A stretch of DNA of 64,000 nucleotides. Origin: an uncultured Flavobacteriaceae bacterium. GTDB lineage: Bacteria > Bacteroidota > Bacteroidia > Flavobacteriales > Flavobacteriaceae. The number at the start of each line of letters is the position of its first letter. The first letter of the stretch is position 1. The stretch lies in NCBI GenBank assembly GCA_947494715.1, contig CANLWG010000015.1, positions 1-64,000 on the forward strand, given 5' to 3'. The notes under the pieces were generated by a model, which worked only from the letters and a program-made list of their open reading frames with translations, searched no databases and was not told where the DNA came from. Below are positions 1-64,000 of this stretch, one piece after another. The translations under genes and the position numbers were made by a program.

Positions 1-297
1 CCTTCAAGGCTGCCTTACCATTATTAACCAGCCAATCCTACCTAGAGCGGTTATCCTAAAGGATCCGTGAAAAAGACATACTCAGGTCAAAATCCTGAGC
101 ACAGACCACTTCTGCAACGGCCACGTTCGTTTTATGGAACAGTTTCTTTAGTACTTCATTTGTCATAGCCCAGTCCGTTAGGATTTCAACTTTGTTCGAT
201 TACCTAGGGAGTACAAAAGTTACAATACCTGGGGTCTTCAAAGACTTGTCCTTACTTGATTTTCTTTAAACACAGGATTGGCAAACAATCATTAATA

Positions 298-582
298 TTA
301 CAAATTGGAGCTTTTGACAAGTTCAATTTCTATTTTGCTTTTGATAACGAGTTCCATACCGTCCTTGTGCGCCTTCAGCACCAATTGTTCTATGACTTTC
401 TTTGCTTCCTTGAGTTTCCCGATACGTTCTTCCGAACTTAGGCCCGAATCCAGTCCTTCCTGACGGAGGTTAAGTGATCTTACCACATGGAACTTGATTT
501 TGTCGTTTATCAGCGAAAGGAGAACATCCGCAGCTTCCGCAGGACTGAAACGTCCTTTTATGAATGCTATGCTTTCTTTCAT
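298..582 (-). CDS. Small conserved-looking protein, paralogue of the ORF at 867-1175
   Basis: 94 aa; shares F(S/T)P(A/S)EA(A/S)DV..SLIN(D/E)KI.FH..R.L with the 102-aa ORF. Confidence 0.6.
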   Translation of the reverse strand: MKESIAFIKGRFSPAEAADVLLSLINDKIKFHVVRSLNLRQEGLDSGLSSEERIGKLKEAKKVIEQLVLKAHKDGMELVIKSKIEIELVKSSNL

Positions 583-592
583 CCAAGAAATA

Positions 593-793
593 TTACCCGT
601 TCCTTTTATTGGAATCAGAGGTTGATTGGTCTACACTACCTCTAATTTTGGCAAAAAGGACCAAACCAAGGATGAAGCTGCATATTAATATCCTATCCAG
701 AAAGATATGGTCGTTGAAATAGGACATCGCTGAGAAGGTTGCAAGTATTGATATTCCTGCGATCGGTAAAATTGGTGATTTTGATGAATGCAT
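593..793 (-). CDS. Small hydrophobic membrane protein
   Basis: 66 aa with two hydrophobic stretches, between the two paralogous small ORFs on the same strand. Confidence 0.4.
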   Translation of the reverse strand: MHSSKSPILPIAGISILATFSAMSYFNDHIFLDRILICSFILGLVLFAKIRGSVDQSTSDSNKRNG

Positions 794-866
794 GTGTTGT
801 TTTCTATTTAAAGTGGATTAATTAATTTGAAAAAAATTAAGAGAACGAACCTATCGGCCGCTGTTG

Positions 867-1175
867 TCATTCGGCAACGGTAATCTCGAGAACGCCATTT
901 ATTTTAAGGTTATTGCCGAGACCCCTGCTGTTGGCAATGAATTCCTTGGCAATGCGTTTTTCCTCTTCCAGTTCCTTGATGCGTCCGTCCAGTTGGTCCG
1001 TTTCGCATCCGTGGTTCCCTTCGTATATCTGGAGTCTCTGTATTTTGTGGAAGTTGATCTTTTCGTTTATAAGGGAAGTAATGACATCAGAGGCCTCCGA
1101 TGGGGTGAACTCCCCTTTTACCAGTTGGATTTTTTGCTCTGTCCTCTTTGTTTTTGTTGCTTTTTCTGTTTCCAT
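867..1175 (-). CDS. Small conserved-looking protein, paralogue of the ORF at 298-582
   Basis: 102 aa; FTPSEASDVITSLINEKINFHKIQRLQI aligned to FSPAEAADVLLSLINDKIKFHVVRSLNL. Confidence 0.6.
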   Translation of the reverse strand: METEKATKTKRTEQKIQLVKGEFTPSEASDVITSLINEKINFHKIQRLQIYEGNHGCETDQLDGRIKELEEEKRIAKEFIANSRGLGNNLKINGVLEITVAE

Positions 1176-1271
1176 GATACTTGTTTTATTTTTTTATTTC
1201 CGGTACAAAGGTTATAAATTACATTGATTTGTTTTTATTTATATTTGTTATCAAACACATAAATATTATTT

Positions 1272-2195
1272 ATGTATTATACTTTGCGACAGCTGCAGAT
1301 TTTTTTGAAAACAACCCAAATATAAAGTATTACCAAGGCTTCGGAAGAACTGCTTTTGACAAAGCTGGCAATCTCCATACAGCTTAAAAATTTTCAAGAT
1401 CAGTTCCCTATTCCTCTTACGAAAGTCATAGCCAGAAAGCTTTGTATCACCGATTTTGGAAAGGAAATAGCTATGGTGGCGGAGAAAATCCTCAACGAGG
1501 TATATACCATAGATTACAGAACATTGGCATACCAGGGCGAACTTTCGAGCCGGTTAAAAATATCAGTGGTATCCACCGAAAAATACGTAATGCCCTATTT
1601 CCTGAACGATTTCATGAAGCGTAATAACGGTGTTGACCTAATCATGCTGAACAGACCGAACCCAAGACTTATCGTAAGGGCCACTACCTCGGACATGGCA
1701 GGTCTTATTTCCAACATTGACAAATCGTGGCAGAAGTTCAATGAAGAAGAACCATTTGATTATGCCCTGCTCGATGAACTGTACAACCACACCTATTTGA
1801 AAGAGCAAAAAATCGGTGCTATTCTAAGGATATTTGCACTGTTGACCATATTTGTTGCATGTTTAGGCCTCTTCGGGTTAGTTACCTTTACCGCCGAGCA
1901 GAGGTTCAAGTAAATCGGCATTCAAAAGGTACTAGGTTCTTCGGCGTCACAGATCGTAGGTTTCCTATCCAGGGACTTTTTGAAACTGGTCATGATTTCT
2001 ATGTTCATTGCATTTCCATTGGGATATTACCTCATAGGCAAATACCTCCAGGATTTTGCATATCAGATAGAAATCAAGTAGTGGGTATTTGCTTTGGCCG
2101 GTCTGATCACAATCCTCATAGCATTTTTGACAATAAGTTACAGAAGTATAAAAGTTACGAATGCCAACCCCATTAAAAGTCTGCGTGCCGAGTAG
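1272..2195 (+). pseudogene. Chimeric remnant: N-terminal LysR-type regulator fused in frame to C-terminal FtsX/MacB-like ABC permease, with internal stops
   Basis: Frame reads MYYTLRQLQIFLKTTQI*SITKASEELLLTKLAISIQLKNFQDQF...KISVVSTEKYVMPYFLNDFMK (LysR-like), then SNIDKSWQKFN...ACLGLFGLVTFTAEQRFK*IGIQKVLGSSASQIV...*WVFALAGLITILIAFLTISYRS..NPIKSLRAE* (FtsX-like); in-frame stops at 1323, 1911 and 2079. Confidence 0.85.
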
Positions 2196-2419
2196 TCCCA
2201 TAAACCGTAATTTTAAGGGAGTCATTTATATAGGCAATAAAATTTTATCTAAAGAGTCTCATTTGTGGTCTCTCTTAATAGTTTCGTTAATTGACCTTTT
2301 ATGGGACAATTTTCTAGCGATTTTTCGTGAGCTATTTGACAGTATTGGCAATGATGTCCGATTTTGGATGCATTGAGAACGGTATAGGCCGGGAAAAGAA
2401 AACAGAAGGTCCAGAAAAC

Positions 2420-2433
2420 ATGACAAAAGTCAT
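2420..2433 (+). promoter_or_regulatory. FNR/DNR-like palindromic box upstream of the 2561 gene
   Basis: ATGACAAAAGTCAT; -7-like AAAATTTG at 2456-2463, centre-to-centre 33 bp. Confidence 0.7.
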
Positions 2434-2560
2434 ATTCTGTAATCATTAAAACCCGAAAATTTGTAGCAAGCAAGTTCAACCCAAAATAAATGGGATTCAC
2501 AATACCGTGAAAATTTTCCAAAAACACTTTGCCGAAATATAGATTTAAACCGATTACCAC

Positions 2561-4357
2561 ATGACAAATGCACATTCTTTCCATATTCCTGTAATGGGAA
2601 TAGGATTTACCATAGATACACCCTTAAAAGTTTCTCAGTTCGGGATGGATTCGGTGATCTCCCTAGTGGACGATATTCTTCTCGAAAAGCTACGGAAAAT
2701 GTACTGCGAGAAGTTCGAGATCAAGTATACGGAAATCACGGAAAAAATTGATGACTTCCGGGCAAAACGAATTACTTCCTATCTTGATCTAATGCATGAA
2801 CTTGCCCAGAAGAAATTCGATGCGTTTAAAAATACAACCGCTGAGACTGCAAACGGTATTCGGGACTATTTTAATATGCTTCCGGATACTTCAAGTATAA
2901 AAAAGGAATTCAAAAAATTAACGGCGGACTATTTTAATCTTGAGGAAATCCAAAACTGGGTCAAGGAGCACATGGCCATGGGAAGTATAGATGTAAATAT
3001 TATGACCAAGGTTGATAAGGACAATTATGTAAAAACCGAAAAGCTTCCCAGTGAATATAACGATGCGCATGCCGCTTTAAGAGGGTTTGCAAATAGTAGT
3101 TTGCGTTCTTCCGTCATACTTTCGGCCGGAATGAACCCCAGGTTATACAGTTATCTGGAACAGTTTGAAGATTTTTATCCCGACGAAAATGGAAATATCA
3201 AAAAGAAAATAGTTCTAAAGGTAAGTGACTACCGTTCCGCCTTGATCCAGGGTAAATTTTTGGCCAAAAAAGGATTATGGGTATCTGAATACCGAATAGA
3301 ATCAGGACTCAATTGCGGTGGTCATGCTTTTGCAACGGACGGATACCTTATGGGGCCTATTCTAAATCAATTTAAGGAAAACAGGAATGATTTGATAAAA
3401 TCCGTTCATGAGATTCTTGTAGCTGCATTGACACAAAAAAATCGACCCGCTCCAAAAAAAGGATTTCCCCTTAAAATAACCGCCCAAGGTGGCGTGGGTA
3501 CTGCAGAGGAACATCAATTTATATTGGACCATTATAATGTGGATTCCGTCGGATGGGGCACACCTTTTCTTTTGGTGCCCGAGGCAACTACAGTTGATGA
3601 CAGCACGCGTGACAAATTAGTTGAGGCTAAAGAGGATGATCTGTATTTAAGCAATACCTCCCCTTTGGGAATTCCTTTCCATAGCCTTAAGGGCAATACC
3701 AAGGATGATGAAAAGTTCAATTTGATCAACAAAGGAAGGCCAGGCAGTTCTTGCCCTAAGAAATTTGTTGCCCTGAACAAGGATTTTACGGATAAGGGAA
3801 TTTGCATAGCATCGAGGCAATACCAGCATTTAAAATTAAAGGAACTGGATGATTTAGAATTATCCCCTGCCCAATATCAATCCAAATATGAAAAAATAGT
3901 GGAGAAGTCCTGTACCTGTGTCGGTTTGGGAACATCTGCCCTACTAGCTTATGGCTTAGACACAAAAACCGAAGGTGAGGGTGTTTCCATATGCCCAGGA
4001 CCAAGTATGGCCTATTTTTCAAAAATAATTAGCTTAAACGAAATGACCGATCACATTTACGGAAGGACCAATGTAATTTCTAGAACCGATCGCCCCAATA
4101 TGTTCATCAAGGAATTGTACATCTATATCGATTATCTCAAGGACAAAATTGAGGAAGCCAAAGAAGCGGTGACCGATCGGCAAAAAAAGTATTTGTCCAC
4201 TTTTACAAATAACCTTAAAGATGGCATCGCTTACTATCATTCGGTTTTTAATACCCTTAAAGGAAGCTTTGAAAACACTAAATCTCAAATTGTGTTTGAT
4301 TTGGATAGGGGCCTAAAGACCTTGCATCTCGTGGAAGAGGAAATAAAGGCGTTATAG
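2561..4357 (+). CDS. Large uncharacterised protein, possibly a TIM-barrel flavoprotein related to nitronate monooxygenases
   Basis: 598 aa uninterrupted ORF; motifs such as GGHAFATDGYLMGP and ITAQGGVGTAEEHQFILDHYNVDSVGWGTPF suggest an (alpha/beta)8 flavin fold; family assignment is tentative. Confidence 0.55.
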   Translation: MTNAHSFHIPVMGIGFTIDTPLKVSQFGMDSVISLVDDILLEKLRKMYCEKFEIKYTEITEKIDDFRAKRITSYLDLMHELAQKKFDAFKNTTAETANGIRDYFNMLPDTSSIKKEFKKLTADYFNLEEIQNWVKEHMAMGSIDVNIMTKVDKDNYVKTEKLPSEYNDAHAALRGFANSSLRSSVILSAGMNPRLYSYLEQFEDFYPDENGNIKKKIVLKVSDYRSALIQGKFLAKKGLWVSEYRIESGLNCGGHAFATDGYLMGPILNQFKENRNDLIKSVHEILVAALTQKNRPAPKKGFPLKITAQGGVGTAEEHQFILDHYNVDSVGWGTPFLLVPEATTVDDSTRDKLVEAKEDDLYLSNTSPLGIPFHSLKGNTKDDEKFNLINKGRPGSSCPKKFVALNKDFTDKGICIASRQYQHLKLKELDDLELSPAQYQSKYEKIVEKSCTCVGLGTSALLAYGLDTKTEGEGVSICPGPSMAYFSKIISLNEMTDHIYGRTNVISRTDRPNMFIKELYIYIDYLKDKIEEAKEAVTDRQKKYLSTFTNNLKDGIAYYHSVFNTLKGSFENTKSQIVFDLDRGLKTLHLVEEEIKAL

Positions 4358-4448
4358 ATTTGAGTTTTTAAAGAAAAGTTGCTATGCCGGGAAATGAACG
4401 AAAAAATGTTGTTCCCATAACGGGTATTCCCCTATCTCAAATACGTTT

Positions 4449-6011
4449 TCAAGGAGCGGTATTGTTATCTATATTGTAATACCCCCCTTTGTTTTGTTTT
4501 CTTTTCAAGGACTGACCGATTGTCAAATGCGCTACATTGATCATATTTCTTAACTCGCAAAGTGTAGTAGTTACTTTTGAGCTTTTATAAAGTTCCTCCA
4601 CTTCCTTGTAGATCAAATCCAGATGTAGAACAGCCTTTGCCAAACGGTCATTGCTTCTAACAATACCTACATAATCCTTCATTAAGGCCTGTAACTTTTT
4701 GAGATTGTGGAGTATTAGAATATGTTCTTTGGGAATACGGGTTCCTTCATCGTTCCATTCCGGAATAGCAATATTTATGGAATGGGTAGGATGTGCAACA
4801 TGATATTTGTAAATATTGTGTGCATACACCAAGGCTTCCAACAAAGAATTGGAAGCTAACCGGTTAGCACCATGCAATCCGGTTCTAGAGCACTCGCCAC
4901 AAGCGAATAAATTGTTTACCGATGTCCTCCCATCCTTATCCACAACAATACCGCCGCATAAATAATGTGATGCAGGTACAACAGGAATCCAATCCGTTTC
5001 AATAGCAATATGGTTGGCCAAACATTCTTTGTAAATAGTAGGGAAATGTCTTTTGAATTGATCGATATCCAAATGGGTACAATCCAAAAAAACGGAGGTA
5101 TCCCCTGATTTTTTCAATTCATTATCAATACTTTGTGATACAATATCGCGTGAAGCCAATTCCGCCCTTTCATCATAATCTGGCATAAACCTATGCCCAT
5201 TTTTATCGCGTAAAATGGCCCCAAAGCCCCGAACAGCCTCGGAAATTAAAAATGAAGGACCATCTTTCGTGGTATATAAGGCAGTGGGATGAAATTGTAC
5301 AAATTCCATATCCCTAATCTCTGCTTTGGCCCGGTAAGCCATGGCTATACCGTCGCCCGTCGCAATTACGGGATTGGTCGTATGCCCATAAACATGTCCA
5401 ATACCTCCCGTAGCCAACAATGTACTGTCTGCTTTTATCGTAATAATGTCCCCTGTTTTTTGATTCAATACATAGGCTCCATAACAAGAAACTTGCTTTG
5501 ATTCCAGAATCTCAAGATGGTGTTCCGTAATAAGGTCTATCGCAAAATGATAGGGTAGAATGGCAACATTTGGCAATCTTCTTAAATTTTCCAGTAACGC
5601 CCGTTCCACTTCGTACCCGGTGAGGTCCTTATGATGAACGACCCTGTGTTCCGAATGGCCGCCTTCTTTGCCCAATTCCAATTTTCCAGAAGCATCAATA
5701 TCAAAACTTGCACCCCATGCCATCAATTCCTTAAGTCGTTTCGGGCCTTTCTTTACCACCATTTCCACTACATCCCGATCGCAAAGCCCATCTCCGGCCA
5801 CTAATGTATCTTGAATATGTTTCTGGAAAGAATCCTCCTTCATATCCAATACTACGGCAACACCGCCTTGGGCATATTTTGTGTTGGATTCTTCCTCATC
5901 GGCCTTTGTGACTATAGTTACCGTCTTCTCCGGAAGTGCTTGGGCAATTTTTGAAGCAAAAGTCAGTCCTGCTACTCCTGATCCAATAACAAGAAAATTC
6001 GTTTGCATCAT
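4449..6011 (-). CDS. nadB: L-aspartate oxidase
   Basis: N-terminal FAD motif VIGSGVAGLTFA, NTKYAQGGVA, HGANRLASNSLLEALV; directly downstream of nadA. Confidence 0.95.
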   Translation of the reverse strand: MMQTNFLVIGSGVAGLTFASKIAQALPEKTVTIVTKADEEESNTKYAQGGVAVVLDMKEDSFQKHIQDTLVAGDGLCDRDVVEMVVKKGPKRLKELMAWGASFDIDASGKLELGKEGGHSEHRVVHHKDLTGYEVERALLENLRRLPNVAILPYHFAIDLITEHHLEILESKQVSCYGAYVLNQKTGDIITIKADSTLLATGGIGHVYGHTTNPVIATGDGIAMAYRAKAEIRDMEFVQFHPTALYTTKDGPSFLISEAVRGFGAILRDKNGHRFMPDYDERAELASRDIVSQSIDNELKKSGDTSVFLDCTHLDIDQFKRHFPTIYKECLANHIAIETDWIPVVPASHYLCGGIVVDKDGRTSVNNLFACGECSRTGLHGANRLASNSLLEALVYAHNIYKYHVAHPTHSINIAIPEWNDEGTRIPKEHILILHNLKKLQALMKDYVGIVRSNDRLAKAVLHLDLIYKEVEELYKSSKVTTTLCELRNMINVAHLTIGQSLKRKQNKGGYYNIDNNTAP

Positions 6012-6012
6012 C

Positions 6013-6939
6013 TTACTTCGATAGTTCCAACATCCTTTCTATGGGCAATAGTGCAGATTGTGCCAAGGCTTCCGGAACATCTATTTGTGGGGATTCATTA
6101 AGAAGACAATCGTATACTTTTTGCAGGGTATTCACTTTCATATAAGCACACTCACTACACGCACATGTATTATCTTCCTGTGCCGGAGCAGGAATAAGAA
6201 CCGTATTGGGTACCTCTTGCTGCATTTTGTGTAATATGCCGGCTTCTGTGGCAACAATAAACTGCTCCTTGGGGTGTTTTTTCACGTAGTTGATCATTCC
6301 AGCCGTAGAGCCAACATAAGTCGCTACATCCAAGATATGTTCTTCGGATTCGGGATGTGCGATGATTACGGACTCTGGATTTGCTTTATGTAAATCCAAT
6401 AATTTTTCTATTGAAAAAGCTTCGTGTACCACACAGGAACCATCCCAAAGCAATAGGTCTCGACCTGTTTTTTTACTTATATACTTGCCCAAATTTTTGT
6501 CCGGTGCAAAAATAATCGGTCTATCCTTTGGAACAGATTCCACAATCCTTAAAGCGTTGGAAGAAGTACAAACAATGTCACTCATCGCTTTGATTTCTGC
6601 CGAACAGTTGATATAGGTAATCACCAAGTGGTCCGGATGCGCCTCAGTAAACTCACGAAATGCATCTGGTGGACAGGATTCGGCCAAAGAGCAACCTGCA
6701 TCAAGGTCAGGAAGCAACACCATTTTGGACGGATTCAAGATTTTGGCTGTCTCCGCCATAAAATGTACACCGGCAAATACTATAATGGATGCATCGGTTT
6801 CCGCGGCCTTTTGTGAAAGCCCCAAACTATCGCCTACATAATCGGCAATTTCCTGTATTTCCGGCCGCTGGTAATAGTGCGCCAACACTATGGCCTTCTT
6901 ACTTTTTTTTAGTTCTAAGATTCGGTTTGCCAAACTCAT
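6013..6939 (-). CDS. nadA: Quinolinate synthase A (start chosen at internal Met; ORF track begins at 6969)
   Basis: [27 protein letters not shown], Cys residues for Fe-S ([10 protein letters not shown]); 6939 start is downstream of the inferred promoter. Confidence 0.93.
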
Positions 6940-6996
6940 GTGCCTAGGTTCCAAATTTTTTGGGTGCAAATTTATTTCAAATCTGCTCCGAAAAAT

Positions 6997-7010
6997 ATGA
7001 TTTTCGTCAC
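6997..7010 (-). promoter_or_regulatory. FNR/DNR-like box of the nadAB promoter
   Basis: Minus strand GTGACGAAAATCAT; -7 element TAAATTTG at 6967-6974, centre-to-centre 33 bp. Confidence 0.65.
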
Positions 7011-7053
7011 AATGTACAATAAAACCTGCACTTTTGTTTTGATATAAAGTAGC

Positions 7054-8823
7054 TCAACTTTGATGTTTGATTTTCTCGTATAGTTTTACCAAAGATTGCA
7101 ACAATTCTACCGGCGTAGTCAAAATTTGATAGTGGTTTTGCCCGAACATTTGAGGCAAATAATATTTGGCCTGCGCCTCAATGGCCAAAGCATAGGAGTT
7201 GATATGTCGTTGATTGAGTTCCCGTAACGCTTGTTTTACGTCATTGATACCATATTTACCTTCATACTTATCATAGTCATTGGGCTTACCATCTGAAATA
7301 AGGATAACCCATTTGTTCTTGGTATCCCTTTTGTCCAACAAAGCACCGGAGTGACGTAATGCAGCACCGATACGGGTGTAACCGCTAGGTTCTACCGCAC
7401 CGATTTTATGTTTGGCCTTGTTCCACTCTTCATCAAAATCCTTAAGTGTCAAATAAGTGGCATAATTTCTGGTCTTGGAATAGAAACAGTCTATGGAAAA
7501 ATCCACATTGAATTCATTCAAAATTTCACCGAAAATAATGGAGACCTGTTTTTCTACGTCGATTACCCTATTGCCAGCCGCATAACCATCGCTGGATAAG
7601 CTAACATCCAATAACATTAAAATGGAAAGGTCCTTTTCTTTTTTTCGCTTGCTCAAGTATATCTTTTCAGACGGTGTGTGCCCAGAATGTACATCAACGT
7701 ACAGGTCGGTAATGGCATCCAGGTCAAACTCCTCACCTTCAGTCTGTCTCCGTTGCTGTTTGTATTTATTGTTGACCGAGGTCAACATTTTTCGTAGCCC
7801 CAATAAAGTAGACGCATTTTCCCTTAAGGTTTTTTTGTAGAAATCACTATCGGTCCCTTTCTGGTCCTTGGGGTATACTTTGCAGTAATCCTTCTTGTAG
7901 GTTCGTTTGCTAAAATCCCATTCGTCATAGGTCAAATGGTATTCCAGGGCATCAACTTCAGCACTTTCCGCAATGGTGGTATTCTCAATGAAATCGGCCT
8001 GATATACGGAATGTACGGGATCGTCCACCCGAACCGTATGCTTCATATTCAATTCTTCCAATGCATTGGCATGGTCGTTCAAATCATCATCACCATCAAA
8101 ATCGCGCCACCCACCTTCCCATTCTTCAGCAGTTTCAGCTTTTTCAAAATTGTGGGTCAGTACATAATCCTCTTGTGCCTTTTTATCGATTTGTAAAGAA
8201 TTCAACTCCTCAACGGCATTGGCCTTCAAAATGGTATTGATTTCATTTTGGATAGCTTTCTTGGCCAATTCCGAGATGTTCTTTAAAACCTTCCTTTTGG
8301 GGGTTTCGGAATCGTTCCGCATCCATTTTCCATAGATAAAGGAATAGTCCACCGGTTTTGTTTCCGTAGCTCGTTCCAAAAAATGGGTGGCTAATTTCCC
8401 ATGGATATTCTTCGTAATCGGAAATTGATCAAAGACTTCTTCCAATACCCTATCAGAGGTTTCCAAGGCCTTTTCCCGAGCCTCCTCCAAAGTGTACTCA
8501 TCATCGCCGGTGTAATTGAACCCCATGTTTTTCTGAACCGATAGGTAAAGGACTCTGAACAGATAAAAAGAAAGGTTTTGTTGGGCATCGGCAAATTCGG
8601 AAAACCAGGATGGGAGAAAAAGGTTATCGTTCTTATACCCCCCCTCACGTTCTGCTTCAAAGATTTCAATGGGTCTTCCTGTTATGGCTCTGGAAAAAAT
8701 GGTAAGACGAGATTTTATATCCGATAACTTCACGGAACTCATATTGGCCTCTTGAGCATTTTTTTTCCGTCTTTTGAGGAATTTCGCAAATTTGCCAAAG
8801 ATATACTCGTCCGGTTCAAACAT
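7054..8823 (-). CDS. norD: VWA-domain nitric oxide reductase activation protein, NorD-like
   Basis: C-terminal VWA domain (LMLLDVSLSSDGYA, WVILISDGKPNDYD); adjacent to norQ and norBC. Confidence 0.85.
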   Translation of the reverse strand: MFEPDEYIFGKFAKFLKRRKKNAQEANMSSVKLSDIKSRLTIFSRAITGRPIEIFEAEREGGYKNDNLFLPSWFSEFADAQQNLSFYLFRVLYLSVQKNMGFNYTGDDEYTLEEAREKALETSDRVLEEVFDQFPITKNIHGKLATHFLERATETKPVDYSFIYGKWMRNDSETPKRKVLKNISELAKKAIQNEINTILKANAVEELNSLQIDKKAQEDYVLTHNFEKAETAEEWEGGWRDFDGDDDLNDHANALEELNMKHTVRVDDPVHSVYQADFIENTTIAESAEVDALEYHLTYDEWDFSKRTYKKDYCKVYPKDQKGTDSDFYKKTLRENASTLLGLRKMLTSVNNKYKQQRRQTEGEEFDLDAITDLYVDVHSGHTPSEKIYLSKRKKEKDLSILMLLDVSLSSDGYAAGNRVIDVEKQVSIIFGEILNEFNVDFSIDCFYSKTRNYATYLTLKDFDEEWNKAKHKIGAVEPSGYTRIGAALRHSGALLDKRDTKNKWVILISDGKPNDYDKYEGKYGINDVKQALRELNQRHINSYALAIEAQAKYYLPQMFGQNHYQILTTPVELLQSLVKLYEKIKHQS

Positions 8824-8928
8824 AGTTTTAGTAATCGGTTATCAATAAACGGTATCTTGTTAATTTTAGCGATTTTAATGCATTGCAAATTGCCGCTATC
8901 AGCTGTATCCGGAAATTGCAAAACGCTT

Positions 8929-9756
8929 TTATATCATCAAGTCGCATAAATCGGAAAGCGCTTCAATAATCTCCGGATCATCGGTTAAAGGTTCTACTAC
9001 TGCCACTCGAACGGACAATCGTTTTGGCAAACCGGAATGTATCAATTTAGCCGCATCCACCAATAATCGAGTAGAAACGGTTTCCGTTAATCCGAGCTCG
9101 GTAAGGTTCCTTATCTTGTTGGCAATATTGACCAATTTCTTTGCGGTACTTTCGTCTATTCCTGTTTCGGTCGTTACGATTACCACCTCATCCTTTGGCT
9201 TTGGATAATTGAAGGACAAGGCGATAAATCGCTGCCTTGTTGAAGGCTTTAATTCCTTAAATCCTTTTTGATAGCCGGGATTAAAAGAAGCCACCAGCAT
9301 AAAATCCAGATGCGCCTTAATGGTCTCTCCCAATTTATCAATATACAGTTCCTTACGATGATCGGTCAGGGAATGAATGGCAACAATGACATCAGGGCGT
9401 GCTTCCGCTATTTCATCTAAATAAACAATAGCTCCTTGCCTTACAGCCTGGGTCAAAGGTCCATCTATCCAAACGGTTTCTGCCCCTTTAATTATAAAGC
9501 GACCGATCAGGTCGGTCGAAGAGGTCTCTTCATGACATGCAATGGTAATCAATCTTTTATCCAACTTATGGGCCATAAAGTCCACAAATCTTGTTTTTCC
9601 GGCACCGGTAGGGCCTTTTAAAAGTATAGGTATTTTATTCTTATAGGCGTGCTCAAAAACCTCGATCTCTTTTGAAATAGGTTTGTAAAAAGGAATGCTT
9701 CCATTCATTGGCGTGTCATTCAATATCTTGGTCAATTTATGTTCCACAACACTCAT
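8929..9756 (-). CDS. norQ: MoxR/CbbQ/NorQ-family AAA+ ATPase
   Basis: Walker A LLKGPTGAGKTRFVDFMA, Walker B IVYLDEIAEARPDV; between norB and norD. Confidence 0.9.
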   Translation of the reverse strand: MSVVEHKLTKILNDTPMNGSIPFYKPISKEIEVFEHAYKNKIPILLKGPTGAGKTRFVDFMAHKLDKRLITIACHEETSSTDLIGRFIIKGAETVWIDGPLTQAVRQGAIVYLDEIAEARPDVIVAIHSLTDHRKELYIDKLGETIKAHLDFMLVASFNPGYQKGFKELKPSTRQRFIALSFNYPKPKDEVVIVTTETGIDESTAKKLVNIANKIRNLTELGLTETVSTRLLVDAAKLIHSGLPKRLSVRVAVVEPLTDDPEIIEALSDLCDLMI

Positions 9757-9778
9757 TTTTTAATTTTTTAACCGAAAA

Positions 9779-9835
9779 AGGCCCGAAAGGACTTGAGTTA
9801 GTCATTGTTTGTTTTTAGTATGTCTTTTCGGGCCT
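9779..9835. other. Inverted repeat in the norB-norQ intergenic region
   Basis: AGGCCCGAAAGGAC (9779-9792) and GTCTTTTCGGGCCT (9822-9835), 29-nt loop, one mismatch. Confidence 0.7.
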
Positions 9836-9846
9836 CACATCATTTT

Positions 9847-11193
9847 TTATTGCGATACCTCAACCATTTCCAAAGCCTCGTCATTAGGACGACCGTGTTT
9901 TACGAAATCGATAATATACAGGATTATCCCTGCCGTGAATAAGGATGCACAAATAATCAAAACCACAAAATGGATGCTGATTTCATTTTGTACTACCATG
10001 AAGTCCATTTTAAGTTTACGCTCCAAGTAGACTTGTGCTACCCCGGCGACCCCAAAGGCTACGGTCATACCCACCATACCAATGTTAGCTGTCCAAAAAG
10101 CGGCACGCCCCCGGGCACCATCATACAATTTTCTTCCGGTCATATTGGGCAACGAATAACTAATAATCGCAAGTACGATCATACCGTAAGCACCCCAAAA
10201 AGCCAAGTGACCGTGCATTGCAGTGACCAAAGTTCCGTGGGTATACAAATTTGTCTGGGGCAAGGTATGTGCAAAACCTAATAATCCAGCCCCAACGAAC
10301 GAAACGATAGCGGAACCCAAGGTCCAGAACAATGCTATTTTATTTGGATGTTTCTTTTCGCCTTTGCGGTACATATTTACTGCAAAAAGGGCCATTGCCA
10401 AGAATGCCAAGGGTTCCATAGCGGAAAATATTCCACCCACGATCAACCAAATTTTATTGACACCGATGTAATAATAATGATGACCAGTACCTAAAACACC
10501 TGAGAGGAAGGTAAGCCCCACGATAACATACAGCCACTTTTCAATTACCTCGCGATCCACACCGGTTAGTTTAATCAACAGGAAGGATAGAATACCACCC
10601 ATAATCAACTCCCATACACCCTCTACCCAAAGGTGAACGACCCACCAGCGAAAGAAGGAATCCATTACCTGGCTATCAAACGGCAACATACCTGGAAGAT
10701 ATAGCAATGCCGCAAACAACAATCCCATTGAAAGCACCAGCGCGGTAGTCGTTTTTCGTTTTCCTTTGAAAAGTGTTACCAAAATCAATCCCAGAAATAG
10801 TAAGACGTTCACAACTACTAAAAAATCAAGCTGTCTAGGGATTTCCAAAAATTTTCGGCCTTCCCACCAATTAAAGTGATACCCGATAATCGCCGCAACA
10901 CCCACCAATGCCAGGGAAATTAATTGTACATAAGCCAGTTTTACGCTGACCAGTTCTCGTTGGGCCTCTTCAGGAATAATATAATAGGCGGCCCCCATAA
11001 AACCGGACAATAGCCATACCACTAGCAGATTGGTATGTACTGCCCTAGCAGTATTGAAGGGGATAAAATCGTGCAGGCCATCCATTCCTATACGGGCAAA
11101 GCCCATAATAAAACCATACGTAAGCTGAAGAACTAATAGTAGCATGGAGAAGGCAAAAAACCAATAGGCTACTTTTTGTGATTTATATTTCAT
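9847..11193 (-). CDS. norB: Nitric oxide reductase catalytic subunit NorB (cNor type)
   Basis: 448 aa, multiple TM helices; VHLWVEGVWELIMGG, GTGHHYYYIG, MHGHLAFWGAYG; paired with NorC. Confidence 0.95.
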   Translation of the reverse strand: MKYKSQKVAYWFFAFSMLLLVLQLTYGFIMGFARIGMDGLHDFIPFNTARAVHTNLLVVWLLSGFMGAAYYIIPEEAQRELVSVKLAYVQLISLALVGVAAIIGYHFNWWEGRKFLEIPRQLDFLVVVNVLLFLGLILVTLFKGKRKTTTALVLSMGLLFAALLYLPGMLPFDSQVMDSFFRWWVVHLWVEGVWELIMGGILSFLLIKLTGVDREVIEKWLYVIVGLTFLSGVLGTGHHYYYIGVNKIWLIVGGIFSAMEPLAFLAMALFAVNMYRKGEKKHPNKIALFWTLGSAIVSFVGAGLLGFAHTLPQTNLYTHGTLVTAMHGHLAFWGAYGMIVLAIISYSLPNMTGRKLYDGARGRAAFWTANIGMVGMTVAFGVAGVAQVYLERKLKMDFMVVQNEISIHFVVLIICASLFTAGIILYIIDFVKHGRPNDEALEMVEVSQ

Positions 11194-11222
11194 AATAGTG
11201 ATTTATTGTTTGGGTTGATTAA

Positions 11223-11678
11223 TTATTCTTCCTCAGTGGCCAGAGGGTCTTCCCCTTTTGCCAAAGGGGATACAACACGGTCAAAACCGTTGAGGTCTAT
11301 ATCGTCGATCCAATCAAAAAAGGCAATCAGGTCAGCAGCTTCTTCTTCAGAAAATCCGTAAGCCACCATTTTTCGGCCGTTTGGTTCCCAAGGAATTGGG
11401 CTCATAAGAACCGCTTTTACATATCCCGGACCTCTACGATCTAAAACTTTGGTCAATTCAGGTGCATAATACCCCCCTTCTCCCAAAATAGTATGGCAAC
11501 CCATACAGTTATTGGCTTCCCATATTTTCTTTCCCCGTACTACTTGTTCGGTAATGTTCCCATAATTTGATTGATCTTGTCCTTTGCTAAAAGAATAAAT
11601 GGTCAATCCTATAAATATTAGGAATGTGACCATTGTTCCTCCAAGAAAGAAAGCACGTGCTTGTTTTTTTGATAGCAT
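11223..11678 (-). CDS. norC: Nitric oxide reductase cytochrome c subunit NorC
   Basis: N-terminal TM, CMGCH haem motif followed by TILGEGGYYAPELT. Confidence 0.95.
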   Translation of the reverse strand: MLSKKQARAFFLGGTMVTFLIFIGLTIYSFSKGQDQSNYGNITEQVVRGKKIWEANNCMGCHTILGEGGYYAPELTKVLDRRGPGYVKAVLMSPIPWEPNGRKMVAYGFSEEEAADLIAFFDWIDDIDLNGFDRVVSPLAKGEDPLATEEE

Positions 11679-11705
11679 ATTGGTTGGAGTTTTAATTAAT
11701 ATTTT

Positions 11706-11721
11706 AAGACCTTTTTATCTT
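11706..11721 (-). promoter_or_regulatory. Candidate Rrf2/NsrR-type operator at the norC transcription start region
   Basis: Minus strand AAGATAAAAAGGTCTT; same motif at 19546-19561 and 23565-23580. Confidence 0.45.
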
Positions 11722-11757
11722 TAATGCTAAAAATACATCTACCCTAACGGCCAGAAC

Positions 11758-11771
11758 ATGATTTTTGTCAT
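11758..11771 (-). promoter_or_regulatory. FNR/DNR-like box of the norC promoter
   Basis: Minus strand ATGACAAAAATCAT; -7-like TATTTTTA at 11728-11735, centre-to-centre 33 bp. Confidence 0.7.
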
Positions 11772-11799
11772 GAATTGAAAAAAAAGATTTTAACCGGTA

Positions 11800-12582
11800 T
11801 TAAAAATCCTTTCGTTTTGATTTTATGGCCAATCGCCAAATGGGAAGTATTGTCCAAAACAATAGTACAACAAGGGAAATCAAAAGGCCAAAGTCAGTAC
11901 CAAAGAACTTCTTAAAAACCGCTCCGGTATAGCCCAAAAGTGCAGAGATATCCAATTTCAAAAGGATAAGCGTTCTTGAAAGGTCAATAGGGTTGCACAT
12001 TGTGGCCGCCAAGGAGAACTTGTCCAACGGATATTCTTCAAAAACAATAAGAGATAGCAAAAAGAGTCCGTCGTAAATGACCGCCAAAAACAACCAAAGT
12101 AATACCGCATACCCGAAACCTTTTATCCTGTTTTCGTTGGAGAGTGCAATATTGAACGCCAATGCCGTAAAGATAAATGTCAAAAAGGCTCCAGTAACCA
12201 ATAAAAGTGTAAAGTTGAAAATGGCATCACTTTTAAAAAGCCCGTAAAGGACGAACGGAACCCCAAGGCCTAAGAACAAGCTCAGCGTCAAGGAACCGGC
12301 GACCCCAAAATATTGTCCCAAAAAGATAGTGGAACGGCGCAATGGCTGTGCCAATAACAGTTCGGTGAACTCCTTTGAATTGTAAAAATACATTACCCCA
12401 AAAATAGTCCCTATCAAGGGCACCAACACGATGATAACATTCATTAAGGTGATGACCGCTTTGGAAAGATCATTGTTTAGGAAAAGCAACACGAAGCCCA
12501 AAGCCAGGTAAAAGAGAAAATATACATAACTCCAACGGCTCCGCATCAAATCATAAAAACTGTACTTTAGGATTTTAAGCAT
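11800..12582 (-). CDS. nosY: ABC transporter permease, NosY-like
   Basis: Multi-TM ABC-2 type permease, overlaps the NosF ATPase ORF. Confidence 0.85.
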   Translation of the reverse strand: MLKILKYSFYDLMRSRWSYVYFLFYLALGFVLLFLNNDLSKAVITLMNVIIVLVPLIGTIFGVMYFYNSKEFTELLLAQPLRRSTIFLGQYFGVAGSLTLSLFLGLGVPFVLYGLFKSDAIFNFTLLLVTGAFLTFIFTALAFNIALSNENRIKGFGYAVLLWLFLAVIYDGLFLLSLIVFEEYPLDKFSLAATMCNPIDLSRTLILLKLDISALLGYTGAVFKKFFGTDFGLLISLVVLLFWTILPIWRLAIKSKRKDF

Positions 12583-13285
12583 CTGTGGTTTGCATTGCTA
12601 TGGCCGCTATGGCATGTTCAACATCGACTTGATCGGTCTTTTGTTTCAATTCTTCAATACTTCCCTTAAAATAGACCTTGCCTTCCAGTAGGTAAACAAT
12701 CTCATCCGCAACTTCCTCTACAAATTGCATAATGTGCGAGGTTATCAATAGGGTTTTTCCTTTTTCTTTTTCTTCCTGTATCAATTTCTTTAACCGAATC
12801 AAGGATCCCGGATCCAAGCCCGTGGTGGGTTCGTCCAAAATCATCAAAGGGCTGTTGAACATAAAAGTAAGTACGATGTTGACCTTTTGCTTAGTACCCC
12901 CGGAAAGTGTACCTAACTTCTTGTCCAAAAAAGGTTCCAGCCCAAACAAAGTAATCAGCTTATTTTCCTCACTGGGCTTTTGCCTTAGGTCCTTTATCAT
13001 TCGTATCAATTCCCCTACCCTAATGTTACTTGGAAAATTCGCTATCTGTGGCAAATAATCTATTTCCTTGCGATATCTCCACCCATTTTTGATATTGGTA
13101 TCGAGTACATTTATAGTTCCGGTATTTGGGATTACCATACCCAAAATACTTTTGATAAGTGTAGTTTTCCCTGATCCATTAGGCCCCAAAATTGCATAAA
13201 TGCCACCACTCTTAATGGTCAATTCCACCCCGGAGAGTACTTGGTTCTTTCCAAATCGTTTATGTAGATTGTCTATCTGTATCAT
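12575..13285 (-). CDS. nosF: ABC transporter ATP-binding protein, NosF-like
   Basis: Walker A AILGPNGSGKTTLIKSILG, signature LSGGTKQK, LMILDEPTTGLD. Confidence 0.9.
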   Translation of the reverse strand: MIQIDNLHKRFGKNQVLSGVELTIKSGGIYAILGPNGSGKTTLIKSILGMVIPNTGTINVLDTNIKNGWRYRKEIDYLPQIANFPSNIRVGELIRMIKDLRQKPSEENKLITLFGLEPFLDKKLGTLSGGTKQKVNIVLTFMFNSPLMILDEPTTGLDPGSLIRLKKLIQEEKEKGKTLLITSHIMQFVEEVADEIVYLLEGKVYFKGSIEELKQKTDQVDVEHAIAAIAMQTTDA

Positions 13286-14532
13286 TTCACTTTTCGCATC
13301 AAAGGATTGGAATCCATTAAATTATCCGGTGTAAAAACCGGTGAAACCTTTTCTGAAAAATCAATGATGTCCATAAAAAGACTTCGTAATAATACAATGG
13401 TTTCCGGTGTTCTATTCACAATATACGAGAATAGTTTCACTGGCCTGTACGGTACATCACCAATACCATTCTTATCCAAATCGTAACCTGTATAACTACT
13501 CCAATAATTCTGTTCGAATACATTATCGTTCACCTTGCTATTGTAGGAAATATCAAAGGAATTATATAAAAAATTATTGTTTTTGAAGGTATTGGTATAG
13601 CAAGCTCCCCTTACTTTTACGGCCCATCCATTATTGATAAAATCATTACCCTTATAGTTGATCCGATTGGAACCTTCTATATTGATACCGATAGTATTTT
13701 CCTCAAAAGTGTTCCCAATAATTTCGGCATCATTAATTTCCTTTAGGAGCATTCCAAAGGAAGCCGTACCCCAGTTTTTTCGAAACGTGTTGTTCTGCAT
13801 CCTGATATTTTTGGAAAACATCACGGCCACTCCCGCTCCGTTGTTCTCAAATGTGTTGTTGGTGTAGATATCATCATTGGAGAACATAAAATGTAGCCCA
13901 TATCGTATGTTATCGGAACTTCTATTGTTGTTGATCGTAACATTGTCGGAAAACTCTAGATAAATACCATCACGGGTGCCTTGTACAATATTCCGGTCTA
14001 CCTGAACATGGTGTGAGTACCATAATTGGATGCCATTTCCCGAGTTGTATTCATCCACGGCATCGCCAATAATCTTGTTGTGGTACACCTTACCTTTATT
14101 CGATTTCTCCAAATAAATGCCAAAGAAAAGCTTTTCAAGCACCAAATGCTGTATCAGGAAATTTTCGCTCTTTACTACTCGAACAGCGGCATAATCCGTG
14201 GTGTAGCTGGTTCCAACGTTGATAATAAAAAGACCATCCACGGTCACATTGTCCGAAACAATGGTAATAATCTCACCCTTTTCCTCGCCATCGATTACAG
14301 GATAGTCCTCTCCGAGAAGGGTCAAGGGTTTATCTATAACGATATTGTATTCTTTGTAGGTTCCTTTTTTGATCAAAAGGGTGTCGTATTCCACAGCCAT
14401 GGCTATTCCCTGCTTAATAGAAGATACTTTGCATGTAGAACAGATGGTAATGGTCCTACCCATCAAAAATTGACTACCCCCAATCAAGATGAGAAAAACT
14501 AATAACTTGCTATGTGATAATATCTGGTTCAT
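13282..14532 (-). CDS. nosD: NosD-like periplasmic copper-processing protein (right-handed beta-helix repeats)
   Basis: Signal peptide; many N.. repeat turns (NNTFENNGAGVAVMFSKNIRMQNNTF); adjacent nosF and nosY. Confidence 0.9.
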   Translation of the reverse strand: MNQILSHSKLLVFLILIGGSQFLMGRTITICSTCKVSSIKQGIAMAVEYDTLLIKKGTYKEYNIVIDKPLTLLGEDYPVIDGEEKGEIITIVSDNVTVDGLFIINVGTSYTTDYAAVRVVKSENFLIQHLVLEKLFFGIYLEKSNKGKVYHNKIIGDAVDEYNSGNGIQLWYSHHVQVDRNIVQGTRDGIYLEFSDNVTINNNRSSDNIRYGLHFMFSNDDIYTNNTFENNGAGVAVMFSKNIRMQNNTFRKNWGTASFGMLLKEINDAEIIGNTFEENTIGINIEGSNRINYKGNDFINNGWAVKVRGACYTNTFKNNNFLYNSFDISYNSKVNDNVFEQNYWSSYTGYDLDKNGIGDVPYRPVKLFSYIVNRTPETIVLLRSLFMDIIDFSEKVSPVFTPDNLMDSNPLMRKVK

Positions 14533-14963
14533 AAAAGTCCCCCACTTCTTGCACTAAATCCCGTAAAAACAAAAAGAACGGCAATTATGGTTACTGCTAC
14601 GATATGTATTGCCAATAGTTTTAAACGCCTTTTGGGAATCAAAAAAAACCGGGCGTGTATTGCCAGAGCCAATGTAAATATCAAAAGAATAAATTTAAAC
14701 ACCAGATGTCTTGTATAATGGTCGGCCATATCCATCTTAAAGAAATCCGGGGCATAATGGACGGTCATATAAACACCGGTAACGACCAAAATGAGCAGGG
14801 CCGGCATTCCAATGGGTTCATACTTGGACTCGAAATTTTCGATAATCCCAAAGTTTCTTTGTTTTAAGGCTTTTGGCAAAAACCCCAGAGTTAGCACCAA
14901 ATGACCTCCTGTCCATATCGTTGCTGCAACAATATGGATGAAAATAACGATTTTAAGGAACAT
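14529..14963 (-). CDS. Membrane protein, CopD-like family
   Basis: 144 aa, 4 TM, IVAATIWTGGHLVLTLGFLPKAL. Confidence 0.65.
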   Translation of the reverse strand: MFLKIVIFIHIVAATIWTGGHLVLTLGFLPKALKQRNFGIIENFESKYEPIGMPALLILVVTGVYMTVHYAPDFFKMDMADHYTRHLVFKFILLIFTLALAIHARFFLIPKRRLKLLAIHIVAVTIIAVLFVFTGFSARSGGLL

Positions 14964-14964
14964 C

Positions 14965-15258
14965 TTAGCGGATTATCAGAAATTTGGAATTTTCGTTTGC
15001 CTTTACACAATGTGGAGTTTCTCGGGGAAAGGAAAAATACTCCTGTTTCGTTAAGTGAAAGTTATTCTGGTCGATGTGAAAATGAATATCCCCTTCCAAA
15101 ACTACCAATAGCGCGTCCGTAGGAGATGTGTGCTCCGGAAAAATTGCACCACTTTCAAGACTAATACTCAATATCTCCGCCGCACCGTTCTTGGAAAGCT
15201 TTTGTATTTGCAGTTTATCGTAAGGTTGAGTTTTGATTTCTTCTCTAATTTCGTACAT
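14965..15258 (-). CDS. Small cupin-domain protein
   Basis: SGAIFPEHTSPTDALLVVLEGDIHFHID...FPRETPHCVKA cupin motifs. Confidence 0.8.
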   Translation of the reverse strand: MYEIREEIKTQPYDKLQIQKLSKNGAAEILSISLESGAIFPEHTSPTDALLVVLEGDIHFHIDQNNFHLTKQEYFSFPRETPHCVKANENSKFLIIR

Positions 15259-15261
15259 CTT

Positions 15262-15696
15262 TTATGGCTTAAAACGGTTCAACAATTCATCCCAAGAATA
15301 CAAATCACCACCGTTGCCCTCCTTGGCATTTTTTGCATCGGCATCGTTACCAAAAGCTGTTAGGAACTCTCCCATTGGGCTGGGTATGCCCTGACTAATT
15401 AGATAGGTGGCCTTCTTGGCATCGATCAATTCACCCGGTTCGGAATAATCATTTACAAGAAACAGGGCCACCGTACCTTTATCTATCTCCTTTAGGTGGT
15501 TCATCATACATTCCACCGCATCAAACTTAAAGGTCTTCCCCTTCCTTGTAACCATCTGTGCGGCGTGTTGCCGATCAACAATGGTCATACTGCAAAAATG
15601 ACATCCGTCCGAACCGTATTCAATGGGTTGGGGCTTTACATTACAGGCGACCAACCATAATGCCAAAAAACCAAAAAGAAGACCGCGTGATTGCAT
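15262..15696 (-). CDS. nosL: NosL copper chaperone lipoprotein (start trimmed from 15774)
   Basis: MQSRGLLFGFLALWLVAC lipobox; CHFCSMTIVDRQHAAQ NosL motif. Confidence 0.9.
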   Translation of the reverse strand: MQSRGLLFGFLALWLVACNVKPQPIEYGSDGCHFCSMTIVDRQHAAQMVTRKGKTFKFDAVECMMNHLKEIDKGTVALFLVNDYSEPGELIDAKKATYLISQGIPSPMGEFLTAFGNDADAKNAKEGNGGDLYSWDELLNRFKP

Positions 15697-15698
15697 AA

Positions 15699-16292
15699 CT
15701 ATGCTTTTAAGGTTTTCTCCTTCTTCCCAAAAAAATAGGCAACCAGTCCCAAGGCGATTCCTCCACCCAAACAATAGGCTCCCAATTGGGGATAGGAATG
15801 TGCCGTAAAGTTCAAAATATCCTTGGAACCAAAGAATGGCGGCTGGAATCCCATTACGGAACCATCCGGATTGGTAAACTTCATAATGGCCTTGGGGTCT
15901 AGGTCATGGCCATAATCATGCTCCCAGATATAAAAATCAATTAAGCCTGCAGTACTTACCATGACCATCATAATGAACCAATACAGAAACCATTTATGGT
16001 TTGCTTTCAATGCAATGATCAAACCGATGACCGTAGTAATGATTATACCTATTGGGAATATCTTAAACTCCGGAATGGCATCTGGTATGTACTTCATCCC
16101 TACGTAATGGTTCATCAAATTTATATTCTTTATATCATGCGGATTGGCATCGGCAAAATCGTTTATGTAGATATACATCCCCAAAGGAGTTGGATATTGC
16201 GGTGCCTCCAAGGTAATTTTCCAAAGTGGAAATACAAAAAGTAACAAAGGCAATAGGGCGGCCAAAACCATTACAATCCGTGATTTTTTCAT
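15699..16292 (-). CDS. Membrane protein of the nos cluster
   Basis: 197 aa multi-TM ORF between nosZ and nosL. Confidence 0.75.
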   Translation of the reverse strand: MKKSRIVMVLAALLPLLLFVFPLWKITLEAPQYPTPLGMYIYINDFADANPHDIKNINLMNHYVGMKYIPDAIPEFKIFPIGIIITTVIGLIIALKANHKWFLYWFIMMVMVSTAGLIDFYIWEHDYGHDLDPKAIMKFTNPDGSVMGFQPPFFGSKDILNFTAHSYPQLGAYCLGGGIALGLVAYFFGKKEKTLKA

Positions 16293-16321
16293 TTCTACAA
16301 TACTTTACTCGGTTAAAAAGC

Positions 16322-16343
16322 GGGCCGGCCATATGGCCGGCCC
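16322..16343 (-). terminator. Intrinsic-terminator-like hairpin directly downstream of nosZ
   Basis: Minus strand GGGCCGGCC-ATAT-GGCCGGCCC-GCTTTTTAA: perfect 9-bp GC stem, 4-nt loop, T-tract. Confidence 0.8.
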
Positions 16344-16377
16344 TGCCTAAGTTTGAAAAATTAATCTTTAAGGGTAA

Positions 16378-18333
16378 TTAGTCTCCCAATGACCACGAAA
16401 GGTCAATGTTTGAGTTAGCTGGGGATACCCTTACATACCCCTGCATTTCTTGGTGTAAAGCGGAACAGAAATCCGTACAATAAAATGGCCATACACCTGG
16501 TTGTTTGGGCTCCCATACAAAGGTTTCCGTCTGTCCGGGCATAATCAATAATTCGGAAGTGTTGGCACCGATTATGCTTACACCGTGTGGTACATCATAA
16601 TCCTGTTCCATATTGGTAACGTGGAAGTATACCTTATCCCCTACTTTTATCCCTTCAATATTATCAGGATTAAAGTGACTTCGTATCATGGACATGTAAA
16701 TATGGACTTCCTTACCGTTGCGTTCCACCCTTACATCGGCATCGGAGGTTATACCGTATTCATGCTTGTTTTCCTTTAAATCGAAAATCTTTTTGGACCG
16801 TGCCTTTACAATATCCGCAGCAATACCTGCGGCATAATGAGGTTCTCCCACTGTAGGGAAATCCAATAAGAGTTCCATCTTCTCTCCGGAAATGTCATAT
16901 AGTTGTGCCGATTGTGTTACTTCGGGACCAGTAGGCAAATATCTGTCCTTGGTAATCTTGTTCATGGCCAACACGTATTTGCCAAAGGGCTTTCTAGAAT
17001 TTCCACCAGGAATCATTAAGTGGCCTACGGAGTAGAAACAGGGTTGTCTATCCACTACTTCCCAAGTGCCCAATTTCCATTTGACCACTTCTGAAGAAAT
17101 AAAGAAAGTGGTATAGGCATTTCCTTGACCGTCAAATTCAGTGTGCAATGGCCCAAGACCTGGTTGGCTTACCGTGCCTGCCAAAACGTCCTCGAATTTC
17201 AAGATGGGTATACCATAGGCGTCACCGTCATATTTCTTTCCCTCGATAGCATCCAACATTTTTGTAAAGGAATGAACAGTTAAATCAGCGGAGAGTTTAC
17301 CGTTACCTACAATATATTCTCCAGATGGATCCACATCGCAGCCGTGAGGTGATTTAGGTGTAGGCAAGAAAAAAACAGCACCGGGTACGTCCGTTGGGTT
17401 TACCACAAGCACTTCTTTTTTCATAGTAGAAGTAGCGGTATGCGTTTCTTCATTATATACATTATGTGCATAGTTGGAGGGCATTTTGGTACCTCCGCCA
17501 TTGTTCACATATTCCTCTATCTTTTTCCAATTGACCGCAGCAATAAAGTCTTTGTCATTCTGTGAAGCATTTACCTCAAGTAATGTACTGGCTTCCTCGG
17601 AGTTGTACGTGGTAAAAAAGAACCATCCGTGAGATTTGCCACGACCCGGGTGTGATAGGTCATAGTCAAACCCGGGCATCATCAACTGAAACTTGATATC
17701 CATGCCACCATCCTCTGGGTCAACACTGATGAACGTCAAAGCACCTTTAAAATTTCCCTTGTATTCATTGATGGGCATATCCCTTTGCGGTACGGGAACA
17801 GAAAACCGAGTACCCGCCACCACATATTCTGTATTCTCCGTGACAAACGAAGAACTGTGGTTACCAGCACTATTGGGAATCTCAATAATCTCCGTTGTTT
17901 CAAAAACGGTTAAATCTATTTTGGCGATACGGGGTGTATTATTCCCATTTATAAATACATAACGGCCATCCAATTCCCCGTTGGTCTGTGAAATATCGGG
18001 GTGGTGGGAATCGTCCCAAGGTACAAATCCAAAGGAAGTATTGAGCATGGGTTTGGTTTCCTCATTATAGCCCCATGCTTTTTCCGCATCTTGGGAGAAA
18101 ACAGGAATTACTTTGAAAAGTCTTCCCGATGGCAATCCGTAAACGGACATTTGTCCACTAAATCCTCCAGAAACAAAGGCATAGAACTCATCATGTTCCC
18201 CAGGAGCAACGTATACTTTTTCGGCGGCATTGGAAGTCAACGCCCCGCTATTACCCTTTTTTTGATCCCCACAACTGGTGAAGACCAAGGCGAGTCCAAA
18301 TAATACCAGCATTGGATTCTTAAACTTTCTCAT
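16378..18333 (-). CDS. nosZ: Nitrous oxide reductase, Sec/lipoprotein-type (clade II-like)
   Basis: Lipobox ALVFTSCGD, no Tat motif; C-terminal cupredoxin CuA FYCTDFCSALHQEMQGYV; seven-bladed N-terminal region with SPHGCDVDPSGEYIV. Confidence 0.95.
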   Translation of the reverse strand: MRKFKNPMLVLFGLALVFTSCGDQKKGNSGALTSNAAEKVYVAPGEHDEFYAFVSGGFSGQMSVYGLPSGRLFKVIPVFSQDAEKAWGYNEETKPMLNTSFGFVPWDDSHHPDISQTNGELDGRYVFINGNNTPRIAKIDLTVFETTEIIEIPNSAGNHSSSFVTENTEYVVAGTRFSVPVPQRDMPINEYKGNFKGALTFISVDPEDGGMDIKFQLMMPGFDYDLSHPGRGKSHGWFFFTTYNSEEASTLLEVNASQNDKDFIAAVNWKKIEEYVNNGGGTKMPSNYAHNVYNEETHTATSTMKKEVLVVNPTDVPGAVFFLPTPKSPHGCDVDPSGEYIVGNGKLSADLTVHSFTKMLDAIEGKKYDGDAYGIPILKFEDVLAGTVSQPGLGPLHTEFDGQGNAYTTFFISSEVVKWKLGTWEVVDRQPCFYSVGHLMIPGGNSRKPFGKYVLAMNKITKDRYLPTGPEVTQSAQLYDISGEKMELLLDFPTVGEPHYAAGIAADIVKARSKKIFDLKENKHEYGITSDADVRVERNGKEVHIYMSMIRSHFNPDNIEGIKVGDKVYFHVTNMEQDYDVPHGVSIIGANTSELLIMPGQTETFVWEPKQPGVWPFYCTDFCSALHQEMQGYVRVSPANSNIDLSWSLGD

Positions 18334-18365
18334 TGTTGTTGTTTTTATGTTATTTCGATTTTCAA

Positions 18366-18953
18366 TTATTCTCCGGAGGGCGGTAAGATTACTTTATCCA
18401 CTACGTGCACTATACCGTTTCCGGCAGGAATGCTGGCAACGATTTTTGCACCACCCACGTAAACGTCCTCTCCTTTGACTTCTACAGTTGTATTTTGGTT
18501 GTTGGCCTGACCCAATTTTTTAAACTTCTTTAAAAAGTCCTTGCTATAGTTGCCAGGGGTTACGTGGTGTTTTAAAATATTGGCCAACGCATTTTTATTC
18601 TCAGGTTTTAGCAAATCTTCCACAGTACCGGGTGGAAGTGCATCAAAAGCTGCATTGGTAGGGGCAAATACCATTAATGGTCCGGCATTTACCAGGGCAT
18701 TCTCTAAATCTGCCGCTTGAACTGCAGCCACAAGAGTTGTGTGATCAGGGGACCCTATGGCAATGTTAAGTACGTTGGGTGTTGATTCGTCATCTTTAAT
18801 AAAGGCCTGACCCTGTTTTTTCACCTCCCCGGTTTCTACTTTTTCAGTTTGGGAAGTCATCGTTTCGGTTTTGGTCTCGTTTTTACAGCTGGATAAAAAA
18901 AGCAGCATGCAAAAACAGCCGACCAACAATTTAAGGTTGATAGTTGTTTTCAT
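18366..18953 (-). CDS. Fasciclin (FAS1) domain lipoprotein
   Basis: LVGCFCMLLFLSSCKN lipobox; LMVFAPTNAAFDALPPGTVEDLL and VHVVDKVILPP. Confidence 0.9.
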   Translation of the reverse strand: MKTTINLKLLVGCFCMLLFLSSCKNETKTETMTSQTEKVETGEVKKQGQAFIKDDESTPNVLNIAIGSPDHTTLVAAVQAADLENALVNAGPLMVFAPTNAAFDALPPGTVEDLLKPENKNALANILKHHVTPGNYSKDFLKKFKKLGQANNQNTTVEVKGEDVYVGGAKIVASIPAGNGIVHVVDKVILPPSGE

Positions 18954-18960
18954 TATAAAT

Positions 18961-19467
18961 CTACTTTAAGGTTCTAAAATATTCCAGTACAGCCCTTGCC
19001 TGATCTTCCGTAAGGCTCTGATTGGCCATAGGTGATCCATTGAACTCTACCAGAAGGTCTTTGGCCAAGGGATCTTCCTTTACCATGACATCCGGATTAA
19101 GAATCATGTTCATAATCCATTCCGGAGTTCTTCTTTCCAATATTCCGTTAGGTGCGGGCCCAATAAACTTTTTGCCTACCCGGTGACAGGCCATACACAT
19201 TTGGTTAAATACTTCTTCACCCTGAGTGACCATGGCTTGATCTATTTCTGCATCCAAGGTTATAGAATTAATGGGGCCTACACCTTTGGAGGTCAAATCT
19301 ATCCGTTCCGAAGCCTTAACCTGATTTGTAGTAGGCGTCTCCGCTTTTTTCTCGGTGGTGGCTTTTTTTCTTTCTATACTAAAACCATCCTTTTTCTCTT
19401 CCTTTCCTCCACAGCTTAACAGAAGTAGCGTGAATATTACTAGGAGACTATTGTTGACTTTTCCCAT
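18961..19467 (-). CDS. Monohaem c-type cytochrome lipoprotein
   Basis: VIFTLLLLSCGG lipobox; CMACHRVGKKFIGPAPNGI; first gene of the nos operon. Confidence 0.9.
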   Translation of the reverse strand: MGKVNNSLLVIFTLLLLSCGGKEEKKDGFSIERKKATTEKKAETPTTNQVKASERIDLTSKGVGPINSITLDAEIDQAMVTQGEEVFNQMCMACHRVGKKFIGPAPNGILERRTPEWIMNMILNPDVMVKEDPLAKDLLVEFNGSPMANQSLTEDQARAVLEYFRTLK

Positions 19468-19527
19468 ACCCTTAATTGTTTGTTATTGATTACGCAGCAA
19501 AAATAGGGGTGGTGAAAAGTATAAAAC

Positions 19528-19541
19528 ATGATATTAATCAT
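19528..19541. promoter_or_regulatory. FNR/DNR-like box in the cytochrome c / rrf2 divergent intergenic region
   Basis: ATGATATTAATCAT perfect palindrome arms; minus-strand -7 TATTTTTG at 19498-19505, centre-to-centre 33 bp. Confidence 0.75.
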
Positions 19542-19545
19542 ATTT

Positions 19546-19561
19546 AAGATAAAAAAGTCTT
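19546..19561 (+). promoter_or_regulatory. Candidate Rrf2/NsrR-type operator upstream of the rrf2 gene
   Basis: AAGATAAAAAAGTCTT, upstream of plus-strand -7 TATATTTG at 19570-19577. Confidence 0.45.
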
Positions 19562-19593
19562 TTATTCTCTATATTTGTAAAAAGTTTAGAGAA

Positions 19594-20025
19594 ATGCTAT
19601 CGAACTCTTCAAAATATGCCCTGAAAGCCGTACTTTATTTGGCGGTACATTCCACTATGGAAAAGAAAATATTGGCCAAGGATATCAGCAAGCCCATTAA
19701 TGTTCCCCGGGCCTATATAGCCAAGATACTTCAGGAACTTTCAAGACATAATATAGTTTCGTCCATGCGCGGTCCTGGAGGGGGATTCTATCTGAACGAG
19801 GAAAACAAAAAAACACCCCTTATTGATATTATCAGCCTAATAGATGGTGATAACAGATTAACTTCCTGTGTACTCAGTTTACACAAGTGTGATAACGAAA
19901 ACCCGTGCCCTATGCACCATCTTGTGGACGATACGAAAGCAAGTTTTGTAAAAAAATTGAAAGAGACCTCCGTGGAAGACCTTATATCCGATATCCGGTC
20001 CGGAAAGTCATTTTTACCCATTTAA
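19594..20025 (+). CDS. Rrf2-family transcriptional regulator (NsrR-like context)
   Basis: MLSNSSKYALKAVLYLAVHS...RAYIAKILQELSRHNIVSSMRGPGGGFYL with three Cys (SCVLSLHKCDNENPCPMH). Confidence 0.9.
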   Translation: MLSNSSKYALKAVLYLAVHSTMEKKILAKDISKPINVPRAYIAKILQELSRHNIVSSMRGPGGGFYLNEENKKTPLIDIISLIDGDNRLTSCVLSLHKCDNENPCPMHHLVDDTKASFVKKLKETSVEDLISDIRSGKSFLPI

Positions 20026-20032
20026 AAACCAA

Positions 20033-20062
20033 AAAAGACCACCTTTTTCAAGATGGTCTTTT
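20033..20062. terminator. Bidirectional intrinsic terminator after rrf2
   Basis: AAAAGACCA-N12-TGGTCTTTT between two convergent genes. Confidence 0.75.
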
Positions 20063-20092
20063 GAGCAAAAACAACTACAACCAAAAGTATAA

Positions 20093-20950
20093 TTAAAATT
20101 CTATCTCAAAGAACAGACTACTGGATTCGTTTTCTTCAGTAACATCCTCTCCCTTCAATACCTCATCGCCATCATTCAACAGCTTTAGGTTAATTTTCCA
20201 ATAGCCCGTCATGGTCAATGACAATTTTCCACTGTACATTTTTGATGCAGAATCATAGGTCAAATCTTCATTATTCGGAGAACCGTGGTTTCCCATACCG
20301 GGCATACGAGGATCGATCGTTATCTTATAATCCTCTACTGCAGGAAAGGTCATCATGTTTTCCATTTTAAAGAGTACTGCCGAGAAATCGTTTACGGCGA
20401 CTTCCGGTTTTATTGGCATCATGGCCAAAACATAACGGGTTTCATCTGTTCCCATAAAAACACTTACTCTTTTTTTACCGTCCGAGGGGGCTTTAACCTC
20501 AATACGTTCAGTAGCATTATAGGTTTGTCCATTAATGGTATATTCCAAGTTCAGCTCCCAATACTCGTCTGCATTTCCGGGCATTTGAAAAATGCTAAAT
20601 CCTTTATAAACAGAGGCGTTCTCTGTCTTGGTGACTTCAGACTTAGGACAGGAGTGCATCATTTCCGTCATGTGCATTACGGGGTTCCAAGAAATAGTGG
20701 CATCGGATACGTAACTCTCGCTTGCCTCATCTTTAATTCGGATGAACAGTTCGTTATAGCCGATTGTAAATTGCTCTTGTTCGGAATATAGTTCAATGCT
20801 ATGATTATTGGCCTTCACGGCCTTTAGCATTGTATACTCGGCAAGCGGATTCTCCTCCTCAATGGGTATAGGATCATCCGTATCATCGGTACAGGAGATA
20901 AAACTCACAGTAAGAAATAGTGTTGCTAAAAGATATTTTATTGTTTTCAT
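20093..20950 (-). CDS. Lipoprotein with Met/His/Cys-rich segments, putative copper-binding partner of the TonB receptor
   Basis: LTVSFISCTDD lipobox; NPVMHMTEMMHSCPK and DPRMPGMGNHG. Confidence 0.7.
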   Translation of the reverse strand: MKTIKYLLATLFLTVSFISCTDDTDDPIPIEEENPLAEYTMLKAVKANNHSIELYSEQEQFTIGYNELFIRIKDEASESYVSDATISWNPVMHMTEMMHSCPKSEVTKTENASVYKGFSIFQMPGNADEYWELNLEYTINGQTYNATERIEVKAPSDGKKRVSVFMGTDETRYVLAMMPIKPEVAVNDFSAVLFKMENMMTFPAVEDYKITIDPRMPGMGNHGSPNNEDLTYDSASKMYSGKLSLTMTGYWKINLKLLNDGDEVLKGEDVTEENESSSLFFEIEF

Positions 20951-20970
20951 AATCAGAGTTTTAATTGTTA

Positions 20971-23040
20971 TTAATTAATGGCATACGAAACGGTCATAAA
21001 AAAGTTACGTCCCATGCGGGGGATGTTATTCCAGTCCGTATAAGTGGAATAGAGTTCATCAAAAATGTTTTCTACCCCTGCTTTTACATAAACATCATCG
21101 TTGTTAATGGAAAATGATTTTCCCAACGATAAAGAGAATACGGTGTACGCATCTGTTCGGTCTTCACCAAATTCCGGATTAAAATTCACCTGGTCCGCCG
21201 CACCCCGCATCGTCAATGATCCCGAAAATTTACCTTGGGTGTACTGCAACATGGAATTATACGTAAACGGACTTATGAATGGCAGATTACGCCCGTCCTG
21301 ATCCGTACCTCGGTGATAGGAGACCAATCCGGTCCAAGTGAATTCCGGAGTAATTTGATACTTGGTATCCAAGGAGATATTATACAAATTGGCATATTCC
21401 AGATTCTTATAAATCTTTACCCCTTCTGCCCCAATGGTCATTACACTTAAGGCAGGATTTACCTCCCCAACGATAAAGTCCATTGTGTGGAAGTAGTTCC
21501 CTTCCAAACTAAAATTCAATTTTTCGATAGGCACCGATATTTTTGTATTCACCTCGATAGCTTTTTCATTTCTTAAATCGGGGTCGCCCACATAATCGTG
21601 ATTGTCAAAGCTGTTGAACAGATAAAATCCAAAACCTTCGGAAACCGATGGAGCCCTATCTCCGTAGGAGAGCCCACCGTCCAAATGAACTGACTTTAGT
21701 TTTTTATGATATCGTGCCGAAAAACTTTTTAGAAATCGGGTCTGTCGCCGAGCCATTTCAGGATAGAAAATCCGGAGGCTGTTGAGTCCCAGTTCATCGG
21801 CCACATTGAAGCCTTGCACCGCCAATCTGGTGGATAGTTTTAAGGAACTTTCCTTGAAGTCAATTACATCCTCTGCATAAAAACCATTGTTCAGGGTGCG
21901 GACATCAGGCCAAGTAAGCATAAACATTTCACGCTCATTGGGATTGTTGGGATACATAGTCATTTCGGCAAGCGAACGATTATAAAACCCATCCAGTTTC
22001 AACAAGAATTGGTGGTTATCCCGTTTTAGGGTGGCTTGGGAAAAATATCCATAAGTGTCACTCCACCCCGGCATATCCATTCGAATAGGAACATCGGGCC
22101 TTTGGCTATCATCCATAATATGGGTAATGGAATTGGCATATACCTTGGTTTCCCAGTTTTTAAAATCACCTATGAAATCCGTTTGTATCCAACTGACGGA
22201 ACCTATAAAGGCCCGTGCCAAAGAAACATCCATGGGCAAGGCGGGATACCCAACATCCCGGGCCTCATCAAAAATGAAACTGGCCAACAGTTTTTGGTCT
22301 TCGGAAACCTTGTAGCCCGCGTTGACCGAAAGGTTGTACTTTTCAAATTGGGAAAAGGCGACCTCTTGGCCACCACCGGCAACATAATTCTCGGCCTTAC
22401 GGTAGATAATATCGGTATCCACATAGAACTGCTCATCCGAATAGTTTAGTTCCCCACCAATGATTTGTGATGAATTATTGGTCTCGCCACCGGTTTCAAT
22501 AGAGCCTCCCCATCCATCAGGTCTAAAATTGCTCTTTTCCAAACGTAGGTCAATAGCACCTCCAATGGTAGCTCCGTGTTCCGCACCTTGTTGACCACAG
22601 GCCACATGTATATCGGACAGATTGGAAACATCGACATAGGAGGTTATGGGGTCCATTCTATCCGTGCAGGCACCAAAAATGCGCATCCCGTCAATAGTTA
22701 TGGACAGGCGTTCCGTAGTCATATCGTTCAGTACCGGCTCCCAGGCATAGGCTCCCCTTTTTATCATGTTCACTTTTTTGGAGGACTCCAAATACTGATC
22801 CAATGTCGAGAGTGGTTTATGGTGGGAATTATGCTCCAACGTTCTTTTGTAAGAGGAGATGACGATTACCTCATTTAAGTCGATAGGAAGTATAGAATCC
22901 TTTACCATTACCACCTTTGGCTCTTGGGAAGTGCCTTTCCAATGAAACACCAGAGTGCACAACACAACAAGAAACAAGGCTTTACCTTTTAGACCCATCG
23001 CCCTAGAGCGGTATGGCCTACCATCAAATATGGTTTTCAT
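20971..23040 (-). CDS. TonB-dependent outer membrane receptor, possibly for copper
   Basis: Plug domain (ISSYKRTLEHN...IDGMRIFGACTDRMDPITSYVDVSNLSDIHV) and beta-barrel ending in FMTVSYAIN; next to the nos cluster. Confidence 0.85.
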   Translation of the reverse strand: MKTIFDGRPYRSRAMGLKGKALFLVVLCTLVFHWKGTSQEPKVVMVKDSILPIDLNEVIVISSYKRTLEHNSHHKPLSTLDQYLESSKKVNMIKRGAYAWEPVLNDMTTERLSITIDGMRIFGACTDRMDPITSYVDVSNLSDIHVACGQQGAEHGATIGGAIDLRLEKSNFRPDGWGGSIETGGETNNSSQIIGGELNYSDEQFYVDTDIIYRKAENYVAGGGQEVAFSQFEKYNLSVNAGYKVSEDQKLLASFIFDEARDVGYPALPMDVSLARAFIGSVSWIQTDFIGDFKNWETKVYANSITHIMDDSQRPDVPIRMDMPGWSDTYGYFSQATLKRDNHQFLLKLDGFYNRSLAEMTMYPNNPNEREMFMLTWPDVRTLNNGFYAEDVIDFKESSLKLSTRLAVQGFNVADELGLNSLRIFYPEMARRQTRFLKSFSARYHKKLKSVHLDGGLSYGDRAPSVSEGFGFYLFNSFDNHDYVGDPDLRNEKAIEVNTKISVPIEKLNFSLEGNYFHTMDFIVGEVNPALSVMTIGAEGVKIYKNLEYANLYNISLDTKYQITPEFTWTGLVSYHRGTDQDGRNLPFISPFTYNSMLQYTQGKFSGSLTMRGAADQVNFNPEFGEDRTDAYTVFSLSLGKSFSINNDDVYVKAGVENIFDELYSTYTDWNNIPRMGRNFFMTVSYAIN

Positions 23041-23133
23041 CTGTTTATATTTTGGACTAATTCAAAAGTTTAGGGGTACAAGCTTTGTGGACGAGCTTTT
23101 CATCCATAGCGAATATTTGTACTACAAATTGAA

Positions 23134-23511
23134 TTAGGCCAACTCGGGTGGCTGGGAAATATCGGAAGTAAAAGGATTTGAAATTAGAACCTTAACAAAT
23201 CGTAAATTCTCCATTTTGGTCTGTGAAAGGAATACTTGTAAATCCATTTGACGCAAGGATTGGAAAAAAACAATGTGCTGAATTTCGGTTTTTGCCTGAT
23301 CCTCTCCGAAAGGATTGCTTTTGTTTTGTTCCGCCTCCTTGGCCAATTGCTTGGAAAGGTAGCATTTCCCGTCGCACTTCAATTGCGGCCTATCCTTATT
23401 TTCACAGAGCACGTTTACGATGTAATCATAGTTCATAACATACTCAGCAATGGGCCAGAGCGGCTTCACGAGCATGAGCATTGCTACAAAAAGGATTACA
23501 TAGCTTTTCAT
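23134..23511 (-). CDS. Small membrane-anchored Cys-motif protein in the TonB receptor operon
   Basis: 125 aa; N-terminal hydrophobic segment, VLCENKDRPQLKCDGKCYLSKQLAKE. Confidence 0.7.
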   Translation of the reverse strand: MKSYVILFVAMLMLVKPLWPIAEYVMNYDYIVNVLCENKDRPQLKCDGKCYLSKQLAKEAEQNKSNPFGEDQAKTEIQHIVFFQSLRQMDLQVFLSQTKMENLRFVKVLISNPFTSDISQPPELA

Positions 23512-23546
23512 GGAGACAAATGTAGGCCCGCCCCTCGGAGGAAAAC

Positions 23547-23560
23547 ATGATAAAAATCAT
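23547..23560 (-). promoter_or_regulatory. FNR/DNR-like box of the copper-receptor-like operon
   Basis: ATGATAAAAATCAT; minus-strand -7 TACATTTG at 23517-23524, centre-to-centre 33 bp. Confidence 0.75.
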
Positions 23561-23564
23561 ATTA

Positions 23565-23580
23565 AGGATAAAAAGGTCTT
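23565..23580 (+). promoter_or_regulatory. Candidate Rrf2/NsrR-type operator
   Basis: AGGATAAAAAGGTCTT; part of a 39-bp block aligning without gaps to 19528-19566. Confidence 0.45.
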
Positions 23581-23673
23581 TTATTTTTTTCGATTAAAAA
23601 ATGCCTTGGAGCGGAACAACAAAAAACGTAACTTCTACCGCCATTACAACTAAAATCCAAAAGCCATAAAATA

Positions 23674-25065
23674 ATGAAGAAAAATCCGTCTAGAAGGTCA
23701 TTCTTGAAAAAGGCCACATTAGGTTCCGCTGCAATGACCTCGGTGCCATTCCTTATCTCAGCTTCGGAAGGCGAAAAAGTTTTGATGAAACGAAACTATC
23801 CCGATGAACATTACACGGCCAATGACCAAATTAATCTGGGCCTGATCGGCTCCGGGATACAGGGTATTTACGACACAAGGGCCGCACTGTCCGTTTCCGG
23901 TGTGAAATTGGTCGCAGCTTGTGATCTATATTCTGGAAGATTAGATCGTGCCAAGGAGCTTTGGGGCGATGATATCTTTGTTACCCGGGATTATCGCAAA
24001 CTCCTGAACCGAAAGGACATCGATGCGGTTATCGTGGCCACTCCAGATCATTGGCATAAGAAAATTGCCGTTGATGCACTAAAAGCTGGGAAACATGTCT
24101 ATTGTGAAAAACCAATGGTACAACGATGGCAAGACGGTCAAGAAATCATCTCCACACAAAAATCGACCGGAAAAATTTGCCAGATCGGGAGTCAGGGTAT
24201 GTCTTCCCTAGGGAATGAAAAGGCCAAACAACTATATGAAGATGGTGCAATTGGGGAAATCGTGATGTTGGACTTTTACAATGACCGATATTCGGCCGAA
24301 GGAGCTTGGCAATACCCTATTCCTCCAGATGCCAGTCCCGATTCTGTAGATTTTGATACTTTTCTGGGAAATGCGCCAAAGGTACCTTACGAGCTTAAAA
24401 GATTCTTTAGGTGGCGTAATTATCAGGACTATGGTACCGGGGTTGCCGGTGATCTTTTTGTACATGCTTTTTCTACCTTGAACCATGTCATCAGTTCCCA
24501 TGGCCCAAACCGGGCCTTGGCTACCGGCGGACTACGCTACTGGAACGATGGCCGCGATGTGCCCGATGTTAGTATAACCCTTTACGACTATCCAAAAACC
24601 GATACCCATGCCGCATTCAATGCTGCTTTTCGAATCAATTTCATTGCAGGTTCTGGGGGTGGTGGCGGATTCAAATTGATAGGAACTGAAGGTGAATTGG
24701 AAGTAGGACAAAATTCGGTTACCGTTAGGCGATCCAAATTGGGTATGGTTCCCGGTGGTTATTCTTTGGTAGCCTATACGGAAGCCACACAGGAAAAAAT
24801 ACGCCAAGGCTATGCGGCTCAAAATTTGGAAACTCGGGATTCGGCTTTAAACACCGGTAGCACCACTTGGGAAGCACCAAGAAATTATAAAGGAGGGCAC
24901 CATGATCATTTTTATAACTTCTTTACAGCCGTTCGAGGAAAAGGAAAAGTAATTCAAGACCCTACCTTTGGATTAAGAGCTGCGGGAGCCGCACTCTTGG
25001 CCAATGAAAGTTATTACAAAAAAACACCGGTCGATTGGGATCCAGTGTCCATGAAATCAATGTAA
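23674..25065 (+). CDS. Gfo/Idh/MocA-family oxidoreductase with Tat-like signal
   Basis: RRSFLKKATLGSAAM; LGLIGSGIQGIYDTRAAL; AVIVATPDHWHKKIAVDALKAGKHVYCEKPM. Confidence 0.92.
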   Translation: MKKNPSRRSFLKKATLGSAAMTSVPFLISASEGEKVLMKRNYPDEHYTANDQINLGLIGSGIQGIYDTRAALSVSGVKLVAACDLYSGRLDRAKELWGDDIFVTRDYRKLLNRKDIDAVIVATPDHWHKKIAVDALKAGKHVYCEKPMVQRWQDGQEIISTQKSTGKICQIGSQGMSSLGNEKAKQLYEDGAIGEIVMLDFYNDRYSAEGAWQYPIPPDASPDSVDFDTFLGNAPKVPYELKRFFRWRNYQDYGTGVAGDLFVHAFSTLNHVISSHGPNRALATGGLRYWNDGRDVPDVSITLYDYPKTDTHAAFNAAFRINFIAGSGGGGGFKLIGTEGELEVGQNSVTVRRSKLGMVPGGYSLVAYTEATQEKIRQGYAAQNLETRDSALNTGSTTWEAPRNYKGGHHDHFYNFFTAVRGKGKVIQDPTFGLRAAGAALLANESYYKKTPVDWDPVSMKSM

Positions 25066-25081
25066 TCCAAGTTCATAGATT

Positions 25082-25954
25082 ATGAGAAAAATTCAGTTGT
25101 TACTTTGTTCGTTCTTAATTTCCTTGTTTATGTCCGCCCAAGAAGATCCTTTGAATGTTATTGTATTCGGGGCACATCCGGATGATTGCGATGTAGACGC
25201 AGGAGGTACTGCTATTCTCTTTTCAAAAATGGGCCATAAGGTGAAATTTGTTTCCTTGACCAATGGCGATGCGGGCCATTATGCCATGGGTGGCGGTGAG
25301 CTTGCCAAAATTCGTATTGCCGAGGCCCAAGAAGCTGGAAAGAGATTTGGGGTGGAATATACCGTTCTGGATAACCACGATGGGGAATTGATGCCCACTT
25401 TGGAAAATCGCTTAAAGGTTATCCGCGAAATTCGAAAATGGAACGCGGATATCGTAATTGCGCCAAGACCCAACGATTACCATCCGGATCATAGATATAC
25501 AGGGGTTTTGGTACAGGACGCTGCCTACATGGTCATTGTTCCCAATATTGCAGCTGACACACCTCCTTTGGAAAAAAATCCAGTTTTTTTGTATTCCGAA
25601 GATAGATTTCAAAAACCCAGTCCATTTGAACCGGATATTGCGGTAATCATCGATGACGTTTTTGAACAGAAAATCCATGCCATGGCTGCACATGAATCCC
25701 AATTTTTTGATTGGCTTCCCTGGACATCCGGAAATTTGGATAAGGTTCCCAAAGATGAAAAAGGACGATTGGAATTTTTGGCCAACTGGCGATCCTTTAA
25801 GCCCAATACGGCAACATTGAAGTGCTTAAAAAAATGGTACGGTGGCACTGCGGTAAATGCAAAACATACAGAAGGGTTCGAAATATGTGAATATGGGAAA
25901 CAACCATCCGATACCGAGATCAAAAGATTGTTTCCCATGCTCAAAAAAGAATAG
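25082..25954 (+). CDS. PIG-L family deacetylase, secreted
   Basis: VIVFGAHPDDCDVDAGGTA, RPNDYHPDHRYTG. Confidence 0.93.
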   Translation: MRKIQLLLCSFLISLFMSAQEDPLNVIVFGAHPDDCDVDAGGTAILFSKMGHKVKFVSLTNGDAGHYAMGGGELAKIRIAEAQEAGKRFGVEYTVLDNHDGELMPTLENRLKVIREIRKWNADIVIAPRPNDYHPDHRYTGVLVQDAAYMVIVPNIAADTPPLEKNPVFLYSEDRFQKPSPFEPDIAVIIDDVFEQKIHAMAAHESQFFDWLPWTSGNLDKVPKDEKGRLEFLANWRSFKPNTATLKCLKKWYGGTAVNAKHTEGFEICEYGKQPSDTEIKRLFPMLKKE

Positions 25955-25963
25955 GGGCTTGTA

Positions 25964-27418
25964 TTAGCTCCAAAGCCTATCCCAAGCACGCATCTTGTCC
26001 CATTCCGGGGTAGGTGCAAACAATTTCTCGCCCTTGACGAGGTATTTCTTTACGACATCTTCATTGAGTTCTACACCAATGCCCGGTTTTTCCGGTACGG
26101 TTACATAACCGTCCTTTACGATAGGTCCATCAAAACCGGTTACCAGATTTTCCCAATCCTTTTTATCCACAGCATGATGTTCCAGCCACATAAAGTTTTC
26201 CGTGGCCGCAGCACTATGTACGCAACCTAGGAAAGAGACGGGACCAGCGGCATGGTGATGCATGAAGCCGATACCATGCTTAGAGGCAAAATCACCTATC
26301 CTCTTCGTTTCGAGGATACCTCCCGCGGTGTTGGGATCAGGATGAACAATATCCACGGCCCTAGTTTTGATCAGTTCCTCAAAACCACCTTCAAGCCTGT
26401 AAATATCCTCCCCAGTCTGAGTGGGTGTAGTTGATGATTCTGTAATTTCTCTCCATTGATCGGTATACTGCCAAGGAATGACATCTTCCATATAGGCCAA
26501 ACTATAACGCTCCGAGGCCCTTGCCAGCTTAATGGCCTCGTTGACTCCAATATGACCCCAATGATCCGTTCCCATAGGAATGTCATACCCTATTTTGGAA
26601 CGCATCACATCTAAATATTCCATCAATTTATCAACACCTTTTTCCGTAATCTGTATCCTTGTAAAAGGATGTTTCGTCATATTGTATTTTATGGATTGGT
26701 GCTGGTACGGATTATAGTCCGCCTCCGGTGCATTGATAAGTGCCCCCGGAATATCCTTGATCAAGTTAATGCCAATATCCATTTTCAAAGCGGTATACCC
26801 TTGATCTACCCTAGCTTGCATCCTATTGGCATATTCAACAGGGTCTTTGGAAACGGTGGTATCACAATACACCCTCACTTTGTCGCGATATTTTCCACCT
26901 AACATTTGGTAAACGGGAACGTTGTATGCCTTTCCGGCCAAATCCCATAATGCCATTTCCACTCCTGAAACTCCACCACCTTGTCTTCCATGATGCCCAA
27001 ACTGCTTAATGATACCAAATAAGCGTTCCACATTACAGGGGTTTTCGCCCAATAGCCTACTCTTTAGGAACAATGCATATTCCTTGGCAGCACCATCGCG
27101 TACATCTCCATGTCCCACAATACCCTGATTGGTATAAATACGGACAATCGGAGTTCTGAATACCACGTCACCTCCAATTTCCGCAATTCTCAAATCGGTA
27201 ATTTTAAGATCGGAGGGACTGGAATTTCGGTTAACATTCTGGGAAGCGTAGGCAATCTGATCCCCAATGCTGGCAGATGCCCCAGTAAAACTTGCCAGAC
27301 TGAGACCTCCCAATCCGGCCTTCTTCAAAAAAGACCGTCTGCTTTTGGCCTCGTCTTCTTTTTTCATTTTGGAATCCCCGTTTACTGGACGGTTTAGTTT
27401 GTTGGTGGTAAACTTCAT
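25964..27418 (-). CDS. Mandelate racemase/muconate lactonizing enzyme (enolase superfamily) with Tat-like signal
   Basis: RRSFLKKAGLGGLSLASF; GVEMALWDLAGKAYNVPVYQMLGG; MGTDHWGH. Confidence 0.88.
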   Translation of the reverse strand: MKFTTNKLNRPVNGDSKMKKEDEAKSRRSFLKKAGLGGLSLASFTGASASIGDQIAYASQNVNRNSSPSDLKITDLRIAEIGGDVVFRTPIVRIYTNQGIVGHGDVRDGAAKEYALFLKSRLLGENPCNVERLFGIIKQFGHHGRQGGGVSGVEMALWDLAGKAYNVPVYQMLGGKYRDKVRVYCDTTVSKDPVEYANRMQARVDQGYTALKMDIGINLIKDIPGALINAPEADYNPYQHQSIKYNMTKHPFTRIQITEKGVDKLMEYLDVMRSKIGYDIPMGTDHWGHIGVNEAIKLARASERYSLAYMEDVIPWQYTDQWREITESSTTPTQTGEDIYRLEGGFEELIKTRAVDIVHPDPNTAGGILETKRIGDFASKHGIGFMHHHAAGPVSFLGCVHSAAATENFMWLEHHAVDKKDWENLVTGFDGPIVKDGYVTVPEKPGIGVELNEDVVKKYLVKGEKLFAPTPEWDKMRAWDRLWS

Positions 27419-27529
27419 AGTGGTAAAGTATAAATTGTTTTGTATGGATACGTACCCAAATCGCATAACCCTAGTCTAACGATAGAATAACCTCTGTAAA
27501 TTAGGGATTTTTTTATTTCTAACGAAACA

Positions 27530-27560
27530 AAAAAGGGAAACCAAACCGGCTTCCCTTTTT
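27530..27560. terminator. Bidirectional intrinsic terminator after uspA
   Basis: AAAAAGGGAA...TTCCCTTTTT. Confidence 0.7.
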
Positions 27561-27584
27561 CGCATCAACTAAACATAAAAATCA

Positions 27585-28415
27585 TCAATTATTAATCTTA
27601 AAGGTAACTACTGGAATTTTTGAATGGTTGGCAAGATCCTCCCCAATACTGCCCATAAAGAAATGGGAAAGTCCTTTCCGTCCGTGCGTGGAAATCCCAA
27701 TGATATTCGCACTGCTCATCTCACTATAATTCAGGATGCCTTTTTCAACGCTATAATCATTGTAGATTTCAACTTCCATACCTGTATTAGACTTTCTTAG
27801 GAATTGATTTATGCGATCGTATGCATCTTTAGTGCTCAAAAAATTATCCCCTGGGGTATTGATGTAGACCAAATCCAATTTAGCGGACAACATGTTGGCA
27901 AAGTCCTTTGCTTTTTGAAAAGCCAATAAATTATCATCTCTAAAATCACAGGCGAAGACAAAACGATCTACTTTAAAATCGGGTAACTCGTCCTTAATGA
28001 CCAAAACCGGTATGGTGGCATTCCGTACTACCTTTTCCGCATTGGAACCTACAAATATCTCCTTGAGGCCATCCGTACCATGGGAACCCATAACTATAAG
28101 TTCTGCGTTGTGCTTCTTAGCAACTTGGTTCACCTCGCTAAAAACCTTAAAATGCTTTACGATCGGAGTAATCGTAATTCCTTTTAAATACGGCTTGTCC
28201 AGAAAGTCAGAAAATCTTTTTTCTGCCAATTTTATCAAAAATACGGTTTGCTCAGGATGAAATCCTTCTGAAGAAGAGACCATGGCCTGGTTTAGTTCCA
28301 ACATATGGAGCGCCAAGATTTCCGAGCCGTGTTTTTTGGCCAGGGAGGCGGCTACTTTAAGTGCATGTTCCGATTGTTCCGAAAAGTCTATGGGTACTAT
28401 AATGTTTTTCATCAT
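27585..28415 (-). CDS. Universal stress protein, tandem UspA domains
   Basis: IIVPIDFSEQSEHALKVA; VMGSHGTDGLKEIFVGSNAEKVVRNATIPVLV; IGISTHGRKGLSHFFMGSIGE. Confidence 0.93.
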   Translation of the reverse strand: MMKNIIVPIDFSEQSEHALKVAASLAKKHGSEILALHMLELNQAMVSSSEGFHPEQTVFLIKLAEKRFSDFLDKPYLKGITITPIVKHFKVFSEVNQVAKKHNAELIVMGSHGTDGLKEIFVGSNAEKVVRNATIPVLVIKDELPDFKVDRFVFACDFRDDNLLAFQKAKDFANMLSAKLDLVYINTPGDNFLSTKDAYDRINQFLRKSNTGMEVEIYNDYSVEKGILNYSEMSSANIIGISTHGRKGLSHFFMGSIGEDLANHSKIPVVTFKINN

Positions 28416-28429
28416 AATGTTTTTTTAGG

Positions 28430-29791
28430 TTAAACTGTCATGGAGAATAAACGTGTCTCCGGTGCCTTTCTATGGAGGAGAACGTCAAAAGCCATACAAA
28501 TATTACGTATAAAGGGTCTTCCTCTTTGGGTCACCATAATTTGATTTGGGTGAATATCTATCAATTGGTCCAGTTGCATTTCATGTAGTCGATCCAATAC
28601 CGAGGGCAATGCAGGGAAATGTAAATCCGTGTCACTCCATGAGGTCTCAAATCTGCACATTAAATTCAATATATGCTTTCTAATGATCCGGTCTTCATCG
28701 GTAAGAATATGGCCTCTATAAATGGGAATGATATCATTGTCCACCAAATGGGTGTATTCTTCAAGGCTTTTTACGTTTTGTGCAAAACTGTACCAGCTGT
28801 CACTTATACTGGAGACCCCCAGACCTATCATTAATTGAGTCTTCGAAGCCGTATAACCCATAAAATTACGGTGCAATTTCCCTAACTCCATAGAGGTATA
28901 GAGGCTGTCGTTAGAAAGTGCAAAGTGATCCATGCCTATTTCATGGTACCCGGCTTTGACCAACAATTTCTTTCCGGTTTCATATTGTTTTCGCTTTTCT
29001 TCGGCCGACGGGAGGTCTTCATCCTTATAGCCTCGTTGTCCATTGCCCTTTAACCATGGAACATGTGCGTAGCTATAAAAGGCCAATCGGTCCGGCTTTA
29101 ATGTTTTGGTCATGGTTATGGTCTGTTCAATATTAGCCAAAGTCTGATGGGGCAATCCGAAAATGATATCGTGCCCTATGGACTCATACCCAATTTCACG
29201 GGCCCATTCTGTAACATTCTTAACATTTTCAAAAGGTTGTATCCTATGAATTGCCTTTTGCACGGTTTGGTTATAGTCCTGTATGCCATAGCTTACCCTT
29301 CTGAAACCTACATCATACAGGGCCTGTAGATGCTCTTTGGTAGTATTATTGGGATGGCCTTCAAAACTAAACTCATAATTTTCGGACCGTGTGGTCGTAC
29401 TGAGAATCCCATTGATAAGCCGCTTTAGATTCAGGGGCGAAAAAAAGGTAGGTGTGCCTCCCCCTAAATGCAATTCCTTGATAATCGGTTTTTCCGAGAA
29501 TAGGTTACAATATAATCTCCATTCCTTTAAAACGGTCTTAATATAAGGAGCTTCAACGTCATGCCTTTTGGTAATACGTTTATGACATCCACAGAAGGTG
29601 CACATACTTTCACAAAAAGGTAAATGAATATAGAGACTGATGCCTTCGGATGAATTGCTCTCTTCAAAACTATGCTTTAAGGTAGATTTCCATTCCTTCC
29701 CCGAAAAAGTTTCGATGTTCCAATAGGGGACCGTAGGATAACTGGTATAACGGGGACCCGGAATATTATATTTTTGAACGAGATTGCACAT
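28430..29791 (-). CDS. hemN: Oxygen-independent coproporphyrinogen III oxidase (start trimmed from 29833)
   Basis: IHLPFCESMCTFCGCHKRIT radical SAM motif; YNIPGPRYTSYPTVPYW; internal Met is downstream of the inferred promoter. Confidence 0.94.
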   Translation of the reverse strand: MCNLVQKYNIPGPRYTSYPTVPYWNIETFSGKEWKSTLKHSFEESNSSEGISLYIHLPFCESMCTFCGCHKRITKRHDVEAPYIKTVLKEWRLYCNLFSEKPIIKELHLGGGTPTFFSPLNLKRLINGILSTTTRSENYEFSFEGHPNNTTKEHLQALYDVGFRRVSYGIQDYNQTVQKAIHRIQPFENVKNVTEWAREIGYESIGHDIIFGLPHQTLANIEQTITMTKTLKPDRLAFYSYAHVPWLKGNGQRGYKDEDLPSAEEKRKQYETGKKLLVKAGYHEIGMDHFALSNDSLYTSMELGKLHRNFMGYTASKTQLMIGLGVSSISDSWYSFAQNVKSLEEYTHLVDNDIIPIYRGHILTDEDRIIRKHILNLMCRFETSWSDTDLHFPALPSVLDRLHEMQLDQLIDIHPNQIMVTQRGRPFIRNICMAFDVLLHRKAPETRLFSMTV

Positions 29792-29841
29792 GGATGTAAT
29801 TTGATTAATTACAAACTTAGTTTCCGCCTGCAAAAAAAAAT

Positions 29842-29855
29842 ATGATAATTATCAG
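29842..29855 (-). promoter_or_regulatory. FNR/DNR-like box of hemN
   Basis: Minus strand CTGATAATTATCAT; -7 TAAGTTTG at 29812-29819, centre-to-centre 33 bp. Confidence 0.75.
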
Positions 29856-29907
29856 GTGATACGAATCTTGCCCTATCCGCGTAAATACCATTTGGATGTA
29901 CTACATC

Positions 29908-31066
29908 TCAATCAAACTCCAAAAATTTCATGATTTGGAGATTTCCTTTAAGGGCATTCCCTGGCATGGGATGTTCATTGTTGAAAACCTTTAAGTCTTC
30001 CTTGTCAAGTATAGTTACAAAATCTTCGCGATACCCATTTTCATAAGGGATAGCCCCCAGGTTTAATTGTAGATGGTTTCCAAAAAAATTATAAATGGCC
30101 GTTCTTTTGGAATAGCCATAATCATGCTTTTCAGAAGGCAAATGGACATTTTCTACTTTGTGTTCCGCATCGTACAAGGCATATACCTTTTGTATGTAGG
30201 ATACTCTATATTGGGTGTATTTCGGGTCCAATCCGCGCCATTGGAAACCAATAAAAGAGGCCTTGGTGCGGCCAATGCCGCTATCTCAACATTATTGGTC
30301 TGATGGTTTTCTCCCCTATGGACAGGCATACCGCTTTCGCAGACGCATCCCCCGAAAAAATGGGCCGAAACTTGGACAACTGGAGCGACCACCTTAATAC
30401 GATTGTCCAAAGCTGCGAGCATAAAGGTCTGGGTAGCCCCTCCAGAACCACCGGTCATACCGACCCGATCCCCGTCCACATCATCCCGTGACAATAGATA
30501 TTCCAATACCCGTATGCTATTATAGGTCTGCAAGTGGAGGGCAATAGGAATAGTATGTTCTACCTGTTCGCTTTCACCAAAGCCGAGCATATCATAAGCA
30601 AAGACTACGGCCCCCATCTTAGCAAAGACCGCTGCCCTGGTCTGTACATCCTCACGTAACCTTTTGTCCGGCAAATGCCCGTGAGGACTCAAAATTGCCG
30701 CGAATTTCCCCTCCCCTGTTGAAGGCCTGTACAGATTTCCCGTTATATAGAAACCAGGAAAACTCTCGATGGCTACATTTTCTACCGTATATCCATCCAT
30801 TTCCTTTTTGCTATGGATAATAGGATTAAAATTCCCGGTTATTTTGGGCATCTTCTCCCATTCCATGCCAATCTTAATACCCTCTTTGATCGTAGCGGCT
30901 CTTTCCTCCCAAGACTCCAAATCACTCCATTGGGAAGCGAATTCCTTCATTTTTAGGTTGGCCTGATCAGATGTCCAAAATGGCCCACACACAATTGACT
31001 CTCTTGAGCCATACCGGATAGGCATATCATTAAAATAAATAGAGCAGTCTTCATGTTCGCGTTCAT
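29908..31066 (-). pseudogene. Secreted alpha/beta hydrolase (acetylxylan esterase-like) broken by two apparent 1-nt deletions
   Basis: Signal peptide MKTALFILMICLSGMAQESQLCVGH in one frame, FWTSDQANLKMKEFA...GADWTRNTPNIEYP in a second, YIQKVYALYDAEHKVENVHLPSEKHDYG in a third. Confidence 0.85.
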
Positions 31067-31086
31067 GAGTTTTCCGAGCATATTGA

Positions 31087-32445
31087 TCAATAGGTTTCCT
31101 TGATCCAATTGTAGGGTTTCCTTTTCATCCAAAGTCCTCTAGTAAAATCAGGAAAATACTGTGGTGCACCATTATTCTCTATAGATACTTCTGAAAGTGG
31201 CGTAACCGCACTCCATGCCGCTGCATCATAGGCATCCATAGGCGGGGCAATATTCGCCTTGGCAGATTCCACAAAGGAGTTTAAGACAAAGAAGTCCATT
31301 CCACCATGCCCTGCATCCAAGGCATATTCCCCATATTTTATCCATAAGGGGTGATCATATTTCTTTAGCCATTCGTCCGCGACATCCCAGTCGTGGGGCT
31401 CAGATTTACCTTCAATATAGATTCTGTCACCATCAACTTCCCACAGTCCATTGGCTCCCTGAACCCGGAATCCCAAAGAATAAGGTCTGGGCAGATTACA
31501 ATCGTGGGTAACGATAATGGTTTCCCCGTTTGCGGTTTCAATGGTGGAGGTAATCACATCACCTTGTTTGAATTTCACCTTGGCATTAGGATGGTTTTCT
31601 CCGCCCACCTCAACAATATAATTATGGAGTCCAATGGCCTTTGAAGCACTGGAAGTCATGGAAACAAATCGGTTTCCACGGTTAATATCCGCCATAACGG
31701 CAATGGGCCCGAGGCCATGGGTGGGATACACATCGGCGTTGCGTTTTACGGAATGTTGGGTGCGCCATTTGGCCTCAGAGCTTCCCTTCTCACCAAATTC
31801 GGCACCTTTCCCGTGGGCAGCCGTCCCATCATTGAACTTTACGCCCCGAAGATCATGTTGGTAACCGCATCTAAAATGTACCAGTTCCCCAAAAATATTC
31901 TGCTTTACCATGTTAAGTACCGCCATGATATCACGCCGATAATTCACATTTTCAAGAATCATCATATGTGTACCTGTCTCCTCATGGGTATTCACCAAAT
32001 CCCAACATTCTTCCAGTGTGTTCGCCGCCGAGACCTCGGTTCCTGCATATTTTCCGGCCTTCATAGCATCAACCGTCATGGTTACGTGCCATAGCCAGGG
32101 CGTGGCAATGACTACCGCATCCACATCCTGTAGTTCCAATAAATTCCTATAGTCATAATTATTCTTGCCAAAGGTTTTGGGTGGCTTGCCACCGGCATCG
32201 GCAATTTTTTGTTTCGCGATCGAAATACGGACCGGGTCTATGTCACATACCGCAGTAACATTCACATCCTTTCGTAGAAGTAAATTTTGAAGGTGGCCGG
32301 TACCCCGCCCTCCGGCACCGATAAGCCCCACGTTCAATTTATCACTCTGATGCGAACCTGAAATGCCATAGGCAAATCCAGGTGCCATGACCATTCCCGC
32401 CCCTATTAGGGAACTTTCCTTTATAAATCTTCTTCTTGAACCCAT
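31087..32445 (-). CDS. Gfo/Idh/MocA-family protein, GH109-like, with export signal
   Basis: SRRRFIKESSLIGAG; LNVGLIGAGGRGTGHLQNLLLRKDVNVTAVCDID; CGYQHDLRGVKFND. Confidence 0.85.
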   Translation of the reverse strand: MGSRRRFIKESSLIGAGMVMAPGFAYGISGSHQSDKLNVGLIGAGGRGTGHLQNLLLRKDVNVTAVCDIDPVRISIAKQKIADAGGKPPKTFGKNNYDYRNLLELQDVDAVVIATPWLWHVTMTVDAMKAGKYAGTEVSAANTLEECWDLVNTHEETGTHMMILENVNYRRDIMAVLNMVKQNIFGELVHFRCGYQHDLRGVKFNDGTAAHGKGAEFGEKGSSEAKWRTQHSVKRNADVYPTHGLGPIAVMADINRGNRFVSMTSSASKAIGLHNYIVEVGGENHPNAKVKFKQGDVITSTIETANGETIIVTHDCNLPRPYSLGFRVQGANGLWEVDGDRIYIEGKSEPHDWDVADEWLKKYDHPLWIKYGEYALDAGHGGMDFFVLNSFVESAKANIAPPMDAYDAAAWSAVTPLSEVSIENNGAPQYFPDFTRGLWMKRKPYNWIKETY

Positions 32446-32606
32446 AATTCTATTTTAAATTTGGTTTTGGAATTTATGTCGTTGCTCAAATTATGAAATT
32501 CTATATAAAATTGTTTGTATTAATCCCTTTAATTATGATCTATATCGATATATAAACCATTTTTAAATTCAAAGGGCTATTTTTGCCCCATTAAAACATA
32601 AACCAC

Positions 32607-33491
32607 ATGACCTTACTTTTAATGGCTGCCGGCAGCGGTAGTCGCTATGGAAAACTGAAACAATTTGACGACCTAGGACCCAAAGGTGAATTTTTAATGG
32701 AATTTGCTATATACGATGCTTTAAAAAATGGTTTTGACCATATTGTGGTCATTACCAAAAAGGAGAATACATCCTTTTTGTTTGACCATCTTCGGGATAG
32801 ATTACCTACGGATGTTAAACTGGATGTACTGGCCCAAGAGGTTACCGATCTACCGGATGGGTGTAGTTTTTCCGGAGAACGTTCCAAACCCTGGGGTACC
32901 GCCCATGCGGTCTGGACTGCTCGTCACGTTATAAACAATCCCTTTGTGGTAATCAATGCGGACGATTTTTATGGACAGCCTGCCTATAAAAATGCAGCCG
33001 ATTTTATAAGGGAACATAAAAATGATAATACCTATGCCCTCGTAGGCTATACCTTAAAGAATACCCTTTCTGAACACGGAACCGTTTCCAGAGGGGTTTG
33101 CAAGGTAGACGGCGACCGTCTCCTGTCCGTTGATGAACGTTTAAAACTGGAACGAGTGGGAGACTGTGTAAAGGATCATGATTCCGGTAACATATACACC
33201 GGAGACGAACAGGTGAGTATGAACTTTTGGATCTGTAAACCTTCAATATTCGATAAAATAGAAAGTGAATTCAGAAACTTCCTTTCAAATGAAGAATCGG
33301 CCAAGACCAGTGAGCTTTATATTCCCAAGACTGTTCAGGAAATGCTACAGGCCGGTGAAATAGAAGTGAAAGTAGTTCCTTCCGGTGGGGAGTGGTTCGG
33401 GGTTACCTATGCCAGCGACCGTGAAGTGGCCGTGACCCATCTGCAAGAAAAAACAGATGAGGGACAATATGTATCACCCCTTTGGCCTTGA
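32607..33491 (+). CDS. Sugar nucleotidyltransferase
   Basis: LLLMAAGSGSRYGKLKQFDDLGPKGEFLMEF; VVINADDFYG. Confidence 0.88.
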   Translation: MTLLLMAAGSGSRYGKLKQFDDLGPKGEFLMEFAIYDALKNGFDHIVVITKKENTSFLFDHLRDRLPTDVKLDVLAQEVTDLPDGCSFSGERSKPWGTAHAVWTARHVINNPFVVINADDFYGQPAYKNAADFIREHKNDNTYALVGYTLKNTLSEHGTVSRGVCKVDGDRLLSVDERLKLERVGDCVKDHDSGNIYTGDEQVSMNFWICKPSIFDKIESEFRNFLSNEESAKTSELYIPKTVQEMLQAGEIEVKVVPSGGEWFGVTYASDREVAVTHLQEKTDEGQYVSPLWP

Positions 33492-34576
33492 TGATGAGCC
33501 GCTATTCCCACAACGAACTAAACTTTCTTTTAGAAAACTTTTCCATAGCGAAGAAGGAGTATTCCCTTTCGCCATTGACCGATGGTTATATTAACGATAC
33601 CTTCCTAGTAAAGGACGGCGTTACTCCTGTCTACATTTTGCAACGCATTAACCACGATGTGTTTCCAAACGTCTCAGGGATAATGAACAATATTGAAAAG
33701 GCATTTTCTTTTCTTAAAAGTGATGACTACCACAATATTTCGCTCATACAGACGGTATCCGGACAAAGTTATTACAGCCATGGAAAGGAAAGTATAACCT
33801 ATTGGAGGTTAATGACCTATATGGACAATAGTCTGGCCTACAATACTACCGAAAATCCGAAAATCGCTTTTGGAGCAGGAAAAATCATTGGTGAATTCCA
33901 TCGATTGCTTTCTTCCGCCAAACCGGAAAGTTTTGTTGAAATCATACCAGGATTTCATGATCTTACCTTGCGGAAGAAACAATTTGAGGTATCGCTTTCC
34001 GTAGGGGCAACGGACCGGCTACATACCGCTGAAAATGCCATTGCCTTTGCAGGAAAAACCCTGGAAACCCTAAAAGAACTTAATCATCTTAAACTTCCTT
34101 TGCGTATCTGTCACAATGATACCAAATTGAACAATATCCTTTTTTCGAAAAAGACAGATCAACCGCTCTGTTTAATAGATTTGGATACATTAATGAACGG
34201 ATTCTTTCATTTTGACTTTGGGGACGCCATACGTACCATAGTAAACACTGCTCCCGAAGATGAGCAAGACCATGGCAATATTGTCTTTAGAAGAGACCTT
34301 TTTGATTCCTTTATAGACGGACTTGAGACCAATGGGGCGTTTTTGACCCAAGCAGAAATTAATGTACTTCCCATGGGGGCGGTACTTATGCCATTCCTTC
34401 ATGGTATTAGAGCTTTGGCGGACTACCTTAATGGCGATGTGTATTATAAGGTTGCTTATGAAAATCAAAATCTGGATCGCTGTCTAAGCTTGTTCGATTT
34501 TACTCAAAAAGCCTTGGAAGAACTTGATTTTATGGAAGATTCAATTGCTAATAGACTAAGTACTGTGGCCCTATGA
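33482..34576 (+). CDS. Aminoglycoside phosphotransferase-fold sugar kinase (N-acetylhexosamine kinase-like)
   Basis: LRICHNDTKLNNILF, LIDLDTLMNGFFHFDFGDAIR; 10-nt overlap with the nucleotidyltransferase. Confidence 0.85.
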   Translation: MALMMSRYSHNELNFLLENFSIAKKEYSLSPLTDGYINDTFLVKDGVTPVYILQRINHDVFPNVSGIMNNIEKAFSFLKSDDYHNISLIQTVSGQSYYSHGKESITYWRLMTYMDNSLAYNTTENPKIAFGAGKIIGEFHRLLSSAKPESFVEIIPGFHDLTLRKKQFEVSLSVGATDRLHTAENAIAFAGKTLETLKELNHLKLPLRICHNDTKLNNILFSKKTDQPLCLIDLDTLMNGFFHFDFGDAIRTIVNTAPEDEQDHGNIVFRRDLFDSFIDGLETNGAFLTQAEINVLPMGAVLMPFLHGIRALADYLNGDVYYKVAYENQNLDRCLSLFDFTQKALEELDFMEDSIANRLSTVAL

Positions 34577-34709
34577 ACTAATGCTCCTAAAAATGGCCCA
34601 AAATGCGGAAAATGAAGATATTCCTATGGTTCAAAGTAGTTCATGGCATATGTCTTCTTTTCTATTTCGTATCTTGAATGTCTTTCTATCCAATTGTCGA
34701 AACCAAAGC

Positions 34710-37463
34710 ATGCGGTACATTTTATTATGCGGAGTCTTTTTTCTATGCTTCCCCTTCCGGTCAGATGCCCAAGAGTTATTGCCCCCTATTCATAATTACA
34801 AGGTATTCGAGTACGATGCTGCTGGCAAGAACTGGGGATTAGCCGTTGATGAAAACGGTGAGCTTTTTGTGGCGAACAATGCAGGGTTACTTCATTTTAA
34901 TGGTGAAGAATGGACCTTGAACAAGCTGCCCAACAAAACCATTGTACGTTCCGTGGCCTATCTGAATGGTAAAATTTTCACGGGATCTTACGAGGAATTT
35001 GGATTTTGGATGAAAAATGAAGTGGGTACGCTGCAATATACTTCTCTTACCCATCTTATAGAAGACCATGAATTTACCAGTGAGGAGTTCTGGGAAATCC
35101 TATCCTATAAAGAATCTATAATCTTCCGGTCCGTTGCCGGAATCTACATATACAAGGACAACGAAATAACCATTGTGAATACCCCATTTGTATCCGACAT
35201 GGTTCTATTTAGGGATGAACTCATCGTGGCCGGAGGACAAAATGAACTATTTAAATTATCCAACAACGAGCTGATCTCTTTAGGGAATCAGGAACTGTTA
35301 AACGGAAAAACGGTAACCGATATGGCTACCATAAATGATGAATTGCTTATAGGTACCAAATTAAACGGTTGTTATCTATATGATAACGAGACTCTAAAAC
35401 CTTGGGAAGAAGACATAAATGAGGATTTGAAGTTCCATCAACTTAATAAAATTTTGTTCCTAACTTCAAAGGAAGTGGTTTTCGGCACTATAAAGAACGG
35501 TATCTATTTATATGATATTGAACAAAAAAATGCAAGAAACATAAATAGGGAGACTGGGCTTCAAAACAATACGGTGTTATCCTTGGCACAATTCCAAGAC
35601 CAATTATGGGCGGGGCTGGACAATGGCCTGGATAAACTTCATATTAATACCCCTATTACCTACTACACAGACTATACCGGTACCCTGGGAACGGTATATG
35701 ACATTTTGGTCCATGGAAATACAGTATATCTGGGAAGCAATACAGGCATTTATTACTTTGAGGGGAATACATTGAATTTCGTAAGCGGTTCCCAAGGTCA
35801 TGTATGGGATTTAAAAACAATAGAGAATGAATTATTCGCCGGCCATAACACGGGAACCTTCAAAATAGTCGGGGATAGACTGGAAAAAATATCCGACATC
35901 ACCGGGGGCTACCAATTGGTAAAGGTCCCGGAAAGTGAGAATACCTTTTTGCAGGGCACCTATACAGGTGTTGCCAAATATCAAAAAAGTCAAAACGGAG
36001 ACTGGCAGATAACCCGTATCAAAGGTGCGGGATATCCTATAAAACGGCTTTGTTTTGAAGATCAAAGGACCGTTTGGGCCGCTCACCCGTACAAAGGCCT
36101 GTTTAGGTTTGAACTGAATCCCGAGCTAAATGAAATTTTGGAGACCAAAGAATTTGGAACAGATGTCATTGCCAATAATTACAACATAAAGTTATTCAAC
36201 ATAAAAAACCAAATCGTTATACAGAGTGAAGGACTTTGGTATAAATACGATGCCATACTTGGAAAGGTAGCTGTTTTTGAAGAGTTTAAGCCGTATACCA
36301 ATAAAGACCTTATTTATACGGACGGCACTAATTTTTGGTTTTTAAACGGTGAGGGCAATAATGAAATAAGTTATACGGATTTAAAGACCAAAAATATATC
36401 AATATCGGAGCCAACCTTGGAGCAACGGTTGGTACCGGATGCAGAAAACGTGTTCAAACAAAATGATTCCATTTATCTTTTGACATTAAGTGATGGATTT
36501 GGCAAGATTAACATTTCACAATTACAAAATCGTTTGGGAAATTTTGCGCCACCCGTTCCCAATCTTAGCTATTTTAGGGATGGGAACCGTCTCCATTCCA
36601 TTGATTCTTCATTTTTTCATATTCCCCACAGATATTCAAAGGAAATACGTTTACAAGTGTCCGCCCCGAGTCTGGTAAAGCCCAGATACTACTATGAGCT
36701 TAGCGGTCCCAGTTCAAAATCCCATCTCACCGACGAGGGCACCATGGATTTTCAGAACCTACCGCATGGTGACTATCAAATCCAGGTGTCCACGGTAAGT
36801 ATGGACAATAAAAGGTCCGCTCCTCTTACAATCCAATTTGAAATAGCCCCACCCTGGTATCTTTCCAAATTGAGCATTGCCCTTTATTTTTTAGGCTTGA
36901 TAGGGTTGGTGTTTTTAGTGCGTCTCTACAACAGACAAAAGCTTAAACGAAAACATGATAAGTTAAAAGAGCAATTACAGAGGGAGCAGGAAGAACGGTT
37001 GGCCGCTTTGGAAAAAGAAAAATTAGAAAAGGAGATTAGGCAGAAGCAAAAGGAATTGGCCCGCACCACTATGGATATGGTTAAAAAGAACGAATTGATA
37101 TTGGAACTGAAGGAAATGCTTGTACTTCACAAAAATGAGTTTTCCAACAAACAACGGTATCGCTCACTTTCCAAAAAATTAAACAGCTCTATAAATGAGG
37201 ACGAGGATTGGAATCATTTTGAGGTAAATTTCAAGGAACTCCACGAGGACTTTTTTGAAAATCTGCTACAACAATTTCCGGACCTCACTCCTAAGGACCT
37301 AAAGCTTTGTGCTTATTTGAAAATGAACCTTTCCTCCAAGGAAATTGCTCCTCTAATGGGTATAACCATACGGGGTGTTGAAATACACCGATACCGACTA
37401 CGAAAAAAGCTCAAAATGGACAACTCGCAAAACTTATCCAATTTTTTAATCAAGTTCAACTAA
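34710..37463 (+). CDS. Membrane-bound regulator: periplasmic beta-propeller sensor, Y_Y_Y-like domain, TM, coiled coil, LuxR-type HTH (start trimmed from 34581)
   Basis: Propeller-type repeats, LSIALYFLGLIGLVFLVRLY TM, C-terminal DLTPKDLKLCAYLKMNLSSKEIAPLMGITIRGVEIHRYRLRKKL. Confidence 0.88.
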   Translation: MRYILLCGVFFLCFPFRSDAQELLPPIHNYKVFEYDAAGKNWGLAVDENGELFVANNAGLLHFNGEEWTLNKLPNKTIVRSVAYLNGKIFTGSYEEFGFWMKNEVGTLQYTSLTHLIEDHEFTSEEFWEILSYKESIIFRSVAGIYIYKDNEITIVNTPFVSDMVLFRDELIVAGGQNELFKLSNNELISLGNQELLNGKTVTDMATINDELLIGTKLNGCYLYDNETLKPWEEDINEDLKFHQLNKILFLTSKEVVFGTIKNGIYLYDIEQKNARNINRETGLQNNTVLSLAQFQDQLWAGLDNGLDKLHINTPITYYTDYTGTLGTVYDILVHGNTVYLGSNTGIYYFEGNTLNFVSGSQGHVWDLKTIENELFAGHNTGTFKIVGDRLEKISDITGGYQLVKVPESENTFLQGTYTGVAKYQKSQNGDWQITRIKGAGYPIKRLCFEDQRTVWAAHPYKGLFRFELNPELNEILETKEFGTDVIANNYNIKLFNIKNQIVIQSEGLWYKYDAILGKVAVFEEFKPYTNKDLIYTDGTNFWFLNGEGNNEISYTDLKTKNISISEPTLEQRLVPDAENVFKQNDSIYLLTLSDGFGKINISQLQNRLGNFAPPVPNLSYFRDGNRLHSIDSSFFHIPHRYSKEIRLQVSAPSLVKPRYYYELSGPSSKSHLTDEGTMDFQNLPHGDYQIQVSTVSMDNKRSAPLTIQFEIAPPWYLSKLSIALYFLGLIGLVFLVRLYNRQKLKRKHDKLKEQLQREQEERLAALEKEKLEKEIRQKQKELARTTMDMVKKNELILELKEMLVLHKNEFSNKQRYRSLSKKLNSSINEDEDWNHFEVNFKELHEDFFENLLQQFPDLTPKDLKLCAYLKMNLSSKEIAPLMGITIRGVEIHRYRLRKKLKMDNSQNLSNFLIKFN

Positions 37464-37701
37464 TTGCTTCTTCGTTTTTAACATATTCTTCAAATATTAA
37501 AAACAAAAAGAGATTACATCATTACCACATCACAATGTTAAAAATTTAAGTTCTTCCAAGGTTGTAATTACTGCAAACGCAAGGTGGTTAAGGTTTTCAA
37601 GTACAGTAGTACCTGATGTATTTTTTATGTAATCCTTTCTCTACTTAGCACTTATTTGTTTTACTAATTTGGCAATAATCTAACTCAATTAATGAACAAA
37701 T

Positions 37702-40700
37702 ATGAAATTAAAAAGCATTTTATTGTCGATTTCATTTTTTATGTTTCAACTTGTAGTATTCGCACAGGATATTACGGTATCTGGAACAATATTGGACAAT
37801 ACAGGCAATCTATTGCCCGGGGCCTCAATAATTGTAAAGGGAACTACAATAGGCACACAGACTGATTTTGATGGGGATTTTACCCTTGCCGATGTACCAA
37901 CTGATGCAATCCTAGTGATCAGTTACATTGGTTACTCGACCCAAGAGATTCCGGTCAATGGACAGAGTACCATTAACATAACGCTACAAGAGGACACGCA
38001 AGCGTTGGATGAAGTAGTAGTTGTGGGGTATGGTACACAGAAAAAGGCTGATTTAACCGGTGCAATTACCACGATTAAATCGGAAGATATTACCAAAACA
38101 CCTGCAGGTGCACCCATGCAATCGCTCCAAGGAAAAGTAGCAGGTTTACAAGTTGTAACCAGTGGTGCCCCAGGTGCAGCACCTACTATCAGGGTTCGTG
38201 GTATTGGTTCTTATGATAACAATATCGGAGATGATTTTGATCCCTCCACACCGCTGTATATTGTTGATGGTGCCTTTTACGATGACATCGATTTTTTGAA
38301 CAATGAAGACATCGAGACCATTTCAGTGCTTAAGGATGCTTCTGCCTCTGCCATTTATGGGGTAAGGGCGGCAAATGGGGTAGTCTTGATCCAGACCAAA
38401 TCCGGGAAAAAGAATCAAAAGGCCCAAATTACATATAACGGGTATCAGGGTGTCCAAGTAGCCCAAAATGTGGTAAGGCTATCCAATTCGGAACAATTTG
38501 CCACTGTTGCAAGAGAATCGGGTTCCGATGCGGAAGCACAGTTCATTGAAAATGCCATACAGCGCTATGGACGGAGCAGGATAAATCCCAACATACCGGC
38601 TGTAAATACGGATTGGTACGATTTGATTTTGCGCCATGCCCTAATACAAAACCATAGTTTGGGAGCTACGGGAGGATCCGAAAACGCTACCTATTCCCTA
38701 GGATTAAATTATTTTGAGCAGGAAGGGGTGCTCAGGATGAAGAATGATTTTGAACGATTTAACATTAGGGGCAAGCTAAATGTAGATCTAAGCGACAGAC
38801 TGCAGGTAGGAATTTCCACCCTTTTTAGCAACGCCACGCGTTTCCGACCGGAAGAAGCCGCCTTTGCCTCTGCTTATTCCGCGGTACCGGTAATGCCAGT
38901 CCTTGACCCTTCCAAAACGGATGCGTTTCCTAGACCCTACGCCAATGCCCAGGACTTAGGATACAGGGGCCCACAAAACCCCTTTCCGCTCATGGAGAAT
39001 GCAGAAAATAGGGATAGAATACGAAATACCTTAATGGCACTAGATCTTAGTTACCAAGTCATCCCTGAAAAATTGACCTTTAAAACGGCGTATTACCACA
39101 ACTTTGAAACTATAGAGACCAGGGAATTAAAGTTTCCTTATTTCTTTGGTACCGGAAACGCCTTCAGGGAAAATGCGGAATTAATTAAAAAGAATGAAAC
39201 CTTCTCAGAGCAGACTTGGGACAATACCCTTACCTATAACGACAGTTTTGGAAAGCATAATCTGACCGTTTTGGGAGGTACCGCTTTTAGGGATTTGTCC
39301 TATGAACAATTGGAAGCGAAAGGATTGAATTTTCCTACCGGTCCCGGAATCGGGAACGAAGCTTATTTCCTGGATTTGGCCCAGACCATTGTGGATGTAG
39401 AAAACAATACCAGGGTTACCGGGGACGATGGAAGACGGGAATATTTTCTCTCCTATTTCGGGCGTGTCGCCTATAATTTTGATAATAAGTATTTATTGTA
39501 TGGCACATTCCGTGCAGACGGCACTAGTAAATATCAGGAAAAATGGGGGTATTTTCCTGCTTTTGGAGCAGGTTGGGTAGTTTCCGAGGAGCCCTTTATG
39601 CAGAACAATGGCATTTTCGATTTCTTGAAGTTAAGGGCCAGTTGGGGTGAATTGGGGAACGCCAACGTCGCGGCAAGTGAGGGAGACATTACCTCTGAAG
39701 AGGTTCTCGCAAACTTTGGCGATACGCCGTTTTCGGGTACGGTCACAAGTAGTGATTTTGTCGCCTTACGATGGGAGAGAACCGCGGAGACCAACTTTGG
39801 TCTTACAGCAAGGTTATTCGATAACCAATTGTCCATAGAATCCGATTATTACATCAGGGATACCGAAGATGCGGTAATTCCGGTTTCCAGACTTTTGGTA
39901 GCAGGAGAATTGAGACAGAACGTTGGAGGAATACGAAACTCCGGTTTTGAGTTGGCATTGAATTGGAATAAGCAGGTTTCACCCGATTTCAGTTATACGA
40001 TCGGGGGCAATATAGCCACCTTAAAAAACGAAGTGTTGGATTTGGACGGCCAGGAAAATCTCCTTACCGGTGGGGATACCGCCCAACGATCCATAGTAGG
40101 GAGATCCATAAATCACTTTTTTGGACTTGAAGTAGATGGAGTCTATCAGACCCCCGAGGAGATTCAATCCGATCCCGCGGCCGTTGCCGCAATCGCCGGT
40201 GGACGTACCATAGAGCCTGGTGATCTTAGATACGTGGACCATAGCGGGGATGGATTGATCGATGCACAGGACAGGGTAGACCTTGGATCGTATTTGCCTT
40301 CCTATACCTTTGGCTTTAACTTAGGGATTAATTACAAGGCTTTTGATTTTTCCTTGAACGTTATTGGACAAGGAGGTCATGTCATTGCAAACATGAGACG
40401 CTTTGCCATACGACAGACACCGGATCCCAATATTGATCGGGATTTTGCCCTAAACCGATGGACAGGTCCAGGGAGTACCAATAGCTATCCCTCTGCCCGG
40501 GGAATAAAAAACTCCTGGAGCAATGAATTTTTGAACAGTTTTTTTGTTGAAGATGGCGATTTTGTCCGTCTACAGAACGTTACCCTCGGTTACACATTGC
40601 CTGGACTCACAGGAAAATTTGCACCAAAGATTCGACTTTACCTGACTGCCGAACGGCCTCTGACCTTGTTTGATTACAACGGCTTCTCCCCTGAGGTTGC

Positions 40701-40770
40701 GAATGGTAGGGATCAACAAACCTATCCTTTAGCCGGAGTATATACGTTTGGCATGAACATTAAAATTTAA
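37702..40770 (+). CDS. SusC/RagA-type TonB-linked outer membrane protein
   Basis: Carboxypeptidase-like N-domain, LDEVVVVGYGTQKKADLTGAI, terminal TFGMNIKI. Confidence 0.96.
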   Translation: MKLKSILLSISFFMFQLVVFAQDITVSGTILDNTGNLLPGASIIVKGTTIGTQTDFDGDFTLADVPTDAILVISYIGYSTQEIPVNGQSTINITLQEDTQALDEVVVVGYGTQKKADLTGAITTIKSEDITKTPAGAPMQSLQGKVAGLQVVTSGAPGAAPTIRVRGIGSYDNNIGDDFDPSTPLYIVDGAFYDDIDFLNNEDIETISVLKDASASAIYGVRAANGVVLIQTKSGKKNQKAQITYNGYQGVQVAQNVVRLSNSEQFATVARESGSDAEAQFIENAIQRYGRSRINPNIPAVNTDWYDLILRHALIQNHSLGATGGSENATYSLGLNYFEQEGVLRMKNDFERFNIRGKLNVDLSDRLQVGISTLFSNATRFRPEEAAFASAYSAVPVMPVLDPSKTDAFPRPYANAQDLGYRGPQNPFPLMENAENRDRIRNTLMALDLSYQVIPEKLTFKTAYYHNFETIETRELKFPYFFGTGNAFRENAELIKKNETFSEQTWDNTLTYNDSFGKHNLTVLGGTAFRDLSYEQLEAKGLNFPTGPGIGNEAYFLDLAQTIVDVENNTRVTGDDGRREYFLSYFGRVAYNFDNKYLLYGTFRADGTSKYQEKWGYFPAFGAGWVVSEEPFMQNNGIFDFLKLRASWGELGNANVAASEGDITSEEVLANFGDTPFSGTVTSSDFVALRWERTAETNFGLTARLFDNQLSIESDYYIRDTEDAVIPVSRLLVAGELRQNVGGIRNSGFELALNWNKQVSPDFSYTIGGNIATLKNEVLDLDGQENLLTGGDTAQRSIVGRSINHFFGLEVDGVYQTPEEIQSDPAAVAAIAGGRTIEPGDLRYVDHSGDGLIDAQDRVDLGSYLPSYTFGFNLGINYKAFDFSLNVIGQGGHVIANMRRFAIRQTPDPNIDRDFALNRWTGPGSTNSYPSARGIKNSWSNEFLNSFFVEDGDFVRLQNVTLGYTLPGLTGKFAPKIRLYLTAERPLTLFDYNGFSPEVANGRDQQTYPLAGVYTFGMNIKI

Positions 40771-40781
40771 AGAAAATAGCT

Positions 40782-42335
40782 ATGATACATTTAAAAATGA
40801 ACAGACTACCGTTGTTTTTGGCTTTGATAGGAATACTACTTACAGGTTGTTCGGAACAATTGGACCAACCCCAGCTTAATAAGGATTTTAGTGGAGGAGC
40901 CGATTTTTCAAGGACCGAGGATATGATTTTCTCCCTAATCGGAATTTATCGCGAGGTCAATAGCCGGGGATGGGAACAGCCTTTGGTTGTTTCTACCCGT
41001 GGAGACGATGTAAACGCTGCCGGTGATCAACAGGGGCTTATCAATCAAGATCGCTACATTTATGACAACTCCTTTTTCGGTTCAAGAACGTTTTGGGAAA
41101 CCTATTATACCGATATCATCACGGCCCATACAGGTATGGAACAGATTGAAAGGTATCAGGAATTTGCAGATGATGCGGGAATTGTACTGGGCAATCAATA
41201 TATTGCAGAGGCCAAGGTATTAAGGGCATTGTTGCTCTTTCAACTTTCCCAGGTATATGGGGACGTCTTTATTCCGGAATCTTCGGACCTAAGTGCTTTT
41301 GAAGATATAACCGAAGTGCCCACAAAGGATCAGGTGATGCAACATATTTCTGATCAGATGGACCAGGCCATTCCCCTTTTACCGGATATGCGCCCCAATG
41401 AACGTACCGATCTACCTGGCGGTGTCACGAGATACACAGCCCTAATGATCAAGGCGGCTGCAAATCAGGAATTGGAGAACTATCAGATCGTCGCCGATGC
41501 AACGGGCCAGATTATCAATTCAGGCAAATTCAGTCTTTTTGATGATTTTTACGAACTGTTCAAAACACCTGGTAAACTAAGTGACGAAAGCCTGTTCGAG
41601 TTCCAATATTCAGATTTCGGACAAGGACAGGGAGATCGGGTAGGGCATCTTTATGCACCTTACGGCCCTCAATCTTGGGATCCTACTGTTGCCGGTGCCA
41701 GTAATGGTTGGGGCTTCTTTGAGCCCACGTTGAAATTCGTAGAGTTTATGTTGGATAGAGGAGAAAATGTTCGCCTAGAGACTTCTGTGTTCTTTAGTCA
41801 AAGAGGAATCGACAGCCTAATAGCGACAACACCATATACGGAAACCACCTTACCAGCTATTGTATCGCCTACAACAAGGGATGGAGATACAAATACTTCA
41901 GGTGTACGATCTATATTTTCCAGTGGAAAGCATTATTTGCCTACCAATCAATTAATTACGGGGCGTACAGCTTACGGAAGTAACAAAAACTATATCGTTT
42001 TCCGGTATGCAGAAACGCTTTTAATGTATGCCGAAGCCTTGCTTCAGGGAGCTTCCGGTTCCGGCCTTACCGCTGATCAGGCCGTGAATCTCGTAAGGGA
42101 GCGAGCTGGCATACCCTCCTTGTCCGGTGTTACGTTAGATGACGTGGTAGATGAAAAATATGCGGAACTGGCCATGGAGTGGGGCAAACGGTTTTTTGAT
42201 ATGGTTCGATTGGGTAGAAATGATGAATTGAGTTATGGAGGAAGGACTTTTACCCAAAACAGGGCCTTTGTAACCTACCACCAAGAACAGATCGATGAAT
42301 TCCCTATTCTGGGTGACATAGTAAATAATAGATAA
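40782..42335 (+). CDS. SusD/RagB-type surface glycan-binding lipoprotein
   Basis: LIGILLTGCSEQ lipobox; YAETLLMYAEALLQ; ELAMEWGKRFFDMVRLGR. Confidence 0.95.
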   Translation: MIHLKMNRLPLFLALIGILLTGCSEQLDQPQLNKDFSGGADFSRTEDMIFSLIGIYREVNSRGWEQPLVVSTRGDDVNAAGDQQGLINQDRYIYDNSFFGSRTFWETYYTDIITAHTGMEQIERYQEFADDAGIVLGNQYIAEAKVLRALLLFQLSQVYGDVFIPESSDLSAFEDITEVPTKDQVMQHISDQMDQAIPLLPDMRPNERTDLPGGVTRYTALMIKAAANQELENYQIVADATGQIINSGKFSLFDDFYELFKTPGKLSDESLFEFQYSDFGQGQGDRVGHLYAPYGPQSWDPTVAGASNGWGFFEPTLKFVEFMLDRGENVRLETSVFFSQRGIDSLIATTPYTETTLPAIVSPTTRDGDTNTSGVRSIFSSGKHYLPTNQLITGRTAYGSNKNYIVFRYAETLLMYAEALLQGASGSGLTADQAVNLVRERAGIPSLSGVTLDDVVDEKYAELAMEWGKRFFDMVRLGRNDELSYGGRTFTQNRAFVTYHQEQIDEFPILGDIVNNR

Positions 42336-42349
42336 AAATTGTTGAAAAA

Positions 42350-44131
42350 ATGAAAGCAATAAAGTACTGTATTACAAGTTTGGTCGCCATGATGTTGTTT
42401 TATGGCTGTGACCAGGGTATAGATGGCATTACAGAAGTTGATCCGGGGCCGGATGCCTCGGCACCCCAGATAAAGATCAATTCCCCTGCCGATGGGTTAT
42501 CGCTAAAGGTAAATGAAGAGTTAACCAGCGTACCTATTCGGTTTGAAGCGACTGATGATATTGAATTAGGATCCATAAGGGTCATTATGGATGGCACACA
42601 AATAGCCAGTTATTCAAGTTTTAAGGATTATCGCCGCTTTGTCGTAGAGGATCTGGTTTATGATGGGATTGATGATGGAACACACGAGTTTGCGGTTTCC
42701 GCAACGGACTTGGATGGTAAGACCACTACCGAAACTACCTCTTTTGTAAAAGAACCTGCTTACATACCCAAGTACGCTGGAGAAATTCTATTCGTTCCCT
42801 TTGATGGCGACTATACGGATCTGATTAGTTTTGAAAAACCTACGGTAGAAGGCAATCCGGGTTTTACCGACGAAAGTCTTAATGGCCCCAGTGCATATTC
42901 CGGAGCGGCCGATTCTTATTTAACCTTTTCCACCGATCGATTTAAAAACGCAGAGTTTAGTGCCATTTTTTGGTTAAAGATAAACGCGGTACCTGATCGG
43001 GCCGGAGTATTAGTTATGGGGCCACCATTAAATGCAACAGGAGGTAATGATTTGACCAAAGGCTTTCGCTTTTTTAGAGAAAATGCAGGAGGTAATCAGC
43101 GTTTTAAACTAAACGTAGGCTCCGGCGATTCAGGTACTTGGTTTGATGGTGGTGAGGCTGCCGATGTGGATCCCGCCGCGGATAAATGGGTGAATATGGC
43201 CTTTACGATTTCCAACACTGAGGCCATAGTTTATATTGATGGAGAAGTTATAAAGGAAGGACCACTTATTGGTGGTGTTGATTGGACGGACTGTAATGTA
43301 CTTTCTATCATGTCCGGGGCACCGAACTTCACGGGCTGGAACCATTGGTCCGATGAAAGCTATATGGATGAGTTACGGATTTTTGATAGGGCAATTACGC
43401 AGGAAGAAGTACAGATCATCATTCAAGATGATTCTGGAGCAGCGCCTCCTTTGTACGATGCCACCTTTGATGGTGAAATGTTCTATATGCCCTTTGATGG
43501 AGACTACAAAAATCTTTTTACCGATACTGAAGCAACCGCAGAAGGAAATCCAGGTTTTGCAGGAGAAAGTGCGGCTGGAAGCGATGCTTATGCCGGTGCC
43601 GCGGATTCCTATCTCACTTTCCCTACCAACGGATTGACTACAAATCAGTTTAGTGCAACCATGTGGTATAAAGTAAACGCCGATCCGGATCGTGCGGGAA
43701 TCTTGGTCATGGGTCCCCCTATGATAAACGATGGGGCCGACAATGACCTCACAAAGGGATTCCGATTTTTTAGGGAAAATGCAGGAGGTAACCAGCGTTT
43801 CAAACTCAACGTAGGTTCCGGTGTCGGAGGCACTTGGTTCGATGGCGGGGAAGCCGCCGATGTAAACCCAGCTACCGAAGAATGGATTCATTTAGCATTC
43901 ACTATATCGGATACGGAGGCCGTAGTATATATTGATGGTGAAGTGGTCTCACAAGGTGCATTCGATGGGGTGGATTGGACTGATTGCGATGTGCTTTCCA
44001 TTATGTCCGGTGCACCGAATTTCACCCAATGGAACCATTGGTCAGATTTGAGCCTTATTGATGAGTTACGCCTTTATGATAAAGCGTTGACGCAGGAAGA
44101 AGTACAAAATATCAGAGATTCCGATCTGTAA
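42350..44131 (+). CDS. Lipoprotein with Ig-like N-terminus and two tandem LamG/concanavalin-like domains
   Basis: Near-duplicate segments (GFRFFRENAGGNQRFKLNVGSG occurs twice; VLSIMSGAPNFT.WNHWSD occurs twice). Confidence 0.9.
   Translation: MKAIKYCITSLVAMMLFYGCDQGIDGITEVDPGPDASAPQIKINSPADGLSLKVNEELTSVPIRFEATDDIELGSIRVIMDGTQIASYSSFKDYRRFVVEDLVYDGIDDGTHEFAVSATDLDGKTTTETTSFVKEPAYIPKYAGEILFVPFDGDYTDLISFEKPTVEGNPGFTDESLNGPSAYSGAADSYLTFSTDRFKNAEFSAIFWLKINAVPDRAGVLVMGPPLNATGGNDLTKGFRFFRENAGGNQRFKLNVGSGDSGTWFDGGEAADVDPAADKWVNMAFTISNTEAIVYIDGEVIKEGPLIGGVDWTDCNVLSIMSGAPNFTGWNHWSDESYMDELRIFDRAITQEEVQIIIQDDSGAAPPLYDATFDGEMFYMPFDGDYKNLFTDTEATAEGNPGFAGESAAGSDAYAGAADSYLTFPTNGLTTNQFSATMWYKVNADPDRAGILVMGPPMINDGADNDLTKGFRFFRENAGGNQRFKLNVGSGVGGTWFDGGEAADVNPATEEWIHLAFTISDTEAVVYIDGEVVSQGAFDGVDWTDCDVLSIMSGAPNFTQWNHWSDLSLIDELRLYDKALTQEEVQNIRDSDL
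42781..44110 (+). repeat. Internal tandem duplication of a LamG-like domain
   Basis: Two units, approx. 42781-43435 and 43470-44110, conserved at protein level. Confidence 0.85.
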
Positions 44132-44169
44132 AAAATAGTTGTAAGTTAGTTTGAGTTAGTTTAGTTTTC

Positions 44170-45537
44170 ATGAGGTTAATTTTAACTGTAATGGCCATTG
44201 CTTCGCTGTTGTTTGGTTGCAATGGCCATTTTTCTACAAAAGAAAAATCTACAAATACCATTTCCAAAACAATTGAATGGTCGGATAGTATGCTGCTGGA
44301 TACCATCCAAAAACAGACTTTCAATTATTTCTGGGACGGAGCCGAACCTATTTCCGGATTGGCCAGGGAACGTATCCATTTGGACAATATATATCCAACA
44401 CATGACAAGGATATCATTACCATTGGAGGATCCGGTTTCGGATTGATGGCTATCCTAGTGGGAATTGAACGCGGATTTATAACCCGTGGACAAGCCTTGG
44501 AACGCTTTGAGAGAGCTGTTGATTTTTTGGCGACGGCCGATCGTTTTCATGGGGCCTGGCCCCATTGGTTAATGCCCAACGGAGAAGTGGCTCCCTTTAG
44601 TGCTAAAGATGACGGAGGAGATTTGGTCGAAACCGCATTTTTGATTCAAGGGCTCTTAACCGTAAGCGAGTACTTTAAAAATGGGAATGAAAGGGAAAAA
44701 CAACTTTCCCATAAAATCCAAAAACTCTGGGAAGAAGTAGAATGGGATTGGTACACCAAGAATGGAGAGGATGTACTCTATTGGCATTGGTCTCCTAAGT
44801 ACGGCTGGGAAATGAACTTTCCCGTGGGCGGATACAATGAATGCCTGATTATGTATATTTTGGCGGCGGCCTCTCCTACATATCCCATACAAAAAGAAGT
44901 ATATGAAAAGGGATGGGCACGAGATGGAGCCATAACCAAGGATACCATTTTCTATGACCTGGAAACTGAACTTGATCATTACGAGCATGACGAATCTCCG
45001 GTAGGTCCACTTTTCTGGGCCCATTATTCGTATTTGGGACTTGACCCCAACGGACTCACCGATCAATTTGCAGATTATTGGAAGGTGAACAAAAACCACG
45101 CCCTAACCCACTATAAATATTGTGTAGATAATCCACATAATTATAAAGGTTATGGCCCTAATTGCTGGGGCCTAACATCCAGCTACTCCATAAAGGGTTA
45201 TGCCGGACACCGGCCCGATAAAGACCTTGGGGTAATTTCTCCCACGGCCGCATTGTCATCGATGCCATATACTCCAAAACAAAGCATAGCATTTTTACGA
45301 TATATGTATACCGAACAAGACACGCTCATCGGTAAATTCGGTCCATATGATGCCTTTAGTTTGGAGCATGATTGGTACTTGCCCCGTTATTTGGCCATAG
45401 ATCAAGGGCCTATCCCAGTAATGATAGAAAATTACAGAAGTGGATTGCTTTGGAAGCTATTCATGAAGAACCAGGATGTTGCCAAGGGATTGGATAAATT
45501 GGGTTTTGATAGCTCTAAGACACAAATAGCATTATGA
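44170..45537 (+). CDS. Glucoamylase-like domain protein, GH144-like (copy 1)
   Basis: Lipobox; QTFNYFWDGAEPISGLARER, TADRFHGAWPHW, DDGGDLVETAFLIQGLL, AIDQGPIPVMIENYRSGLLWKLFM. Confidence 0.88.
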   Translation: MRLILTVMAIASLLFGCNGHFSTKEKSTNTISKTIEWSDSMLLDTIQKQTFNYFWDGAEPISGLARERIHLDNIYPTHDKDIITIGGSGFGLMAILVGIERGFITRGQALERFERAVDFLATADRFHGAWPHWLMPNGEVAPFSAKDDGGDLVETAFLIQGLLTVSEYFKNGNEREKQLSHKIQKLWEEVEWDWYTKNGEDVLYWHWSPKYGWEMNFPVGGYNECLIMYILAAASPTYPIQKEVYEKGWARDGAITKDTIFYDLETELDHYEHDESPVGPLFWAHYSYLGLDPNGLTDQFADYWKVNKNHALTHYKYCVDNPHNYKGYGPNCWGLTSSYSIKGYAGHRPDKDLGVISPTAALSSMPYTPKQSIAFLRYMYTEQDTLIGKFGPYDAFSLEHDWYLPRYLAIDQGPIPVMIENYRSGLLWKLFMKNQDVAKGLDKLGFDSSKTQIAL

Positions 45538-46919
45538 ATAGATTGTTAGGTATTTTCTTCATTTTAGTATGGATGACGGCTTGTTCTTCCGATGACCAAA
45601 ATGGTCCTATTGGCGTATCCCAAATTCCAGAACCACCTAAGGATAACGTACCTGATGAACCTATTCTAAACGATGAAGAGCTCCTAGATCTTACCCAACG
45701 TGAAACATTCAAGTACTTCTGGGACTTTGCGGAAGTCAATTCCGGTGGAGCTCGGGAAAGGTATCATCCTAATGAGCCAACCAGAGACCAATATGTGGTT
45801 GCCACGGGAGGTACCGGTTTTGGACTAATGGGTATGTTGGTGGGTATGGAAAGAGGATTTATAACCCGCGAGGAGGGCATAGAAAGGCTAGCAGGATTAT
45901 TGGATTTTTTGGAAACAGCCGACCGTTTTCATGGCGCATGGCCCCATTGGATGGATGGTAGATCCGGTAACGTCATTCCTTTTAGCCCCTTGGACAATGG
46001 TGGTGATTTGGTCGAAACTGCATTTTTGGCCCAAGGACTAATATGTATAAAAGAGTATTTTAAGAATGGCAGCAATACCGAAAAGGCATTGGCGGATAAA
46101 GCCGATGTATTGTGGAAAGGAATAGAATGGGATTGGTATACCCAGAACAAAGATGCATTATATTGGCATTGGAGCCCCAATCATGGTTTTGCCATCAATT
46201 TTGAATTAAAAGGATACAATGAGGTGCTCATCACCTATGTGTTGGCAGCGGCTTCTCCAGATTTTGGTATATCCAAGGAAACATATGTCAATGGATGGGC
46301 TTCCAATGGCCAAATCAAGTCTTCGGATACCCAATACAATCTTCCATTGTTGGTAGACCATGCGGGCAATGCACCGTTGGGCGGGCCCTTGTTCTGGGCA
46401 CATTATTCCTATCTGGGATTAAATCCAAAAGGTCTTACCGACGGATTTGTAGATTATTGGGATGTAAACGTAAACCATACCAAAATCAACTACAATTATT
46501 GCGTTGAAAACCCTAAGAACTATTCCGGTTATGGGGAAGATGTTTGGGGTCTTACGGCAAGTTATTCCAGAAGCAATGATGGGAGTATCGGTTACAACGC
46601 CCATAGTCCAAGTAATGATACCGGAGTTATTTCCCCAACGGCTGCCATAAGCTCAATCCCTTATACACCTAACGAATCCTTGAAGGCTTTGCATTATTTC
46701 TATAAAAATAAGGATAGACTTTTAGGGCCGGCAGGTTTTTATGATGCTTTTAGCCCCCATTATAATTTTTGGGTGGCCGAGGCCTATCTAGTCATAGATC
46801 AGGGCCCTATTATTGTGATGATTGAAAATCACAGAACTGGTTTGCTTTGGAAGTTATTCATGGGTAACCAGGAGGTTCGGCACGGACTGGAACGATTGGG
46901 TTTTAAATTCACTAATTGA
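45534..46919 (+). CDS. Glucoamylase-like domain protein, GH144-like (copy 2)
   Basis: Same motif set: ETFKYFWDFAEVNSGGARERY, TADRFHGAWPHW, VIDQGPIIVMIENHRTGLLWKLFM. Confidence 0.88.
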   Translation: MNRLLGIFFILVWMTACSSDDQNGPIGVSQIPEPPKDNVPDEPILNDEELLDLTQRETFKYFWDFAEVNSGGARERYHPNEPTRDQYVVATGGTGFGLMGMLVGMERGFITREEGIERLAGLLDFLETADRFHGAWPHWMDGRSGNVIPFSPLDNGGDLVETAFLAQGLICIKEYFKNGSNTEKALADKADVLWKGIEWDWYTQNKDALYWHWSPNHGFAINFELKGYNEVLITYVLAAASPDFGISKETYVNGWASNGQIKSSDTQYNLPLLVDHAGNAPLGGPLFWAHYSYLGLNPKGLTDGFVDYWDVNVNHTKINYNYCVENPKNYSGYGEDVWGLTASYSRSNDGSIGYNAHSPSNDTGVISPTAAISSIPYTPNESLKALHYFYKNKDRLLGPAGFYDAFSPHYNFWVAEAYLVIDQGPIIVMIENHRTGLLWKLFMGNQEVRHGLERLGFKFTN

Positions 46920-46920
46920 G

Positions 46921-48306
46921 ATGATGAATAAAAGACTTGGAATAGTAGTATGGTCCTGCTTCCTTCTTTTAGCTTGCAGCTCTTCCGACAATGGCTCCGG
47001 TCCGATTGGCTTATCTCAGCTTCCCTCGGAAGAAGAACCACCTCCAATAGAGGATAACATTACTGATGAAGAGTTGTTAGACATCACTCAAAGAGAGACT
47101 TTCAGATATTTCTGGGATTTCGCGGAAGCAAATACCGGTTGTGCCAGGGAACGATACTTTGTAGATGATCCTTCATATGATGCCAACACAGTGACCATAG
47201 GAGGTACAGGCTTTGGGTTGATGGCCCTCTTGGTAGGAATTGAACGCGATTTTATAAGTAGAACGGAAGGAGTAGAAAGACTACAGCAAATACTTGATTT
47301 TCTGGAAACTGCTGATCGCTTTCATGGCGCCTGGCCGCATTGGCTTGACGGGAGTACCGGTAAGGTCAGACCTTTTAACGCAACAGATGACGGAGGGGAC
47401 ATTGTTGAAACTGCCTTTCTCGTTCAGGGACTAATATGCATACGGGAATACTTTATCAATGGAAATACGGAAGAAAAAGAAATGGCAGCTAGGGTAGACT
47501 CTCTCTGGAAAGCAGTAGAATGGGACTGGTATACCCAAAATCAAAATGGCCTGTTCTGGCATTGGAGCCCTAATAATGGCTTTGTTATGAATTTGGTGCT
47601 GAAGGGATATAATGAAGTCTTGATTGCCTATATCCTTGCAGCTGCTTCACCTGACCACAGCATAGTAAAGGAAGCTTTTACTGAGGGTTGGGCTTCAGAT
47701 GGAGAGATTAAAAGCAATAACGAACAATACGGTCTTCCTTTATTTGTAAGACATGCGCAGTCAGAGGCCTTCGGAGGTCCTTTGTTCTGGGCTCACTATT
47801 CCTACCTCGGGTTTGATTCCCGGGGGCTTTCCGACGAATTTGCCAATTACTGGGACGTCAATGTAAATCACTCAAAGATCAATTATTCCTATTGCGTTCA
47901 GAACCCAAAGAACTTCGAGGCATATGGCCAGGACTGCTGGGGTTTGACATCCAGCTACACCCGAAACCAGGATGGCTCTATAGGATACGCTGCGCACAAA
48001 CCTGGGAACGATCTGGGAATAATCTCCCCAACCGCCGCTTTGAGCTCCATGCCATACACCCCTGAAAGGTCCATGCGGGCGCTGCGGTACTTCTATTCAA
48101 ATAAAGACAAACTTTTGGGTCCGGCCGGATTCTATGATGCCTTTAGCCCAGAGTACAATTTCTGGGTAGCAAGAGGCTATTTGGCCATTGATCAGGGCCC
48201 TATCATTGTGATGATAGAAAATTATCGCACAGGGCTTTTGTGGGACCTCTTTATGCGTAATGAAGACGTTCGTCGAGGCCTTGATTCCCTTGGGTTCAAC
48301 TATTAA
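46921..48306 (+). CDS. Glucoamylase-like domain protein, GH144-like (copy 3; start trimmed from 46822)
   Basis: Same motif set: ETFRYFWDFAEANTGCARERY, TADRFHGAWPHW, AIDQGPIIVMIENYRTGLLWDLFM. Confidence 0.88.
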   Translation: MMNKRLGIVVWSCFLLLACSSSDNGSGPIGLSQLPSEEEPPPIEDNITDEELLDITQRETFRYFWDFAEANTGCARERYFVDDPSYDANTVTIGGTGFGLMALLVGIERDFISRTEGVERLQQILDFLETADRFHGAWPHWLDGSTGKVRPFNATDDGGDIVETAFLVQGLICIREYFINGNTEEKEMAARVDSLWKAVEWDWYTQNQNGLFWHWSPNNGFVMNLVLKGYNEVLIAYILAAASPDHSIVKEAFTEGWASDGEIKSNNEQYGLPLFVRHAQSEAFGGPLFWAHYSYLGFDSRGLSDEFANYWDVNVNHSKINYSYCVQNPKNFEAYGQDCWGLTSSYTRNQDGSIGYAAHKPGNDLGIISPTAALSSMPYTPERSMRALRYFYSNKDKLLGPAGFYDAFSPEYNFWVARGYLAIDQGPIIVMIENYRTGLLWDLFMRNEDVRRGLDSLGFNY

Positions 48307-48316
48307 ATTGAGTAAA

Positions 48317-50053
48317 ATGGGATGCTTTGAAATAAGCAAAGAAAAATTTCTGGTGCTATGGATGTTGTTCTATTTAGAATCAACCGAAATAAATGCCCAG
48401 CAGAGAACCTACTGCAATCCTTTGAATCTAGATTACACCTATATGATCTATAATGCCCATAAGGATCTGTCCTATCGTTCTGGGGCCGACCCTGCGGTGG
48501 TTAGGTTCAAAGACGAATATTATATGTTTGTTACCCGTTCTATGGGCTATTGGCACTCCACAGACCTAACCACATGGAATTTTATCACACCAAAAAAATG
48601 GTATTTTCAAGGTTCCAATGCCCCGGCAGCCTTTAATTACAAGGATTCTTTACTCTACGTTGCCGGCAATCCATCAGGTTCAATGAGTGTACTTCATTCC
48701 GAAAATCCGAAAAACGGAGAATGGAATGCAACGCCATCCATCTTGCACGAACTTCAAGACCCCGCATTGTTCATCGATGAAGATGGGCAGAGCTATATGT
48801 ATTGGGGTTCTTCCAATAAGTTTCCGATACGGGCCAAAAAAATGGATCGCTCCAAACGATTCCGACCTTCTGAAGAAATCCGTGAGCTATTTAACCTGCA
48901 ACCGGAAAAGCACGGTTGGGAGCGTTTTGGGGAAAACCATTCCGATACAATATTGGGCGGTTATATCGAAGGGCCTTGGATGACCAAATACAAGAACAAG
49001 TATTATTTACAATATGCCGCGCCGGGTACGGAATTCAATGTATACGGTGATGGGGTCTATATCGGAGATTCCCCTTTGGGACCTTTTGAATATGCCCCAA
49101 ACAATCCCTTCTCCTATAAGCCGGGTGGTTTTATCAATGGGGCAGGCCACGGTAGTACAGTAATGGGACCCGGCGACCAATTTTGGCATTTCGCCTCAAT
49201 GGCAGTCAATGTAAATATTGGTTGGGAAAGACGTGTGGGTATGTTCCCCACTTTTTTTGATGACGATGGTTTGCTGTATAGCAATACGCGGTTTGGCGAT
49301 TATCCCCATTATGTCCCTTCAGTACCAGATAAAAAAGGACTATTTAGGGGTTGGATGCTATTATCTTATAAGAAACCGATAAGGGCATCATCTTATATAA
49401 AAGGATACGACCCTAAGAATATGGTGGACGAAAACATAAAGACATTTTGGTTGGCCCAAGAAAATAACGATGAGCAATGGATAGAAATCGATTTGGAGCA
49501 ATCTGGTCTGGTATGTGCCCTACAAGTTAACTACAACGACCACAAATCCGATATGTACGGAAAGATTCCAGGATTATACCATCAATATACAATCGAATCT
49601 TCAATTGATGGAAAAAATTGGGAAATTCTTGTGGATCGCAGTAATAATTTAAAGGACGTGCCCAACGATTATATTGAGCTGCCAACTCCCAAAAAAGTCC
49701 GGTTCGTCCGGTACAAAAACATTCATGTTCCCACACCCCACCTTTCCATTTCCGGACTTCGCATTTTTGGAAAGGGCAACGGAAAACCGCCCAAATCGGT
49801 AAAAGGCTTTTCAGTAGTCAGAAAATCAGATCGAAGGGATGCCCAAATTTCTTGGATTCCGATTAAAAATGCCCAAGGCTATAATGTGTTTTGGGGAATA
49901 GCCCCCAACAAACTGTACAGTTCCTGGATGGTTTATGATGATAATTCCTTGGAATTGAAGTCCCTGAATATAGATCAGAATTACTATTTTGCTATTGAAG
50001 CCTTTAACGAAAACGGAATCTCAAAAAAATCGAAAATCGTAACCGTAGAATAA
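48317..50053 (+). CDS. GH43-like five-bladed beta-propeller protein with discoidin-like and FN3-like C-terminal domains
   Basis: SYRSGADPAVVRFKDEYYMFVTRS, LQDPALFIDEDGQSYMYWG, YIEGPWMTKYKNKYYLQYA; later W..IDL discoidin-like and FN3-like region. Confidence 0.82.
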   Translation: MGCFEISKEKFLVLWMLFYLESTEINAQQRTYCNPLNLDYTYMIYNAHKDLSYRSGADPAVVRFKDEYYMFVTRSMGYWHSTDLTTWNFITPKKWYFQGSNAPAAFNYKDSLLYVAGNPSGSMSVLHSENPKNGEWNATPSILHELQDPALFIDEDGQSYMYWGSSNKFPIRAKKMDRSKRFRPSEEIRELFNLQPEKHGWERFGENHSDTILGGYIEGPWMTKYKNKYYLQYAAPGTEFNVYGDGVYIGDSPLGPFEYAPNNPFSYKPGGFINGAGHGSTVMGPGDQFWHFASMAVNVNIGWERRVGMFPTFFDDDGLLYSNTRFGDYPHYVPSVPDKKGLFRGWMLLSYKKPIRASSYIKGYDPKNMVDENIKTFWLAQENNDEQWIEIDLEQSGLVCALQVNYNDHKSDMYGKIPGLYHQYTIESSIDGKNWEILVDRSNNLKDVPNDYIELPTPKKVRFVRYKNIHVPTPHLSISGLRIFGKGNGKPPKSVKGFSVVRKSDRRDAQISWIPIKNAQGYNVFWGIAPNKLYSSWMVYDDNSLELKSLNIDQNYYFAIEAFNENGISKKSKIVTVE

Positions 50054-50063
50054 CATAGAGAAG

Positions 50064-52340
50064 ATGAATAATCCCAAACCTATTTTGAGCTTCATCGCAC
50101 TGTTTTTTTGTTTTGGTATGATAGTGGCACAGGAGCCGAAAACCATTCCACAAGTAGAGGAACTCTTACAGAAAATGACGTTGGATGAAAAAATAGGCCA
50201 ACTGAACCTCCTTACTCCGGGAGGAGGAATTGCCACTGGATCCGTAGTAAGCAAAAATGTAGAGACTAAAATAAAAGCCGGACAGGTCGGCGGACTTTTC
50301 GGTATATCAGGTCCTGAAAAAATGAAGAAAGCACAGGATCTTGCCATAAAAAATTCGCATTTAAAAATCCCTTTGCTATTTGGTTCAGATGTCATTCATG
50401 GCTATAAGACCACTTTTCCCATTCCTTTGGGACTCTCTTGTAGTTGGGACATGAAGCTCATAGAAACCCTGGCACGTATCGCTGCCACTGAGGCTACTGC
50501 AGATGGCATTAACTGGAATTTTTCGCCAATGATGGATATTGCCCGTGACCCAAGATGGGGCCGTATTGCGGAAGGTGCCGGGGAAGACCCCTATTTGGGT
50601 TCGGCTATCGCCAGGGCCATGATAAAGGGGTATCAAGGAGATAATCTTGCCGACCCAAAAACGATGCTGGCCTGTGTAAAACATCTTGCTTTGTATGGAG
50701 CTTCGGAAGCCGGTCGTGATTATAATTCCGTTGACATGGGCAAGGTGAAAATGTTCAATCAATATCTACCTCCATACCACGCCGCGGTCGATGCAGGTGT
50801 GGCCAGCGCTATGACATCTTTCAACGATATTGATGGCATCCCTGCTTCCGGGAACAAATGGCTCATAACTGATCTGCTACGCGAACGATGGGGATTTCAA
50901 GGCTTTGTGGTTTCCGATTATACCTCGGTGAATGAAATGATTGCACACGGGTTGGGCGATTTACAAGCCGTTTCCGCCTTGGCAGTAAAGGCAGGGCTGG
51001 ATATGGATATGGTGGGCGAAGGATTTCTGACCACCTTAAAAAAGTCTGTTCAAGAAGGAAAAGTCAGTGAAGGGGAGATTACCCAGGCTTGTCGAAGGAT
51101 TTTGGAAGCCAAATACAAATTAGGGCTTTTTGAGGATCCTTATCGCTATATAAATACCAAGCGACCTGCTACAGATATCCTAAATGAGACACATCGAAAG
51201 ACGGCAAGGGAGGCAGCGGCCCGTTCTTTTGTACTGCTCAAAAACCACAATGCGGCCCTCCCTATTCAAAAAAATGCTAAAATCGCCTTGATAGGGCCCT
51301 TGGCAAATAACAAGAACAATATGTTGGGTACTTGGGCACCCACGGGGAATCCCCAATTATCCGTTCCCGTGCTGGAAGGTTTCAAGAACGTTGCCCCAAA
51401 TGCCATAATTACTTATGCCAAGGGCGCCAATATTTCCGACAATCCTGAACTGGCCAAAAAAGTCAATGTATTTGGCCCAAGAATCGAAATAGACGAACGC
51501 TCTTCCGAAACCCTGCTCAAGGAAGCGCTTGAGGCTGCCCAGAAGTCAGACGTTATTATAGCCGTGGTGGGAGAGGCCACAGAAATGAGCGGGGAAGCGG
51601 CTAGCAGAACCGACATCTCCATTCCAGACAGTCAGAAAAAGCTAATTCGGGCATTGGTAGAAACCGGAAAGCCGCTTGTGTTGGTTTTAATGAGCGGTAG
51701 ACCGTTGACCATTCCTGAGGAGTTTGCATTACCGGTAAGTATTCTACAAGTTTGGCATCCCGGGGTAGAGGCTGGAAATGCCATTGCCGATGTAGTATTC
51801 GGGGATTACAATCCTTCTGGCAAACTTACCGCTACTTGGCCACGGAATGTTGGGCAAATACCAATATACCATAGCATGAAACATACAGGAAGACCCACAG
51901 AATCTGTTGAATTTCAAAAATTCAAGTCAAACTATTTGGATGTTCCTAATTCGCCCTTGTTACCTTTTGGCTATGGTTTAAGCTACACCACATTTGAGTA
52001 TTCCGACCTTGAAATCGATAAAAAAGAAATTGGCCAAGGAGAATCGGTTGTCGTGAACGTAACTTTAAAGAATACTGGGGATTTTGACGGAGAGGAAGTA
52101 GTGCAATTATACCTTAGGGATGTGGTCAGAAGTATTACGCCACCCCAAAAGACATTAAAGGGCTTCAAAAAAGTATTTCTTAAAAGTGGTGAGACCAAAA
52201 CTATACCTCTTATTTTAAATCCTGATGATTTAAAATTTTACAATAATCAATTGGAATTTGTTTCCGAACCTGGTGAATTTGAAGTTTTTGTCGGAGGCAG
52301 TTCAACCACGGAAATGAAACAAGGTTTTACTTTGAAATGA
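50064..52340 (+). CDS. GH3-family beta-glucosidase, BglX-like
   Basis: KIGQLNLLTPGG, GFVVSDYTSVNEM, FVLLKNHNAALPIQ, LPFGYGLSYTTFEYS. Confidence 0.95.
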   Translation: MNNPKPILSFIALFFCFGMIVAQEPKTIPQVEELLQKMTLDEKIGQLNLLTPGGGIATGSVVSKNVETKIKAGQVGGLFGISGPEKMKKAQDLAIKNSHLKIPLLFGSDVIHGYKTTFPIPLGLSCSWDMKLIETLARIAATEATADGINWNFSPMMDIARDPRWGRIAEGAGEDPYLGSAIARAMIKGYQGDNLADPKTMLACVKHLALYGASEAGRDYNSVDMGKVKMFNQYLPPYHAAVDAGVASAMTSFNDIDGIPASGNKWLITDLLRERWGFQGFVVSDYTSVNEMIAHGLGDLQAVSALAVKAGLDMDMVGEGFLTTLKKSVQEGKVSEGEITQACRRILEAKYKLGLFEDPYRYINTKRPATDILNETHRKTAREAAARSFVLLKNHNAALPIQKNAKIALIGPLANNKNNMLGTWAPTGNPQLSVPVLEGFKNVAPNAIITYAKGANISDNPELAKKVNVFGPRIEIDERSSETLLKEALEAAQKSDVIIAVVGEATEMSGEAASRTDISIPDSQKKLIRALVETGKPLVLVLMSGRPLTIPEEFALPVSILQVWHPGVEAGNAIADVVFGDYNPSGKLTATWPRNVGQIPIYHSMKHTGRPTESVEFQKFKSNYLDVPNSPLLPFGYGLSYTTFEYSDLEIDKKEIGQGESVVVNVTLKNTGDFDGEEVVQLYLRDVVRSITPPQKTLKGFKKVFLKSGETKTIPLILNPDDLKFYNNQLEFVSEPGEFEVFVGGSSTTEMKQGFTLK

Positions 52341-52456
52341 GCAGGTCTATCTTTTTACGGAGGGTAAACCTGTCAGGTCTTTCTCCCTGCAAAATTGGCC
52401 TTACCCTAGGGAAGACCCCTTGCAGGTCAGGATTTGGAAAACTTAGCACCGATAGA

Positions 52457-53380
52457 ATGATGTTCAACTATCCTACCAGGTGGGTTTGTCTCCTGTTTTC
52501 CCTATTGTTTGTGGTTCTTTTCACATCTGCACAAGAACAACGGTACCGGGATGCTATCTTCTCGAAAATCGAAAAAGATATTTATACGTATTCCGACACC
52601 CTAAAACTTGATTTTTATACTTCAAAGGTAGATACCGCAATAAAAAGACCATTATTGATACTTGTACATGGTGGTGGCTTTGCCATTGGTAAGAAGGACA
52701 ATCCGCTTGAAACAGGTTTCTGTACGACCATGGCCAAAAAAGGATATGCCGTAGCCTCCATAAGCTATCGATTGACCAGAAAAGGAAAATCATTTAGCTG
52801 CGATTGCCCGACCAATGAAAAAATGGAAACCTTTCTTTCGGTCTCGGAAGATATTCTAAGAGCGACCCAATATTTGGTAGACAGGGCCGACGATTTAAAG
52901 TTTGATAAGGACAACATCATCCTTGTGGGAAGTAGTGCAGGTGCGGAAGCTGTACTAAATACGGCTTTCATGCAATTCCGTCATGACTTTAGGACCTTGC
53001 CCTATGAGGATTTAAAGTTTTCTGGGGTAATCTCCCTTGCTGGAGCTGTTTTAGATGTTGATTACATCACCCAAAAGAATACGGTCCCCACAATGTTGTT
53101 CCATGGAGAAAGGGATAATTTGGTGCCCTTTACTACTGCCGCCCACCATTATTGTAAAGAAACTGCTCCGGGATATCTCGTATTGGACGGTTCCAAGACC
53201 ATTGCCGATAAACTGGAAGTTCTGGATACTTCATATACTTTGGTGTTTGATCCGGAAGGGAACCATGATTGGGCCAATTTGCCTTATTCCTATACCGATA
53301 TGATATCCCGTTTTGTTAAGAAGAGCATAATCGATGGTGAGCACCATCAGACTAAAATTAAGGTATCCTCCAAGAAATAA
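52457..53380 (+). CDS. Secreted alpha/beta hydrolase/esterase (start trimmed from 52337)
   Basis: LILVHGGGFAIGKKDN, IILVGSSAGAEAVLN, GNHDW catalytic His region. Confidence 0.88.
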   Translation: MMFNYPTRWVCLLFSLLFVVLFTSAQEQRYRDAIFSKIEKDIYTYSDTLKLDFYTSKVDTAIKRPLLILVHGGGFAIGKKDNPLETGFCTTMAKKGYAVASISYRLTRKGKSFSCDCPTNEKMETFLSVSEDILRATQYLVDRADDLKFDKDNIILVGSSAGAEAVLNTAFMQFRHDFRTLPYEDLKFSGVISLAGAVLDVDYITQKNTVPTMLFHGERDNLVPFTTAAHHYCKETAPGYLVLDGSKTIADKLEVLDTSYTLVFDPEGNHDWANLPYSYTDMISRFVKKSIIDGEHHQTKIKVSSKK

Positions 53381-53382
53381 GC

Positions 53383-55038
53383 ATGTCTCAAAGACTCCTT
53401 TTAATTGTTGCCATTACTTTGGTCTTCTTCTCCTGTAAGCAGGAACTGACAAAAAAGTCTACGGAAAATAAAAGACCTAATATCATTTTTATCATGTCCG
53501 ATGACCATGCCATACAGGCCTTAAGTGCCTATGGACATCCCATAAGCCAGTTGGCCCCTACCCCAAATATTGATAGAATAGCAAAAAAGGGAGCCTTGTT
53601 CACCCAAAGTTTTGTTACAAATTCCATCTGCGGGCCCAGCCGGGCGGTTATCCTCACAGGTAAGCATAGCCATATTAATGGTTTCCGTCAAAATGGCGAC
53701 CATTTTGATGGCAGTCAATCCACTCTGCCCAAAATGCTGAAGCAATCCGGTTATCAAACAGCCATTGTGGGCAAGTGGCATTTGCATGGTTATCCCCAAG
53801 GTTTTGATTATTGGAAAATTATTGTGGATCAAGGCAATTACTATAATCCGGATTTCATTGAAAACGGTGATACAACCCGAATAGAAGGCTATGCAACGGA
53901 CATCATTACCAAGGATGCCCTGTCTTGGTTACAAAACGGAAGAAACGATTCCTTGCCCTTCTTTTTAATGGTGCACCACAAAGCACCGCATCGTAACTGG
54001 ATGCCTACACTACGGCATGTAAATAAATATGACTCCGTCCAGTTTCCATTACCGGAAACTTATTTCCCCGATTTTAAGAACCAACAAGCAGCCCAAGAGC
54101 AGTTACAGACTATTTACAAGGATATGTACGAGGGTCACGATCTTAAAATGACCACGGAATTTGGGAGTACACAGCTTGCGCATAATCCATGGAAAACCGA
54201 TTTTGAGCGCATGAGTACCGAACAAAGAAAGGCGTGGGATGAAGCTTATCAGGAAAAGAACAACAGCTTTCACCAAGCCGGTCTAAGAGGAAGGGATTTG
54301 GCCGAATGGAAAGGGCAACGTTACATCAGGGATTACATGGCCACTATAGCTGCCGTGGATGAAGGCGTGGGCAAACTGCTGGACTATCTCGAAAACAATG
54401 GATTGGAGAAAAATACGTTGGTGGTCTATACCTCCGACCAGGGTTTCTATTTGGGCGAAAAAGGATGGTTCGATAAGCGGTTTATGTATGAAGAATCTTT
54501 CGGTACACCTTTATTGATGCAATTGCCGGGTACAATTGCTCCCAATCAAAAGATTAGCGCTCTGGTACAAAACTTGGATTTTGCACAAACCCTTTTGGAC
54601 TTTGCACACATACCTGAAACGGATTCCGAAATGCAGGGCAGATCTTTTAAGGGGCTGGTGGATGGCAGTCTAGAGGAAGACGATTTCAGGAATGTGATTT
54701 ATTACCATTATTATGATTATCCAGCTTTTCATATGGTCAAAAAGCACTACGGTATCCGAACCAAACGGTATAAGTTGATTCACTTCTATGATGATATCGA
54801 TACTTGGGAATTTTATGATTTGGAAAAAGACCCAAAAGAAAAATACAATGCAATTAATGATAACGTTTATTCCAAAACAATAGCCCAAATGCATCAAAAA
54901 CTGGACAGTGTTCAAAGACTCTATAAGGTTACTAAAAAGGAATTCGAAAAAGCGCCGAAGGAAAAGGTAAAACGGGCTTATAAGCAATTTGAAAAACTTA
55001 GAGGAAAGCCTACATCATGGTTTTCCGCAAATCCCTAG
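53383..55038 (+). CDS. Sulfatase-family lipoprotein (formylglycine type)
   Basis: RPNIIFIMSDDHA; NSICGPSRAVILTGK (C-x-P-S-R); VGKWHLHG. Confidence 0.93.
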   Translation: MSQRLLLIVAITLVFFSCKQELTKKSTENKRPNIIFIMSDDHAIQALSAYGHPISQLAPTPNIDRIAKKGALFTQSFVTNSICGPSRAVILTGKHSHINGFRQNGDHFDGSQSTLPKMLKQSGYQTAIVGKWHLHGYPQGFDYWKIIVDQGNYYNPDFIENGDTTRIEGYATDIITKDALSWLQNGRNDSLPFFLMVHHKAPHRNWMPTLRHVNKYDSVQFPLPETYFPDFKNQQAAQEQLQTIYKDMYEGHDLKMTTEFGSTQLAHNPWKTDFERMSTEQRKAWDEAYQEKNNSFHQAGLRGRDLAEWKGQRYIRDYMATIAAVDEGVGKLLDYLENNGLEKNTLVVYTSDQGFYLGEKGWFDKRFMYEESFGTPLLMQLPGTIAPNQKISALVQNLDFAQTLLDFAHIPETDSEMQGRSFKGLVDGSLEEDDFRNVIYYHYYDYPAFHMVKKHYGIRTKRYKLIHFYDDIDTWEFYDLEKDPKEKYNAINDNVYSKTIAQMHQKLDSVQRLYKVTKKEFEKAPKEKVKRAYKQFEKLRGKPTSWFSANP

Positions 55039-55082
55039 CTATATTGATTTTTAATCTAGGTATGGCCTGATTTTTAGGCAAT

Positions 55083-55104
55083 TTTCATATTCCAAAATAT
55101 GAAA
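55083..55104. repeat. Perfect short inverted repeat downstream of the sulfatase gene
   Basis: TTTCATATT-CCAA-AATATGAAA. Confidence 0.7.
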
Positions 55105-55231
55105 GGCGATACTTTTTTAGTGCTAAGTAGTCCGAGGATTCTGGCTAGAACTAGCGAGAGCATATTGGGATTATCAAACAACTAAAAAAGGGTAACCAAC
55201 TAATACCTGAAAAAAATGGTTATGGACATAT

Positions 55232-56239
55232 TTATTCACTATCCGTTTCAAAATTGATACTCCAAATACCTCTTAGCTCATTTATCTCATAACCTATAGC
55301 CTTATCCTTTGGGTAGAGATTCCTTAATACAGCCAAGGTTTCGGGTTCAATTTGTTCATTCGGACTTCCATGACATTGTAGACACATGGTATTGGTGGTA
55401 ATCGGATAATAAAAACTCACTTCGTCATCATGAATTTCAACAATGGGCTCCACATTCTTATCGGAGGCTATCTGTTCCTTAAAGAAGGTAATATGTTCCA
55501 ATTCCTTACCACTTGCTTGATTTTGTGGATTCCTAGGTTTATCCGTTACCCTTTTGATAGCGGCATTCCGCATAACGGATACACTGTCCGTTAATGGTAT
55601 CGCTTTTACGTTACAGAACTCCACGGCTCCTTGGGCTCCTTTTTCATTGATGGCCTTCATTAAGTTCCGACCCAATTGCGCCTTAGCCGCCAGGGTATGG
55701 CCAAGGCCTTTATTGGCATAGCGCTTTTCGGCATTGCCGGCGGTGGCATAATTATATTTTTCCAATGTATTCTCCGCTCCTTGTTTATCATTTTCCAGAT
55801 AATCGGCGAACCAATCCGGCCGATCCAGTTCATGGTCGTACATATAATCCGTAATCTGTTCAATGACCTTTTCGGGATACGGAATATAAGGCATACTGCC
55901 AAATCTTTCAACAGCGTAGGGTATCTTGGATTCTTGTTGGGGGTCGTTCAGCCAATGTACCATGGCCCTTGTAAATTGTTCTTTGGTCGTTCCCGAATCT
56001 ATATAATGTAGCTTGATCATTGCCATGGGCGGAGCGATCATATGCACTTCAGAGGCCTTCGGATTATGACAGATGTAACATTCCCTTTCCATAAGTCCTT
56101 TTCCAGGATGCATGGCCTCAGCTTCCAGTACTTCTTCTTTGGAAGATTCCTTGTCAGTACCTTCCTTGAGCGCTTTGACATCCTTGCATCCTATGGTCAA
56201 TAGTATTGAGGACAGCAAAAAAAGGATTATTTTCCTCAT
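55232..56239 (-). CDS. DUF3365-type haem protein with cytochrome c motifs (start trimmed from 56266)
   Basis: Lipobox LLTIGCKD; CYICH and MCLQCHG; AVEFCNVKAIPLTDSVS typical of DUF3365. Confidence 0.82.
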   Translation of the reverse strand: MRKIILFLLSSILLTIGCKDVKALKEGTDKESSKEEVLEAEAMHPGKGLMERECYICHNPKASEVHMIAPPMAMIKLHYIDSGTTKEQFTRAMVHWLNDPQQESKIPYAVERFGSMPYIPYPEKVIEQITDYMYDHELDRPDWFADYLENDKQGAENTLEKYNYATAGNAEKRYANKGLGHTLAAKAQLGRNLMKAINEKGAQGAVEFCNVKAIPLTDSVSVMRNAAIKRVTDKPRNPQNQASGKELEHITFFKEQIASDKNVEPIVEIHDDEVSFYYPITTNTMCLQCHGSPNEQIEPETLAVLRNLYPKDKAIGYEINELRGIWSINFETDSE

Positions 56240-56508
56240 GATTTTGACAGTCTCCCCATTGCACAACTTACAAAAGATCGTGTTTTATGTGCCAAATTAT
56301 TTTTACTATCCACGGATGGATATCCCAATGATGCCAAGGTATCCCTTACCACCAAAGCATCTTCTGCATTTTCATGCGAAAAGGAGACCATGGCACTTTC
56401 TGTATCCACTTCAACCTTTGAAATATCATCTATTCCCGATAACTTTTCAGTGATGGTCTTGGCACATCCACCACACTTTAAGTTTTGTACAATAATGGAG
56501 GTTTTCAT
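56236..56508 (-). CDS. Heavy-metal-associated (HMA) domain protein
   Basis: LKCGGCAKTITEKLSGIDDISKVEVDTESAMVSF. Confidence 0.88.
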   Translation of the reverse strand: MKTSIIVQNLKCGGCAKTITEKLSGIDDISKVEVDTESAMVSFSHENAEDALVVRDTLASLGYPSVDSKNNLAHKTRSFVSCAMGRLSKS

Positions 56509-56613
56509 CCTTGATTCTTTTTACATTTCTTAAACTTCATAAGGCAATCCCTAAAGCCTTTTTTCAATTTTTGGCCATTTATATCGGATACCCAAATTTA
56601 CGAAACCTTTCCA

Positions 56614-57006
56614 TCATCCCCATCGCATATATCCGCCCTTAAGGTCATAGATTTTTACAAATCCCATGCGTATCAATTTATGGGCGGCCTGCCTGCTTCT
56701 ACTTCCTGAGCGACAATACAGGTAAACAGGTTTTTCCTTGTTCATCTTGCTAAAGGATTTTTCAAAATTATTTGAATCGAAAAAATCGATGTTCACCGCA
56801 TCTTTGATATGTCCGCTACGGTATTCAATCGGGCTGCGCACATCCACCAATTGCACTTTCGTATTGGATATGGCCTTGGCATAGGTATGGGCATCCAGAA
56901 CTTCAATTTTGTTCGTCCGCTCCCTGGTTCTTCCGAAAAAAGTGTTTAAAAATGACATAGCATACATTTTTTTATTTGTAGGGAAAAATGGATAAAGAAC
57001 GGCCAT
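56614..57006 (-). CDS. Rhodanese-like domain protein
   Basis: VQLVDVRSPIEYRSGHIKDAVNID; VYLYCRSGSRSRQAAHKLIRMGF. Confidence 0.92.
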   Translation of the reverse strand: MAVLYPFFPTNKKMYAMSFLNTFFGRTRERTNKIEVLDAHTYAKAISNTKVQLVDVRSPIEYRSGHIKDAVNIDFFDSNNFEKSFSKMNKEKPVYLYCRSGSRSRQAAHKLIRMGFVKIYDLKGGYMRWG

Positions 57007-57325
57007 TGCAAAAATGACCGCTCTTTAAAAACAACTCATCAACCAAACAATTTCGTCTTTGTATGAAGTAAAATTACAATATATAAATAGGCCCAACGGT
57101 AACTTAGGTTACACAAACGGTATATTCTTTTCCGTGTCCATTTTAACCGGGAGAAATAGGCTCTGGCGTGTTTAATTTGTGAATGGCCAACGGCCTATTG
57201 CAAATCAGGCATCCTCTTTATAATTCCTTTTAGGCCCTTTGAAAATTATTAGTATTGGAGAGAATCAACATAATAAAACCCAAAGTAATAGACATCCTAA
57301 TACCTATATGTGTATTCCGAATAAG

Positions 57326-58492
57326 TCAGTCTTTAATGCCATAAGCCTTTTTTGGACCTTCTATAGAAATGAAATCTGAATGGATATTAAGATATTCTGC
57401 AATGGCAAAGATCACATAGTTTCCATTTGCGCCATTGGTCATTACGACCAATCCCGATTTTTTATCAGGAGAAAATACGGCAAGGGTACGTTCCCCGCTA
57501 TTGGCCCCTGTGTGCCCTATGATTTGTTCGTCTTTAAAATCATACACATACCACCCCAATCCAAAGCCCAATTTTTGAGGACATACTCCTTCCCTGGGGA
57601 CGCTTTCAATACATTTTTTGTATTGATTTTTTGAAATTTGAAATTGCTCCCTTCGCAAGCTCTCGGAAACCCCCTCATTATTCATAATAGCCAATAAAAA
57701 TTTGGCATAATCCGCACTCGTAGTTCGTAAACCCCCGGCTCCAAAAGCATTTTCTACCTTAAATGTGTTTCGCCATTCTCCTTTTTCTATGTAAGGTTGG
57801 GCCAAACGACCTTCAAACCAGTCCTGATGTACCAATGACGAATTGGTCAGCCCTGTAGGTCCAAACAGTGTTTCCCCTGCTATAACATTGAAGGGTTTAC
57901 CCAGTTTCTTTTCAACAAAACGCACAAGATAAAAAAACCCCTCCCCAGAATACCCAACTTCTTCGCCAGGTGGTCTTTCAAAACGAAGACGTCCGTTGGT
58001 CATCCTGCGCCAATTTTTAAATCCGGTTTGGTGGGTAAGTACATGTCTAGCTGTCAAGCTTTTTGCCATCGGATCATCTTCAATATCCGGATCAAGCCAA
58101 TACTTTGCCATAGATTCATCGAGTGAAACCTTGCCTTGGGTAGCCAGTCTCAAAAATACTTCGGTGGTCAAAGGTTTTGCAATGGACGCACTCAAATAAA
58201 GCGTGTTTTCATTTGCGGGGGTTACCGAGTCTTGTCTACCAAAGGTTCCCGACCAAACGATTTCGCCATTTTCAATCGCCGTTGCGGAAACGCTTGGCAC
58301 ATCATAGGATTGAAGCCATTCAGGTATTTTATTTTGAAGGGCGTCAAATAGTGAATCCTGTATTTCGGCTAAGGTTTCCTTTGATAACGGGTCGGTTTGC
58401 TTTTGTTCACTTTCCTTTTTTAACCAACAACCCGTTACAACCATTTGAACCAGAACAAACAGAGCAATTCTATAAATGATGTTCACATTCAT
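57326..58492 (-). CDS. Serine hydrolase, beta-lactamase/class C PBP family
   Basis: LYLSASIAKPLTTEVFLRLA (SxxK); HTGANSGERTLAVFSPDKKSGLVVMTNG. Confidence 0.9.
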   Translation of the reverse strand: MNVNIIYRIALFVLVQMVVTGCWLKKESEQKQTDPLSKETLAEIQDSLFDALQNKIPEWLQSYDVPSVSATAIENGEIVWSGTFGRQDSVTPANENTLYLSASIAKPLTTEVFLRLATQGKVSLDESMAKYWLDPDIEDDPMAKSLTARHVLTHQTGFKNWRRMTNGRLRFERPPGEEVGYSGEGFFYLVRFVEKKLGKPFNVIAGETLFGPTGLTNSSLVHQDWFEGRLAQPYIEKGEWRNTFKVENAFGAGGLRTTSADYAKFLLAIMNNEGVSESLRREQFQISKNQYKKCIESVPREGVCPQKLGFGLGWYVYDFKDEQIIGHTGANSGERTLAVFSPDKKSGLVVMTNGANGNYVIFAIAEYLNIHSDFISIEGPKKAYGIKD

Positions 58493-58603
58493 AACTTTAG
58501 TCTTTACAATCCAAAGAATTGCTTCCCCCCTTTCCCATGGAATCCTTTCAATAGAGAATAGGATATTGAATTTGTTACGGAAGTCAAAGCAAAAAATCTG
58601 TTT

Positions 58604-59716
58604 TTAATCCTCAAGACGGGCTATAAATCCCCAATTGGTATGCTGTAGTCGACCTAAATATTTAAATCCTTTCCCTCCAAAAAAACTGGCATCCCCTTCG
58701 GCAACGACCAGTAACTCGTTCTCACCTTTTTTCAAATCCAAGTTTATCCTGAACATACCATCGAACATACGTTCAAATCGTATCTTTTGGTAGCTGAACA
58801 CCTCATTCCCATTTAACATGATCTTGACCTTGCCAACAAAATCAAAATTCAGTATGGCTTTCTTGTCTTTACCAGATTTCAATATCTTTCTGGCCACTAC
58901 AATGCCTTTGGGATATTCAAAGTATCTGGAAATATTTACATAATCATCCCGTGGATGGTCTATAACCCTCCAGCTTTTAGCCATATTTGCCTTCTCGATC
59001 AAGATATCAAAATGATTGGGTACGCTATCCCTAGGAAATTGTTCTGAAATTTCCCATGTCGTTAAAAAAGCATTTGTGCTTGGTTTGGAAGTTTTGGATT
59101 TATGGTCCGAAAGTTCTTCATAGGTAATATTGGCAAAATAGGAAACCCCAAACAAGCTCCTCAACATAAAGTTGCCCCCGGATATTTCCGTATCCAAAAG
59201 CTGAATATCCATTTGTGGTTCCGGACTGTGGTCAACGAAGACCTTTAAATTGGTTCCCCGGACTTCAAATGTGGCGTGGAACCATTCCAAGGAACTGACA
59301 TTCGCTTTGGTCTCATAGACGGGATAGTTATAAAATACCCAACTTAAGGCTCCGTTGTAAATTGGGATATACTGTATCGCTTCCCGAGTACCTCCCATCC
59401 CCGGTCTAAAATAAATAAAATGATAGTTGAACTTGTCCTTTGCTCGAAACCCCAATCCGGACATCACATCCCCGGCAATATCCATTTCTACTCTAAAGTT
59501 CTTTACATTTTTGTCCTTGGTCAATGCAACGGACTGTTTTTTTCCATCCAATTTCAGACTACGTTTGCCTTTATAAATGGTATCTATATAGGTAACAGGT
59601 TTGTTTTCTTCGGATAGAATAATACATTTACCCTGCTCGAACAGAGCTTCCTGTCCATTCATTAACTGTATGGATAAAAGAAAGGCCAAACTCCAAAAAT
59701 AATGCTGTAACTTCAT
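58604..59716 (-). CDS. Secreted protein with LamG/DUF1080-like beta-sandwich
   Basis: Signal peptide; WFHATFEVRGTNLKVFVDHSPEPQMDI. Confidence 0.55.
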   Translation of the reverse strand: MKLQHYFWSLAFLLSIQLMNGQEALFEQGKCIILSEENKPVTYIDTIYKGKRSLKLDGKKQSVALTKDKNVKNFRVEMDIAGDVMSGLGFRAKDKFNYHFIYFRPGMGGTREAIQYIPIYNGALSWVFYNYPVYETKANVSSLEWFHATFEVRGTNLKVFVDHSPEPQMDIQLLDTEISGGNFMLRSLFGVSYFANITYEELSDHKSKTSKPSTNAFLTTWEISEQFPRDSVPNHFDILIEKANMAKSWRVIDHPRDDYVNISRYFEYPKGIVVARKILKSGKDKKAILNFDFVGKVKIMLNGNEVFSYQKIRFERMFDGMFRINLDLKKGENELLVVAEGDASFFGGKGFKYLGRLQHTNWGFIARLED

Positions 59717-59833
59717 GATTGATGATTTTTAAGATTAAAACAATTCCAAGCTAATTGAAGCGACCAGCAGTAGGGTCTTCATTTTACAACCGTTTTAGGT
59801 TTTTTTTTGATTCATATTTGTAAAGTATTGTAA

Positions 59834-61129
59834 ATGAGTTATATATCGGATAACGACAAAAATCTCCTGGAAGCTATAAAAAGGCGGATCGAAAAGGATT
59901 CCGGTCTTTCCAATGTATCCGATTGGGTCCAAAAGGATTACGAGTTTGTTGTTTTCTTTATTGAGGATCAAACAGGCCATCGACTAAGTTTATCCACGGT
60001 TAAAAGAATATGGAAAAACGAGTTTGAAAGATTGCCCCATATCACTACCTTGGATATTCTGGCCAACTTGGCCTACGACAAAGATTGGTATTCACTTAAA
60101 AAAGAGCATTTAAGTCCTGAAACACAAACAATACCCGAAAAGGGAATCAAGAAAAAACCTCGGAAAGCTAAAAGCCCTAAGTTTTACTTTTTAGTCCTGC
60201 TGGCCGTACTATTACTTTTGGTTTTAGGCACCTACCTATCAAGTACTATATCCACAAAGTCCTCATCAAAGGTGTCCGAAGGGGTTTCCTTTTCCTACGA
60301 GAAAACGGTTGAGGGAAAAATACCCAACACGGTGGTTTTTAGATATGATATTGAAGGTGTGGACGCCAATCGATTTTTTTTACAACAGAGTTGGGACAGC
60401 AGCCGAAAAGTGGAAATATTCAAAGGAACCAACGAACGAACGGATATCTATTATATACCCGGATATTTCACGGCAAAGATATTTGCCGATGACATGATAC
60501 TAAAGGAGCTGCCCATCCATGTGACCTATGAAGATTGGTTTATGGCCGCCAGACAGCCCATGGAAAAAATATATACGTTTAGTCCAAACTTATGGTCAAA
60601 GGAAGATTATTTGGGAATTGACAAACGTAAACTGGAACAAAAGGGCATCGACCTAAACAAGAAACTGCAATTGGCCTTTTACTATGTTATAGACTTTGGT
60701 CTGGATGGAGATAATTTTGAGCAGACTACCCATTTTAAAATGGAACCCCTTGAGGCCATAGACTGCCCTATTTTTAACCTGCACGTACAGGGTGTAGACG
60801 GATATTACTGGATCATGTTCGGAAACAAGGGTTGCGAAAGCGAATTGGAGATGCGATTGGGCGATGTTATACACAATGGCAAGAACGAGGACCTGAGTAT
60901 GTTCGGAACTTCAGTGTATGAATGGCAAAAGGTGGATGTTTTAACAAAGGACAAAGAGGTTACCCTAAAACTAAATGGAACCCCGATATTTTCAAGTGCT
61001 TATGACCAGTCCATTGGTCCCATAATGGAAATCAGTTATTTCTTCAATGGCATCGGTATTATCGATAATGTTCAGCTGAAAAATGCCAATGGGGAAACCA
61101 TCTTTACGGATGACTTCACGAAAAGATGA
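59834..61129 (+). CDS. Membrane-anchored putative regulator with cytoplasmic N-terminal domain and extracytoplasmic beta-sandwich
   Basis: Basic helical N-terminus (LSLSTVKRIWKNEFERLPHITTLDILANLA), TM FYFLVLLAVLLLLVLGTYL. Confidence 0.6.
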   Translation: MSYISDNDKNLLEAIKRRIEKDSGLSNVSDWVQKDYEFVVFFIEDQTGHRLSLSTVKRIWKNEFERLPHITTLDILANLAYDKDWYSLKKEHLSPETQTIPEKGIKKKPRKAKSPKFYFLVLLAVLLLLVLGTYLSSTISTKSSSKVSEGVSFSYEKTVEGKIPNTVVFRYDIEGVDANRFFLQQSWDSSRKVEIFKGTNERTDIYYIPGYFTAKIFADDMILKELPIHVTYEDWFMAARQPMEKIYTFSPNLWSKEDYLGIDKRKLEQKGIDLNKKLQLAFYYVIDFGLDGDNFEQTTHFKMEPLEAIDCPIFNLHVQGVDGYYWIMFGNKGCESELEMRLGDVIHNGKNEDLSMFGTSVYEWQKVDVLTKDKEVTLKLNGTPIFSSAYDQSIGPIMEISYFFNGIGIIDNVQLKNANGETIFTDDFTKR

Positions 61130-61426
61130 ATGCAATTGTCTGGGGACAAGAAGTAGTTCAAAAAAATCATCTTATCTATTTGTATGTTCTACAAATGGAA
61201 AGATTTTAGGCACACCTTGCTTTTCGCTTGTGATTTCAATTCAACAGTCAGTTTATGAAACTGACCAATATCATTTATAGCCTCTTGGCATATCGTTATT
61301 TTGGGAACAGAGATGAATGCCCCTTATTACCAATGCATCGGAGGATTCATTTTAAAATCAAATACCTAGGTTACTCTAAATCTGGGAGTGCTAGGTATAG
61401 TTAAATTTTAAATCCAAAAAAGTAAA

Positions 61427-62101
61427 ATGGGATACTATATCGACTTGAAAAAAATTAGTGTCGACCGATATAAGGAAATTTTGAAATCTGCCGATTTGCT
61501 CCCAAGTTGGATGATTTTAAAGGAAAATATTGAAGAAAACTTGGATACCGTAAAAAAACAAGGAATCCAAAATCTTGATGAGCTACAAAAAGCACTGAAA
61601 ACCAAAAGCAAACTTCAGGAATTTTCCAGGAAAAGTGGTTTGCCGGAAAACTATCTAACGATCCTAAGGAGGGTCCTCAACGGTTATCAACCTAAACCCA
61701 ATAGGATAAAGGATTTTCCCAATGTCCCTACAGAGATTGCCGTAAAACTGGAATCATTTGGAATTAAGAACACATTACAGTTATATCCGGAAATTCTGTC
61801 CAAGGAGAAAAAGAAACGCTTATCGGATAGGACCGGAATTGATCAAAAGGAAGTTCTTAAACTGGCCAAATTAACCGATCTATCCCGGATAAGATGGGTA
61901 AATCATACCTTTGCATATGTACTATTGGAAGCAGGCTTCGATACGGCCAACAAAGTGGCCAAAGCCGATTTTCAAAAATTGTACGAAACCGTAAAACAGC
62001 TTAACACGGAAAGGAAAATTTATAACGCACATATCGGTGCCCATGATATGAAATTATGTGTTGAGGCCGCTAAAGGTCTGGATTTTGAAGTAGAATACTA
62101 A
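61427..62101 (+). CDS. DUF4332-like helix-hairpin-helix protein
   Basis: Two HhH-like stretches: IAVKLESFGIKNTLQLYPEILSKEKKKRLSDRTGIDQKEVLKLAKLTDLSRI. Confidence 0.7.
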   Translation: MGYYIDLKKISVDRYKEILKSADLLPSWMILKENIEENLDTVKKQGIQNLDELQKALKTKSKLQEFSRKSGLPENYLTILRRVLNGYQPKPNRIKDFPNVPTEIAVKLESFGIKNTLQLYPEILSKEKKKRLSDRTGIDQKEVLKLAKLTDLSRIRWVNHTFAYVLLEAGFDTANKVAKADFQKLYETVKQLNTERKIYNAHIGAHDMKLCVEAAKGLDFEVEY

Positions 62102-62438
62102 AACATTAAAAAACTACCGACGTACAAAAACAGATGAATTGCATTTGGCAAATTGTTTTAAGACTGGAGATGCTAACATTAGACAAACATAGTGGAATAT
62201 TATATGGGATGAAATGCCAAACGTATCGTATTCTGCTCGCCAGATGCTCCCTCTAGAAGGTTTTATAAAAAACATTTATTCGAAATTCTACTCTTTTTCC
62301 AAGAAGTATGAATGACTGACCATGTTATAGGATTTCCTCTTTTAACAAAATCAATATGTTAATTATGTACTTTTATTGTACATATAGAATACTATAGATC
62401 ATACGATTATCCCTGCATTAGGCATCATTAAAGTATAT

Positions 62439-63524
62439 ATGATGAAGTTAAAATTAAGAGAATGGCTAGTTACTATATTGGCTTTTATCATTGCCCTTTA
62501 TATGTACACCCTTTTCTCGTATTTTGGAGTGGAGAATTTTTTTCGGAACGGAGCAATAAAGGATTATTTTGAATCCAATGTTTGGCACCTTGAGGTAATT
62601 ATTTCAGGAATTTTATTGGGAATTCTTTTCATTCTAATTAACCAATTGACCGAAAAGCAGGTCTTTCGAAAAAGAAGTTTTGGGTTTAATATTATATTGA
62701 AAAGTGCCTTATATCTAATTGCATTTGTTATTGTTTGTGGGCTGATATTCCACTTGTTTTCATTTTTCAAATTAGTCACTGAAGAGCAGCTGGCCATATT
62801 TCAAAGTTTACTTTCGGTCAATTTTCTCTCATCCGCCTTGATCTATTATACATCATTTATCCTATTGCTGAATTTTATACTTTACATCAATAAAAAATTT
62901 GGCCCTGATTTGCTAATTAATCTTTTAACGGGCAAATATTATCATCCCAAAAATGAGGAGTTGATCTTTCTCTTTTTGGACCTTAAAGATTCAACAACAC
63001 TGGCTGAAAAACTCGGACATAAAAAATACAGTACCTTCATAAAAGAGTGTATTCATGAACTAACTCCGATTATACAGAAATACAACGCACGGGTCTATCA
63101 ATATGTCGGAGATGAAATAGTTCTATTTTGGGGAAAGAAAGAAGGGTTTCATCAACAAAATTGCTTGAATACATTTTTCGAATTCGTTGCCACTCTAAAA
63201 AAAAGAAAGGATTACTATATGTCAAAATACGGTGAAGTTCCCTTGTTCAAAGCCGGAATGGATTTAGGGGTAGTGACTGCGACCGAAATCGGGGACATCA
63301 AACGTGAAATAGCATTTCACGGAGATGTCCTAAATACCGCTGCACGTCTGGAGAAAAAGTGTAATGAATTCAATGAGAAATTGATTGTAACACAGCATGT
63401 GGCCGATCAAAGTCGATTCAACGAAAAATACAAGTTCCAATTCCTAAGCGATATCCCTTTAAAGGGCAAAACTGAAAACATTAGGTTTTATGCCGTAGTA
63501 CCATTACTGCATTTTAAAGAGTGA
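62439..63524 (+). CDS. Membrane class III adenylate/guanylate cyclase
   Basis: N-terminal TM helices; FLFLDLKDSTTLAEKLG, YVGDEIVLFWG, GDVLNTAARLEKKC. Confidence 0.92.
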   Translation: MMKLKLREWLVTILAFIIALYMYTLFSYFGVENFFRNGAIKDYFESNVWHLEVIISGILLGILFILINQLTEKQVFRKRSFGFNIILKSALYLIAFVIVCGLIFHLFSFFKLVTEEQLAIFQSLLSVNFLSSALIYYTSFILLLNFILYINKKFGPDLLINLLTGKYYHPKNEELIFLFLDLKDSTTLAEKLGHKKYSTFIKECIHELTPIIQKYNARVYQYVGDEIVLFWGKKEGFHQQNCLNTFFEFVATLKKRKDYYMSKYGEVPLFKAGMDLGVVTATEIGDIKREIAFHGDVLNTAARLEKKCNEFNEKLIVTQHVADQSRFNEKYKFQFLSDIPLKGKTENIRFYAVVPLLHFKE

Positions 63525-63823
63525 TTTATTGGTCCATCCTAGGAATTTTGCAAAAGGTATTTAAAATAACAAATGCCCAACAAAGACGCATAACTGCAAT
63601 TAAGGCGGATTGTACTAAACCCATATCGACTCGAAATTTCCAAAGTTCGTGATAAACCAATAATTAATGCGTAAAACGTAAGTGACCATTACTATTTAGT
63701 GGTTTCATAAAACAAATGCTTTATCATACCCACCCTATTCCCAATGACATCCACACGACCAACTATTTTAAGAAATGGTAAAGATTTGGAATATTAAACT
63801 AGTACTTTCTTCTTCTTTTATAA

Positions 63824-63845
63824 TTTATCGTAATATTGCGATAAA
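63824..63845 (+). promoter_or_regulatory. Palindromic candidate operator upstream of the arsR-family gene
   Basis: TTTATCG-TAATATTG-CGATAAA perfect inverted repeat, 12 nt before the ATG. Confidence 0.7.
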
Positions 63846-63857
63846 CAAATTAAAGAA

Positions 63858-64000
63858 ATGGGCCTAGCAAAGACCGAAATGTTTACCGATAAACAAAACC
63901 AGATTGCGGTTTTTGCCAAAGTGTTCGGGCATCCCGCGCGTGTTGCCATACTCCAACATTTGTTCAAAACAGATTCCTGTTTCTGTGGGAACTTGGTGGA
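63858..64000 (+). CDS. ArsR-family transcriptional regulator, truncated by window end
   Basis: MGLAKTEMFTDKQNQIAVFAKVFGHPARVAILQHLFKTDSCFCGNLV. Confidence 0.88.
   Translation, partial: MGLAKTEMFTDKQNQIAVFAKVFGHPARVAILQHLFKTDSCFCGNLV

Follow-up and report, generated by a model that had tools for sequence, protein, structure and literature searches.

What sets the nitric oxide and nitrous oxide reductase genes of a marine flavobacterium apart from its general anaerobic genes? The question is raised by a stretch of 64,000 nt (hereafter, the window) of contig CANLWG010000015.1, from the 5.97-Mb genome of an uncultured Flavobacteriaceae bacterium (GCA_947494715.1). A first-pass annotation of the window had proposed that a motif shared by three promoters, ARGAT-N6-GTCTT, is the operator of an Rrf2-family regulator. 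Bacteria with clade II nosZ, Flavobacteriaceae included, consume N2O, and their regulation has, to our knowledge, hardly been described.

The motif matches the window exactly three times, at the promoters of norC, of the divergent nos operon and rrf2, and of a copper-receptor operon; the positions and strands given in the annotation were exact (Table 1). Three copies were reached in 1 of 100 dinucleotide shuffles of the window (mean 0.32). Across the genome this loose form is mostly noise, with 34 matches versus 24 for a reversed control. When narrowed to the A-tract form, ARGAYAAAAANRTCYT, the pattern matches perfectly at just three places in the 5.97 Mb, and all of them lie inside the window. 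The operator is a 16-bp palindrome with the consensus ARGAY-N6-RTCYT and an A-rich core. As the annotation had it, the nadA and hemN promoters of the window lack the motif (best matches with three and two mismatches, respectively), and a search of the window found no copy near ORF 2561.

Table 1. Operators, FNR-like boxes and genes of the three operons and the rrf2 locus (window positions).
Feature	Sequence	Position	Strand	Remark
Operator at norC	AAGATAAAAAGGTCTT	11706..11721	-	Centre about +10 from the start predicted from the FNR box
Operator common to the divergent nos operon (-) and rrf2 (+)	AAGATAAAAAAGTCTT	19546..19561	+	About -60.5 for nos; between -33 and -7 for rrf2
Operator at copper-receptor operon	AGGATAAAAAGGTCTT	23565..23580	+	About -60.5 for the minus-strand operon
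FNR-like box, norCBQD promoter	TGACAAAAATCA	11759..11770	-	Class II spacing to TAnnTTT -7 box
FNR-like box, nos promoter	TGATTAATATCA	19529..19540	-	Centre 19 bp from operator centre
FNR-like box, copper operon promoter	TGATTTTTATCA	23548..23559		Promoter of minus-strand operon
Candidate rrf2 -7 box	TATATTTG	19570..19577	+	From sequence; TAnnTTTG-like boxes recur in orthologues
norC		11223-11678	-	Cytochrome c NO reductase; operon predicted to be under the operator
norB		9847-11193	-	Cytochrome c NO reductase; same operon as norC
nos operon, first genes		16378..19467	-	
Cytochrome c gene		18961-19467	-	nos operon
Fasciclin-domain protein		18366-18953	-	nos operon
nosZ		16378-18333	-	Sec-type, clade II
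rrf2		19594..20025	+	Rrf2-family regulator, 143 aa; predicted binder of the three operators
Copper-linked operon		20093..23511	-	
125-aa protein		23134-23511	-	Copper operon
TonB-dependent receptor		20971-23040	-	Resembles copper receptors
YtkA-like protein		20093-20950	-	Copper operon

TAnnTTTG is the -7 consensus of Bacteroidota, and all transcription starts given here were placed from this consensus together with the FNR-like box. The distance from the centre of the FNR-like box to the start of the TAnnTTT[GA] box is 29 nt in 93 of 94 nos promoters, in 16/16 copper promoters and in 15 of the 17 norC promoters that have the box, the spacing of a class II activator centred at about -41.5. Upstream of the FNR centre, the operator centre follows at 18-20 bp in 89/94 nos promoters and at 18-21 bp in 16/16 copper promoters; in four nos promoters the distance is 27-29 bp, about one helical turn longer. 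The genome has two copies of this composite of FNR-like box and operator, one at nos/rrf2 and one at the copper operon; the 19-bp spacing within it is absent from the first-pass annotation. At norC the order is reversed: the operator lies downstream of the predicted start, at +7.5 to +20.5 in the orthologues of 19 genomes. The window copy spans about +2 to +17, overlapping or directly following the start, in agreement with the annotation. A repressor operator overlying the start would suit norC; it does not describe nos or the copper operon, whose sites stand upstream of the FNR-like box.

Two gene starts at these promoters deserve comment. The longest rrf2 reading frame begins at 19528, inside the promoter elements; conservation points to 19594 as the start, and the ATG at 19528 is an unlikely one. 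The predicted start of the copper operon (23511-23524) falls at or adjoins the annotated ATG at 23511, so its message may be leaderless or this ATG misassigned.

The operator is selective among FNR-type promoters. The class II pattern TGAY-N4-RTCA-N23-TAnnTTT has 45 matches in the genome versus 1 in the reversed control, and only 3 of these 45 promoters (nor, nos and copper) carry the operator, which is absent from the other 42. This supports the annotation's suggestion that the motif marks off a small number of nitrogen-oxide genes within the wider anaerobic set, nadA and hemN being excluded. One-mismatch operator matches among the other FNR-type promoters look like chance and were rejected; a single case was inspected, L287, and it lies ahead of a gene for a TonB-like protein. 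Within the window the class II matches lie at 6968-7009, 11729-11770, 19499-19540, 23518-23559 and 29813-29854. The roughly 45 matches amount to a large FNR-like class II regulon, spread over contigs C1, C5, C7 and others, with clusters at C1:483-623 kb and C5:160-205 kb. A further FNR-like box, TGACAAAAGTCA (2421-2432), is found upstream of ORF 2561-4357, without an operator and off the class II spacing.

Conservation was counted in the 200 bp upstream of all fetched loci, using the strict motif ARGAY-N6-RTCYT and dinucleotide shuffles as a control. The operator was present upstream of nos in 86/109 loci, norC in 22/31, the copper-receptor operon in 15/19 and rrf2 in 98/141, whereas the shuffles averaged 0 to 0.53; the conservation upstream of orthologous norC and nos genes, on which the annotation had staked its proposal, is thus borne out. 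A control region internal to nosZ had no operator (0/109), and hemN carried the FNR-like box in 27/27 loci and the operator in 1/27. The nadA gene scored positive in 5/11 loci; in two of these loci (L148 and L162) it is divergent from rrf2, and nadA was rejected there as a target, the site being that of the adjoining rrf2 itself.

Orthologues of the window Rrf2 were found across the family, including 80 named loci, with Ulvibacterium marinum as the nearest named relative (94%). In these 80 loci the region between rrf2 and nos holds an exact ARGAY-N6-RTCYT in 65 and a one-mismatch version in 13. With few exceptions the register is constant, the operator following ATGAY-N4-RTCAT by 4 bp. The norC operator stands just past the -7 box in most of the 27 family genomes with norB, and at the head of the operon in four genomes with a distal norCB. 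G016 was the sole genome without a norC site among those examined; L117 and L119 have variants with one or two mismatches. In L182-L185, norCB comes after three genes whose lengths (about 486, 257 and 239 codons) resemble those of a NosDFY-type set and which share its FNR box and operator. Outside Flavobacteriaceae, the exact composite matched 2 genomes among 148 sampled over the order, so in its exact form it is nearly confined to this family. A-tracts are frequent in these AT-rich promoters, but a chance similarity of A-rich promoter sequence has practically no probability and is already refuted at the sequence level, since conservation far exceeds the shuffles and the composite has 88 matches in 79/301 genomes versus 3 for the reversed pattern.

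The link between the operator and Rrf2 is well supported at the level of sequence, because candidate autogenous sites, co-loss with the regulator and the tracking of the arms with Rrf2 subfamily all point to it. Cys-triad Rrf2 proteins of three groups have sites of the operator type at their own promoters, the nor-linked group with less regularity; a distant Rrf2 of the window genome (L001) lacks the operator at its own promoter. Six nosZ genomes have no Cys-triad Rrf2 (G016, G031, G079, G095, G125 and G139), and in all of them the nos operator is missing, while the FNR box is kept in 4/6; G016 and G095 each have one Rrf2 without the Cys triad. Among nosZ genomes with a Cys-triad Rrf2, the operator stands beside the FNR box in 53/63 (co-loss of operator and regulator, Fisher p of about 7e-5, ignoring shared ancestry). 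The remaining 10/63 were scored without a site beside the FNR box; G078 and G146 have the site and no FNR match. The composite is present in G059, an 80% complete assembly in which no Rrf2 was detected.

The arms of the operator differ between Rrf2 groups. The operator of the MFSKACEYGI Rrf2 clade reads [AC]GGAY-N6-RTCC[TG] and that of the nos-linked group ARGAY-N6-RTCTT, a difference with p of about 1e-10 when shared ancestry is ignored. In genomes that have only the MFSKACEYGI clade, the arms of the nos operator itself shift to GG/CC (mean 1.28 vs 0.35, p = 4e-5, again ignoring ancestry). Members of this second Rrf2 clade (MFSK.CEYGI...) are found widely in Flavobacteriaceae (L144, L149, L166, L181, L229 and L238-L254); the autogenous palindrome of the clade has a consensus of about [AC]GGATAAATTTGTCC[TG], and nos is among the clade's candidate targets.

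The site could instead be the palindrome of another regulator, a second CRP-family or an unrelated protein, or an UP-element of FNR-type promoters, with Rrf2 as a mere neighbour. The tight spacing of the composite to the FNR box would suit such a view. It is nonetheless very unlikely: the norC site follows the start and keeps no constant distance from the FNR box, nearly all FNR-type promoters lack the operator, and the site occurs at promoters of several Rrf2 subfamilies, is missing from L001 and has arms that follow the Rrf2 clade. Family-wide conservation, autogenous sites, co-loss with Cys-triad Rrf2 and restriction to 3/45 FNR-like promoters support the annotation's proposal of an Rrf2 operator. 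Autoregulation as its only role was rejected, because the nos composite persists in seven genomes that have no rrf2 beside it (L188-L191, L193, L197 and L199). The copper operon also carries the operator without an rrf2.

The protein belongs to the Rrf2 superfamily (PF02082, 100.9 bits, cut-off 30; TIGR00738, 106 bits, cut-off 73.3), and C92, C99, C105 and H108 are invariant in 19 orthologues, giving it the three cysteines of Fe-S Rrf2 regulators. Its scores against the NsrR (NF008240, 45.5 bits, cut-off 182) and IscR (TIGR02010, 73.1 bits, cut-off 207.55) equivalog models are far below the cut-offs. In Streptomyces coelicolor NsrR, Asp8 is a ligand of the cluster; the profile match to 5n07 begins at query residue 6 and chain residue 7, which places an invariant Lys7 at this position. 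An AlphaFold model (mean pLDDT 92.5) has RsrR, NsrR, CymR and IscR as its closest structures. RsrR of Streptomyces venezuelae (6hsd, 6y45) is the best PDB neighbour by both structure and sequence, with the same fold and about 25% identity over the aligned region. IscR shares the Rrf2 fold, the three cysteines and a histidine three residues after the last of them, but the predicted targets here are genes of nitrogen-oxide respiration.

The annotation had also seen in the arms a kinship with proteobacterial NsrR sites, and this did not hold. The published NsrR consensus is gATGyAT-N5-ATrCATc (PMC1274295), unlike the ARGAY-N6-RTCYT with an A-rich core found here, and for this reason the window Rrf2 should not be called NsrR. 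The NsrR regulon of Proteobacteria and Bacillus resembles the present system in that an Rrf2-family regulator is predicted to gate NO-reductase genes, and enterobacterial hcp has its FNR box upstream and its NsrR site downstream, in the same order as norC (PMC1274295); it differs in that the nos and copper sites stand upstream of the FNR box. In denitrification promoters with DNR/FNR boxes, nor and nos are likewise preceded by a TTGATnnnnATCAA-type box (PMC1274295); the promoters described here combine it with a second operator of the Rrf2 type.

We consider it quite likely that the three copies are sites of the dimeric Fe-S Rrf2 protein encoded at 19594-20025, with FNR-like activation, Rrf2 repression and relief by NO. 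An FNR-like activator at -41.5 would provide the anaerobic 'on' state, and cluster-loaded Rrf2 would repress until NO, or a related signal that damages Fe-S clusters, destroys its cluster. At nor, Rrf2 bound at about +10 would block initiation or promoter clearance, and the site within the rrf2 promoter would allow self-repression; the operator positions at both genes suit a repressor. The nos and copper-operon sites abut the FNR box. Rrf2 bound there would repress either because it covers DNA required by the polymerase alpha-CTD upstream of a class II activator or because it collides with that activator.

Two other readings keep the operator and the regulator. In the first, Rrf2 would act in both directions, as a repressor at nor and rrf2 and as a co-activator at nos and copper, where it would touch polymerase or the FNR-like protein from -60.5. 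This position is near the classic class I activator position, and the near-invariant spacing to the FNR box, with four exceptions about one helical turn further away, suggests protein contact. Dual action is rather unlikely all the same: at rrf2 the same site stands inside the promoter in the manner of a repressor, and where Rrf2 and operator have been lost, the nos promoter and its FNR box are often still present (4/6), a pattern easier to reconcile with a repressor than with an obligatory co-activator. This survival of FNR-only nos promoters makes repression at nos more likely than co-activation.

In the second, which we regard as somewhat improbable to a similar degree, the signal would be oxygen, Fe-S supply, redox state or copper stress rather than NO. 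The higher score against IscR than NsrR, both far below cut-off, the redox sensor RsrR among the structural neighbours and the copper-uptake operon among the targets are in its favour. Against it, NO and N2O reductases are the most constant targets, and two members of the FNR set, hemN and nadA, are not among them. That NO is the signal we infer from the gene set only. It is also conceivable, if doubtful, that the Fe-S Rrf2 and the FNR-like protein, 19 bp apart, interact directly, so that Rrf2 would repress nor and would either assist or oppose the activator at nos and copper uptake, and that control of nos has changed hands between two Rrf2 subfamilies whose operators diverged.

The adjacency of Rrf2 and nosZ is already known: an Rrf2 gene beside clade II nosZ was noted on metagenome scaffolds of CFB-group bacteria with the Rrf2 of Maribacter HTCC2170 as query (PMC6264515), and the accessible part of that report mentions no operator or targets. 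No earlier description of the operator was found in the open-licence literature, which yielded no Rrf2/NsrR operator, target list or FNR-Rrf2 composite for Bacteroidota. The present analysis provides a candidate operator, a regulator gene and a list of three target operons, ties copper uptake to N2O reduction, and offers a sequence test for genomes that place nor and nos under the same sensor. The operator is very probably where the adjoining iron-sulphur (Rrf2) sensor binds, timing the last steps of denitrification.
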